DNA of 37,303 nucleotides from a virus. This document shows, piece after piece, positions 1 through 37,303 of this stretch; the stretch's first letter is position 1, and the number at the start of each line of letters is the position of its first letter. A model generated the notes under the pieces. That model saw only the letters and a program-made list of their open reading frames with translations. It did no database searches and was not told the DNA's origin. The translations under genes were made by a program, and so were the position numbers. The DNA is taken from positions 1-37,303 of the IMG/VR virus record IMGVR_UViG_3300021373_002521. One strand, written 5' to 3'.

Positions 1-307
1 CTTGCTGACGAGACTGAATGGTATTAAGTAAAGTACTCAACTCTGCAAGCTTACCTTGTAGATGCCCTAAGTCATTGTCTTCTATCTTTGTTTGTATTGC
101 TTGTAGCTCTACCCTTAAAGGTTCTAGATCTGGCATATTTTCTTGCATTTCTGCTACTGTATCTTCTAGTACTCCTACTCGTGAAAAGAATTCTGATGTT
201 GCCCAAATTCCTCCACTAATTGTTGAAACAAAGGCTAAAACAACAGCAATGTGTGCACCCTTAAATCTAGTGCCTGCCACATTTATTTCAGTCTCTTCTA
301 AGCTCAT
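1..307 (-). CDS. Membrane-anchored coiled-coil protein (partial, runs off left edge)
   Basis: The gene begins at an ATG (307-305) with an AGGAG Shine-Dalgarno five bases upstream and is open to the left edge, giving 102 visible residues. After a short soluble start (MSLEETEINVAG) there is one hydrophobic segment at about residues 18-36 (GAHIAVVLAFVSTISGGIW), then a charged, heptad-like stretch rich in Glu, Leu and Gln that should form a coiled coil. It is the last visible gene of the leftward run starting at 3428 and follows the exported 402-residue protein by 10 bases. The layout suits a membrane-tethered accessory of the structural or lysis module, but I do not recognise a family and the C-terminus is missing. 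Confidence 0.7.
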   Translation of the reverse strand, partial: MSLEETEINVAGTRFKGAHIAVVLAFVSTISGGIWATSEFFSRVGVLEDTVAEMQENMPDLEPLRVELQAIQTKIEDNDLGHLQGKLAELSTLLNTIQSRQQ

Positions 308-317
308 TTATACTCCT

Positions 318-1526
318 TTACGGTTGTGTAACCGGTGCCGACCTTGGTTGCATTACTGGGTTACTAAGTGTTGGATCTGGGTTGAACTCTCCAGGGTTTC
401 CATCGCTTGCTCCAGGTATTGCACCAGTTACCATTGTACCTGGACCAGGGCTACCTAAATTTCCATTTTGATTGTTATAGTTAGTTGTGTCTAAAGATGC
501 GTTTTGTATTTCAACAACATCCGTTGCTAGTTGTACTGGGTCGTACAACTTTGCATTTATATCATAACCGGAGCCTGCCGCGGCATATGACTCTCCTGAG
601 CCATAAGAGTATGCGGAGTACATTTCATTTATTGAGACTGGAGGAGTATCTCCGTAAAAACCATCATATATCTCATTTGTAGCCTGTGTCCAACCTACTT
701 CTCCTTCATTATTAAAGAACATACCTTGTAGAACAGTATTAGTGGCGTTATCCCATGTAATTGTCATTTGGTCTGTCCAAGCGTCATAAGAAACAGTAGA
801 TTGTGTCATATTAGATAGCGTAGCTTGGGCATCATAGTTAATCATTGCAAGTGCTGCCGAGTCTTGAGAAGCCCATAAACTTGCTGAAGCCGCCTGAGCC
901 TTATCTTCAATAGTGTCTAATGACTGGTTAAATACTTGAACAGTTGATTGATCAATCTGCACATCATTTGCTCGAATGTAGTTTTGAAGCTGTAAACGAT
1001 CTTCGTCTGTTGTAGCATTTATAGCTTCTGTATATATTGCTTCTGCTTTGCTTATTTCTGCTGCTGCGTCTGTAAACATATCAATAGCTGCATCCATTTG
1101 ATCCATGTTTTCTTCATAGTTCTGTACAAGTAAATGCTCCGCAGAATAATAATTCGCGTTTACAGTATCAAGTATAGATTGATTATAGTATGCAACTTCT
1201 GATAAGTCTATTTTATGGGAGTCTGTACGACCTGCTACGGGCACAACGGCATCATTAGCTAAAGAAGCACTTTGAGGAGTATTCATACTCATCTCAATAA
1301 CACTTGCTTGAGCGTTAGAAACTTGAGTATTAATGTAGCTTGCAGTATTGATGAGTTCTTGTATTTCTACATAGTCTCCAGTAGGTCGAAGAGGGTTTAT
1401 GCCAGGATCAATAAGTCCGCCAAAAGCACCGGTCTGTATATAAGTACCGTTACTCGTCTGGCCAGTCGACACTGCGGTAACGCTCAGAAACGCTACGGCC
1501 GTCACTATTTTCTTTATGTTCGCCAT
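318..1526 (-). CDS. Exported protein of unknown function, helical Ala/Gln/Asn-rich
   Basis: About 402 residues. I prefer the ATG at 1526 (MANIKKIVTAV) because GGAG lies nine bases upstream; an in-frame ATG at 1541 would add five residues. The N-terminus is a classic Sec signal peptide (two Lys, then hydrophobic IVTAVAFLSVTAVSTGQ). The mature part is acidic and rich in Ala, Gln, Asn, Ser and Thr, with a long probably helical section (about residues 120-250) and a low-complexity Gly/Asn/Pro tail ending PVTQP. It overlaps the preceding exported protein by 77 bases in another frame, so the two are probably translated together. I see no catalytic motif. Its place beside other exported proteins suggests envelope-related or virion-associated work, which is inference. 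Confidence 0.8.
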   Translation of the reverse strand: MANIKKIVTAVAFLSVTAVSTGQTSNGTYIQTGAFGGLIDPGINPLRPTGDYVEIQELINTASYINTQVSNAQASVIEMSMNTPQSASLANDAVVPVAGRTDSHKIDLSEVAYYNQSILDTVNANYYSAEHLLVQNYEENMDQMDAAIDMFTDAAAEISKAEAIYTEAINATTDEDRLQLQNYIRANDVQIDQSTVQVFNQSLDTIEDKAQAASASLWASQDSAALAMINYDAQATLSNMTQSTVSYDAWTDQMTITWDNATNTVLQGMFFNNEGEVGWTQATNEIYDGFYGDTPPVSINEMYSAYSYGSGESYAAAGSGYDINAKLYDPVQLATDVVEIQNASLDTTNYNNQNGNLGSPGPGTMVTGAIPGASDGNPGEFNPDPTLSNPVMQPRSAPVTQP

Positions 1527-2106
1527 TACCATTGACTCCATTTATACCTAACGCAACATCAAAGTATTCTTTATTTTCAAGATACCCCCGAACAAAATGT
1601 TCAGGCTTGCGTTTCATCATAACAAATGCAGACTTACCTGCAACTACTTTGCCTCCTACAATTAAAGGACAAGGAGTACCACTTTCAAACATTGCTAACC
1701 ACGTTGAATCACTTTGACACATTCTTGTGATTGCTGCTATCTTCATGTTTAAACTGTAAAGAACAGCTGCATCTTTACGTCTATTACACTCTTCATCTTG
1801 TTGGTACTTGCCTGTACTGATTCCAATCTTCAAGGAAGAAACGCCACCTGCAACACTCTTTAAGCAGCTATCGTTTCCTCCACTCATCAGAGAAGGAGCA
1901 ACAGCGCTAGCTACAGGTATCTGGCTAGCACTTCCTGCTCCATTATATTGATTTGTATTGGTAACAGTCTCATTATTACTATCTACGGTAGCTCCTTGCT
2001 GGTTTGTATTTAAGTCTCCAGTCTGTGAAGAGCTATTACCGCTGTCGGTATCTTGACCAAATGCAAAGGAACTAAAGCATAGTAGTAACACTATGACTTT
2101 ATTCAT
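1450..2106 (-). CDS. Exported Cys-containing protein of unknown function
   Basis: 218 residues from ATG at 2106. A signal peptide is clear (MNKVIVLLLCFSSFAFG, cleavage probably before QDTDS). A disordered Ser/Asn/Thr/Gln-rich linker follows (about residues 18-75), then a folded half with four cysteines (in NDSCLKS, DEECNRR, TRMCQSD and GTPCPLI) that could form disulfides in the periplasm or on the cell surface. The C-terminal 25 residues overlap the start of the next gene. The pair of adjacent exported proteins with signal peptides is unusual in a phage structural operon. No family recognised. Confidence 0.8.
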   Translation of the reverse strand: MNKVIVLLLCFSSFAFGQDTDSGNSSSQTGDLNTNQQGATVDSNNETVTNTNQYNGAGSASQIPVASAVAPSLMSGGNDSCLKSVAGGVSSLKIGISTGKYQQDEECNRRKDAAVLYSLNMKIAAITRMCQSDSTWLAMFESGTPCPLIVGGKVVAGKSAFVMMKRKPEHFVRGYLENKEYFDVALGINGVNGNGEHKENSDGRSVSERYRSVDWPDE

Positions 2107-2115
2107 ATGTACCTC

Positions 2116-2577
2116 TTATACTGTTTGTGATGCTATAAAGTATTCTACTTCAGCAGTATTACTATCTGCTGCTATTGCTATCTTAGCTATATCTACGAAA
2201 GTATCGCTTTCTGATACCGCTCCAGAATCATTTACTAGACCACCTAATGCCATTTGTCCGAATACCATAGTGGCTCCCGGTGCAATTACGTTACCATAGT
2301 TATGGTTGCTTGTAGCTGTGTCTACAATAACTTTTATATCTACGCTAGGGGATAGGTTGGAAATGCGAATGTATTGTACTTTATCCACATCGAATTGAGC
2401 AGCTGTAGTAGCTTCATCATCGTCTAGCTCGGAATAAACAGTAAACTCGCTTTGATCTATAATTACGTTATGCTGAACTACTTGTGAAACGTCAGTATGC
2501 GTTTGCGTACGTGTGTTTCCGTAAGTGTGCCCGTTAAGAGTAACGCTCTCTGTTACTGTGGTTGTTAAGGTTGCCAT
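2116..2577 (-). CDS. Putative virion (decoration-like) protein
   Basis: 153 residues from ATG at 2577, which overlaps the stop of the upstream 59-residue gene (TAATG). The composition is Thr/Val/Asp/Ala-rich with alternating hydrophobics, as in all-beta phage structural proteins; there is no Cys, no membrane segment and no signal peptide. A segment with IRISNLSPSVDIKV and APGATMVFGQ resembles the strand-turn pattern of capsid decoration or tail accessory proteins. The function is inferred only from this and from its place in a block headed by a terminase-small-like gene. Confidence 0.6.
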   Translation of the reverse strand: MATLTTTVTESVTLNGHTYGNTRTQTHTDVSQVVQHNVIIDQSEFTVYSELDDDEATTAAQFDVDKVQYIRISNLSPSVDIKVIVDTATSNHNYGNVIAPGATMVFGQMALGGLVNDSGAVSESDTFVDIAKIAIAADSNTAEVEYFIASQTV

Positions 2578-2756
2578 TAGTCTTCATCTCCTAGCAAGTC
2601 TAGATCTTCTGCAGGTACTTTATAGGGTACACCACTGACACTAACCTCAGGTAACTTGCCGCCTGCAGCTACGGCTGCGTCTTTAGTTTTAAATTTTTTA
2701 ATTAAGCCATCGGAACCTATAAAGCACCAGCGACCTCGTTTTTCAAAAATTTCCAT
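2577..2756 (-). CDS. Small conserved-looking phage protein (59 aa)
   Basis: A 59-residue reading frame (MEIFEKRGRWCFIGSDG...LLGDED) fills the gap between two clear genes. Its TAA overlaps the next ATG, and it starts two bases after the upstream gene ends, which supports a real coupled gene. It has an amphipathic N-terminal strand pattern (RWCFIGSDGLIKKF), a Lys-rich centre and an acidic tail. No family recognised; it may be a small structural or chaperone-like partner of the 153-residue protein after it. Confidence 0.65.
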   Translation of the reverse strand: MEIFEKRGRWCFIGSDGLIKKFKTKDAAVAAGGKLPEVSVSGVPYKVPAEDLDLLGDED

Positions 2757-2758
2757 AA

Positions 2759-2980
2759 TTACCCCATTGTTGTTAGTACAGTGACTATACAGCCTGCTAG
2801 AAACAGAATTATTGCACCACCTAGAGTGATGGTACGAGTTTCTATGCGTTGTAGGTTATTGTCGATATTGTCTAAACGATTGAAGTTGGATTTCCAACGC
2901 TCTTCGCATTGTACAATATGAGTCTTGGTCTCGCACTCTAAAGCTTCTAGCCTAGAATGGTCATCATTTGTTGTCGCCAT
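2759..2980 (-). CDS. Small coiled-coil plus C-terminal membrane-anchor protein (XhlA-like)
   Basis: 73 residues. The N-terminal 45 are charged and heptad-patterned (SRLEALECET, FNRLDNIDNNLQRIETR), followed by one strong transmembrane helix (about 51-70, TLGGAIILFLAGCIVTVLTT). This order, a soluble coiled coil then a C-terminal anchor, matches small haemolysin XhlA-type proteins that assist holins, but also many other phage membrane proteins. It overlaps the end of the terminase-like gene by 17 bases. Confidence 0.65.
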   Translation of the reverse strand: MATTNDDHSRLEALECETKTHIVQCEERWKSNFNRLDNIDNNLQRIETRTITLGGAIILFLAGCIVTVLTTMG

Positions 2981-3428
2981 TGAGAAGTTTCTCCATTAAC
3001 TTTCCATAGTTACCTTGCCCGAATGGAATACTTTCATTAATTTGGACATTAGTTTGATTTTTTATGTTGCCCGCATTTACCTTCTCTAGGTCAGTTTGGG
3101 CTTTAATTTCTTCCATTCGCATTTTATGTGCCATTTGTAGTAGATCGGCAAGGTCTTTGGAGGAGTATATTCCAGTTTCACGAACTTCTTCTAGCTTACT
3201 TTCTATCATCTCATCAAGAACAGAGCCTATGTTATTTTTATTACGATAACCCATGTCTAGATAGACAGTATCGATATATCGTTTTACTTCTCGTTTATTT
3301 AGGTGTTCGACTACTTTATCTTCAGTAACCATAAGTTCCTGGCAGACTGCCTTAATGTTCCCATATTGTAGGTAACTATTAGCAACTTCCAGTCCTTCAG
3401 GAGATATGTTAGTTAATTCTTTTGCCAT
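2964..3428 (-). CDS. Terminase small subunit-like DNA-binding protein
   Basis: 154 residues. I place the start at the ATG at 3428 (MAKELTNISPEG); a longer frame upstream would begin inside the promoter -35 box. Residues about 5-50 form a helix-turn-helix (GNIKAVCQELMVTEDKVVEHLNK), followed by a helical oligomerisation region (SVLDEMIESKLEEVRE) and a polar tail. This order is typical of phage terminase small subunits, which recognise pac/cos DNA and load the large subunit. No large subunit lies next to it in the window, so the assignment rests on domain order alone. The start codon lies about one base from the predicted transcription start, so the mRNA may be leaderless. Confidence 0.6.
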   Translation of the reverse strand: MAKELTNISPEGLEVANSYLQYGNIKAVCQELMVTEDKVVEHLNKREVKRYIDTVYLDMGYRNKNNIGSVLDEMIESKLEEVRETGIYSSKDLADLLQMAHKMRMEEIKAQTDLEKVNAGNIKNQTNVQINESIPFGQGNYGKLMEKLLNGDNK

Positions 3429-3435
3429 GTTAGAA

Positions 3436-3464
3436 ATTATACGAGTTTTAACCTTCGAAGTCAA
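3436..3464 (-). promoter_or_regulatory. Sigma70 promoter, leftward, for the terminase-like operon
   Basis: Read leftward: TTGACT (3464-3459), 17-base spacer, TATAAT (3441-3436). Predicted +1 is about 3429, directly at the ATG of the gene at 3428. Confidence 0.8.
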
Positions 3465-3488
3465 GAAGTATTTTTGCTAGGGGATAAG

Positions 3489-3513
3489 AAAAAGCCCCCA
3501 GAACGGAGGCTTT
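3489..3513 (-). terminator. Rho-independent terminator after the outer-membrane-like gene
   Basis: Leftward it reads AAAGCCTCC, a five-base loop, then GGGGGCTTT followed by TTC and a T-rich tail. One C/A mismatch interrupts the stem. It ends transcription of the barrel gene before the next promoter. Confidence 0.75.
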
Positions 3514-3521
3514 TGAGAGGT

Positions 3522-3860
3522 TTACCAGAAAGTGTATCGTACTTCAGTTTCTAGTTTATGATTCCATTCCTCAACTTTGCTGCTTTCAACTTTTCCTTTA
3601 ACTTTAAAGTTGCCGACACTGAATTTATAGCCTGCTTCCGCAGAATCACCAGTATCAAAGTCTAACCCATTACCAAATCGGCCATACTCAACATAGAAAT
3701 TTTTTCCGATCGATGTACCGACACGTAAATTTCCTTTAGTCTCATCAAATGAACCAAGATTATCGAAATCTTGAAAACTTACATTGTTCTTATATTCGAT
3801 GTATGGGCCTGCAAACGCTAAAGGCGAAGCCAGTGTTGCTAATAGTACTAATTTTTTCAT
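3522..3860 (-). CDS. Small outer-membrane beta-barrel-like protein with signal peptide
   Basis: 112 residues from ATG at 3860, with GGAGAG upstream. The signal peptide is MKKLVLLATLASPLAFA, cleaved before GPYIEY. The mature 95 residues alternate polar and hydrophobic residues in strand-length units (PYIEYKNNVSF, NLRVGTSIG, NFYVEYGRF, EAGYKFSVG, NFKVKGKVE, KLETEVRYTFW) and end in aromatic F-W, the beta-signal of Gram-negative outer membrane proteins. It has its own promoter and terminator, so it is an independent cassette. Phage-encoded outer-membrane proteins (for example Lom of lambda) change the host surface and could serve in superinfection exclusion; that role is inference. The barrel is small, perhaps six to eight short strands. 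Confidence 0.75.
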   Translation of the reverse strand: MKKLVLLATLASPLAFAGPYIEYKNNVSFQDFDNLGSFDETKGNLRVGTSIGKNFYVEYGRFGNGLDFDTGDSAEAGYKFSVGNFKVKGKVESSKVEEWNHKLETEVRYTFW

Positions 3861-3899
3861 AATTTTCTCTCCGTTGCTTTTTCGATTATTCGAAGACAT

Positions 3900-3929
3900 A
3901 GTATATACCAACTTCGAGCGAAATGTAAA
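3900..3929 (-). promoter_or_regulatory. Promoter for the outer-membrane-like gene, with palindrome in leader
   Basis: Leftward TTTACA (3929-3924), 18-base spacer, TATACT (3905-3900). The leader includes a 14-base inverted repeat, TTCGATTATTCGAA (3881-3894), just downstream of +1, which could be an operator or a small hairpin. Confidence 0.6.
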
Positions 3930-4141
3930 GTAAATATTACCAAAATTTTGAAAAATTTTTTGCAGGTGAGCGACCCCGTAGCGTTGAGTAGTAGTCTTAT
4001 GAAAATTTCTTGAGGTTTACGTGAGGGGGAGTCTGCGCGCGGTAGTGTGTCAATAGTCAATTAACCGCCCCCACTTATATCACATAAAAAAACTTAATGC
4101 AAACCGGCGGCGCCGCCTCAAAAATTTTGTCAAGCCGTTTG
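3930..4141. other. Gene-free spacer with a perfect 12-base GC palindrome
   Basis: No credible gene on either strand. It contains the perfect palindrome GGCGGCGCCGCC (4106-4117), striking in an AT-rich genome, and the leftmost minus-strand copy of the CTNCGGGG motif (3974-3981) described in the findings. Confidence 0.6.
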
Positions 4142-4203
4142 AGCCTATAAAACAAGGGGTTTTTTAACATTTTTATTTTCAAAAACCCCTATTTTTATAG
4201 GCT
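4142..4203 (-). terminator. Long bidirectional hairpin terminator after the PPK2 gene
   Basis: Two stacked complementary arms: AGCCTATAAAA (4142-4152) pairs with TTTTATAGGCT (4193-4203), and AGGGGTTTTT (from 4155) pairs with AAAAACCCCT (4181-4190). The apex is AT-rich. The outer arm includes the first base of the PPK2 stop codon. It should stop transcription from both sides and may protect the mRNA 3' end. Confidence 0.8.
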
Positions 4204-4826
4204 TAAACGATCTTCTCTAGCTCTTTGTTTAATCTTTTTATAAACGCAAGCCGCCCCGAATTTTTATCATCATAATCTATAGAGAACCACTGCTTACAAT
4301 TATTAAACATGGATTCTTTTTTGATACTCATCGCATTATATTTTGCAACTGCTATCTTATCATTCTCTGATAGCTTCCAATATTTTAGCGGTGACTTTTC
4401 GCGGTCATTGATTCTATTAAGCTGTTCAACTTCCGAGATAGACAACCACATTTTTATAAAATGAATCGGCTGTTTTTCTTCCCATCGTTTAACCTGTTGC
4501 ATAAAATTAGAATACTGTTTATCACTACACCAACCGTTGACGGGTTGAACCAATGCGCGACTATACCAAGAGCGATCATAGAATACTATTTGATTTTCTG
4601 CAGGCATTTTGCGCTTCCAACTACCGAGCCAATGATTCATTTCTGATTCGCTAGGCTTACATGATAAGCATACACTAAACCATGCAGGGTTAAGGTATTG
4701 CGTAACGGTGCGTATCGTTCCCGTTTTGCCTGCGGTGTCGCGCCCCTCTAATATAACGGCAACGCGCCCCCGATTTTTTTCTGCTAATTTATTTAACTTT
4801 GCTTGCTCTGTTTGCAATTCATTCAT
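4203..4826 (-). CDS. ppk2: Polyphosphate kinase 2 (PPK2) family phosphotransferase
   Basis: 207 residues from the ATG at 4826, which forms an ATGA overlap with the exonuclease stop and has GGGAG nine bases upstream. PPK2 enzymes transfer phosphate from polyphosphate to nucleoside mono- or diphosphates, or the reverse. The hallmarks are present: the P-loop with its Asp, EGRDTAGKTGTI (about 27-38); the second motif FYDRSWYSRA (82-91); the strand KMWLSIS (125-131); and the lid SPLKYWKLSENDKIA (145-159). Length is slightly under the usual single-domain PPK2 (about 230-300), shortened at the N-terminus. The subclass (AMP- or ADP-phosphorylating) cannot be told by eye. It is last in a five-gene leftward operon with an exonuclease and a HAD phosphatase, which suggests nucleotide recycling (inference). 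Very few phages are known to me to carry this family. Confidence 0.9.
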   Translation of the reverse strand: MNELQTEQAKLNKLAEKNRGRVAVILEGRDTAGKTGTIRTVTQYLNPAWFSVCLSCKPSESEMNHWLGSWKRKMPAENQIVFYDRSWYSRALVQPVNGWCSDKQYSNFMQQVKRWEEKQPIHFIKMWLSISEVEQLNRINDREKSPLKYWKLSENDKIAVAKYNAMSIKKESMFNNCKQWFSIDYDDKNSGRLAFIKRLNKELEKIV

Positions 4827-5530
4827 GCTACTACACTCCCATGTATATGTTGATCTGTTGTTGCTTTTGGGTTGACGATACGCCAAGGTGCTTGATTATA
4901 TTTGCCGTAAGGAATTTTTTTCTTTGTTGCAAAACATTGTCGCAAAATTTCGACTTCAATTTGGCAATCCGATAAGGCGGTATGATCTTCTATAAAGCCA
5001 TGATCGCCCGAACAAAAACGGTAAGCGAATTCTGCACCTGTTTTGATATTGCCCTTTGGCGATACCCAACCGAGCGACTCCGCGATCTTTTTATAATTGC
5101 GATTATTCAATTTGACTTCGCAAGCGAATTGCCAAATATCAAGGATTTTACAAGGCGATTCTAATACCTTGCTTTCGTCTGTCAATGCGCGGTGCGTTGA
5201 ATTCATAGCGCGCATATCAAAGCCGATATTATAAGCCGCAATCGTTGAGACGCTATACTCTGCAATATCGGAGCGCAAGCGATCAATAATAAATTGCCAT
5301 GATTGCATTTTGATTTCGCCACTATCTAACATAGGCGCATAATGGGAGAACAATTTTTTAGCGTAAAATGCGCCCATCATAATTTTAGGCTGTGTGAAAA
5401 TCTCTTCAACAAGCGCATTGAATCGCGTTAGCTCATTACCGTTTCGGTCGTGAATGATATAGCCGACATCGTAAACATTGCCAGAAAGGTCAGCCGTTTC
5501 GGTGTCTAGGGTTAGAATAATATTTTTCAT
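4823..5530 (-). CDS. DEDD-family 3'-5' exonuclease (DnaQ/RNase T-like fold)
   Basis: 235 residues. The three exonuclease motifs are visible: ExoI LDTETADL (D9, E11), ExoII AAYNIGFDMRAM (N101, D105) and ExoIII EDHTALSDC (H183 and D188, the DEDDh spacing), with a further LDIWQF motif near 130. It should remove nucleotides from 3' ends of DNA or RNA with two divalent metals. There is no polymerase domain, so it is a stand-alone nuclease rather than a proofreading domain; the phage polymerase at 28.7 kb has its own. It starts two bases after the HAD gene stop and overlaps PPK2 by four bases, so the three are co-expressed. Substrate unknown. Confidence 0.85.
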   Translation of the reverse strand: MKNIILTLDTETADLSGNVYDVGYIIHDRNGNELTRFNALVEEIFTQPKIMMGAFYAKKLFSHYAPMLDSGEIKMQSWQFIIDRLRSDIAEYSVSTIAAYNIGFDMRAMNSTHRALTDESKVLESPCKILDIWQFACEVKLNNRNYKKIAESLGWVSPKGNIKTGAEFAYRFCSGDHGFIEDHTALSDCQIEVEILRQCFATKKKIPYGKYNQAPWRIVNPKATTDQHIHGSVVA

Positions 5531-5532
5531 AA

Positions 5533-6012
5533 TTAAGCCTGTAAGCGTGAATTTAATTTAATGGCATCTAAAGCCGTTATTTTAAGGCGATCATTCGCCA
5601 TTGTCAACACTGATTGATTATCATCTAGCAAGGTGACAGCCGAGCGCCAACGAGCGCGAGGTATATTTTGCGAGATTAAGAAACGAAAAATTTTAGAAAA
5701 TTTCATTTCATCATCGCGCCGATTATCGCCCTCTGCGCGTGACATAATCGCATCACATGATAAGCCGCGATCAATTAGAAAATCATAATCATGGCTAGAC
5801 AATACGCGAGCCGTACAAATTGCGACTTGATGATTTTTATCTGCAATTAATTTTCGCATAATACTAGCAAGAGGTAACAAGCGATCAGCGTAGATTTTTT
5901 CGCGTGTGCAATTTTCTCGCCATGCGTCAAGGTCAAGCGAACCATCTGCACGCGTCAACTGGCGGTGAGATGAATCAATGACTGTATGATCTAAATCAAA
6001 AATATATAACAT
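5533..6012 (-). CDS. HAD-superfamily phosphatase
   Basis: 159 residues. I choose the ATG at 6012, which overlaps the upstream TAA as TAATG and has GGAG nine bases ahead, over an in-frame ATG at 6027. HAD motif I is FDLDHTVID (nucleophile D6, acid D8); motif II is the Thr of ICTARV (T67); motif III Lys is probably K104 (DEMKFSK); motif IV is LLDDNQS (D130, D131). The short cap and the RAEGDNRRDDEMKFSKI segment resemble phage polynucleotide 3'-phosphatase and nucleotidase-type HADs that act on nucleic acid ends or dNMPs. Lying between a membrane protein and a 3'-5' exonuclease, it may process the nuclease's products. The exact substrate is not determinable here. Confidence 0.82.
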   Translation of the reverse strand: MLYIFDLDHTVIDSSHRQLTRADGSLDLDAWRENCTREKIYADRLLPLASIMRKLIADKNHQVAICTARVLSSHDYDFLIDRGLSCDAIMSRAEGDNRRDDEMKFSKIFRFLISQNIPRARWRSAVTLLDDNQSVLTMANDRLKITALDAIKLNSRLQA

Positions 6013-6206
6013 TAAACTAAACTCCAAAAATAACCGATTATACCTACAACATTTAGAACGATAAGATTATACAATTTTTTCTCTACCGCTTGAAACGTCA
6101 ACAAGGTCAATCCTAAAATGGCAAAGACTTTGCCATACCAAAAATTTATTAGGAATGGTGCGAGGCATAAAAGCCCCGAACCAATCCAGCCAGCTAGAAT
6201 AATCAA
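6012..6206 (-). CDS. Small membrane protein (64 aa, two to three TM helices)
   Basis: 64 residues, almost all hydrophobic: helices at about 2-20, 27-43 and 47-64 (ends IVLNVVGIIGYFWSLV). The short charged loop AVEKKLYN separates the last two. It is translationally coupled on both sides (four-base overlap with the HTH gene, TAATG with the HAD gene), which supports it as real. No transporter signature is recognised with confidence. Confidence 0.65.
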   Translation of the reverse strand: MIILAGWIGSGLLCLAPFLINFWYGKVFAILGLTLLTFQAVEKKLYNLIVLNVVGIIGYFWSLV

Positions 6207-6508
6207 GAGAGATTACTCAATAGGTTTGACAATGCAATCATAGGCGCTTTTTCAAGCCCTGTTAAAGAATTGTCATCAGCGTCAACCGCTTTTGCGATTG
6301 CGTTGACAAGGTCAGCTTTTGAAGCCGCGACACGTTTTGCAGGTCGCACTTTGACTTCGTAATCTAAGCCAAGCGATTTTGCCTTAGCAATAATCGAACG
6401 AGAGGTTTTACCGAGCTGTTCGGCAAGCTCTACAGCTTTAGCTTGATTAAGGGGTTGAGCATTTTCGAGGACAGCAATTTGCTCGGCTGTATAGTTTACT
6501 TTTTTCAT
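6203..6508 (-). CDS. Myb/SANT-type helix-turn-helix protein, paralogue 1
   Basis: 101 residues. Residues about 4-50 form a Myb/SANT-like HTH (NYTAEQIAVLENA, LAEQLGKTSRSIIAKAKSLGL), with the recognition helix in TSRSIIAKAKSLG. A second small domain (about 64-101) has the sequence ADLVNAIAKAVDADDNSLTGLEKAPM. Both halves align by eye with the 124-residue protein at 9135-9509 (VKSIIGKLSREGV and TIAGLEKAPKAAL), so they are paralogues; further relatives lie at 14313, 21541 and 25705. It is first in the operon ending with PPK2, behind three tandem promoters, and may autoregulate them (inference). Confidence 0.8.
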   Translation of the reverse strand: MKKVNYTAEQIAVLENAQPLNQAKAVELAEQLGKTSRSIIAKAKSLGLDYEVKVRPAKRVAASKADLVNAIAKAVDADDNSLTGLEKAPMIALSNLLSNLS

Positions 6509-6544
6509 AATGAATTCTCCAAAGAATTGTTTTTAAGAGCCGCT

Positions 6545-6573
6545 ATTATATCAAATAAAGCCGCGACTGTAAA
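6545..6573 (-). promoter_or_regulatory. Leftward promoter 3 of a tandem triplet (closest to gene 6508)
   Basis: Leftward TTTACA (6573-6568), 17-base spacer, TATAAT (6550-6545). The leader carries GGAG seven bases before the ATG at 6508. Confidence 0.8.
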
Positions 6574-6588
6574 GCTTTATTTGTTGTG

Positions 6589-6613
6589 AATATTACCATT
6601 TTTGGGCGGGTTG
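6589..6613. repeat. Direct repeat copy 1 in tandem-promoter leader
   Basis: AATATTACCATTTTTGGGCG continuing to GGTTG matches 6671-6694 apart from one inserted T and a C/T change. Each copy sits just downstream of a promoter, so the promoter-plus-leader unit looks duplicated. Confidence 0.75.
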
Positions 6614-6636
6614 GTTTCCCTCATTTCTTAATACTA

Positions 6637-6665
6637 ATTATAGCAAAGAAAAGCGAGATTGTCAA
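6637..6665 (-). promoter_or_regulatory. Leftward promoter 2 of a tandem triplet
   Basis: Leftward TTGACA (6665-6660), 17-base spacer, TATAAT (6642-6637): a full-consensus sigma70 promoter. Its initially transcribed region contains the copy-1 repeat at 6589-6613. Confidence 0.85.
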
Positions 6666-6670
6666 CTGTA

Positions 6671-6694
6671 AATATTACCATTTTGGGTGGGTTG
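6671..6694. repeat. Direct repeat copy 2 in tandem-promoter leader
   Basis: AATATTACCATTTTGGGTGG continuing to GTTG is the partner of 6589-6613, 82 bases away. The flanking TTTCC and ATTTCTTA also match, so the duplicated unit is about 45 bases. Confidence 0.75.
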
Positions 6695-6718
6695 ACTTTC
6701 CCCGATTTCTTAAAACAT

Positions 6719-6747
6719 ATTATATAAAATTTTTTGCGAAAAGTCAA
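6719..6747 (-). promoter_or_regulatory. Leftward promoter 1 of a tandem triplet
   Basis: Leftward TTGACT (6747-6742), 17-base spacer, TATAAT (6724-6719). The region just downstream contains the copy-2 repeat at 6671-6694. Confidence 0.85.
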
Positions 6748-6836
6748 CCCCTTTATTAGATTACTTTGGCATATGGGGGAGCGTTTATATAACCGAAAAA
6801 ACCCTTTAAAATCAAGGACTTGCGCGCGCCAACCCG

Positions 6837-6867
6837 GCGGCACAGACCGCTCTTTGTCAAGTGCCGC
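6837..6867. other. GC-rich inverted repeat
   Basis: GCGGCAC (6837-6843) and GTGCCGC (6861-6867) form a perfect 7-bp stem with a 17-base loop. A T7 run follows at 6874-6880 on the plus strand, so it could stop rightward transcription; leftward there is no adjacent U-run. The surrounding 6748-6884 shows no gene. Confidence 0.45.
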
Positions 6868-6884
6868 GTGCGCTTTTTTTAAGA

Positions 6885-6965
6885 CTAAAAATATATGCCT
6901 AGTCTAATCACCATATAATACGCGGTCACGCCCCAAAATATTAGCCATGTAATTTCGTTGCTCAT
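6885..6965 (-). CDS. Tiny single-TM peptide (26 aa)
   Basis: A 26-residue frame (MSNEITWLIFWGVTAYYMVI...) whose ATG overlaps the upstream gene's TAA as TAATG. It is one membrane helix with a short polar N-terminus. Coupling and hydrophobicity support translation, but at this length chance cannot be excluded. Confidence 0.45.
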   Translation of the reverse strand: MSNEITWLIFWGVTAYYMVIRLGIYF

Positions 6966-7258
6966 TATGCACACTCCTCAATCATTTCAATTCCGCCATT
7001 GCCATCAGGGAAGCATAACACTAAACCCTCAAGCTGTGTTACTGGAATAATCCCTTGATTACATAGCTTAACCATCAAGCCATGACGCGCCTCGCGAGCA
7101 GGTGACGCGATTGACGCACCTAAGGCATGAGGCTCACGAAATACAGAAACCTGCACGCCTATGGCATCGCCATGGTCAGCACCGCCATACTGGTACGCCT
7201 CACTTGTAACGTGAGAGTTGGTTCTACGAGTTTTAATAAATGCTTTTTTGATTTTCAT
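6965..7258 (-). CDS. Hypothetical phage protein (97 aa)
   Basis: 97 residues from ATG 7258 (MKIKKAFIKTRR), with GGAG ten bases upstream and its own promoter at 7284-7312. The N-terminus is basic (KIKKAFIKTRRTNSH); the rest is mixed with Gly-rich turns (QYGGADHGDAIGV), an Arg/His patch (SPAREARHGLMVKLC) and an acidic end (GNGGIEMIEECA). No motif recognised. It is the first gene of a two-gene unit with the 26-residue membrane peptide. Confidence 0.7.
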   Translation of the reverse strand: MKIKKAFIKTRRTNSHVTSEAYQYGGADHGDAIGVQVSVFREPHALGASIASPAREARHGLMVKLCNQGIIPVTQLEGLVLCFPDGNGGIEMIEECA

Positions 7259-7283
7259 GCTACTATCTCCATTTGATAAGGTA

Positions 7284-7312
7284 ATTATAGCTAATAATGC
7301 TAAGGTTGTCAA
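7284..7312 (-). promoter_or_regulatory. Leftward sigma70 promoter for gene 7258
   Basis: Leftward TTGACA (7312-7307), 17-base spacer, TATAAT (7289-7284), with AATTACC following as in the promoter at 7591. Confidence 0.85.
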
Positions 7313-7323
7313 GCGGTAATTTT

Positions 7324-7560
7324 TCACAAATCCACCGAGGTCATGTTGTTTACTCGAATATCCATAACTTCGACCACGTTGCGCACTATATCGTCTCGCA
7401 TCCATTTTACAGCTCTAGCAATTTGCCCACGATTATAAACATATTGCTCAAACTCTGCAGGCATACCTAAAGGTGCACCATTCTTTTGAACTGCACGAAT
7501 ATTGAACAGCTCTTCATAACGGTCATTTTTACATTTTATAACTTCAATAATGATTTGCAT
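7324..7560 (-). CDS. Hypothetical phage protein (78 aa)
   Basis: 78 residues from ATG 7560 (MQIIIEVIKCKNDRYEELF), with GAGAGAG upstream and a strong promoter at 7591-7619. It looks like a compact alpha/beta fold: a starting beta strand (QIIIEVIKC), then helices (YEELFNIRAVQ, AEFEQYVYNRGQIARAVKWM). No known motif. It is the first gene leftward of the candidate origin and so probably one of the earliest expressed. Confidence 0.7.
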   Translation of the reverse strand: MQIIIEVIKCKNDRYEELFNIRAVQKNGAPLGMPAEFEQYVYNRGQIARAVKWMRDDIVRNVVEVMDIRVNNMTSVDL

Positions 7561-7590
7561 AATTTTTCTCTCTCTTGATTGTATAAGGTA

Positions 7591-7619
7591 ATTATAGCAA
7601 AGGAATTTAAAAAAGTCAA
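7591..7619 (-). promoter_or_regulatory. Leftward sigma70 promoter for gene 7560
   Basis: Leftward TTGACT (7619-7614), 17-base spacer, TATAAT (7596-7591). Confidence 0.85.
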
Positions 7620-7752
7620 CACTTTCTTTATACCGTTTTTGCATAAGGGGGCGGGTTGCTTATAACCAAATTTTGGCCGCCGGCCCCGCAGGGCGCTGAA
7701 TGCGAATCATTTGCATTACGATTACCATTCGCAATTAGCGCAAAGCGCGCCG

Positions 7753-7862
7753 AAGTAGTAGTACGACGATGGTGCAAAATTTGCGCGGGTGCTCTGCGCC
7801 AAAGTAGTAGTACGACGATGGTGTAAAATAGCGCCGACCCACCAAGTAGTAGTACGACGATG
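7753..7862. repeat. Three iteron-like direct repeats of 19 bases
   Basis: AAGTAGTAGTACGACGATG occurs exactly at 7753-7771, 7802-7820 and 7844-7862. The first two also share the next GTG. The spacers (30 and 23 bases) are GC-rich and unlike each other, except that GCGC and TTTTGC/ATTTTAC-type words recur near the repeat edge. Three copies with different spacers do not make a CRISPR; binding sites for an initiator or regulator fit better. Confidence 0.85.
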
Positions 7863-7885
7863 ATTTTACGCGCTTGGTACCACGT

Positions 7886-7970
7886 GTCAAGTACTTTTTT
7901 GAAATATTTTGCCCAAAGGTCGGCGCCGATTATATCACCCCCGCGCGGGGTTTGTCAAGTACTTTTTTGA
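7886..7970. repeat. 17-base direct repeat pair carrying leftward -35 boxes
   Basis: GTCAAGTACTTTTTTGA at 7886-7902 and 7954-7970. Read leftward, each gives a TTGACA -35 element (with the preceding T). Only the right copy has a good -10. Confidence 0.8.
7929..7958 (-). promoter_or_regulatory. Leftward promoter with a perfect palindrome in its spacer
   Basis: Leftward TTGACA (7958-7953), 18-base spacer, TATAAT (7934-7929). The spacer holds the 12-base palindrome CCCCGCGCGGGG (7939-7950), placed like an operator that would block RNA polymerase. Transcripts would run through the three 19-base repeats. Confidence 0.7.
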
Positions 7971-8031
7971 TATAAATGCAGTAATTGTAGATAACTGAGT
8001 CTAATTTGAGAAAACCCCGAGCGGGGATAAT

Positions 8032-8061
8032 ATAATTCGAGATAATTGGAGATAATTCGAG
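8032..8061. repeat. Three tandem 10-base repeats (helically phased)
   Basis: ATAATTCGAG, ATAATTGGAG, ATAATTCGAG follow each other without gaps at 8032, 8042 and 8052. Weaker relatives (GTAATTGTAG at 7981) lie upstream. The 10-base period puts every copy on the same DNA face. Confidence 0.8.
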
Positions 8062-8162
8062 AAAATTTCTTGACATTTTGACCCCGTCCGGCCCCCCGAA
8101 GTTAGACCCTGTTTGCCTGACAAGTTTTTTCTTTTCACCCCCAACTAAATTTAAAAAACTTC

Positions 8163-8191
8163 TTGACTTTTGCTTCTCATATCTGTATAAT
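8163..8191 (+). promoter_or_regulatory. Rightward sigma70 promoter, distal, for the structured RNA
   Basis: TTGACT (8163-8168), 17-base spacer, TATAAT (8186-8191). Predicted +1 is near 8198. Confidence 0.85.
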
Positions 8192-8246
8192 GTCTTTATT
8201 GAATTGAGAGAACAAAGAAAAATTTTTAAGCAAAATCATTTAGTTC

Positions 8247-8275
8247 TTGACAATTCCCTTAAAACTCTGTATAAT
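8247..8275 (+). promoter_or_regulatory. Rightward full-consensus sigma70 promoter, proximal, for the structured RNA
   Basis: TTGACA (8247-8252), 17-base spacer, TATAAT (8270-8275). Predicted +1 is near 8282. Nothing coding follows before the terminator at 8690. Confidence 0.88.
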
Positions 8276-8281
8276 ATGTTT

Positions 8282-8712
8282 TAAGAAATTGAGAAAAGTT
8301 TAAAAGATTGGATTTTGGGTTATTCATCGGTCACCACGTGGCATAAAATCTATAAGAGTAGGGTAAAGAGTGATTCCCCTAGCCCCAAAATTCAACCTTT
8401 TGAGCTTTGATTACAGGAGCTTCTCATATCCTAGTTGGTAGCCATTGCGGTGATACGAAGATAGACAAGCGAACCTCAGTAAGAAAGCTCACGTATAGTC
8501 CTCGCGAAAGGTGGACAGGTTACTCTCACACCATAGCTGGAGAGCCGCTTCCTAGTTTTGCGGAAAACCTAACTAGGTTTCTATTGGGAGTATTCATGTA
8601 AAACTTAGCCCAAACATTACACCTACCGCATATCTGATAAAGTGTATGGAGGTGTTACTAAAACAAAAATAATGATAATAATCTTTTGTGCCCTCCTTGT
8701 GAGGGCTTTTTT
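8282..8712 (+). ncRNA. Candidate structured non-coding RNA, about 430 nt
   Basis: Two promoters lead in, a strong terminator closes it, and no reading frame has a ribosome site. Helices I can pair by eye: 8308-8319 with 8384-8395 (12 pairs, one G-U), enclosing a small hairpin TAGGG/CCCTA (8359-8363, 8377-8381); TGAGCTTT 8401-8408 with AAAGCTCA 8484-8491; CTCTC 8523-8527 with GAGAG 8540-8544; CCTAGTT 8551-8557 with AACTAGG 8571-8577; TTGGG 8584-8588 with CCCAA 8609-8613; ACACCT 8619-8624 with AGGTGT 8650-8655. CCTAGTT also occurs at 8430-8436 and could compete for the same partner, giving a possible switch. I do not recognise it as tmRNA, RNase P, 6S or a group I/II intron. Confidence 0.65.
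8690..8712 (+). terminator. Rho-independent terminator of the structured RNA
   Basis: GCCCTC (8690-8695), loop CTTGT, GAGGGC (8701-8706), then TTTTTT (8707-8712). Textbook form. Confidence 0.92.
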
Positions 8713-8738
8713 CTTCCCCAGCAATATTCAAAAAGTTC

Positions 8739-8768
8739 TTGACAGTTTCCCAAAATTAGTTGTATAAT
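8739..8768 (+). promoter_or_regulatory. Rightward promoter for the 8801-9509 gene pair
   Basis: TTGACA (8739-8744), 18-base spacer, TATAAT (8763-8768). An AAGGAAG ribosome site precedes the ATG at 8801. Confidence 0.85.
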
Positions 8769-8800
8769 ATAATTCTAAAAATGACAGAAGGAAGAAAATT

Positions 8801-9133
8801 ATGAGCAATGTAGTTCAGTTCAAAAACCAAGGTACTATCCTAAAGGAACAGCTACTAAAAATTATACAAGAGCTGGAAGAAGTATATCAAGGACTAGACC
8901 TAGCAGTAGATGCCATAACCAAGCTAGAAGATATAGCACAGGCACAAGAACAAAAATATAACAAAGTGTTGCGTAAGTATGCAACCGAAGTAGGCGAAGA
9001 AAATGTAGAAGTAGGTTTACTAGATTACGCTACTGAAGTAGAAATTGTAGTTGATCTAGATGGACTTCCTATTTTGAAGTTTGATACCGTCATACCACCA
9101 GAACAATTTAACTTATTCCCAGAGGACGACTAA
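8801..9133 (+). CDS. Coiled-coil acidic protein of unknown function (110 aa)
   Basis: 110 residues. A long helix with heptad character covers about 12-65 (ILKEQLLKIIQELEEVYQGL, ITKLEDIAQAQEQKYNKVL). The C-terminal part is acidic and strand-like (VEIVVDLDGLPILKFDT), ending FPEDD. It has no DNA-binding or catalytic motif. It is immediately followed by the Myb/HTH paralogue 2, separated by one base, under one promoter and one terminator, so the pair is a discrete rightward early unit beside the candidate origin. It may be a partner of the DNA-binding protein (inference). Confidence 0.75.
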   Translation: MSNVVQFKNQGTILKEQLLKIIQELEEVYQGLDLAVDAITKLEDIAQAQEQKYNKVLRKYATEVGEENVEVGLLDYATEVEIVVDLDGLPILKFDTVIPPEQFNLFPEDD

Positions 9134-9134
9134 T

Positions 9135-9509
9135 ATGAAAAATGTAAACTATACTCCCGAAGTAACAACAGCAATCGTAGAAAGCTACACTAACAGCCCA
9201 ACTATGGATACAGTTCGAGCTCTTGCAGAAGTACATGGCAAACCCGTTAAATCTATTATTGGTAAATTATCGAGAGAAGGTGTTTATCAGAAATCTAGCT
9301 ACACTACAAAGACTGGTAGCAAGCCTGTCACCAAAATCGAGATTGTCACAGAAATTGCAGATAAATTAAATCTTGATGCAGAAACCATAGCGGGGTTGGA
9401 GAAAGCCCCTAAAGCAGCATTAGTAGAAGTTCGTGATGCAGTATCAGTAGTACGAGAAGCAGCTATGGAAGTAGTAGAGTTCGATGAAAGATTACCCGAA
9501 TTTGATTAA
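9135..9509 (+). CDS. Myb/SANT-type helix-turn-helix protein, paralogue 2
   Basis: 124 residues from ATG 9135, with GAGG upstream. The N-terminal HTH (NYTPEVTTAIVESY, LAEVHGKPVKSIIGKLSREGVYQ) and the C-terminal helical domain (KIEIVTEIADKLNLDAETIAGLEKAPKAAL) match both halves of the leftward gene at 6203-6508. A variable Ser/Thr/Lys linker separates them and an acidic tail follows. The two paralogues sit on either side of the candidate origin and are transcribed away from it. Confidence 0.8.
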   Translation: MKNVNYTPEVTTAIVESYTNSPTMDTVRALAEVHGKPVKSIIGKLSREGVYQKSSYTTKTGSKPVTKIEIVTEIADKLNLDAETIAGLEKAPKAALVEVRDAVSVVREAAMEVVEFDERLPEFD

Positions 9510-9526
9510 ACCAAGTAGCTAGTATA

Positions 9527-9563
9527 AACCCCGTAACGAGAGATCGCTGCGGGGTTATTTTTT
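9527..9563 (+). terminator. Rho-independent terminator after gene 9509
   Basis: AACCCCG (9527-9533) pairs with CGGGGTT (9550-9556), followed by ATTTTTTG. One CTNCGGGG motif (9547-9554) is part of this stem. Confidence 0.85.
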
Positions 9564-10026
9564 GTCTAGAGATTACTACGAAAAACTTGCAGTACAGGGA
9601 AAATGGTCTACGAAAATTAAAGAAAATTATGAAAAAGGAATACGGGTATTTTGGTATATCGCGAATTGGGTCGGATGGTGTGGTTGGTAAAAATAAAAGA
9701 GAGTTTCAGTAAGAGTTTTAGAAGGGATAACCCGACAAAGTGTTATCATTATTTGGTTTATCGGGTTATATGTGAATAGTCAAATTGAACATCAGTTTGG
9801 TGAATTGATGTTGGGGTTAATGCTAGTCGATGTTACTTTCAATAATCTTATGGGTTTAACCATATGATTCACTCTAGGTTCATCATAGGTTAAGCGCATA
9901 AATATTTCTAACCACCTTCCTAGCATTGAGTTTTGTAAATCGTAGTTGACTTGATTGCATATCAATTTTTTATATATTATATCACGACTTTTGGGTAATG
10001 TAAAGAACTATTTTTCCTACCTATTT
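9564..10026. other. Gene-poor region with a stem-loop and an orphan leftward promoter
   Basis: I see no convincing gene. A weak 42-residue rightward frame (TTG start 9562, ends in Trp-rich VGWCGW at 9690) has no ribosome site. An inverted repeat TAACCCGA...TCGGGTTA lies around 9728-9767. Leftward, only tiny frames (25 and 35 residues, around 9775-9950) follow the promoter at 9976-10004. The stretch could hold a leftward small RNA. Confidence 0.5.
9976..10004 (-). promoter_or_regulatory. Orphan leftward promoter into a gene-poor region
   Basis: Leftward TTTACA (10004-9999), 17-base spacer, TATAAT (9981-9976). It lies downstream of gene 10027 and fires into 9.96-9.56 kb, where no solid gene is seen. 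Confidence 0.7.
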
Positions 10027-10476
10027 TCAAAAGCCTGCTGTGCACATAATGGTATTACTAGGACGATCATCCCAATATATTTCACTCAGCAACATTTCTG
10101 CCTTTGGACTTTTTAGACCGTTCACATCTACGGTTACCACACTTATTAAATAATCCCACCTTGCTACGTTGTAGTAGGTAAGTTCTATCTCTTCCACTTC
10201 AATCGTTGCGGGGTCAGTAATCTTGTTATAAATCTGGTTTTCGTAGAGTACAAAACTGTCAGGAACTTGTGCGTAAGAGTATTCACACCACGCTGGCTCA
10301 CACTTGCTTAGAATTTGATAAGTGAACTCATAGTGAGAAATTTCATTGGGTGAGAGAGAAGTTCCATTTATTCGAGTTGTTGGAGCTTCCCAAGCGATGG
10401 AGAGGTTGATTACCTCTTGAGGTGCAAGAACCGCAAGAGGTAAAAACAACAAAAGTAGGGGTAGTTTATTCTTCAT
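10027..10476 (-). CDS. Exported fibronectin type III-like protein
   Basis: 149 residues. The signal peptide is MKNKLPLLLLFLPLAVLA. The mature part begins with a typical FnIII first strand set (VINLSIAWEAPTTRINGT, SPNEISHYEFTYQI), and the later strand pattern (WDYLISVVTVDVNGLKSPKAE) fits the same fold to about residue 130. Cysteines in SKCEPAWCEY and a terminal MCTAGF may form disulfides outside the cytoplasm. Lone exported FnIII domains in phages are usually surface or adhesion modules. It is the last gene of the leftward run from 14.5 kb. Confidence 0.72.
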   Translation of the reverse strand: MKNKLPLLLLFLPLAVLAPQEVINLSIAWEAPTTRINGTSLSPNEISHYEFTYQILSKCEPAWCEYSYAQVPDSFVLYENQIYNKITDPATIEVEEIELTYYNVARWDYLISVVTVDVNGLKSPKAEMLLSEIYWDDRPSNTIMCTAGF

Positions 10477-10540
10477 AAAATAAAATTAGGAGGAGCGCGA
10501 CACCAAGAATAATGATGTATGTAGAGTCTATGATTTCCAT
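10466..10540 (-). CDS. Tiny single-TM peptide (24 aa)
   Basis: A 24-residue frame (MEIIDSTYIIILGVALLLIL...) lies between two genes and overlaps both (13 bases upstream, 11 downstream). GGA is placed eight bases before the ATG. One membrane helix fills nearly the whole peptide. Confidence 0.45.
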   Translation of the reverse strand: MEIIDSTYIIILGVALLLILFYEE

Positions 10541-10731
10541 TCTAGTTCCAACTCTATTGTTTCCCTAGCTCTAGAACAAAGAACTAGACCGTTTTGTAGT
10601 GGATGATCGACACACTCAACCTCTTGAAAGTGTACTTGCTCTCTACCATGTTTTAAACCTACAACATATCCTGCAGTACTGGCTATTACAAAAACTGTAG
10701 CATATAATCCCCAGAAAAGTTTATTGTTCAT
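10528..10731 (-). CDS. Small N-terminally anchored protein (67 aa)
   Basis: 67 residues from ATG 10731, with GGAG six bases before the start. A single TM helix at about 5-25 (LFWGLYATVFVIASTAGYVVG) is followed by a short extracytoplasmic or cytoplasmic part with two cysteines (EVECVDH, LVLCSRAR) and an acidic end (ETIELELEWKS). It overlaps its neighbours on both sides. The size and topology would fit an inner-membrane spanin, but no outer partner with a lipobox is seen, so I leave it unassigned. Confidence 0.65.
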   Translation of the reverse strand: MNNKLFWGLYATVFVIASTAGYVVGLKHGREQVHFQEVECVDHPLQNGLVLCSRARETIELELEWKS

Positions 10732-10861
10732 CCTCTGCTCCTTTCTTATTGTAGTTACCCCATTCGTGGCTACGATCTGCCACACCAAATGCACCTGCTA
10801 CAAACAGGCTAACGCCATACCCACAGCAAGCTCCAAGTAGAAAAAGTGAAAACTCTAACAT
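10721..10861 (-). CDS. Small membrane protein (46 aa)
   Basis: 46 residues beginning MLEFSLFLLGACCGYGVSLF, with a hydrophobic helix to about residue 27 and a charged tail (DRSHEWGNYNKKGAEDEQ). The ATG overlaps the stop of the 61-residue gene upstream, and the stop overlaps the next gene by 11 bases, both signs of a coupled gene. Confidence 0.55.
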   Translation of the reverse strand: MLEFSLFLLGACCGYGVSLFVAGAFGVADRSHEWGNYNKKGAEDEQ

Positions 10862-11040
10862 ATTTCAATATCCTCCAAAGATGCGATTGCTGCCATGAAC
10901 TCAATTTTATCGGTGAAAACATAAGTTTTGGCGATGTAGTTATCGTCAAAATCAGTACCGTTAATGTAAAGTGAGTAGCCGTTTGCAGCTAGTGTAAATC
11001 TGTTTTCTTCTTGAATAACTTTAAAATCTTCATTTATCAT
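10855..11040 (-). CDS. Hypothetical small protein (61 aa)
   Basis: 61 residues, acidic (MINEDFKVIQEENRFTLAANG...SLEDIEIC), with a strand-turn-strand pattern (FTLAANGYSLYINGTDFD, AKTYVFTDKIEFMAAI) and no membrane segment. It overlaps the MazG-like gene by 11 bases. No family recognised. Confidence 0.65.
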   Translation of the reverse strand: MINEDFKVIQEENRFTLAANGYSLYINGTDFDDNYIAKTYVFTDKIEFMAAIASLEDIEIC

Positions 11041-11422
11041 TGTATATTCCTTTTAGTATAATGTTGCCTAGCTTAGGTTCGGAGTAGTTAGGGCCTTTCA
11101 TTACCTTACCGTCTTCGCGGTAGATAGGTTTACCATCTTCGCCCAACTTACTCATGTTGCTACGGTGTACTTCAGTGAAGCAAGTATCAAGATCAATACC
11201 AAAAGCTACACCAGCTCCGTAGGTGACATATAAAATGTCGGTTAGTGCGTCAGCGATCTGTACCATATCATCAGCGGATAGTGCATCTACTAGCTCATTC
11301 AGTTCTTCAGCAATGAGATCAACACGTAACTGTGCTAAATCTTGCTTTGGTAGCGTAGCTCGCTTCGGGGTCTCTTGACCAAACGTGTGCATAAAACTCC
11401 ACACTTTATTAAAATTACTCAT
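11030..11422 (-). CDS. MazG-like nucleoside triphosphate pyrophosphohydrolase
   Basis: 130 residues from ATG 11422 (MSNFNKVWSFMHTFG), with GGGAG six bases ahead. The all-alpha NTP-PPase motif is clear: IAEELNELVDAL (EExxE type) and, about 20 residues on, DALTDILYVTYGAGVAFG (D-x-x-x-D metal site). The C-terminal HRSNMSKLGEDGKPIYREDGKVMKG is the usual phage/PRA-PH-like extension. Such enzymes hydrolyse (d)NTPs to monophosphates and pyrophosphate; phage versions are thought to remove aberrant nucleotides or to act on ppGpp pools. A second, shorter MazG-like gene lies at 24107. Confidence 0.85.
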   Translation of the reverse strand: MSNFNKVWSFMHTFGQETPKRATLPKQDLAQLRVDLIAEELNELVDALSADDMVQIADALTDILYVTYGAGVAFGIDLDTCFTEVHRSNMSKLGEDGKPIYREDGKVMKGPNYSEPKLGNIILKGIYNDK

Positions 11423-11612
11423 AACTTCTCCCATGTTGTTCTTCTACTACATACTCTAAAGTAGCGTTTTCTGGTGGGTAATACCCTGCGGCTTTCAAGA
11501 ATCTATCGAAATAGTCGCACATCTCTGGAATGCTTGAATCTGAATGTATTGTAAACTCTATGTCAGCTGTAATACCATCTTCTTTATCAGAATAAATTAA
11601 TTTATACATCAT
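11415..11612 (-). CDS. Hypothetical small protein (65 aa)
   Basis: 65 residues (MMYKLIYSDKEDG...). Two adjacent ATGs (11612 and 11609) are possible; AAGGA lies three or six bases ahead, so the second may be preferred. The fold looks like a strand-helix-strand unit (DIEFTIHSDSSIPEMCDYFDRFLKAAGY, ATLEYVVEEQ). It overlaps MazG by eight bases. Function unknown. Confidence 0.65.
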   Translation of the reverse strand: MMYKLIYSDKEDGITADIEFTIHSDSSIPEMCDYFDRFLKAAGYYPPENATLEYVVEEQHGRSYE

Positions 11613-11764
11613 CCTTCCTTATAATATTTTTTTAAACAGTGAGGGCACGTAACCCTCTTAATTTCATTTACAGATACAAACTTATGATCTTCTTCTCGCA
11701 GTGCGGGATGTATGCCACAAATGCTGTACCCTTGTTCGATAGTAGCGTGTACTATACTTTCCAT
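11609..11764 (-). CDS. Small putative zinc-binding protein (51 aa)
   Basis: 51 residues: MESIVHATIEQGYSICGIHP, then ALREEDHKFVSVNEIKRVTC and PHCLKKYYKEG. Cys16, His19, Cys40, His42 and Cys43 could form a metal site (C-x2-H and C-x-H-C). GGAGG precedes the ATG, and the TGA overlaps the next gene's ATGATG. Confidence 0.65.
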   Translation of the reverse strand: MESIVHATIEQGYSICGIHPALREEDHKFVSVNEIKRVTCPHCLKKYYKEG

Positions 11765-11958
11765 ACCACTTGTTCCTCCAATGCGTATTGTGATGCGTGA
11801 ATATAATCCCTGTCTTCGTCATCAAGTAAGTGGTAGTAAAAAGAGCAGGCATATATTTGTTGTTCGGTCTCTACGGGGTCGGAGATATGTTTGTTAGCTT
11901 CCATCATCTCTTGAAGCGTGTCCATCTTTGCGTTCAGCTTATCTCTGAGCTTTGACAT
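11752..11958 (-). CDS. Hypothetical coiled-coil protein (68 aa)
   Basis: 68 residues, starting with a Lys/Met/Leu-rich helix (LRDKLNAKMDTLQEMMEANK), then an acidic and aromatic part (FYYHLLDDEDRDYIHASQYALEEQVVWKV). No membrane segment. It overlaps the zinc-protein gene by 13 bases. Unknown function. Confidence 0.65.
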   Translation of the reverse strand: MSKLRDKLNAKMDTLQEMMEANKHISDPVETEQQIYACSFYYHLLDDEDRDYIHASQYALEEQVVWKV

Positions 11959-12110
11959 TCTATTACCTCCATTGACCTTTCGTATCTAATCTTTGGGTCT
12001 GATGTAGTTTGACTCCACCAAAACTTTCTTTCTGCATTTTTCTTGCTTACCGCCTCTACCTCAGTAGTGACGTAACGTGTAGTAATTTGAACTACTTTAT
12101 ACTTCTTCAC
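11934..12110 (-). CDS. Hypothetical basic protein (58 aa), GTG start
   Basis: I choose GTG at 12110 (GAGG six bases upstream), giving (V/M)KKYKVVQITTRYVTTEVEAV and on to SSEIS. An in-frame ATG at 12137 would overlap the 49-residue gene by 41 bases instead of 14. Two strands (YKVVQITTRYV, TEVEAV) and a Lys/Arg/Trp-rich helix (SKKNAERKFWWS) resemble small phage single-domain proteins that bind nucleic acid, but no family is certain. Confidence 0.6.
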   Translation of the reverse strand: MKKYKVVQITTRYVTTEVEAVSKKNAERKFWWSQTTSDPKIRYERSMEVIECQSSEIS

Positions 12111-12246
12111 TGAATACCTCAATCTGTACATCGTCATAGCCTTTCTCTAGCCATAACTCATAAACGTGGTTGGCTTGACCATGGCTTGTACCTTCGTATA
12201 CAATTCCACCGCCAACCCATACTGTAAATATTGTTTGTGTTGCCAT
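12097..12246 (-). CDS. Hypothetical small protein (49 aa)
   Basis: 49 residues (MATQTIFTVWVGGGIVYEGT, then SHGQANHVYELWLEKGYDDV and QIEVFSEEV). Its ATG overlaps the TAA of the upstream gene. The strand/helix/strand pattern (TIFTVWVGG, SHGQANHVYELWLEKGYDDVQIE) is that of small phage alpha/beta proteins. It is too short for general gene callers but coupled on both sides. Confidence 0.6.
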   Translation of the reverse strand: MATQTIFTVWVGGGIVYEGTSHGQANHVYELWLEKGYDDVQIEVFSEEV

Positions 12247-12545
12247 TAGTGTATCTCCTTACTTTCTAAATATTGATACTCTTGTGCTAGTGGGCACTGC
12301 TTTTTAGAGAACCTTACTTCGTCTGCTTTGATAAGTTGCTCGGTAAGATGCTGTAGTATTCTTCTTTCAGCTATACCTACGTCAGAGGGGTCAAGGCTAG
12401 TATCATCTGTCCACATAAAAATAAACTGTGCGATACTGTTTGCCAATATAGGGTTATCGTGTACGAGAGAGTGGTGAAACATCTCCATACATTCATGAAA
12501 CTCTCCTGCATTAAATAAATCAATCAACACCCCTCTACTCATCAT
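12246..12545 (-). CDS. Hypothetical helical protein (99 aa)
   Basis: 99 residues, nearly all helical: VLIDLFNAGEFHECMEMFHH, NSIAQFIFMWTDDT, VGIAERRILQHLTEQLIKAD. Several His, Met and Cys residues are present without a recognisable metal motif. It overlaps the 51-residue membrane gene by 11 bases. No family recognised. Confidence 0.65.
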   Translation of the reverse strand: MMSRGVLIDLFNAGEFHECMEMFHHSLVHDNPILANSIAQFIFMWTDDTSLDPSDVGIAERRILQHLTEQLIKADEVRFSKKQCPLAQEYQYLESKEIH

Positions 12546-12690
12546 TAAATATCTCCGGCAAAACCAAAGCTACTGAAGTTACAAACAGCAGCAAAAAAGA
12601 ATCCTCTATAGAACCAACAGCATCAGGTAGCGCAGCAAAGAACATTACTATGACATACGCGTACCATGATAGTCTCAATAAATTATACAT
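12535..12690 (-). CDS. Small membrane protein (51 aa)
   Basis: 51 residues from ATG 12690, with GGGAG upstream inside the protease-like gene. Two hydrophobic segments (about 5-22 YAYVIVMFFAALPDA and 30-46 SFLLLFVTSVALVLPEI) suggest a two-helix hairpin in the inner membrane, ending IFNDE. Unknown role. Confidence 0.6.
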   Translation of the reverse strand: MYNLLRLSWYAYVIVMFFAALPDAVGSIEDSFLLLFVTSVALVLPEIFNDE

Positions 12691-13090
12691 TGTGCTCCCA
12701 AGGAAAGGAAGCCATAAATAGTTGATCTTCGTACTTGTGGGCTTCGATCTCCCAAGGTTGATCTTCGTAGGCTGCTTCGCTGTAGTCTTTGCCTTTGTAT
12801 ACGCAAAGATCGGAAGATAGCTCACCAGACCAGAATTGACGAGCGTGAATAAGCTCGTGCGAAAGTGTGCGAAGTTGCATTAAGAATGGAAAGTTAGTTG
12901 CTACCTTGATCTCTACCTCACCAATGTCACCCGAGCAATAGCCGTGAGTGTCACCCTCATCAAGAGACTTGACAAAGGTTACTTTTAGTGTGGTGTCCTC
13001 AAGATCAGCAATGTTCATGTACTCAAGAGCATTACTCACAAACATTTGAACTAAGTGTAGCTTTTTTGTGTTTTTGAATTTTACTCTCAT
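12683..13090 (-). CDS. SprT/zincin-like metallopeptidase-fold protein
   Basis: 135 residues. The HExxH zinc motif is present in TLSHELIHARQFWSG (about 77-91), and a downstream glutamate in PWEIEAHKYEDQL (about 112-124) supplies the third ligand expected in short zincins. The N-terminus is basic (MRVKFKNTKKLHLVQ). SprT-like proteins act on DNA-protein crosslinks in eukaryotes and are common but uncharacterised in phages. It is the first gene after the promoter at 13120-13149. Proteolytic activity is inferred from the motif only. Confidence 0.75.
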   Translation of the reverse strand: MRVKFKNTKKLHLVQMFVSNALEYMNIADLEDTTLKVTFVKSLDEGDTHGYCSGDIGEVEIKVATNFPFLMQLRTLSHELIHARQFWSGELSSDLCVYKGKDYSEAAYEDQPWEIEAHKYEDQLFMASFPWEHNV

Positions 13091-13119
13091 TTTTCTTTCC
13101 TCATTTGATTTAGAAAGAT

Positions 13120-13149
13120 ATTATACTTCAAAAAAGCGGGAAAAGTCAA
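13120..13149 (-). promoter_or_regulatory. Leftward sigma70 promoter for the 13090-10027 gene run
   Basis: Leftward TTGACT (13149-13144), 18-base spacer, TATAAT (13125-13120). The -35 lies six bases left of the upstream gene's end, so it re-boosts an ongoing operon. Confidence 0.85.
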
Positions 13150-13154
13150 GAACT

Positions 13155-13463
13155 TTATTTATTCTTTTCCAACAATTCAATCATTTTATTTAGATACCAA
13201 ATTGCTTTTTTGGCGTTCTCTACGGGGTCGCCTTTAGTAAACATTCTGGTACCTGTGTACTTAATTACGTTGCCTTGACAGTAGTCCAAAGCCCCACCGT
13301 TATCTAGTACGTCTATGATGTAATCAATAGTTTCAATCTCACCATAGTTGTAATGTGGTGGTTTATTTACCATATCAGTTGTTTCTTTCAACAGTCCAAG
13401 TGCTTCTGTGGCTGCCTCTTTAAAGAAGGAGTCCCAGTCTTTTTCTTTTTTATCATCACTCAT
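13155..13463 (-). CDS. DUF3310 protein (T7 gp1.7-related)
   Basis: 102 residues. After a charged N-terminus, the family signature is plain: MVNKPPHYNYGEIETIDYII (about 31-50), then LDYCQGNVIKYTGTR and a last helix with KKAIWYLNKMIELL. DUF3310 proteins are widespread in phages; T7 gp1.7, a related protein, has been reported as a nucleotide kinase, but most members are untested. The ATG overlaps the upstream TGA as ATGA. Confidence 0.85.
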   Translation of the reverse strand: MSDDKKEKDWDSFFKEAATEALGLLKETTDMVNKPPHYNYGEIETIDYIIDVLDNGGALDYCQGNVIKYTGTRMFTKGDPVENAKKAIWYLNKMIELLEKNK

Positions 13464-13747
13464 TCTATTATCCCATTTACCCAGTTTTCTGCCGCATCCT
13501 CTACAAAGTGTATACTTTTATTTGGAATTAGCACGTCTTTCGTAAAGACTTGATTTGTGAAACAGCGATATCCGTACTCGTTTTTGGTAGTAGCAAAGAT
13601 ATGTGCTCTACGAATAGTAACCTCGCTATGAAAGAAGTTAGATTGTGATATGTATTCAATATCGCTTCTGTGGAACGGTGTTATTTCTATTGTTTCTGTT
13701 GACTGCTGCTTTATGTTTTCGTCTTTTCTTGTCGCTTGGTTTTTCAT
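13460..13747 (-). CDS. Hypothetical protein overlapping the bS21 gene (95 aa)
   Basis: 95 residues from ATG 13747, with GAGG five bases upstream. The first about 30 residues (MKNQATRKDENIKQQSTETI...) lie in another frame over the C-terminal third of the bS21 gene; the folded part (about 26-95) has strands EVTIRRAHIFATTKN and YRCFTNQVFT and ends AAENWVNGIIE. No inner ATG exists, so the 92-base overlap is probably genuine unless a non-ATG start is used. No family recognised. Confidence 0.65.
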   Translation of the reverse strand: MKNQATRKDENIKQQSTETIEITPFHRSDIEYISQSNFFHSEVTIRRAHIFATTKNEYGYRCFTNQVFTKDVLIPNKSIHFVEDAAENWVNGIIE

Positions 13748-13853
13748 AGTATCCTCGTTCTTTTATTTGATGAACAATACCTTCTTCTATGGATTTTCTT
13801 TTGAACTGACGTATTGCTCGCTCAAAGTTCCCTCTAATTATTTTTACTTTCAA
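13656..13853 (-). CDS. rpsU: Small ribosomal subunit protein bS21 homologue
   Basis: 65 residues, TTG start at 13853 immediately after the upstream TAA, with AAGG nine bases ahead; no ATG is available. It matches bS21: NFERAIRQFKRKSIEEGIVH (helix 1), KERGYYEKPSDKKRRK (the conserved R-x-YEKPS turn), then a basic tail (KHKAAVNRNNRNN). bS21 is the last protein to join the 30S subunit, near the anti-Shine-Dalgarno helix. Viral bS21 genes have been reported from aquatic phages and are thought to replace or add to host S21 and bias translation initiation. The TTG start implies low or regulated output. Confidence 0.88.
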   Translation of the reverse strand: MKVKIIRGNFERAIRQFKRKSIEEGIVHQIKERGYYEKPSDKKRRKHKAAVNRNNRNNTVPQKRY

Positions 13854-14186
13854 TTACTCGTACCTTGGTCTTTCTTTGGGAAAGTATGTTCCCTCTTCTT
13901 CTTCAATACGAGCACGATACTCGCCCTCACCCCAGCAACCGCCAATCATAAGATACTCATCATCGGGTTGCCCAGCGCCGTCCACACCATCATGAGAACC
14001 GTATCCCATTTTACGTGCGGCTTTGCGTTTCTCTAAATCCATTTTAATTTGGTTGAGCATAACCGCAGCTTCGTGTTGGGTATCTGCTGCGTGATACTCA
14101 ACACATTCACCTGCATTAAACCACCAACCACCTTCTTCAGGTCCACCGTATGCTTTATAAACTTCATAGATATTTACATAGTACAT
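13854..14186 (-). CDS. Hypothetical acidic protein (110 aa)
   Basis: 110 residues from ATG 14186 (MYYVNIYEVYKAYGGPEEGG). Aromatic/Gly-rich start (GGWWFNAGECVEYH), then a helix (AAVMLNQIKMDLEKRKAARK), a Gly/Asp turn region (GSHDGVDGAGQPDDEYLMIG) and an acidic end (RARIEEEEGTYFPKERPRYE). Its stop abuts the bS21 TTG. No family recognised; the pattern is common in phage early regions. Confidence 0.65.
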   Translation of the reverse strand: MYYVNIYEVYKAYGGPEEGGWWFNAGECVEYHAADTQHEAAVMLNQIKMDLEKRKAARKMGYGSHDGVDGAGQPDDEYLMIGGCWGEGEYRARIEEEEGTYFPKERPRYE

Positions 14187-14187
14187 T

Positions 14188-14316
14188 CTAGTATTCCTTG
14201 TATTTTGATTTGCGTTTATATTTAGTTTTGTCTCTATATACTTTGGCACGAAACGGAGAGTTCTCTGCAAAAAGAACCATATGCGCTCGTGTCTTTGGTG
14301 CTTTTTTCTTTTTCAT
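14188..14316 (-). CDS. Small strongly basic protein (42 aa)
   Basis: 42 residues: MKKKKAPKTRAHMVLFAENS, then PFRAKVYRDKTKYKRKSKYK and EY. The ATG overlaps the upstream TGA as ATGA; an internal ATG at 14280 is also possible. About a third of the residues are Lys or Arg, so it probably binds nucleic acid or ribosomes; its place just before bS21 is suggestive only. Confidence 0.6.
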   Translation of the reverse strand: MKKKKAPKTRAHMVLFAENSPFRAKVYRDKTKYKRKSKYKEY

Positions 14317-14477
14317 ACTCTCCACCCCCGTTTTCTAAGGTATTCTATTTGTTTGCGTACAGCGACTTCCGTACGATCGGGAAGCATTTCGGATATTTCA
14401 GTATATGTACGAAGGCCCGACCATTTTTCTAAAATGATACGTTCGCCTCTTGTCCATGGTTTCTTCTTTAATTTCAT
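14313..14477 (-). CDS. Myb/SANT-type helix-turn-helix protein, paralogue 3 (54 aa)
   Basis: 54 residues from ATG 14477: MKLKKKPWTRGERIILEKWS, then GLRTYTEISEMLPDRTEVAV and RKQIEYLRKRGWRV. The WT-x-E start, the tyrosine-led second helix (YTEISEMLPDRT) and the basic recognition helix (VAVRKQIEYLRKRGW) make a single complete Myb-like domain without the second domain of paralogues 1 and 2. It is the first gene behind the leftward promoter; the predicted +1 is one base before its ATG, so its mRNA may be leaderless. A regulator at this divergent promoter is plausible. Confidence 0.75.
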   Translation of the reverse strand: MKLKKKPWTRGERIILEKWSGLRTYTEISEMLPDRTEVAVRKQIEYLRKRGWRV

Positions 14478-14484
14478 AACGCAT

Positions 14485-14513
14485 ATTATACGAAAAATTA
14501 GGGAAGATGTCAA
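14485..14513 (-). promoter_or_regulatory. Leftward full-consensus sigma70 promoter at the 14.5 kb divergence
   Basis: Leftward TTGACA (14513-14508), 17-base spacer, TATAAT (14490-14485). It starts the 14477-10027 leftward run. The -35 boxes of this and the rightward promoter are 32 bases apart. Confidence 0.9.
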
Positions 14514-14545
14514 GAATTATTTTAACGTATCCCAAAAAAATTTCT

Positions 14546-14574
14546 TGACATTTTGTTGATATTTTCGTATAATA
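14546..14574 (+). promoter_or_regulatory. Rightward full-consensus sigma70 promoter at the 14.5 kb divergence
   Basis: TTGACA (14546-14551), 17-base spacer, TATAAT (14569-14574). The first 15 bases (TTTCTTGACATTTTG) are identical to 8066-8080, where the matching -10 is missing. Confidence 0.9.
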
Positions 14575-14618
14575 TATCTTTATAAAATCACATCAAACCA
14601 ACTCCTAGAGGTACAGTT

Positions 14619-14777
14619 ATGCCAGCGATTGAACATTTTATCATATTTGTGTTTTGTTTATTAGGCGCTGGAGTACACTCCTACTTTTTAGGTAGAAAAG
14701 AGGGAGTCCTATCCACTGTAGAATATCTAGAAATGGAAGGTATTTTAGAGGTAGAGAGGGATGACGGAGAGAAGTAA
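14619..14777 (+). CDS. Small N-terminally anchored membrane protein (52 aa)
   Basis: 52 residues: MPAIEHFIIFVFCLLGAGVH, then SYFLGRKEGVLSTVEYLEME and GILEVERDDGEK. One TM helix (about 6-24), then a cytoplasmic acidic tail. The ribosome site is GAGG. The TAA overlaps the next ATG as TAATG. First gene of the rightward late block. Confidence 0.65.
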   Translation: MPAIEHFIIFVFCLLGAGVHSYFLGRKEGVLSTVEYLEMEGILEVERDDGEK

Positions 14778-15328
14778 TGGCGGAAGTCAGTTTTAACATA
14801 GGAATAAAATGCGGTAGATTCATGTGGCAAGGAGCTTCCCAGTTAGACGGCTACTGCATGAGAGTAGAAGATACTATAAATGAAACACCTGACCAGAGTA
14901 TTCCTCCTACAGGCAAATTAGTATATGGCAGAACTCCTTACTGGTTTCGTGGCGTACTAAGCTACGATGCAGGAGGAGGCATTGCTATTATAACAAATAA
15001 ATCAGAGGGTACAATAACAGGCACCATAGTAGTAAAATGTACTGTAGGTGGACTAACAATAACACAGACTATAGGTTCAGTAGTAGATATGGAAAATGAA
15101 CCATACCCAGGTCGGTACTATTTACTGACATATTCTAGTTTATCTGATTTTGTTAATGCAACTAATAGCGGAGAAACTTTAAACCTAAAAATTACGTGTC
15201 TAACTGACGCTGACGCGATCGGTGCAGAGATGGGTAGACAGGTAGACCAAGGTACAATAATAAAACACCCAACACATCCCATGGGTCACGAAGCCCCTAA
15301 TGGAATGTATAAAGAGATGGTAAAATGA
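14777..15328 (+). CDS. Putative virion protein of unknown type (183 aa)
   Basis: 183 residues. Beta-rich throughout: VSFNIGIKCGRFMWQG, KLVYGRTPYWFRGVLSYD, GTITGTIVVKCTVGGLTITQTI, ETLNLKITCLT. The C-terminus (GTIIKHPTHPMGHEAPNGMYK) is His/Pro-rich and may be flexible. No signal peptide or enzymatic motif. Placed ahead of a decoration-like protein and a beta-helix spike, it is likely a tail or baseplate accessory protein, by position only. Confidence 0.55.
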   Translation: MAEVSFNIGIKCGRFMWQGASQLDGYCMRVEDTINETPDQSIPPTGKLVYGRTPYWFRGVLSYDAGGGIAIITNKSEGTITGTIVVKCTVGGLTITQTIGSVVDMENEPYPGRYYLLTYSSLSDFVNATNSGETLNLKITCLTDADAIGAEMGRQVDQGTIIKHPTHPMGHEAPNGMYKEMVK

Positions 15329-15495
15329 AATCACATGGTGGAAAGGGCGATAAGCGCAGAAAGCCCCAGGTAGAAGATTCAGTAGTAGTAGAAGAATGGA
15401 ACAGAATTTTTTCAGGGGGTGGAAAGTGCCCTGTATGTAACAAATATCAATGTATATGTCCGAAGGAGGATGATAATGAAGAAACTAATTTATAA
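15325..15495 (+). CDS. Small zinc-ribbon-like protein (56 aa)
   Basis: 56 residues with a basic start (MKSHGGKGDKRRKPQ) and a compact Cys knuckle, CPVCNKYQCIC (C-x2-C-x4-C-x-C, about 36-46), then an acidic tail. The ATG overlaps the preceding TGA as ATGA. It resembles small phage translational regulators with zinc knuckles (such as Com of Mu) in size and Cys spacing only; I would not name a function. Confidence 0.65.
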   Translation: MKSHGGKGDKRRKPQVEDSVVVEEWNRIFSGGGKCPVCNKYQCICPKEDDNEETNL

Positions 15496-15640
15496 AGCAA
15501 CCGGTACAGTTTTAGTAGGCGTAGCACGTGGACTAGGATTAGTATCAATTCAACTAGAAAAAGCTGACGAAGCGGTAAGCTCCGTAGCTATGGAAATGTT
15601 AGATGTTGCCAATGGCGCAGCTGACGAAGGAGAAAAATAA
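15476..15640 (+). CDS. Hypothetical small amphipathic protein (54 aa)
   Basis: 54 residues from ATG 15476 (GGAGG six bases ahead; another ATG at 15470 is too close to it). Mildly hydrophobic start (MKKLIYKATGTVLVGVARGL) followed by an Ala/Val/Glu helix (KADEAVSSVAMEMLDVANGA). It overlaps the zinc-knuckle gene by 20 bases and the next gene by one. Unknown function. Confidence 0.6.
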   Translation: MKKLIYKATGTVLVGVARGLGLVSIQLEKADEAVSSVAMEMLDVANGAADEGEK

Positions 15641-15966
15641 TGGCTACAAGTAGAAAAGATCTTAGCTTTAGTGTAGTAAATACAGGTACAGCAGCAGAAA
15701 CTGCAATTGTATTAGATGGCACAGGATTACGTGGTGTAGTTGCTGTTACTGTAGGGGACACAAATGTAACTCTTTGTGGCAGCTTAGACGGTACAACTTA
15801 TTATGTAATCGAAACATTTACTGCAAGTACATTAAAAGAGATTACTCTTTGTCCTTACTTTAAAGTAAATGGTGCTGCAGATACAACAATGAATGATGAT
15901 ATTGGAACTAGTACTTGTACTATATTTACTAATGAAGCTTTGACTAGAACTCCGTCTGGCAGGTAA
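15640..15966 (+). CDS. Putative decoration or head-fibre-type virion protein (108 aa)
   Basis: 108 residues, Thr/Val/Gly-rich and all-beta in pattern (LSFSVVNTGTAAETAIVLDG, GVVAVTVGDTNVTLCGSLDG, YYVIETFTASTLKEITLCPY). No membrane segment or signal peptide. Small Thr-rich beta proteins like this decorate capsids or tails in many phages. It lies 16 bases before the spike gene. The assignment is by composition and position. Confidence 0.5.
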   Translation: MATSRKDLSFSVVNTGTAAETAIVLDGTGLRGVVAVTVGDTNVTLCGSLDGTTYYVIETFTASTLKEITLCPYFKVNGAADTTMNDDIGTSTCTIFTNEALTRTPSGR

Positions 15967-15982
15967 GCTTTAGGAGACTATA

Positions 15983-17623
15983 ATGACTGACTATTATATA
16001 GCCACAGATGGTAGTGATAGCAATGATGGACTATCCATAGGAGCCCCCAAAGCTACTATAAATAGTCTTCAAACTACATATAACTTTTCTGACGCAGATA
16101 AAATTATTTTCAGAGCAGGAACTTATAATAGTGCATTAGCCTACGGCCCAGATGCTTCTGTCTTTATGGAGTTTGATACGATGACAGAAGTAGTATCTTT
16201 AGAAGGATACGAAGGTGAAACTGTTATTTTTGAGCCCACTGGAGGTGATATAAGCTGGCTTGTTTCAATGCATAATATTGATGTTACCAGTGATAACACC
16301 ACATACACCGTAAAAAATATACAATTTAGAAATAGTACAAGCGATATTACTTCAGGGTTTTTAAGGATGGAGCAGAAAACATCAGATACTAATATTGTCA
16401 AATTTATAGTAGATGGGTGTACTTTTACACAAACAAGCTCGGAAGCAGACTTAGGTGAGTCAGCTGTATATTCTAATACTACAGGCAAGGTAGATTTTAC
16501 TGTAAAAAACTGTACTTTTAGTATCTGTGATGAAAAAGCACTAAGGCTAACGAATCAATTAAAGGCTACAGTAGAAAATAATATAATTAATTGTAATCCA
16601 CCAAGTACTAATGATGTTGCAAGTTCTATGCTTTTATTTAGTGGTAAACAAAATCTGACAGAGACAACAGAACTCCATGTACGAAACAACACTATAGTAT
16701 TTAATCATTTAGACGGGGGAGGAAATTGCATAATATGTCAACCAGAGTATTATAATAAATTTTATATTTGTAATAATACTATTACCATTAATTCTGATAA
16801 TCCAGCAACGAATGGTGCAATAATTGATTTTATGCGACCTGCCACCACAACTAGCAATGATAGAAGCACAGCAGAGTTTAATTTAGTAGGAAACTATGTA
16901 AAAAATAATCATGGAAGAGGAGATTTCTTAGAGTTCTATAGGGCTGGAGGAGATGATGCTAATGTAGGTGTTTTCAATATAACGGATAATCATTGGATTG
17001 GCAATAATACTATAAGAGATCATACAACATCTGAAGTTCTTAATATGGAACACTGTCATGCTGCTACTATAAATATAAAACGTAATACGTTTGAAGATTT
17101 TCAAGATATGATAGTGATGAGAAATTCTGATGGTATACCGCATATTATTGAAGATAATATATTTAAAAATACAGGTAATACTGCTGACGGTTTAGGAGCT
17201 ACTACACCTATCACTATATGGGCTCAAGGTACAGTAGACACTGTTACTATCAAAAATAATTTATTTTTAATAGATGAAGAAGGTACATGTATTTATTGTA
17301 CTACTAATGATGGTGGGATTTCGGAATTCTTGATAGAGGGAAATAGTTTTGTTTATCTAGGTGATACAGTAACTGATGGAGATAATTTAATAACTAGAAT
17401 CCCTGCTGACACAATAGATGAAATAACTATCCGAGATAACTACTATTACGGACATGAAGGATTAAAGAGCACTACCTTATTTAATCATGACAGTAGTGCT
17501 TTTCCTGGTCCTGTAAATAATGCTATTGCTGATAATGGACTATTCCATACTAGCAACCTGATAAAAAGAAAAAAATCAGGTATGGTAAGTGACATGAGCC
17601 AAGAAGTAGCGTGGCAAGTATAA
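15983..17623 (+). CDS. Right-handed beta-helix tail spike-like protein
   Basis: 546 residues. The N-terminal section (YYIATDGSDSNDGLSIGAPK, INSLQTTYNFSDADKIIFRAGTY) is the characteristic entry of pectate-lyase-like parallel beta-helices. Then come many coils with Asn-Asn ladder turns: YTVKNIQFRNST, FIVDGCTFTQTS, FTVKNCTFSICD, LHVRNNTIVFNH, FYICNNTITINS, INIKRNTFEDF, VTIKNNLFLIDE, ITIRDNYYYGH. Such proteins are phage tail spikes or polysaccharide-degrading enzymes. I see no clear catalytic Asp/Glu set. The N-terminus lacks an obvious particle-binding domain, so attachment is unclear. Codon use and AT-richness match its neighbours. Confidence 0.82.
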   Translation: MTDYYIATDGSDSNDGLSIGAPKATINSLQTTYNFSDADKIIFRAGTYNSALAYGPDASVFMEFDTMTEVVSLEGYEGETVIFEPTGGDISWLVSMHNIDVTSDNTTYTVKNIQFRNSTSDITSGFLRMEQKTSDTNIVKFIVDGCTFTQTSSEADLGESAVYSNTTGKVDFTVKNCTFSICDEKALRLTNQLKATVENNIINCNPPSTNDVASSMLLFSGKQNLTETTELHVRNNTIVFNHLDGGGNCIICQPEYYNKFYICNNTITINSDNPATNGAIIDFMRPATTTSNDRSTAEFNLVGNYVKNNHGRGDFLEFYRAGGDDANVGVFNITDNHWIGNNTIRDHTTSEVLNMEHCHAATINIKRNTFEDFQDMIVMRNSDGIPHIIEDNIFKNTGNTADGLGATTPITIWAQGTVDTVTIKNNLFLIDEEGTCIYCTTNDGGISEFLIEGNSFVYLGDTVTDGDNLITRIPADTIDEITIRDNYYYGHEGLKSTTLFNHDSSAFPGPVNNAIADNGLFHTSNLIKRKKSGMVSDMSQEVAWQV

Positions 17624-17715
17624 AGGACACGCTAAGTCCTAAACATAGCACTAAACTAACCGAGTACCGAAAGGGCTCACAGCTGCGTGTCGAAAGAACG
17701 CAAAGGAGTAATAAA
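17624..17715 (+). other. Structured 5' leader of the Hsp20 gene
   Basis: The 92-base spacer has two mutually exclusive stems: a local AGGAC/GTCCT hairpin (17624-17640) and GACACGC (17626-17632) with GCGTGTC (17685-17691). The AAAGGAG ribosome site follows at 17702-17708. A structured leader before a heat-shock gene could be temperature-sensitive, but I cannot show that it masks the ribosome site. Confidence 0.45.
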
Positions 17716-18135
17716 ATGACTTTACAACAACATCAATTAACAATGGCAGACTTTCCGAAATTTTTTCTAGGGTTTGACCGACTACAGCAAGATGTTTTCT
17801 CCAATGTAGGAGATTCAGGCTACCCACGTTACAATGTCGTAAAAGTAGGAGAAGCAGGTTACCGTATAGAGCTTGCAATTCCTGGCTGGGACAAAGGTGA
17901 TGTAGCTATTCAATTACATAAGAATATATTGACTATAGAAGGTAGACGCACAAAATCAGAAACGCAAGAAACTTATATCCATAAGGGACTAAGCGGTAAA
18001 GGTTTCACTAGAACATTTAAAGTAGGGGACTACATTGTTTTGGATAAGGCATATATGGAGCGAGGTCTCCTATGCATTAGCCTAAGCGAAGTAATTCCAG
18101 AAGCAGAGAAACCTGTTACTGTGGACATTCTTTAA
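17716..18135 (+). CDS. Small heat shock protein (Hsp20/IbpA family)
   Basis: 139 residues from ATG 17716, with AAAGGAG seven bases ahead. The alpha-crystallin domain spans about 35-135: YPRYNVVKVGEAGYRIELAI, PGWDKGDVAIQLHKNILTIEG, IHKGLSGKGFTRTFKVGDYI, VLDKAYMERGLLCISLS and P-x-x-x-KP at the end. This is the IbpA order; the C-terminal I-x-I anchor is replaced by VTVDIL. The start (FPKFFLGFDRLQQDVF) also matches IbpA. It is an ATP-independent holdase. Phage Hsp20 genes occur in cyanophages and other marine phages and may protect virion assembly. It is placed among structural and lysis genes, consistent with late expression. Confidence 0.88.
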   Translation: MTLQQHQLTMADFPKFFLGFDRLQQDVFSNVGDSGYPRYNVVKVGEAGYRIELAIPGWDKGDVAIQLHKNILTIEGRRTKSETQETYIHKGLSGKGFTRTFKVGDYIVLDKAYMERGLLCISLSEVIPEAEKPVTVDIL

Positions 18136-18144
18136 GGAGAAGAT

Positions 18145-18249
18145 ATGAATAAAGAACAAGCTTGTACTATATGTGCGATCGTTAGTAACATCTCACTATT
18201 TGTAACAATAGCTTTTCTTCCCTCATACTTAGTCTACGTGACACTTTAG
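18145..18249 (+). CDS. Tiny single-TM peptide (34 aa)
   Basis: 34 residues: MNKEQACTICAIVSNISLFV, then TIAFLPSYLVYVTL. AAGGAG lies seven bases before the ATG. One membrane helix with a short Cys-containing start. Its place directly before lysozyme and holin suggests a small lysis-associated membrane protein (inference). Confidence 0.55.
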   Translation: MNKEQACTICAIVSNISLFVTIAFLPSYLVYVTL

Positions 18250-18257
18250 GAGTATAA

Positions 18258-18707
18258 ATGAATATAGAACGAGTACAAAAACAGTTAGAAGTTGATGAAG
18301 GCGTAGTATACGAAGTGTACAACGACCATCTAGGCTACCCAACCTTTGGTATAGGGCATCTAATAAAAACAAACGACCCAGAATTCGGAGAGCCAGTCGG
18401 AACTCCAGTTTCCAAGGAGCGAGTAGCGGATGCATTTGCAGGAGACTTTGACATATCTGTTAATGAATGTAAAGTTCTGTATTCCTTTTGGGAAGAGCTA
18501 CCAGAGGAAGTCCAAGAGATTCTAGTCAATATGATGTTTAATCTTGGGCGACCTCGCCTAAGTAAGTTTAAAAGAATGAACCACGCACTTGAAATGGGTG
18601 ACTGGAAAGAAGCTGCTATGGAAGGGCGAGACTCTCGTTGGCACACCCAGGTGGGTAATCGTGCAGAGAGATTAATGACGAGGTTAGAAGATGTTGAATC
18701 TTGGTAG
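18258..18707 (+). CDS. Lysozyme (endolysin), T4-type GH24
   Basis: 149 residues. The catalytic face of GH24 is plain: DEGVVYEVYNDHLGYPTFGI (general acid Glu14, with the Asp and Thr of YNDHLGYPT corresponding to T4 E11/D20/T26), then GHL. The second lobe contains VNMMFNLGRPRLSKFKRMNHAL and ends SRWHTQVGNRAERLMTRL, the standard substrate-groove helices. It cleaves the MurNAc-GlcNAc bond of peptidoglycan. There is no signal peptide or anchor, so it needs a holin, and a 3-TM holin follows with a 17-base overlap. AGGAG precedes the ATG. Confidence 0.9.
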   Translation: MNIERVQKQLEVDEGVVYEVYNDHLGYPTFGIGHLIKTNDPEFGEPVGTPVSKERVADAFAGDFDISVNECKVLYSFWEELPEEVQEILVNMMFNLGRPRLSKFKRMNHALEMGDWKEAAMEGRDSRWHTQVGNRAERLMTRLEDVESW

Positions 18708-19095
18708 CTTAGTTGGTCCAGTAACGGGACTACTTGATAAATTTATCGAAGATAAAGATGTAAAAAATAAATTAGCCCACGACCTTTCAACTATGGCGGA
18801 ACGTCATGCACAAGAGCTAGCAAAAGGACAGTTGGAGGTAAATAAAACAGAGGCCGCACATAAGTCTTTGTTTGTAGCAGGGTGGAGACCTGCAGTTGGT
18901 TGGACTTGTTGTTTGGGAATGGCATCCAACTTTTTAGTAATTCCTATGGCTAACTTTGCTCTAGCTTTAACAGGTAGCGCAATAGTAGTACCACTATTAG
19001 ATACTGGTGAGATGATGCCAGTATTGATGGGTATGTTAGGCTTAGGAGCAATGAGAACTTACGAGAAAAAACAAGGGGTTCAAAGAGATAAATGA
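18691..19095 (+). CDS. Holin (3-TM, GTA-holin family)
   Basis: 134 residues, starting inside the end of lysozyme with GAGG seven bases ahead. An amphipathic helix (about 1-30) and a charged helix (MAERHAQELAKGQLEVNKTEA) are followed by SLFVAGWRPAVGWTCCLGMA, the W-R-P-x-x-G-W signature of the 3-TM holins first described in gene transfer agents. Hydrophobic helices run at about 70-90 and 93-108 and in the Met/Gly-rich PVLMGMLGLGAM. It should form the membrane lesion that releases lysozyme. Confidence 0.85.
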   Translation: MLNLGSLVGPVTGLLDKFIEDKDVKNKLAHDLSTMAERHAQELAKGQLEVNKTEAAHKSLFVAGWRPAVGWTCCLGMASNFLVIPMANFALALTGSAIVVPLLDTGEMMPVLMGMLGLGAMRTYEKKQGVQRDK

Positions 19096-19325
19096 GTACA
19101 TTTATTCAAGAAGTAAAGCAAGGCGCGGTAGATTTAAAATTTAAACATATCTTAACAGGAATAGAGTTACGAAAAACTGTAACTCTTTATCCTCCTCTCA
19201 TACCACATGGAATTACTATAAGTAATATCAGTTCCAAGTGTAACAAAGTACCTCTATGGGATATGGACCATCAAAGATGGATGGACCTAGAATTATCAAC
19301 AATAATTTCATATAAACGAGTATAG
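19092..19325 (+). CDS. Hypothetical small beta-barrel-like protein (77 aa)
   Basis: 77 residues, coupled to the holin (ATGA overlap). Strand-rich pattern: VDLKFKHILTGIELRKTVTL, then KVPLWDMDHQRWMDLELSTI and ISYKRV. The end, W-D-x-x-x-x-x-W-x-x-L-x-x-x-x-I, resembles the SH3-like small phage proteins of the DUF2693 kind. The match is by eye and weak. Confidence 0.55.
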   Translation: MSTFIQEVKQGAVDLKFKHILTGIELRKTVTLYPPLIPHGITISNISSKCNKVPLWDMDHQRWMDLELSTIISYKRV

Positions 19326-19327
19326 TA

Positions 19328-19903
19328 ATGGAAATGTTTTACAATGATAGTAGCCCTATAATAGAGGTAGCTCCTTGTATTTTTCATGCAAAATTTTTAA
19401 CTCCTGAGTATTGCAAATACTTAATACAGTTATGCGAAGCACATAACTATTGGAGAACGGACTTAGCTACTTATAATACTTGTGACATTAATTTTGAGGT
19501 TCATTACCCAGAGATTTTTGATCAGCTATCTAATGCCTTTACCAATAGGTTTAGACACAATCAAATACAAAACCATCTTAGAACTGAGTTTACAGACTTT
19601 TATACAATATTTGCTGTTAAGTATGCTATGGGGGAGGAAAATGTAACTTCGCTTGGCTTGCATTGTGATGATAGTTTCTTAACTGCAAGCATTAAACTAA
19701 ATGACGAGTATACAGGTGCTGAATTAAATTTTCCCAACCAAGACTATGATAATTCTGAGTGCGAAGTAGGAGACTTAATTTTATTCCCGGGGTCTTTAAC
19801 ACACCCCCACGAATCATTAGAGCTCGCTTCGGGGACAAAGTACTCTTTAACTATGTGGTCAAAATATCCTGACCTAGAGCTACACGAAAAGACCCCCTAC
19901 TAA
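19328..19903 (+). CDS. 2-oxoglutarate/Fe(II)-dependent oxygenase, copy 1
   Basis: 191 residues. The double-stranded beta-helix iron site is visible: LGLHCDDSFLTASIKLND (the H-x-D pair; His near 118), YTGAELNFPN, then VGDLILFPGSLTHPHESLEL (distal His) and SGTKYSLTMWS, where the Lys should bind the 2OG carboxylate in place of Arg. It belongs to the P4H/PKHD-like group that hydroxylates protein or small-molecule substrates. Such genes are frequent in marine phages, their substrates unknown. It ends just before a promoter at 19917, so it closes the late block. A second member is at 24348. Confidence 0.85.
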   Translation: MEMFYNDSSPIIEVAPCIFHAKFLTPEYCKYLIQLCEAHNYWRTDLATYNTCDINFEVHYPEIFDQLSNAFTNRFRHNQIQNHLRTEFTDFYTIFAVKYAMGEENVTSLGLHCDDSFLTASIKLNDEYTGAELNFPNQDYDNSECEVGDLILFPGSLTHPHESLELASGTKYSLTMWSKYPDLELHEKTPY

Positions 19904-19916
19904 AATAAAATAAATC

Positions 19917-19945
19917 TTGACAAATGCTGTTTAATTTGCTATAAT
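19917..19945 (+). promoter_or_regulatory. Rightward promoter with conserved leader (module copy 1)
   Basis: TTGACA (19917-19922), 17-base spacer, TATAAT (19940-19945), followed by ATCCTTTCAAATTTACGGAG and an ATG at 19971. The leader matches those after the promoters at 21481, 22636 and 24901. Confidence 0.9.
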
Positions 19946-19970
19946 ATCCTTTCAAATTTACGGAGAGTAC

Positions 19971-20567
19971 ATGAATTTATTTTATCTTGACCAAAATCTC
20001 GACAAGTGTGCAGAGTATCACGTTGACAAGCACATTGTAAAGATGCCTCTAGAAGTCGCACAGCTATTGTGTACTGCTATCTGGGTCGACAAACACTTAG
20101 GTTTTGTACCTCGCGCTCTCGATAAAGCTGAGAGCAAAATACTTAACGATCTCAAGAAAGAGATCAAACATCTCCCTCCAAAGGATAGACCCCTCACCCC
20201 GTATCTACCAATGATGTACAATCATCCTTGCACGATATGGGTGAGGTCAAGTCTAGACAACTTCGAGTGGACACATTGTTACGGCAATGCTCTCAACGAA
20301 GAGTATTGCTATCGTTATGGCAAACGCCATAAATCAGTAGAAGAAGTAATTAACATACTACCAGAGCCACAGAATATGGAACGTAAAGGTTTTACTACGT
20401 TCGGCTTAGCTATGCCTGATGACTTGAAAGATTATGACAACCCTATTCAGTCTTATCGTGACTATTATCACTTGGATAAGGCTACCTTTGCCGCATGGAC
20501 TGGTAGAGATAAACCAGACTGGTGGAGTGAAGATTATGCAGACTATGAAAAGAGGATTACAGCATGA
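19971..20567 (+). CDS. Conserved phage protein, possible pyrimidine-dimer glycosylase-related
   Basis: 198 residues. The start (MNLFYLDQNLDKCAEYHVDK, then HIVKMPLEVAQLLCTA) is a widely conserved phage signature: L-D-x-x-x-x-x-x-A-x-x-H-x-D-K-H-x-V-K-M. Some databases label it a pyrimidine dimer DNA glycosylase, by relation to T4 endonuclease V, which would give base-excision repair of UV lesions. Later blocks include YNHPCTIWVRSSLDNFEWTH and a Trp-rich end (AWTGRDKPDWWSEDY). I support the family but not a proven activity. First gene under the promoter at 19917. Confidence 0.7.
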   Translation: MNLFYLDQNLDKCAEYHVDKHIVKMPLEVAQLLCTAIWVDKHLGFVPRALDKAESKILNDLKKEIKHLPPKDRPLTPYLPMMYNHPCTIWVRSSLDNFEWTHCYGNALNEEYCYRYGKRHKSVEEVINILPEPQNMERKGFTTFGLAMPDDLKDYDNPIQSYRDYYHLDKATFAAWTGRDKPDWWSEDYADYEKRITA

Positions 20568-20647
20568 GCCAACCTCAGCAACAGCAACCTGTAGATAAAG
20601 ATGCAGATAAGCGAAAGGAACAAGCAAAGGATAGAAGAAATGGATAG
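20564..20647 (+). CDS. Tiny polar peptide (27 aa)
   Basis: 27 residues: MSQPQQQQPVDKDADKRKEQ, then AKDRRNG. The ATG overlaps the upstream TGA (ATGA), and the stop overlaps the next gene by eight bases. It is Gln/Lys/Asp-rich and disordered. Coupling is the only support for expression. Confidence 0.4.
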   Translation: MSQPQQQQPVDKDADKRKEQAKDRRNG

Positions 20648-20792
20648 GTGTAAATATTGTGGCGATGATATGATGGGAGATGGCTACACATTACCTTTTC
20701 ATTGTATCAACGCTTTAGAAGAAGATTGGTGGTACAGTCCTCCTGATAGTGGACCATACTACTGTGACTTACGAGAGGAAGAAGATGCCTAG
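20640..20792 (+). CDS. Small zinc-finger-like protein (50 aa)
   Basis: 50 residues from ATG 20640, with a possible C-x2-C...H-C site: MDRCKYCGDDMMGDGYTLPF, then HCINALEEDWWYSPPDSGPY and YCDLREEEDA. Cys4, Cys7, His21 and Cys22 fit one metal. Acidic and aromatic end. Overlaps both neighbours. Confidence 0.6.
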   Translation: MDRCKYCGDDMMGDGYTLPFHCINALEEDWWYSPPDSGPYYCDLREEEDA

Positions 20793-21471
20793 AGTAAAGA
20801 AAAGAGATCACGAAAAACTTACAGATAGTAACATAGCACATGTTATTACTCTATTAGAAGGCGAAAAGCCTATTACAAAGAAAGAAGCCTGTGGTATATT
20901 AAATATATCATATAATACTACTCGTCTAGCAAAAATTATTGCTGACTATCAAGAACACCTTGCTTATAAACAAGAGCGCAAAAATCGCAATAAAGGTAAA
21001 GCTGCAACTGATTATGAAATAAAAGAAGCTGCCACCATGTATCTAAAAGGTGAGAATGTATCAGACATATCAAAAAGCCTTTACCGCTCTGCGGGGTTTG
21101 TACGAGCTATTTTAGATCGGCTAGGTGTGCCAACCAAACCTGCTTCGGTTGAGGAGCGAATGAGTATTGGGTATCTACCCGAGAACTGTGTATCAGAGGA
21201 ATTTCAAGTAGGAGAACTAGCATGGTCTGCAAAGTATCATGCAATAGTTGAAATTAAACATGAAATGACCCCTGAGTATGCAAAAAATAAAAAAGGTCTA
21301 GTAGAGGTGGACTACATTGCAAAGTATGGCTCACGATGTTATGCTACCTCTGTTCGTGAGAGCATAGATGACTTTGGGAATCCTCAAGGGTTCTCTGCTT
21401 TTGATCTTGCACACGATCTAGGGAAGCTCAGCCACCTTGAAGAATATGGCGTAAACCTTGCAGCAATTTAA
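20785..21471 (+). CDS. Two-HTH DNA-binding protein (putative regulator, 228 aa)
   Basis: 228 residues from ATG 20785, with a GAGAGGAAG ribosome site. Two helix-turn-helix units: residues about 10-55 (IAHVITLLEGEKPITKKEAC, GILNISYNTTRLAKIIADY) and 73-115 (DYEIKEAATMYLKGENVSDI, SKSLYRSAGFVRAILDRLGV), with Lys-rich spacing between. The C-terminal half (about 120-228: ENCVSEEFQVGELAWSAKYH, VEVDYIAKYGSRCYATSV) is a separate beta-rich domain of unknown type. It probably binds phage or host promoters. One CTNCGGGG motif (21089-21096) lies within it. Confidence 0.7.
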   Translation: MPRVKKRDHEKLTDSNIAHVITLLEGEKPITKKEACGILNISYNTTRLAKIIADYQEHLAYKQERKNRNKGKAATDYEIKEAATMYLKGENVSDISKSLYRSAGFVRAILDRLGVPTKPASVEERMSIGYLPENCVSEEFQVGELAWSAKYHAIVEIKHEMTPEYAKNKKGLVEVDYIAKYGSRCYATSVRESIDDFGNPQGFSAFDLAHDLGKLSHLEEYGVNLAAI

Positions 21472-21480
21472 AAATAAATC

Positions 21481-21510
21481 TTGACTTTTACTTCGAAAAT
21501 TATATATAAT
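21481..21510 (+). promoter_or_regulatory. Rightward promoter with conserved leader (module copy 2)
   Basis: TTGACT (21481-21486), 18-base spacer, TATAAT (21505-21510), then ATTATTTCAAAATTTGAAAAGG and the ATG at 21541. It drives the monocistronic HTH gene. Confidence 0.9.
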
Positions 21511-21540
21511 ATTATTTCAAAATTTGAAAAGGAAACCAAA

Positions 21541-21945
21541 ATGGGCGACCGATTCTATACACAACAACTCAAATATAAAGGAAAAAGACCAATGCCTTGG
21601 ACTGACGAAAGCAAAGCCGAAGCAGTTGAATTATACACTGCCGCAAACCCTACACCTGAAACTAGCATGGAAATTGTAAAAGAGATCGCTGACGATCTTG
21701 GAGAATCACCTAACGGTGTTCGTATGATTCTTACTAAAGCTGGTGTCTATGTCAAGAAAACTCCTGCCGCTAAAGCATCTGGTGGTTCTACTGGAGGCAC
21801 TCGTGTCTCTAAGCAAGCCGCACAGGACGCACTCGTTGCTGCCATCACTGATGCTGGACAAGAAGTTGACGAAGATGTAGTAAGTAAATTGACTGGTAAA
21901 GCAGCTCAGTACTTCACAAAAGTATTAACAGCTAATGCCGACTAA
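21541..21945 (+). CDS. Myb/SANT-type helix-turn-helix protein, paralogue 4 (134 aa)
   Basis: 134 residues, with its own promoter and terminator. Myb-like domain at about 18-70: MPWTDESKAEAVELYTAANP, MEIVKEIADDLGESPNGVRM, ILTKAGVYVKK. After a Gly/Ser/Thr linker, a C-terminal helical domain (VSKQAAQDALVAAITDAGQE, VDEDVVSKLTGKAAQYFTKV) parallels that of paralogues 1 and 2. Codon choice is richer in preferred-looking codons (GCT, GGT, ACT), suggesting strong expression. Abundant DNA-binding protein or regulator is the likely role (inference). Confidence 0.8.
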   Translation: MGDRFYTQQLKYKGKRPMPWTDESKAEAVELYTAANPTPETSMEIVKEIADDLGESPNGVRMILTKAGVYVKKTPAAKASGGSTGGTRVSKQAAQDALVAAITDAGQEVDEDVVSKLTGKAAQYFTKVLTANAD

Positions 21946-21967
21946 ATAATTTGCTATCTTGAAACCG

Positions 21968-21996
21968 CTAGGGAGTTAGCTCTCCCTAGCTTTTTC
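21968..21996 (+). terminator. Rho-independent terminator after gene 21945
   Basis: GCTAGGGAG (21968-21976) pairs with CTCCCTAGC (21982-21990) across a five-base loop, followed by TTTTTC. Confidence 0.93.
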
Positions 21997-22063
21997 TTTG
22001 CCTAAACAATAGACCAATCGTACATAGGTAGTAATTGCTAACCAACTACGAAAGGAGCCTTAC

Positions 22064-22333
22064 GTGAAAAAGCAAGAAGTAAGTACACTGTTATTGGAGT
22101 ATGGAGATGCGGTAGTAACCTATCGTAGTGAAAACTCAAATAAGTTAAAATATAACGTATGTACTATGGATTTTTCAACTCCATATATAAAAACCAAGAA
22201 AAACAGAGCGAAAGAAACTAGGGATACCATACTGACTTTTTGTTGGGATACGGATTCCTATAGACTTTTGCGCCCCGCAAATATAGTAACCATTGTACCA
22301 CTTTCTTCCATTCTTAAAAATGGTGAAACATAA
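22064..22333 (+). CDS. Hypothetical beta-rich protein (89 aa), GTG start
   Basis: 89 residues from GTG 22064, with AAAGGAG six bases ahead. Strand-rich: VSTLLLEYGDAVVTYRSENS, LKYNVCTMDF, RDTILTFCWDTDSYRLLRPA, NIVTIVPLSSIL. This is the pattern of small SH3-like phage proteins. No motif recognised. Its stop overlaps the next ATG. Confidence 0.65.
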   Translation: MKKQEVSTLLLEYGDAVVTYRSENSNKLKYNVCTMDFSTPYIKTKKNRAKETRDTILTFCWDTDSYRLLRPANIVTIVPLSSILKNGET

Positions 22334-22632
22334 TGGAGATGCATGAGGCTCCCGAGCTATATGAACGCATAATCCATTACGATGAAGTAAAAGAAGTACA
22401 AGTAAGACTTACTGTTAGTACCTTTCGTGGTATAGAATACCTAAGCCTACGAAAGTACTACATGGACTTCGAAGAAGAATGGAAGCCCTCCAAAGAAGGT
22501 GTTACTATGCCTATAGACTTTTCAAACTCTAAGGAACTATTTATAGGTCTAACTGAAATACTTTCTCTTGCAGAAAGCAAAGAAGTAATTGAAGAACACT
22601 TCTCTGACCTACTAACAGCTATATATAAATAG
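22333..22632 (+). CDS. Hypothetical protein, possible transcriptional-coactivator-like fold (99 aa)
   Basis: 99 residues. The core VQVRLTVSTFRGIEYLSLRK, YYMDFEEEWKPSKEGVTMPI, and the FSNSKELFIGLTEIL helix recall the PC4/DUF-type domain with a four-stranded sheet and a helix (x-x-I-x-I-R-x-x-Y, E-W-x-P-x-K-x-G), which binds ssDNA. The likeness is by pattern only. It ends just before the promoter at 22636. Confidence 0.55.
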   Translation: MEMHEAPELYERIIHYDEVKEVQVRLTVSTFRGIEYLSLRKYYMDFEEEWKPSKEGVTMPIDFSNSKELFIGLTEILSLAESKEVIEEHFSDLLTAIYK

Positions 22633-22635
22633 TTC

Positions 22636-22664
22636 TTGACTTTACCTTCATTTTTTGATATAAT
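22636..22664 (+). promoter_or_regulatory. Rightward promoter with conserved leader (module copy 3)
   Basis: TTGACT (22636-22641), 17-base spacer, TATAAT (22659-22664), then ATCTTTTCAAAATTTAGGAG and the ATG at 22691. Confidence 0.92.
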
Positions 22665-22690
22665 ATCTTTTCAAAATTTAGGAGAAGTAT

Positions 22691-22972
22691 ATGATTGTAC
22701 AAGGCAACATTAATTACACTACATCTGGTCGCAAAAGAAAGACACATAGAAAGGTCAAAAAAGCACAACCTGCTTTCAAACCTTTAAACCAAACCAAGCC
22801 TTATCGTAGGGAGACAGAGTATTATCCGTCTCAGCCTATGATGGGTGTTGCGTCTAAGCCTGATGAAGCGTACAAACAAGAAGTGTCGCAATCATATACT
22901 CTAGCACCTGCCTATAACAAAGGTGCATACCAAGTAATTTCAAAAGACAATATCAAACATATAGGAAAATAG
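22691..22972 (+). CDS. Basic conserved-looking phage protein (93 aa)
   Basis: 93 residues: NINYTTSGRKRKTHRKVKKA near the start, then a Pro/Tyr-rich region (AFKPLNQTKPYRRETEYYPS). The start is highly basic (eleven Lys/Arg in residues 13-25), suggesting nucleic acid binding; the rest looks disordered. I believe similar proteins occur in other marine phages next to replication genes, without a function. It stands first in the operon that leads to the ligase. Confidence 0.6.
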   Translation: MIVQGNINYTTSGRKRKTHRKVKKAQPAFKPLNQTKPYRRETEYYPSQPMMGVASKPDEAYKQEVSQSYTLAPAYNKGAYQVISKDNIKHIGK

Positions 22973-22974
22973 TT

Positions 22975-23160
22975 ATGCCAGTAAAATTCAAAGAATCTCA
23001 AAAAGTAGTTATTGACCGAAAAAGTAAGAAAAGTAAAGTTGTTCACTTCTATATGAAGAACACTCCAACAGACGAGCTTATTAAAGAGCTAGATCGTGCT
23101 GTGCCTAAAGTTAAGCAAAAAATCCGTAACGAATTAGTCAAGAGAAATGTATCAGTATGA
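22975..23160 (+). CDS. Small basic protein (61 aa)
   Basis: 61 residues, starting with strands (VKFKESQKVVIDRKSKKSKV, VHFYMKN), then a helix (PTDELIKELDRAVPKVKQKI, RNELVKRN). It sits two bases after the previous gene and overlaps the ligase start by four bases (ATGA). It often appears with ligase-adjacent phage genes as I recall; no proven function. Confidence 0.6.
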   Translation: MPVKFKESQKVVIDRKSKKSKVVHFYMKNTPTDELIKELDRAVPKVKQKIRNELVKRNVSV

Positions 23161-24107
23161 AAGAGTTGCTAGATATGGCTTGTCTTGCCTATTATCAAGA
23201 CGGTGATCCTATTCTTACTGATGCTCAGTTTGATAGGCTTGCAGAGTTACATAACTATCATAATGTTGGCTATACTCCTACTGATGGAGTACGCCACACA
23301 TATCAAATGTATTCCTTGCAAAAGTGTTTCGACACTTTAGACTCTCCTTTTGGTATTCTCACCGATAGCGTAGCCTGTAGCGTAAAACTTGATGGCGCAG
23401 CAGTTGGTTTGACCTATGTTAATGGTCAACTTACTCAAGCTCTTACTCGTGGAGATGGTATTCATGGTAGAGATATTCTTGATAAGATGCAGCATCTTGT
23501 TCCTGAATTTATACAGATTAAAGGTATAGTGCAGGTTACAGGAGAAGTAGTAGCTCCTGATAGGATTGAAAACGCCAGAAACTACGCTGCGGGGTCACTA
23601 AACCTTAAAGATGTAGAGGAGTTTAAAACTAGAGAAGTCTTTTTCTATGCTTACGGTATGGAAGATGATGGTGATTTTATGGGTGATGTTGAGTACGGAG
23701 ATACATGGCAAGTTCGTATGGAAACCTTAAAAGAAGACGGTTTCAATACTGTTCATACCCATATTACAGATGGATTCCCTACAGATGGTCTAGTTTATCG
23801 TATCAATGATACCTACGACTTCAATGCTATGGGACACACTGCTAAGCATCCACGCGGTGCGTTTGCTCTTAAAGAAAAACAAAGTGGTGTAGTTACTACT
23901 CTCAATGATGTAGTATGGCAAGTAGGTAAATCAGGAGTAGTCAGTCCAGTTGCAATTCTAGAGCCTGTAAAGATTGGAGATGCTACAATATCGAGAGCCA
24001 CGCTGCACAATCTAGACTATATACGAGAGTTAGATCTTGAGATAGGCTGTAGTGTAGAAATTATAAGATCTGGAGAAATTATTCCCAGAGTAGTACGGAG
24101 AATATAA
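23157..24107 (+). CDS. ligA: NAD-dependent DNA ligase, N-terminal part (split LigA)
   Basis: 316 residues. It holds a shortened Ia region (YYQDGDPILTDAQFDRLAEL), the nucleotidyltransferase domain with the adenylated lysine in CSVKLDGAAVGLTYVNG (K77), further motifs (ALTRGDGIHGRDI, VQVTGEVVAP, ARNYAAGSLNLKDVEEF, TDGLVYRIND, ALKEKQS) and the OB fold (VWQVGKSGVVSPVAILEPVK, ATLHNLDYIRELDLEIGCSV, EIIRSGEIIPRV). It stops there; the zinc, HhH and BRCT parts are in the gene at 24956-25702. It seals nicks with NAD+. T5 is also known for a two-gene NAD ligase. One CTNCGGGG motif lies inside (23587-23594). Confidence 0.92.
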   Translation: MKELLDMACLAYYQDGDPILTDAQFDRLAELHNYHNVGYTPTDGVRHTYQMYSLQKCFDTLDSPFGILTDSVACSVKLDGAAVGLTYVNGQLTQALTRGDGIHGRDILDKMQHLVPEFIQIKGIVQVTGEVVAPDRIENARNYAAGSLNLKDVEEFKTREVFFYAYGMEDDGDFMGDVEYGDTWQVRMETLKEDGFNTVHTHITDGFPTDGLVYRINDTYDFNAMGHTAKHPRGAFALKEKQSGVVTTLNDVVWQVGKSGVVSPVAILEPVKIGDATISRATLHNLDYIRELDLEIGCSVEIIRSGEIIPRVVRRI

Positions 24108-24367
24108 TGTATTTTACAATAGATAACCCAGAACCTTGTTTAGTTTTAGCCATGGAAGAGTCAGGAGAATTTGTACGAGCCTGTAGCAAAGTAATACGTC
24201 ATGGATTAGATGAAAAACGTAAAGCACATCTTATTGAAGAAGCAGGAGACGTACTTGCTACATTATTTCTTCTAGAGGGGCATGAAATGTTCACCATAGA
24301 AGAAGTTACGGAAAGAGCTAGAAAAAAGATAGAAAAATTACAGGGCTATGAAGATGATAATAATTGA
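24107..24367 (+). CDS. MazG-like pyrophosphohydrolase, short form (86 aa)
   Basis: 86 residues, overlapping the ligase stop by one base. All-alpha NTP-PPase signature: VLAMEESGEFVRACSKVIRH (E-E-x-x-E type), HLIEEAGDVLATLFLLEGHE (E-x-x-D). The typical length of such phage mini-MazG proteins is 80-110. It should hydrolyse noncanonical or excess dNTPs. With the MazG at 11030, the window carries two different members. Confidence 0.8.
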   Translation: MYFTIDNPEPCLVLAMEESGEFVRACSKVIRHGLDEKRKAHLIEEAGDVLATLFLLEGHEMFTIEEVTERARKKIEKLQGYEDDNN

Positions 24368-24869
24368 TAATTATTTACAGGATCAAGACTTATTAGATAG
24401 ACTAAATGATAAAGAGCCTTGGAAAATGTTGAATCAGGACAATAAAAGGCAGATTATAAATAATTATTACTATAATCCAGGCGAACCCTCCAATGTGTGG
24501 GAAGAGGTTATAAACATAGTGTACGAAGACGATAGGCTACGTCTTAAAGACTATGAGCTGGATCGCTTCGAGTACTGGGGTAATGTAATAGATGAGAATA
24601 ATACTTTGGATTGGCATCAAGACAAAGTAGAAGAGCTATTTCCTAGATTAACTAAACTTTGTAAAGTAGGGGTAGTTTTATATTGCTACCCTCACAAAGT
24701 ATGGGGCGGGTCATTAGAGATACAAAACGATCACGATCTACACCAGGAGATAGACAGGATAGAATGCGTTTATAACCGTCTGGTACTATTTGATAGTGGA
24801 AATAAGTTTCATAGAGTAGCTCCAGTACTTGCTGGAACTCGATACGGGTTCCAGATAAATTTATGGTAG
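24348..24869 (+). CDS. 2-oxoglutarate/Fe(II)-dependent oxygenase, copy 2
   Basis: 173 residues (ATG 24348, or 24354 with better spacing to AGGG). The iron site is TLDWHQDKVEELFPRL (H-x-D, about 86-88), then CKVGVVLYCYPHKVWGGSLE, VLFDSGNKFHRVAPVLAGTR (distal His and the 2OG-binding Arg) and YGFQINLW. It is PKHD/P4H-like but not a close copy of the protein at 19328. It sits between the two ligase genes, a location that suggests a DNA- or replication-linked role, though the substrate is unknown. Confidence 0.85.
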   Translation: MKMIIIDNYLQDQDLLDRLNDKEPWKMLNQDNKRQIINNYYYNPGEPSNVWEEVINIVYEDDRLRLKDYELDRFEYWGNVIDENNTLDWHQDKVEELFPRLTKLCKVGVVLYCYPHKVWGGSLEIQNDHDLHQEIDRIECVYNRLVLFDSGNKFHRVAPVLAGTRYGFQINLW

Positions 24870-24900
24870 TTTGTATTTATGACACACAAAAAAATAATTC

Positions 24901-24929
24901 TTGACTTTTATCTTAAAATTACTTATAAT
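24901..24929 (+). promoter_or_regulatory. Rightward promoter with conserved leader (module copy 4)
   Basis: TTGACT (24901-24906), 17-base spacer, TATAAT (24924-24929), then ATCTTTTCAAAATTAAGGA and the ATG at 24956. It gives the second ligase gene its own transcript. Confidence 0.92.
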
Positions 24930-24955
24930 ATCTTTTCAAAATTAAGGAATAGACT

Positions 24956-25702
24956 ATGCAAACAATACAAGCTCCAACAAGTTGCCCATCGTGTAACTCG
25001 ATGCTTGATGTAGTCAATAATCTTTTATTTTGCAGAAATACATCTTGTACTTCACAAACTCATAAAAGGCTAGAGCACTTTGCAAAGACCCTCAAGATTA
25101 AGGGGCTTGGACCAAAAGCTATCGAGAAATTGGGGGTCACAACTTCACAAGAGTTGTACTTGCTAACTCTAGATGACTTAGTCCTTCTCTTAGAATCTGA
25201 GAAAATAGGTGCAAAAGTTTTTGATGAGATTCAGAAGTCTAAAGGTGTTCCATTGAACGTAGTTTTACCTGCCTTGTCAATACCTTTGATTGGTAATACA
25301 GCAGCTAAAAAGTTAGCTACTGTATGCGATTACTTAGCAGATATTGACAAAGAAAGCTGTCAGTCAGCAGGGCTAGGCCCTAAGGCAACGGAAAACTTAC
25401 TTTCATACTTAAAAGAGCATGGCATCGCGCTACTAGGTCATCCATTCTCTTTCAAGTTCGAAAAACCTATACAAATAGCCAATAAGGGCGTAGTATGTAT
25501 CTCAGGCAAGTTAAAATCTTATAAAACAAAGGCTGAAGCCACCGAGATATTACAACAACAAGGCTATACTGTAAAAGGTTCTCTAACGCGAGACGTAACC
25601 ATTCTAGTTAATGAGAGTGGCATAGAGTCCGCTAAAACTAAATCAGCCCAATCTAAGGGCATTCAAATCATAACTAATCTATTAGATTTTCTGGAGAAAT
25701 AA
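24956..25702 (+). CDS. ligB: NAD-dependent DNA ligase, C-terminal part (Zn finger, HhH, BRCT)
   Basis: 248 residues. The zinc finger is CPSCNSMLDVVNNLLFCRNT and SCTSQ (C-x2-C...C-x4-C, about 9-32), then helix-hairpin-helix units (LKIKGLGPKAIEKLGVTTSQ, LPALSIPLIGNTAAKKLATV, SAGLGPKATENLLSYL) and a C-terminal BRCT domain (about 170-248: KGVVCISGKLKSYKTKAEAT, EILQQQGYTVKGSLTRDVTI, LVNESG). In normal LigA these follow the OB domain; here they are a separate protein that should bind the partner at 23157. It has its own promoter, so the two halves may be made in unequal amounts. Confidence 0.9.
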   Translation: MQTIQAPTSCPSCNSMLDVVNNLLFCRNTSCTSQTHKRLEHFAKTLKIKGLGPKAIEKLGVTTSQELYLLTLDDLVLLLESEKIGAKVFDEIQKSKGVPLNVVLPALSIPLIGNTAAKKLATVCDYLADIDKESCQSAGLGPKATENLLSYLKEHGIALLGHPFSFKFEKPIQIANKGVVCISGKLKSYKTKAEATEILQQQGYTVKGSLTRDVTILVNESGIESAKTKSAQSKGIQIITNLLDFLEK

Positions 25703-25704
25703 TA

Positions 25705-26427
25705 ATGGCATTACCAAAATGGACAGACGAGCGTACAGCAGAACTTACATCTTTCGTAGGTGACGAGTCTCCTGTATCTCAATCAACTGTAGCACAAGCT
25801 GCAGACCAGTTAGAAACTTCGACTCGTTCAGTTTCTAGCAAACTTCGCAAAATGGGCTTTGACGTAGAACTTGCTTCTGCATCATCTAGCAAAGCATTTA
25901 GCGAAGCACAAGAAGCTACCTTAGCTTCTTTCGTTACTGACAACTCTGGTCAGTACACTTATGCAGAAATCGCTACACACTTCGAAGGTGGAGCATTCTC
26001 TGCAAAATCAATTCAAGGCAAAGTATTGTCTATGGAATTGACAGACCACGTTAAGCCAGCTCCTAAAGTTGAGTCTCAAAAGACTTACACTGATGCTGAA
26101 GAAGATACTTTTATCTCTATGGTAGAAGCAGGCGACTTCGTAGAAGCTATTGCTGATGCTCTTGGCAAAACTGTAAACAGTATTCGTGGTAAAGCTCTTA
26201 GCTTGCTTCGTACTGGTGCTATCTCTGCTATCCCTAAGCAGGAAGTAACTAAAGGTTCTGCTAAAGCTGATCCTTTTGAAGGCGTTGATGTATCAGGCAT
26301 GACTGTAGAAGAAATTGCTGAGCAAATCGGTAAAACTGCACGTGGTGTTAAAACTATGTTGACCCGTCGTGGTTTGGTTGCGGCCGACTATGATGGTGCT
26401 TCAAAAAAAGAAAAAGCAACTGCATAA
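25705..26427 (+). CDS. Multi-repeat Myb/SANT-type HTH protein, paralogue 5 (240 aa)
   Basis: 240 residues made of four tandem HTH units: 5-52 (KWTDERTAELTSFV, TSTRSVSSKLRKMGF), 61-110 (FSEAQEATLASFVTDN, FSAKSIQGKVLSME), 124-170 (YTDAEEDTFISMVEAG, KTVNSIRGKALSLL) and 190-228 (MTVEEIAEQIGKTARGVKTM, LTRRGL). The last shares EQIGKT-R with paralogue 1. Four DNA-contacting helices in one chain suggest it coats or condenses DNA, like the abundant D5 protein of T5 (analogy, not homology). Codons are preferred-looking and a strong terminator follows, both fitting high expression. Confidence 0.8.
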   Translation: MALPKWTDERTAELTSFVGDESPVSQSTVAQAADQLETSTRSVSSKLRKMGFDVELASASSSKAFSEAQEATLASFVTDNSGQYTYAEIATHFEGGAFSAKSIQGKVLSMELTDHVKPAPKVESQKTYTDAEEDTFISMVEAGDFVEAIADALGKTVNSIRGKALSLLRTGAISAIPKQEVTKGSAKADPFEGVDVSGMTVEEIAEQIGKTARGVKTMLTRRGLVAADYDGASKKEKATA

Positions 26428-26443
26428 GTAGTTGTTAACTAAC

Positions 26444-26484
26444 AAAGCCGTTACGCCTCTTAACAATGCGTGGCGGCTTTTTTT
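26444..26484 (+). terminator. Rho-independent terminator before the replication operon
   Basis: AAAGCCGTTACGC (26444-26456) pairs with GCGTGGCGGCTTT, with a G-T pair and an AT-rich loop, followed by a run of T to 26484. Confidence 0.9.
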
Positions 26485-26504
26485 CGTAATTCGGGGGAAT
26501 TTCA

Positions 26505-27854
26505 TTGAATATAGCTAGTGCTTTGATAAAGCAAGTTCTTGTGTGTCAAGATTTTGACACATGGGTTAGCTGTCGCAAGTCATATTTACCCTCCGAGTAC
26601 CATGGTATATACACAGTAATAGATCATCACTGTGAAAAATACCACAAAATGCCCACAATAGAAGAGTTAAAACTAGAGATACGAGATGGATCTACTAGGG
26701 AGAAACTTCATGCTATAGATGCAGTAGAAGTTGATGCCGACCCTTTCATGCTCTTAGAGTATCTAAAGAATGAGTACGCTCAGAAAGAGATACTCGACTC
26801 TCTAGAAGATTATGTAGAAAACTCTGTTGCTTTTGCAGATGCTGATGAGTCGGTAAATGAGCTGCATCAGATTGTTTTAGACATAGAAAATAAAGTCGAG
26901 CTAGAAAAACCTCAAGATAGTATGCAACGAATCACATTATTTGAAGATGATGAGGAGATTTCAAACTATCTTGAGCTAGGGCTTAACTCTGAGTACGACC
27001 ACGAAATTCAATTCTCTCCTAGAGATTTGATATTAGTGGGTGGTAAGCGCGGTGCAGGTAAGTCAGTTGTTTGTTCGAATATAGCTAACAGTGTGTTTAA
27101 GTCTGGTAAGACTGCAATGTTTTTTACTATTGAGATGGATAGCCGATCTATTCTGCAGAGATGTTGTGCAATCGCTACGGGGATTCCGTTCGCTAGACTA
27201 AGGACTAAGAACCTTAATATAACTGAATGGGAGCGTGTAGCTACTTGGTGGGCTAATCGTTTTGAAAAAGGGCAAGAGCGTTTGAAACAGTATAAATCTG
27301 ACAGAGATTTTGAGAGATTTCATCATGAACTTACTACTACTTGTGAGCTACTCCCGACTCAACAACTAGATGTTATTTATGATCCTTCTCTTACACTATC
27401 TAAAATTAGGGCAGAACTTGACAAAAAAGTCAAGTCCCTAAATGTGGGTGTTGTCATTGTAGATTATATAAACCAAGTAAAACGCTCTACTGCTCCATCA
27501 AGAGGCGGTCAGTATGATTGGACAGAACAAATAGAAGTAAGTAAGGCTTTGAAGGCTATGGCACAGGAGTTCGAAGTACCTGTCTTTAGCCCTTACCAAA
27601 CGGATGCAAGCGGAGAGGCAAGATTTGCAAAAGGTATACTGGATGCTGCAGATGCTGCATACGCACTAGAAACGTGGAGTCAGGAAGATGAGTGTATAAC
27701 ATTCAACTGCGTAAAAATGCGTAATGCATCAATGAAATCATTTACTTCCCAAATGAATTGGGAAACCTTGCAGATAGGGCCAGAGACCTCGCTAACACCA
27801 AAAGAAAAAGAAGATAACGAAAATCGAAGTGATGAGAGTATAGACGACATATGA
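26505..27854 (+). CDS. Replicative DNA helicase, DnaB family
   Basis: 449 residues, TTG start at 26505 with GGGGGA before it. The N-terminal half is helical; the RecA-like motor starts at about 170 with LILVGGKRGAGKSVVCSNIA (Walker A), FFTIEMDSRSILQRCCAIAT (H1a Glu), VGVVIVDYINQVKR (Walker B, about 318-330), VPVFSPYQTDASGEARFAKG (H3, normally S-Q-L; here S-P-Y-Q-T) and ECITFNCVKMRNA (H4/finger). It unwinds the fork 5'-3' as a hexamer. It forms an ATGA overlap with the primase. A CTNCGGGG motif lies at 27175-27182. Confidence 0.9.
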   Translation: MNIASALIKQVLVCQDFDTWVSCRKSYLPSEYHGIYTVIDHHCEKYHKMPTIEELKLEIRDGSTREKLHAIDAVEVDADPFMLLEYLKNEYAQKEILDSLEDYVENSVAFADADESVNELHQIVLDIENKVELEKPQDSMQRITLFEDDEEISNYLELGLNSEYDHEIQFSPRDLILVGGKRGAGKSVVCSNIANSVFKSGKTAMFFTIEMDSRSILQRCCAIATGIPFARLRTKNLNITEWERVATWWANRFEKGQERLKQYKSDRDFERFHHELTTTCELLPTQQLDVIYDPSLTLSKIRAELDKKVKSLNVGVVIVDYINQVKRSTAPSRGGQYDWTEQIEVSKALKAMAQEFEVPVFSPYQTDASGEARFAKGILDAADAAYALETWSQEDECITFNCVKMRNASMKSFTSQMNWETLQIGPETSLTPKEKEDNENRSDESIDDI

Positions 27855-28678
27855 ATGTAGAAGATTTACTTATTCGTAAAAAGATACCTTTTGTCCCCAA
27901 AGGGCAAGACTATCTAGTTAGTTGTCTGCACCCAGATCACCCAGACCGAAACCCTTCAATGCGGGTAGATCAGATTACTGGAGTATTCCAATGTTTTAGT
28001 TGTGAATTCAAAGGTAACATCTTTACGCATTTTGGGGAAAAGGCAAACCAACTGCAATTAAAGCGTGAACTGTTAAAGAAGCGTATATCCGAGAAGCGCG
28101 CTGAAAGCATTGGTTTGTCTTTTCCCAAAAGTGCGGTACCGTACATAGGAAACTGGAGGAATATAAAACCGGAAACATACAAACGATTCGAAGCCTTCAA
28201 CAGTGTAGATAAAGACTTCACTGGAAGAGTCGTTTTCCCTATAAGAGATATGACAGGCAGGATTGTTGCCTTCAATGGTAGACATACCTCTCAGGGCATT
28301 CCGAAATACATGATTACTCCAGCTGGGGCAAGGATGCCATTATATCCCGTAGTTACTGCTATACAAAGTAGCATAATACTAGTAGAAGGGATATTCGATA
28401 TGATTAATTTGCACGATAAAGGTTTAACCAATGCTGTTTGTTGCTTCGGTACAAAAAATATAAATACAGATAAACTATCCATGCTAAAAATTCAAGGGAT
28501 AGAAAGTGTTGATATATTTTTTGACGGAGACGATGCGGGTCAAGCAGCAGCAGAAAAAGTAAAAGAAATGTGCGAGCAAGTAGAATTACTTACTAGAAGT
28601 ATCAATCTGCAAGGCACAGACCCGGGCGCACTAACAGAACAACAAGTACTTAAATTAAAGGAACGATTATATGCCTAA
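27851..28678 (+). CDS. DNA primase, DnaG type
   Basis: 275 residues. The zinc-binding domain is YLVSCLHPDHPDRNPSMRVD and VFQCFSCEFKGN (C-x2-H...C-x2-C, CHC2 type, about 25-56). A middle linker follows (LLKKRISEKRAESIGLSFPK), then the N-terminal piece of the catalytic core (GRVVFPIRDMTGRIVAFNGR) and TOPRIM (ILVEGIFDMINLHDKGLTNA with the Glu, DIFFDGDDAGQAAAEKV with D-x-D). It is shorter than bacterial DnaG (about 580), lacking the helicase-binding domain, as is usual in phages. It overlaps helicase and polymerase by four and eight bases. Confidence 0.9.
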   Translation: MNVEDLLIRKKIPFVPKGQDYLVSCLHPDHPDRNPSMRVDQITGVFQCFSCEFKGNIFTHFGEKANQLQLKRELLKKRISEKRAESIGLSFPKSAVPYIGNWRNIKPETYKRFEAFNSVDKDFTGRVVFPIRDMTGRIVAFNGRHTSQGIPKYMITPAGARMPLYPVVTAIQSSIILVEGIFDMINLHDKGLTNAVCCFGTKNINTDKLSMLKIQGIESVDIFFDGDDAGQAAAEKVKEMCEQVELLTRSINLQGTDPGALTEQQVLKLKERLYA

Positions 28679-30932
28679 AGTTGCATTAGTAGAAACTAAA
28701 CGTAGTAAAACAAGATTTAAACATGAATTTGATCACGCATTTGAGTTTGACCAGTACCAGCTGTGCTCTGACCCAACAATTAAAAAAGTCCTAAAGAAAG
28801 ATTGTGATATTCAAATTGATACAGATGCCTATGACTGGATTATTCTAGTAGGCTCTGACGCGCTCAAATACTTCACCAAGATTAACTCAGTAACAGAATA
28901 CTCAGGCAAGTGTGTAGATGAAAAGTACTTACCTGTAATAAACCCCTCAATGCTTGCATTTAAGCCAGAAGCTAGAAATACTTGGGACTCTTCCAAAGAA
29001 AATATAATTAAGTATATTAGTGGAGAAATTGAAGAAGTAGTATTAACAGATAAAAATGCTAGAGGAATACAAAATACAGCCGAAGCAAACGCATATTTTC
29101 AAGCTGCTATTGATTATGACTGTGATTACGTTGCACTTGACTCAGAGACTACAGGGTTATATCCTAGAGATGGTCATATGCTGGGTCTATCGTTATCCTA
29201 CAAAGCCGATGAGGGAGTTTATATAGACACCACGTGTCTTGATGAAGAATCAGAAAGACTCATGCAAGAGCTGTTCGACAAGAAGTTAGTAGTATTCCAT
29301 AACGCTAAATTTGATATTGCATTTTTCGAATATCACTTTAACTTCAAATTCCCTCGCTTCGGGGACACTATGCTTTTACACTATATCATTAATGAAAATG
29401 AGCGTCATGGACTAAAAGAGCTTTCTCTCAAGTTCACTAAGTACGGTGACTATGAGAAACCTATGTATGATTGGATGGATAAGTATAGAAAAGAACATGG
29501 CATGCTAAAAGGTGATTTTACATGGGACTTGATTCCATTTGATGTAATGTACACCTATGCTTCACTAGATGCTGTATGTACATTTCTACTATACGAAAAA
29601 TTCAAAAAAATACTACAGAACGATAGATTAAAGAGAGTGTATGAGGATATACTTATCCCTGGTTGTAGATTTTTAACTGATGTCCAAGATAACGGTGTAC
29701 CTTTTGATAAAGAAAGGCTAGTAGCTTCCCAGGATATAATGCAATCAGACATAGATAAAGCCGTAGCGGGGTTGTACCAAAACCCAAAAATTGCAGAGTT
29801 TGAGAAAATTCAGGGTAAACCTTTTAATCCTAACAGTACAGTACAATTACGGTCACTTTTGTTCGATTTTATTGGTCTACAGCCTACAGGCAAAAAGACT
29901 GGTACAGGTGCAAACAGTACAGACATTGAGGTACTTACAGAATTATCTAAAGTATCAGAAGTACCAGGTTTGATTATTGATATTCGACAAAAGGGTAAAA
30001 TTAAGAATACATACCTTGATAAAATTATACCACAGCTTGATCGTGACAGTAGATTACGTACAGGCTTTAATCTGCATACCACAACCTCTGGTCGCTTATC
30101 GAGTAGTGGTAAACTGAATATGCAACAGTTGCCTAGGGATAATCCTACTGTAAAAGGCTGTATTAAAGCCGCTCCAGGGCATAAGATAGTTGCAATGGAT
30201 TTAACAACAGCAGAGGTGTATGTTGCGGCAGTACTAGCAGAAGATAAGAACCTTATGGATGTATTCCGTAGTGGTGGTAACTTTCACTCAACTATTGCAC
30301 ATAAAGTATTTAAATTACCTTGTGCCGTAGAAGAAGTAGCAGAGCTATATGGCGATAAGCGCCAGGCAGCTAAAGCTGTAACCTTCGGTATTATGTATGG
30401 TGCTGGACCAGCAAAAATCAGTGAGCAAGTTACCAAAGACTCAGGCAAGTATTTTAGTAAACAAGAAGCACAAGAAGTAATTACAGACTACTTTAATGAG
30501 TTTCACAAGTTAAAAGCATGGATCAACAAAAACGAAGACTTTATCCAAAAGAACGGATTTATCTATAGTTATTTTGGTCGAAAACGGAGGTTACCAAATG
30601 TTCAGAGTCAAGATGCCGGCATCCGCTCTTCTAGTATTAGGTCTGGTCTTAATTTCTTGGTCCAGTCTGCTGCTAGTGATATTAATTTACTCGGGGGCAT
30701 AGATATGAATGAGCATATCAAAGCCAAGAAGATGAAAAGTAGAATTTTTGCTCTAGTACACGATAGTATTCTAGCAGAGGTTCCAGAAGATGAAGTGGAG
30801 GAATACTGTGAATTACTTCAAGGGTATATTCAGCAAGATAGAGGTATTTTTATACCGGGTGCACCTGTGGGCTGTGACTTTGAGATTGACACTGATTATT
30901 CGATGGGTAAATATGAAAAATTATATGGCTGA
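28671..30932 (+). CDS. polA: DNA polymerase I family (family A) with 3'-5' exonuclease
   Basis: 753 residues. Residues 1-140 are an extension whose WIILVGSDALKYFTK and LPVINPSML recall the core of uracil-DNA-glycosylase folds. The proofreading domain has VALDSETTGLYPRDG (D157, E159), VVFHNAKFDIAFFEY and YTYASLDAVCT. The palm/fingers have RLSSSGKLNMQQLPRD, motif A VAMDLTTAEVYVAAVLA (the usual D-Y-S-x-I-E reads D-L-T-T-A-E), motif B RQAAKAVTFGIMYGAGP and motif C ALVHDSILAEVP (HDE becomes HDS). The essential Asp residues are kept. It overlaps the primase by eight bases. CTNCGGGG at 29357-29364. Confidence 0.93.
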   Translation: MPKVALVETKRSKTRFKHEFDHAFEFDQYQLCSDPTIKKVLKKDCDIQIDTDAYDWIILVGSDALKYFTKINSVTEYSGKCVDEKYLPVINPSMLAFKPEARNTWDSSKENIIKYISGEIEEVVLTDKNARGIQNTAEANAYFQAAIDYDCDYVALDSETTGLYPRDGHMLGLSLSYKADEGVYIDTTCLDEESERLMQELFDKKLVVFHNAKFDIAFFEYHFNFKFPRFGDTMLLHYIINENERHGLKELSLKFTKYGDYEKPMYDWMDKYRKEHGMLKGDFTWDLIPFDVMYTYASLDAVCTFLLYEKFKKILQNDRLKRVYEDILIPGCRFLTDVQDNGVPFDKERLVASQDIMQSDIDKAVAGLYQNPKIAEFEKIQGKPFNPNSTVQLRSLLFDFIGLQPTGKKTGTGANSTDIEVLTELSKVSEVPGLIIDIRQKGKIKNTYLDKIIPQLDRDSRLRTGFNLHTTTSGRLSSSGKLNMQQLPRDNPTVKGCIKAAPGHKIVAMDLTTAEVYVAAVLAEDKNLMDVFRSGGNFHSTIAHKVFKLPCAVEEVAELYGDKRQAAKAVTFGIMYGAGPAKISEQVTKDSGKYFSKQEAQEVITDYFNEFHKLKAWINKNEDFIQKNGFIYSYFGRKRRLPNVQSQDAGIRSSSIRSGLNFLVQSAASDINLLGGIDMNEHIKAKKMKSRIFALVHDSILAEVPEDEVEEYCELLQGYIQQDRGIFIPGAPVGCDFEIDTDYSMGKYEKLYG

Positions 30933-31092
30933 TTGTTGGAAGATTTGGTGTAAATCTATAGGCGAAAAAGCCTTTACAGACAATAAAAAAGCAGACAAAG
31001 TAGCCATACTAAGAACAGTATGGGTTTTATTTCAAGCAATTACCTGTTGCTTTATAATAGCATCGGGTATGGTTAATTTAGGGTGGTTATAA
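30913..31092 (+). CDS. Small membrane protein (59 aa)
   Basis: 59 residues starting in the polymerase's last codons (ATG 30913, with GGG five bases upstream; 30925 is an alternative). A basic start (DCWKIWCKSIGEKAFTDNKK) is followed by one TM helix (ILRTVWVLFQAITCCFIIAS). The stop overlaps the next ATG. No family recognised. Confidence 0.6.
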   Translation: MKNYMADCWKIWCKSIGEKAFTDNKKADKVAILRTVWVLFQAITCCFIIASGMVNLGWL

Positions 31093-31241
31093 TGAGTGGT
31101 GGACTAATAGCACTAACAGGAATGATTTACCTGTATGTTGGACTAGAACAGTATTTTAAGTTTAACAATGTACCTATGTTATATACATATACGGGATATG
31201 CATTCGCCAATATAGGTCTATATATCATGGCTAGTAAGTAG
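31092..31241 (+). CDS. Small membrane protein (49 aa)
   Basis: 49 residues: MSGGLIALTGMIYLYVGLEQ, then YFKFNNVPMLYTYTGYAFAN and IGLYIMASK. Two hydrophobic stretches around a short polar loop suggest a hairpin in the membrane. Stop/start overlaps on both sides (TAATG and TAGTG). Confidence 0.6.
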   Translation: MSGGLIALTGMIYLYVGLEQYFKFNNVPMLYTYTGYAFANIGLYIMASK

Positions 31242-31732
31242 TGATAATAACCTATAAACAGTTACGGTCATTGGAGTTTCCAATTTATGTACTCCCCCAC
31301 GATAATTGGGAGTTCTCTGATGGCCTATTATTTATAGACGGTCAAGTAGTAGATGACCAAAACCAAAGCGGGGATAGTCTGGGTCATAGACGATTACAGA
31401 CTCCCCATACAGTATTTCCCTTGAATAAAAAGTTAGATTCTATTCAAGGGATTTTAAAGCAAAAAGGAAAAACCTTTATAGATACAAAAGGTAGACCTTT
31501 CATTTATGATAAAACTCTTAGATGTACTTTACGGTACTACAAGATAAAAAACATAGAAAATAGAGATGTTGAGTCTATTTTGTGGCTACAAAATGTACAG
31601 TCTCCGTTTTCAGTTCCGAGACCTCCTGAACCAGGATATGGATATGCAGGAATACTCCTTTTGAGGCATTTGCCTTGGATACTGTATGAATACTCTCAAA
31701 GCTCAAAAAAAGATACTTGGAGAAAAGTGTGA
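31241..31732 (+). CDS. Hypothetical protein (163 aa), GTG start
   Basis: 163 residues from GTG 31241, overlapping the previous TAG. A beta-rich N-terminal half (FPIYVLPHDNWEFSDGLLFI, DGQVVDDQNQSGDSLGHRRL) is followed by a Lys-rich linker (KGKTFIDTKGRPFIYD) and an Arg/Lys/Tyr-rich segment (LRCTLRYYKIKNIENRDVES). It ends PPEPGYGYAGILLLRHLPWI with a Tyr/Ser tail. I do not recognise a family; its place among replication genes hints at a nucleic-acid-linked role. Confidence 0.6.
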   Translation: MIITYKQLRSLEFPIYVLPHDNWEFSDGLLFIDGQVVDDQNQSGDSLGHRRLQTPHTVFPLNKKLDSIQGILKQKGKTFIDTKGRPFIYDKTLRCTLRYYKIKNIENRDVESILWLQNVQSPFSVPRPPEPGYGYAGILLLRHLPWILYEYSQSSKKDTWRKV

Positions 31733-32403
31733 AAAAACGACAAAGAGGTCAACAAAACGTTCATAATTTTAATTTAAAATTACAGGAAGTACGACCTTTA
31801 ACAACAAACCAAAAAGAGGCTTTTAATTCAAAAAATAATTTAGTTTTACATGGTTTAGCAGGCACAGGAAAGACATTTATTTCTTCCTACTTAGCTTACA
31901 ATGATATAGAAAAAGAATATCTTAATAATTTAGTAATTATACGAAGTGCAGTACCTACTAGAGATATAGGGTTTCTTCCTGGGACAGATAAAGAGAAATC
32001 TGCTGTTTACGAAGAGCCATATAAAGATATTGCAACAGAATTATTTGATAGAGGAGATGCTTATGAAATATTGAAGCAAAAAGGTTTGGTACAGTTTATG
32101 ACCACCTCTTTTATACGTGGTCTTACACTGAGAGATTCATGTATTATAGTAGATGAATGTCAAAACATGAGCTTTCATGAACTAGACTCAATTATCACAC
32201 GAGTTGGAGAAAACTGTAGAATTATATTTTGTGGAGACTTTAGACAGAGCGATTTAAAGCGAAACGAGCTTTTAGGTTGGTTAAAGATTTTACGCAGAAT
32301 GGAAGAGTTTGACTTCATTGAATTTGGAGTAGAAGATATTGTACGAAGTGATTTCGTTAAAAAATATATAATTGCAAAAATGGAAATAGAAGATGAAAGT
32401 TAA
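31729..32403 (+). CDS. PhoH-like ATPase
   Basis: 224 residues from GTG 31729 (GGAG six bases ahead; an in-frame TTG at 31717 would contain that site). PhoH marks: LTTNQKEAFNSKNNLVLHGL, AGTGKTFISSYLAY (Walker A), VIIRSAVPTRDIGFLPGTDK (the R-P-x-x-x-x-x-x-L-G-F-L-P-G block), YEEPYKDIATEL, FIRGLTLRDSCIIVDECQNM (Walker B and DEAQN, here DECQN) and IIFCGDFRQSD. PhoH-like ATPases are common in marine phages; recent work on bacterial members points to RNA helicase/RNase-type roles, but the phage function is unsettled. Confidence 0.9.
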   Translation: MKKRQRGQQNVHNFNLKLQEVRPLTTNQKEAFNSKNNLVLHGLAGTGKTFISSYLAYNDIEKEYLNNLVIIRSAVPTRDIGFLPGTDKEKSAVYEEPYKDIATELFDRGDAYEILKQKGLVQFMTTSFIRGLTLRDSCIIVDECQNMSFHELDSIITRVGENCRIIFCGDFRQSDLKRNELLGWLKILRRMEEFDFIEFGVEDIVRSDFVKKYIIAKMEIEDES

Positions 32404-33073
32404 AGTAGTTTCTTATTCACAAGTACCAAAATATGATTTAGACCTTATGAATACACCAAACGATATGTTACAAATTGTAGCATATTGCGCTAGGGTATCA
32501 AATCCTAGTAATCAAAACAATGAAAAAACCGCAGAAAAGCTAGTAAAATATCTAATTAAGCATAAGCACTGGTCGCCTTTAGAGATGGTTAATGTATGCT
32601 TAGAAATAGAAACTACTAGAGATATTGCTCGTCAGCTTCTTCGACATCGGTCTTTCACATTTCAAGAGTTTTCTCAGAGATATGCAGATCCAAATCAGGC
32701 TTTTGATGAAATGTTTGAAAAAAGAGAAGCTCGCCTACAAGACCCAAAAAACAGACAAAACTCTATAGAGGTAGATGACCTACATATTGAATCAGAGTGG
32801 TTTCGTATTCAAAGCAGGGTAGAGTGGATGGCAGCAAGATCTTACAAACAGGCACTAGCCTTAGGCATCGCCAAAGAACAAGCTAGAGCATTATTACCAG
32901 AAGGTTTAACAAAGTCTAGATTATATGTCAATGGCTCTTTACGAAGTTGGCTACACTATATAGATATTCGTTCTGGTAATGGAACACAAAAAGAACATAT
33001 GGATTTAGCTATAGCTTGTGCCGAAGTTATTACTAACGTATTCCCACTGGAGATAAATGAAAGCAGTAATTAG
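32393..33073 (+). CDS. thyX: FAD-dependent thymidylate synthase ThyX
   Basis: 226 residues. The ThyX signature R-H-R-x-x-[ST]-x-x-x-x-S-x-R is present as RHRSFTFQEFSQR (84-96). Also visible are HKHWSPLEMVNVCLEIETTR (substrate His), the region AARSYKQALALGIAKEQARA and LLPEGLTKSRLYVNGSLRSW (R-x-x-L-P). The length suits the family. It makes dTMP from dUMP with methylene-tetrahydrofolate and FADH2 as a tetramer. It overlaps PhoH by 11 bases and the helicase by 17. It should give the phage a thymidylate supply independent of host ThyA. Confidence 0.93.
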   Translation: MKVKVVSYSQVPKYDLDLMNTPNDMLQIVAYCARVSNPSNQNNEKTAEKLVKYLIKHKHWSPLEMVNVCLEIETTRDIARQLLRHRSFTFQEFSQRYADPNQAFDEMFEKREARLQDPKNRQNSIEVDDLHIESEWFRIQSRVEWMAARSYKQALALGIAKEQARALLPEGLTKSRLYVNGSLRSWLHYIDIRSGNGTQKEHMDLAIACAEVITNVFPLEINESSN

Positions 33074-34340
33074 TAACAGAATATATATGGAAGTTCCTAT
33101 CCCTCTACAATTAGAGATCGATAAGGAGCTTACATATACTATTGCGTCTCCAAACCCCAACGACCCTCCCCAGATCATAAAAAATATGTCTATAATACGA
33201 TCGGGTTTGATTTCTGTGCCTGTTGGAAGGTTGGATTTGATACCAAAAGATTATACAATAATCGATAAGAGGCTTGCGCCGACAGCAGACTTTCCTGAGT
33301 TTAAGTTTGAGTTACGTGCATCCCAAAAAGAGGTTTATGATGATCTCGAAGATAACTGTATAGTCAACGCTTGGGTAAGTTGGGGTAAAACTTTTACAGG
33401 TTTAGCTATGGCAGGTAAACTTGGACTAAAAACACTTGTAATAGTACACACTGTACCTCTTAGAAATCAGTGGGCAAAGGAGGTAGAAAAAGTATATGGA
33501 ATTACGCCTGGTATTATAGGCTCTGGTAAGTTTGAAATTGATGCTCCAATCGTTATTGGGAATACTCAAACTTTATACCGCAATATTCCGAAGATAGCAA
33601 AGCAGTTTGGCACAATCATATTAGATGAGATGCATCATGTTAGTAGTCCGACCTTTTCTAAACTTTTAGATACAAATTACTGCAGATATAAGATAGGTCT
33701 TTCAGGTACTATAGAAAGAAAAGATGGTAAACATGTAGTGTTTCGTGATTACTTTGGAAGTAAAATCTATAAACCACCCAAAGAAAACTATATGCAGCCT
33801 AGGGTAGATATAATACCTTCGGAGATAAGATTTTTAGATGGAAATAGAACACCTTGGGCAAATAGAGTAACAAATCTAGCAACTAATGAGGAGTACATAC
33901 ATACGGTAGCCATGTTAGCAGCAAGTTACGCAGCTAAAGGGCACAAAGTATTAGTAGTTAGTGACCGAGTTAGTTTTTTAAAAAAAGCAGCAGAGCTAGT
34001 AGGAGATACTGCTGTATGTATTACGGGAGATATACCGCATGAAGATCGTGAAGAACTTATTGATGAAATCAACTATAAGGGTAAATCTGTTCTTTTTGGA
34101 ACTCAATCTATTTTTTCAGAAGGAATTAGTGTTGACATACTTAGTTGTCTCATCTTGGGTACACCAATCAATAATGAGCCCCTTCTAACACAATTAATTG
34201 GTAGAGTTATAAGGAAAAAGGAAGGCAAAAAAAGCCCTGTAGTAGTAGATATACATCTAAAGGGTAATACGGCTAGAAAACAAGCATCTAACAGGGTAGG
34301 GTATTACATGAAGCAAGGCTATGATATAGGATACATTTAA
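33057..34340 (+). CDS. SF2 DNA helicase (UvsW/T5 D10-like)
   Basis: 427 residues from ATG 33057, with GGAG four bases ahead. After a about 90-residue N-terminal domain: Q-like RASQKEVYDDLEDNC, a divergent motif I VNAWVSWGKTFTGLAMAG (G-x-G-K-T replaced by S-W-G-K-T), LVIVHTVPLRNQWAKEVEKV (Ia), PIVIGNTQTLYRN, motif II TIILDEMHHVSS (DEMH), motif III IGLSGTIERKDG, the second RecA domain VLVVSDRVSFLKKAAELVGD, SVLFGTQSIFSEGISVDILS (V) and LTQLIGRVIRKKEGK (VI, Q-x-x-G-R-x-x-R). The arrangement matches branch-migrating phage helicases (T4 UvsW, T5 D10). Confidence 0.88.
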   Translation: MKAVISNRIYMEVPIPLQLEIDKELTYTIASPNPNDPPQIIKNMSIIRSGLISVPVGRLDLIPKDYTIIDKRLAPTADFPEFKFELRASQKEVYDDLEDNCIVNAWVSWGKTFTGLAMAGKLGLKTLVIVHTVPLRNQWAKEVEKVYGITPGIIGSGKFEIDAPIVIGNTQTLYRNIPKIAKQFGTIILDEMHHVSSPTFSKLLDTNYCRYKIGLSGTIERKDGKHVVFRDYFGSKIYKPPKENYMQPRVDIIPSEIRFLDGNRTPWANRVTNLATNEEYIHTVAMLAASYAAKGHKVLVVSDRVSFLKKAAELVGDTAVCITGDIPHEDREELIDEINYKGKSVLFGTQSIFSEGISVDILSCLILGTPINNEPLLTQLIGRVIRKKEGKKSPVVVDIHLKGNTARKQASNRVGYYMKQGYDIGYI

Positions 34341-34351
34341 AAAAATAGTTC

Positions 34352-34380
34352 TTGACAATTGTTTAATAATTTGGTATAAT
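34352..34380 (+). promoter_or_regulatory. Rightward full-consensus promoter abutting the next start codon
   Basis: TTGACA (34352-34357), 17-base spacer, TATAAT (34375-34380). The ATG of the next gene begins at 34382, one base after the -10, so a transcript from here cannot contain that ATG. Confidence 0.88.
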
Positions 34381-34381
34381 A

Positions 34382-34795
34382 ATGTTCTTATTTAATTGGA
34401 AAAAGATTTACCAAGCCTCAGAGGGTAGTTCTTCGGCTTGTGTAGAAATAATAGATATGATGTACTATAAAAAGATTCCATACAATAGTTATGATTCTCT
34501 TTACAAGTACAGAGACAAAGACTTTTCAGGAGATTCATTTCTAATCCAACCTGGGATACTTTTGGAACAAGCCTTTAGGTTTGATTCAAAAGAAATAGCA
34601 ATATACGTTGCATTGGCAGCTAGACGCAAGTTGTCGGACTATATTGCTTTTGGATATAAAACTTTGAGTGTGCGTCACGCTCCACAACTAATAAAACTAA
34701 TCGAAGACAACAGACTACTTTATATTAAAGATGGACAAATCCATTTTATATATGAAGAAGCCCAACGGAGAAATAAAAATGGCAATTTCGTTTAA
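34382..34795 (+). CDS. Hypothetical phage protein (137 aa), start uncertain
   Basis: 137 residues from the first ATG (34382). It is a helical, Tyr/Lys-rich protein: EIIDMMYYKKIPYNSYDSLY, KEIAIYVALAARRKLSDYIA, APQLIKLIEDNRLLYIKDGQ. The promoter -10 ends at 34380, so this ATG is read only on transcripts from upstream; from the local promoter translation might begin inside (next Met at 34457) or serve mainly the SSB-like gene downstream. T4 and related phages have clamp/accessory genes in this position, but no signature supports that here. Confidence 0.6.
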   Translation: MFLFNWKKIYQASEGSSSACVEIIDMMYYKKIPYNSYDSLYKYRDKDFSGDSFLIQPGILLEQAFRFDSKEIAIYVALAARRKLSDYIAFGYKTLSVRHAPQLIKLIEDNRLLYIKDGQIHFIYEEAQRRNKNGNFV

Positions 34796-35414
34796 CAAGC
34801 AAAAAGGTTCTGCACAAAAATCCTCAAATGATAGCTACAAATACGTAGATGGCGACAATAAAGTACGAATTGTTGGCGACATTCTTGCACGCTATGTTTA
34901 TTGGATTAAAGGTGAGAATGACAAAAATATTCCTCTTGAGTGTCTATCTTTTGATAGAGACCAAGAAGCTTTTACTAATAAAGAGAAAGACTGGGTTCGT
35001 GAATACTATCCAGATCTTAAATGTGGCTGGTCTTATGCTACTCAGTGTATCGACCCTAAAGACGGTAAAGTAAAAGTTCTTAACTTAAAGAAAAAATTAT
35101 GGGAGCAAGTAATCACTGCTGCCGAAGATCTAGGCGATCCTACAGATGTAGAAACTGGTTGGGATGTTTGCTTTAAACGAGTAAAAACTGGACCTCTTGC
35201 ATATAATGTAGAGTATCAGTTACAAGCTCTTAAGTGCAAGCCTCGTGCTCTAGATGATGAAGAGTTAGCTGCAATTGCTGATCTCAAGTCTATGGACTTA
35301 GTTATGGCTCGTCCTACTCCAGATGCTCAGAAAGAGCTTCTTGATCGTGTCCGCAAAGGAAGCGATGATAACGTAGATGACGAATTAGAAAAAGAATTTA
35401 ACATAGAACACTAA
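34779..35414 (+). CDS. Single-stranded DNA-binding protein-like
   Basis: 211 residues from ATG 34779, with GGAG eight bases ahead. A beta-rich core contains YKYVDGDNKVRIVGDILARY (OB-like strands), LECLSFDRDQEAFTNKEKDW, CGWSYATQCIDPKDGKVKVL and a C-terminal helical part, ending in a strongly acidic tail (SDDNVDDELEKEFNIEH). The acidic tail, the location between helicase and SbcD, and the expected dose (own promoter 34352) all fit a phage SSB that recruits replication partners through its tail. No zinc finger as in T4 gp32. Preferred-looking codons suggest high expression. Confidence 0.72.
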   Translation: MAISFNKQKGSAQKSSNDSYKYVDGDNKVRIVGDILARYVYWIKGENDKNIPLECLSFDRDQEAFTNKEKDWVREYYPDLKCGWSYATQCIDPKDGKVKVLNLKKKLWEQVITAAEDLGDPTDVETGWDVCFKRVKTGPLAYNVEYQLQALKCKPRALDDEELAAIADLKSMDLVMARPTPDAQKELLDRVRKGSDDNVDDELEKEFNIEH

Positions 35415-35418
35415 TCTT

Positions 35419-36375
35419 ATGATTTTATTTACGGCAGACTGGCATATCAAACTGGGACAGAAAAATGTCCCAGTTGACTGGGCAATAAACAGGTACCACC
35501 TATTCTTTGATCAAATTCACTTGTTAGAAAATGAGGTGGATTGTCATGTTATTGGGGGCGACTTATTTGATAGACTTCCTACTATGGAAGAGTTGGAGTT
35601 GTATTTCACCTTTATTAGTGAAGTAAACATACCTACACTAATATTTGATGGAAACCATGAAGCTACTAAAAAGCACAAAACTTTTTTTACAAATTTAAAA
35701 GCAGCCACTAGAAGTGTAAATTCTATGGTCGATGTAATAGACTATAGTTATACAGATAGTAAAATCAGTATATTGCCTTATGTAGATTTACACAAGAAAA
35801 ATTGTGTTGATAAATTTAATAAAAATAAACCTCTATTTACTCATGTAAGAGGGGAGATTCCTCCTCATGTTAAACCTGAAGTAGATTTATCTATGTTTGA
35901 TGATTTTCCTGTAGTTTTTGCAGGTGATTTACACTCTCATAGTAATACGCAGAGAAACATAGTATACCCCGGAAGTCCAATGACTACTTCTTTTCACAGA
36001 AGTAAAGTCGATACGGGGTATCTACTGATTGACGAAAATAATGAGTATAGTTGGGAATGGAAAAAGTTTGAGCTTCCACAGTTGCTTAGAAAAACTGTAA
36101 CAACCCCAGACGAAATGATAGATACTGTATTTGATCATACTATCTATGAGATAGAGGGTGATATGCAGGATTTAGCAAATGTAGAAGATTCGGCCTTACT
36201 TGACAAAAAAGTAATAAAACGAAGTACAGAAGCTAGTTTAGTTATAGATAAAGATATGACTAAAGAACAGGAGTTAGTAGAATATCTAACTTATATTTTA
36301 GAAATATCAGAAGAAAAAATACCAAATATTCTAGGGACTTATAATGATTACGCTCAAAAAGCTCAGCTGGGATAA
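35419..36375 (+). CDS. sbcD: SbcD/Mre11-like nuclease subunit (T4 gp47, T5 D12 type)
   Basis: 318 residues. Metallophosphoesterase motifs are in order: LFTADWHIKLG (D-x-H, I), HVIGGDLFDRLP (G-D-x-x-D, II), LIFDGNHEATKK (G-N-H-E, III), KPLFTHVRGEI (H, IV) and VVFAGDLHSHSN (G-x-H, V). The C-terminal part (about 215-318) is the capping and SbcC-binding region. With SbcC it forms an ATP-dependent exo/endonuclease processing DNA ends and recombination intermediates. It overlaps the SbcC gene by 32 bases. Confidence 0.93.
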   Translation: MILFTADWHIKLGQKNVPVDWAINRYHLFFDQIHLLENEVDCHVIGGDLFDRLPTMEELELYFTFISEVNIPTLIFDGNHEATKKHKTFFTNLKAATRSVNSMVDVIDYSYTDSKISILPYVDLHKKNCVDKFNKNKPLFTHVRGEIPPHVKPEVDLSMFDDFPVVFAGDLHSHSNTQRNIVYPGSPMTTSFHRSKVDTGYLLIDENNEYSWEWKKFELPQLLRKTVTTPDEMIDTVFDHTIYEIEGDMQDLANVEDSALLDKKVIKRSTEASLVIDKDMTKEQELVEYLTYILEISEEKIPNILGTYNDYAQKAQLG

Positions 36376-37303
36376 TTGCTTTAGTTACGGTGAAGGAAAT
36401 GAGTTAACTCTTAATGATAATACCGTAACACAGATAATTGGTACTAATGGGATGGGGAAGTCCTCCATCCCATTAATTATAGAGGAAGTATTATACAACA
36501 AAAACTCTAAAGGTATCAAAAAAGCAGACATACCCAACAGATATGTAAACAACGGCTACAGTATAAAATTAGAGTTCTCTAAAGGCTCTGATGAGTACTG
36601 TATTTTTGTTGATAGAAAAAATAGTATAAAAGTTAAATTAGAGGAGAATGGGGAAGATATATCAAGCCATACTGCTACGAATACTTACAAAACTTTGCAA
36701 CAAATTATTGGAGTAGACTTTAAAACTTTTTCACAGTTAGTCTATCAAAATACAAATGCGAGCCTACAGTTTCTTACTGCTACGGACTCGAACAGAAAAA
36801 AGTTTCTCATAGACTTATTGCACCTTGAAGATTATGTGGAGCTGTTTGAAATTTTTAAAGAAGCCTCTAAAGAGACGAATACGTTAATTACTAGTAGCAA
36901 ATCAAAAATTGCAACGATAGAAAAATGGCTTCAAGATAACAAATTGGAAGATACCAATATACTTCCAACAAAAAAAGTAGAAATTAATACGGAAGATGAC
37001 GAGAAGCAATTAAGCAATTTATTAGTAGAAATTCAAAATATTTCGGAAAATAATAAAAAAATTGCAAAAAACAATGGACTCATAGACATACTGAAAGAGT
37101 TGGATATGCAAAAAGCAGAATTAGATAATCCAGGAGAGATAATATCTAATGAAGCAGAAAGAGAGTCTTTGTTTGCCGCCAAAGCTAGAAAAGATAATGC
37201 AATAAGAACGCTGAAGAAAATAGTTGGATTAGGTAATACTTGTCATGTATGTAATCAAGACATAGACGAAGAATTTAAGCATAATACTGCGGAAGCTGAG
37301 ATC
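36344..37303 (+). CDS. sbcC: SbcC/Rad50-like ATPase subunit (partial, runs off right edge)
   Basis: The visible 320 residues begin at ATG 36344 (GGG seven bases ahead), overlapping the SbcD end. Walker A is IIGTNGMGKSSIPL (about 35-48); the Q-loop region is FKTFSQLVYQNTNASLQFLT. A coiled-coil arm follows from about residue 165 (SKSKIATIEKWLQDNKLEDT and on), and a zinc-hook C-x2-C is visible at TCHVCNQDIDEEF (about 303-315). The returning arm and Walker B lie beyond the window. T4 gp46 and T5 D13 are the named phage equivalents. Confidence 0.92.
   Translation, partial: MITLKKLSWDNCFSYGEGNELTLNDNTVTQIIGTNGMGKSSIPLIIEEVLYNKNSKGIKKADIPNRYVNNGYSIKLEFSKGSDEYCIFVDRKNSIKVKLEENGEDISSHTATNTYKTLQQIIGVDFKTFSQLVYQNTNASLQFLTATDSNRKKFLIDLLHLEDYVELFEIFKEASKETNTLITSSKSKIATIEKWLQDNKLEDTNILPTKKVEINTEDDEKQLSNLLVEIQNISENNKKIAKNNGLIDILKELDMQKAELDNPGEIISNEAERESLFAAKARKDNAIRTLKKIVGLGNTCHVCNQDIDEEFKHNTAEAEI

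Follow-up and report, generated by a model that had tools for sequence, protein, structure and literature searches.

A minimal polyphosphate kinase 2 with a serine at the class-signature position in a Dmp-like operon of an uncultivated relative of phage T5

Results

A PPK2 gene ends a Dmp-like operon

We analyzed a 37,303-nt stretch of DNA (the window; positions 1 to 37,303 of IMG/VR virus record IMGVR_UViG_3300021373_002521). The gene at 4203–4826 on the minus strand encodes a 207-aa polyphosphate kinase 2 (PPK2), a minimal single-domain form recognized by its profile, fold, and catalytic residues. The protein scored 164.3 bits against PF03976 (E = 4.3e-48; curated cut-off 22.3 bits), and an AlphaFold2 model built with 56 related sequences as input (pLDDT 94) has a thymidylate-kinase-like alpha/beta/alpha fold with a lid. 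Foldseek matched the model to PPK2s in the PDB at TM scores of 0.88–0.92 (Francisella, 0.88–0.89; Meiothermus and Cytophaga, up to 0.92); all 50 PDB structure matches listed were PPK2s, and the sequence matches among solved structures were all PPK2s or polyphosphate phosphotransferases. A sequence-only reading of this DNA had proposed a PPK2 here, with the PF03976 search as a check, and the proposal was borne out, with the gene on the minus strand (stops occur all along 4203–4826 in plus-strand reading); profile and fold exclude another P-loop kinase family. The NCBIfam PPK2 equivalogs (TIGR03707, TIGR03708, NF050016, NF042973) also matched, all under their curated cut-offs; the best, TIGR03707, reached 190.9 of the 301.8 bits required. 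A PHROG search with the window PPK2 gave no match, and a viral fold library gave one other clear PPK2 among the 50 matches listed; it is annotated as a thymidylate kinase and comes from an 'uncultured marine phage'.

Nearly all IMG/VR relatives share the window ATG as their start or begin a few codons away, and most are 204–211 aa long. The gene is under purifying selection, with a dN/dS (NG86) of 0.17 between the window and its relative L003 and a median of 0.07 over 16 close PPK2 pairs. Because dN/dS is low and the cassette is kept in many contigs, the gene is real far beyond chance.

PPK2 is the last gene of an operon on the minus strand that begins with a D5-like transcription regulator/DNA-binding protein (6203–6508; phrog_323, E = 1.6e-6). 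There follow a 64-aa apparent membrane protein (6012–6206), a HAD phosphatase (5533–6027; phrog_415, with a DLDHT motif), and a DEDDh 3'-5' exonuclease-like gene of DnaQ/ExoX/Orn fold (4823–5530; phrog_20187), whose stop overlaps the PPK2 start codon (ATGA). The shared strand and this overlap agree with the earlier claim that an exonuclease and a HAD phosphatase stand in one operon with PPK2. The exonuclease residues D9, E11, D105, H183, and D188 are invariant in 18 homologues. A gene for the terminase small subunit (2964–3464, minus strand; phrog_3802, E = 4e-38) lies downstream from the operon.

The best annotated relatives of the HAD protein were the Dmp proteins (deoxynucleoside-5'-monophosphatases) of T5-like phages, with 37%–40% identity over about 96% of the query; the comparison covered annotated Dmp of T5-like phages other than T5 itself (NC_005859). 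By homology, we therefore describe it as a Dmp-like, predicted 5'-dNMPase. The protein also matches PNKP/polynucleotide-kinase models, and a PNK-type identity is less likely given its best annotated relatives. In T5, Dmp discards host dNMPs, and in T5-like isolates dmp adjoins A1 and terminase genes, as the window cassette lies near the terminase small subunit. The 64-aa apparent membrane protein, which sits between the D5-like regulator and Dmp and is conserved in the cassette in 32 loci, matched no Pfam or PHROG family; a role in nucleoside export would suit its context.

We surveyed the upstream genes of 49 loci with more than 2.5 kb of upstream sequence, all with a PPK2 of the serine-signature type described below (S-type). 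The HAD gene was present in 35 of them; HAD together with the exonuclease or a replacement, cluster c34, was found in 32, and 14 had none of these genes. Cluster c34 (165–214 aa) fills the exonuclease slot directly before PPK2 in L018, L020, L046, L061, L064, L068, L070, L089, and L094; it is unrelated to the exonuclease it replaces, and the two members scanned had no Pfam or PHROG match. A gene for an HSP20-type small heat shock protein (PF00011) lies at 17611–18135 of the window, and one further subgroup of relatives has HSP20 genes a short distance from PPK2.

Promoters and repeats upstream of the operon

Three near-consensus sigma-70-like promoters precede the operon on the minus strand, at 6545–6573 (TTTACA-17-TATAAT), 6637–6665 (TTGACA-17-TATAAT, 12/12, with TG before the second hexamer), and 6719–6747 (TTGACT-17-TATAAT, 11/12), with counterparts at nearly the same positions in the relatives L001–L003. 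The scanned region had 20 promoter-like sites, compared with 10.0 ± 2.9 in its shuffles; more distant relatives often had no such strong matches. The intergenic regions of 6500–8800 are promoter-rich, and plus-strand direct repeats with TTGACA/TATAAT-like boxes occur near 8160, 8244, and 8734. A AAGTAGTAGTACGACGATG repeat is present in three copies at 7747–7871, and several relatives have short SSSYYY-rich ORFs (cluster c38) in the vicinity of PPK2; this repeat and the c38 ORFs may represent one repeated intergenic element that these phages share. No Rfam family or tRNA scored above threshold in scans of the window.

The source is a T5-like phage

The window DNA polymerase is 44% identical to the polymerases of T5-like Vibrio phages. 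A comparison with Vibrio phage vB_ValS_X1 matched 17 of its ORFs to the window, among them most of the D-region in order, and the NAD-dependent DNA ligase is apparently split (23157–24107 and 24956–25702), with the same two X1 ORFs matched in order. Two features by which T5-like phages are recognized, a syntenic early replication region and an apparently split NAD ligase, are both found here. As judged by matches to X1, the replication region is present in three large contigs with related PPK2 genes (G011, G012, and G014), two of which (G011 and G012) have the structural module as well. No homologue of the X1 protein A1 was detectable in the window or in the three large contigs compared. T5-like phages also bear their pre-early genes on long terminal repeats; the window and its relatives are linear fragments. 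On these sequence comparisons, we assign the source to an uncultivated T5-like (Demerecviridae-like) phage; we reject host contamination, since the window belongs to a virus record of IMG/VR and encodes T5-like replication proteins together with a terminase subunit.

A long-stemmed branch of PPK2 with its own signature

PPK2s are assigned to class I, II, or III by an Asn, Gly, or Glu, respectively, after Walker B (PMC8776046; PMC11641546). The window protein has Ser89 at this position, within FYDRSWYSRA (residues 82–91; 4554–4583, minus strand), and so carries none of the three class signatures. The Walker A motif is GRDTAGKT (residues 28–35; 4722–4745, minus strand), with GK[ST] where GKG is usual, and the lid region from R138 to S153 (4368–4415, minus strand) includes R138, R142, and SPLKYWKLS, the two arginines being equivalent to R174 and R178 of the class I enzyme of Francisella tularensis (FtPPK2) by alignment. 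The sequence-only reading had called all PPK2 hallmarks intact; the three motifs are indeed present, but the Ser signature and the GKT P-loop are noncanonical.

Three profile scans of IMG/VR confirmed 302, 305, and 357 loci, which overlap between scans, and we analyzed the best 80 of each. Among the 133 distinct cores read, 81 had Ser and 52 had Asn at the signature position. The P-loop was GK[ST] in all 78 distinct S-type cores where it was readable and GKG in all 52 Asn-type (N-type) cores, as in almost all cellular PPK2s. S-type proteins are minimal (∼205 aa), and those of the Asn type are longer, with a median of 388 aa from stop to stop; the source contigs of the Asn type reach 294 kb. 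This second phage type, found in huge phages and in large IMG/VR contigs (L006–L008, L300–L379), has an N-terminal extension of ∼150 aa or more. A profile scan of INPHARED (50,697 phage records) gave convincing phage PPK2s in the huge phages LR745206 and LR756501–LR756503; the other hits were not counted as phage, being bacterial-looking (an Acinetobacter contig with ubi and recBC) or unannotated/unverified records. The expectation that very few phages encode PPK2 thus holds for cultured phages, but not for IMG/VR, with about 300 loci per scan.

In a first tree, 30 sampled S-type proteins formed one clade with full support on a stem of ∼2 changes per column, and this clade grouped with the huge-phage PPK2s and with marine cellular PPK2s of the SAR86/OM43 type (99/99). 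The S clade was kept (100/100) in a tree with more huge-phage sequences, which did not settle whether its sister is the huge-phage type or the marine cellular clade (44/93). By sequence, the S-type is a monophyletic, long-stemmed branch of PPK2. We rejected its filing in class I because the defining residue is absent, although the tree, a kind of analysis already envisaged in the earlier reading, groups the clade with class I-like sequences. The nearest cellular proteins among the matches listed were 37%–43% identical to the window protein; SAR86/OM43-type proteins have Thr at the signature position together with GKT, and one Porticoccaceae protein has Ser.

A conserved catalytic core and a drifted polyphosphate channel

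We compared the phage enzymes with FtPPK2 residue by residue. By alignment, FtPPK2 D62, K66, D117, R118, R174, R178, and K228 correspond to phage D30, K34, D84, R85, R138, R142, and K188, all of which are invariant in 63 of 63 distinct phage relatives. The Walker A Asp and Lys, the Walker B DRSxY, and the lid R-X3-R are likewise invariant in this set, as is the signature Ser (63/63; 81/81 distinct S-type cores in IMG/VR). Alanine mutants of FtPPK2 K66, R118, and R178 weaken polyphosphate binding and activity (PMC8776046). The proposed polyphosphate channel of FtPPK2 comprises H76, R174, K184, K228, K229, and R232 (PMC4748334). Across the 63 distinct relatives, H76 is replaced by Tyr, the equivalent of K229 is variable and not kept as a basic residue, the lid residue equivalent to K184 (K148) is Lys in 28 and Thr in 35, and the equivalent of R232 (R192) is Arg in 47. 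The core thus looks active and the channel drifted, and the window enzyme is probably active, judged by its residues; donor use in the S-type may have shifted.

The T5 dNMP kinase family was not found in S-type contigs

The dNMP kinase family of T5 (DNMK; PF21448) was found in eight out of eight T5-like isolates tested, and no PPK2 was seen in these eight in the INPHARED scan. DNMK was found in none of 31 S-type PPK2 contigs, six of them 71–103 kb long, all of these contigs being incomplete. No NDK was found in 10 S-type contigs tested, nor in two isolates tested, and the weak thymidylate kinase hits in the contigs were the P-loop of PPK2 itself. The small subunit of ribonucleotide reductase was kept in six of 10 larger S-type contigs examined. 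This gene content fits a history in which PPK2 replaced the dNMP kinase; one coincident, lineage-specific loss of DNMK is possible, some contigs being close relatives.

Discussion

The explanation that best accounts for these observations, and one we consider probable, is that the gene, transcribed early as part of the Dmp operon, specifies a functional PPK2 peculiar to phages, which raises nucleotide supply from polyphosphate. The host sigma-70 RNA polymerase would transcribe PPK2 early, as the last gene of the operon; the enzyme would move phosphate, most likely from host polyphosphate, onto nucleotides, and would so raise the supply of (d)NDP/(d)NTP or ATP/GTP while the phage dismantles the host nucleotide economy. 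The gene content of the operon points to an early takeover of nucleotide metabolism, from which the phage would presumably benefit, and the synteny with the T5 D-region and the ribonucleotide reductase of larger contigs lend the explanation further support. The changed residues near the substrate, the missed NCBIfam cut-offs, and the long stem branch weigh against it.

A more specific form of this explanation, possible but on balance doubtful, is that PPK2 assumed the role that the dNMP kinase has in T5, phosphorylating the dNMPs and/or dNDPs that come from phage ribonucleotide reductase and ThyX, so that polyphosphate would drive DNA precursor synthesis. The opposite distributions of DNMK and PPK2 in isolates and S-type contigs speak for such a takeover, as do the lack of NDK in 10 contigs, the lack of thymidylate kinase hits other than the PPK2 P-loop, and the retention of the reductase small subunit in many larger contigs and of both replication and structural modules in G011 and G012. 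Substrate use offers precedents: class III PPK2s use dAMP and dADP (PMC8776046), and TMP is bound in a solved class II PPK2 (9h8l). On the other hand, the contigs are incomplete and some are closely related, so that a single loss with no causal link might produce the same pattern; a divergent or different kinase could escape the search, NDK is missing from the two isolates too, and characterized PPK2s mostly favor purine ribonucleotides. A yet broader proposal, which we regard as rather unlikely, is that a fourth, virus-only PPK2 class (Ser signature, GK[ST], ∼205 aa) took the place of the T5 dNMP kinase in an uncultivated T5-like lineage that is widespread and in which host polyphosphate drives DNA precursor synthesis.

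The donor could also have changed, leaving a nucleotide kinase that is built on the PPK2 scaffold but depends on NTP. The uniform GK[ST] of the S-type, against the uniform GKG of the N-type, is the usual P-loop of NTP-using kinases, and the distal polyphosphate channel is conserved only in part. We nevertheless find this unlikely: K34, R85, R138, R142, and K188, whose FtPPK2 equivalents bind or adjoin polyphosphate, are invariant, GKT is found as well in cellular PPK2s of the SAR86/OM43 type, and a Ser or Thr at this P-loop position need not alter the donor.

Two further readings appear improbable to us. The benefit might lie in the removal of polyphosphate, with nucleotides as a by-product: draining the host store would lift the silencing of foreign DNA by polyphosphate and Hfq, or polyphosphate stress signaling. 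According to PMC10954037, polyphosphate and Hfq silence prophages and mobile elements, and the gene shares an operon of early type with a D5-like regulator; a hydrolase would be a simpler means, however, and the neighbors of PPK2 in the operon would target nucleotides and nucleic acid. Similarly low odds attach to the salvage line suggested by the sequence-only reading, in which exonuclease, phosphatase, and PPK2 turn host nucleic acid by way of NMPs into NTPs. In the window, the three genes lie side by side in one orientation, and the HAD gene with the exonuclease or c34 recurs in about two-thirds of the loci surveyed (32/49). Even so, a simple salvage line is unlikely because a Dmp-like phosphatase would strip the 5'-phosphate from the exonuclease products and so destroy the NMP intermediate. 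Moreover, PPK2 stands without either neighbor in 14 of the 49 loci, and the unrelated c34 takes the exonuclease slot in others. Finally, a split polynucleotide kinase, with the HAD protein as 3'-phosphatase and the P-loop protein as 5'-kinase, is hardly credible despite the PNKP-type model matches, as the fold and motifs are those of PPK2 and not PNK, the HAD relatives are Dmp, and the two genes are often apart.

If the PPK2 is active, as the preferred explanation holds, it would directly link a host energy and phosphate store to phage replication in relatives of the model phage T5. Through the apparent mutual exclusion of PPK2 and the dNMP kinase, what might have been labeled loosely as an 'auxiliary metabolic gene' becomes a specific case of replacement that can be tested. 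Because its signature residue belongs to none of the three described classes, this 205-aa PPK2 also lends itself to asking which features determine substrate class among PPK2s, and its small size makes it a candidate for regenerating nucleotides in biocatalysis.

Virus-encoded polyphosphate kinases are not new as a concept. Virus-carried ppk2 has been published from activated sludge and reservoir viromes (PMC13188868), and a study cited there (Li et al., 2025, Water Res 268:122678) has virus-encoded polyphosphate kinases as its subject; we liken these to the S-type by concept. PMC10987575 contains no ppk. The literature searched gave no account of the S-type subfamily or its signature, of its occurrence in T5-like phages, or of its apparent mutual exclusion with the dNMP kinase.

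Among known systems, the pre-early Dmp operon of T5 (A2-A1-dmp) resembles the window in having a Dmp homologue near terminase genes and a DNA-binding regulator in the cluster; the window differs in the exonuclease and PPK2 that follow dmp and in the lack of a detectable homologue of X1 A1. The huge-phage PPK2s (LR745206, LR756501–3, and the N-type contigs of IMG/VR) are also phage-encoded and share the 99/99 group of the first tree, but have the Asn signature, GKG, and the N-terminal extension of ∼150 aa or more. SAR86/OM43-type PPK2s (L104, L105, L119, L129) share GKT and a small hydroxyl residue at the signature position, with about 41%–44% identity for L104, L105, and L119; they are cellular, about 280 aa long, have Thr and not Ser, and fall outside the phage clade. 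Class I PPK2s (FtPPK2 and S. meliloti SMc02148) are the best sequence and fold matches (34%–38% identity over the model, TM about 0.88–0.90) and share the catalytic Asp, Lys, and Arg and the lid, whereas the phage form, at about 205 aa, is without their longer ends, has Ser for Asn and GK[ST] for GKG, and conserves the polyphosphate channel in part.
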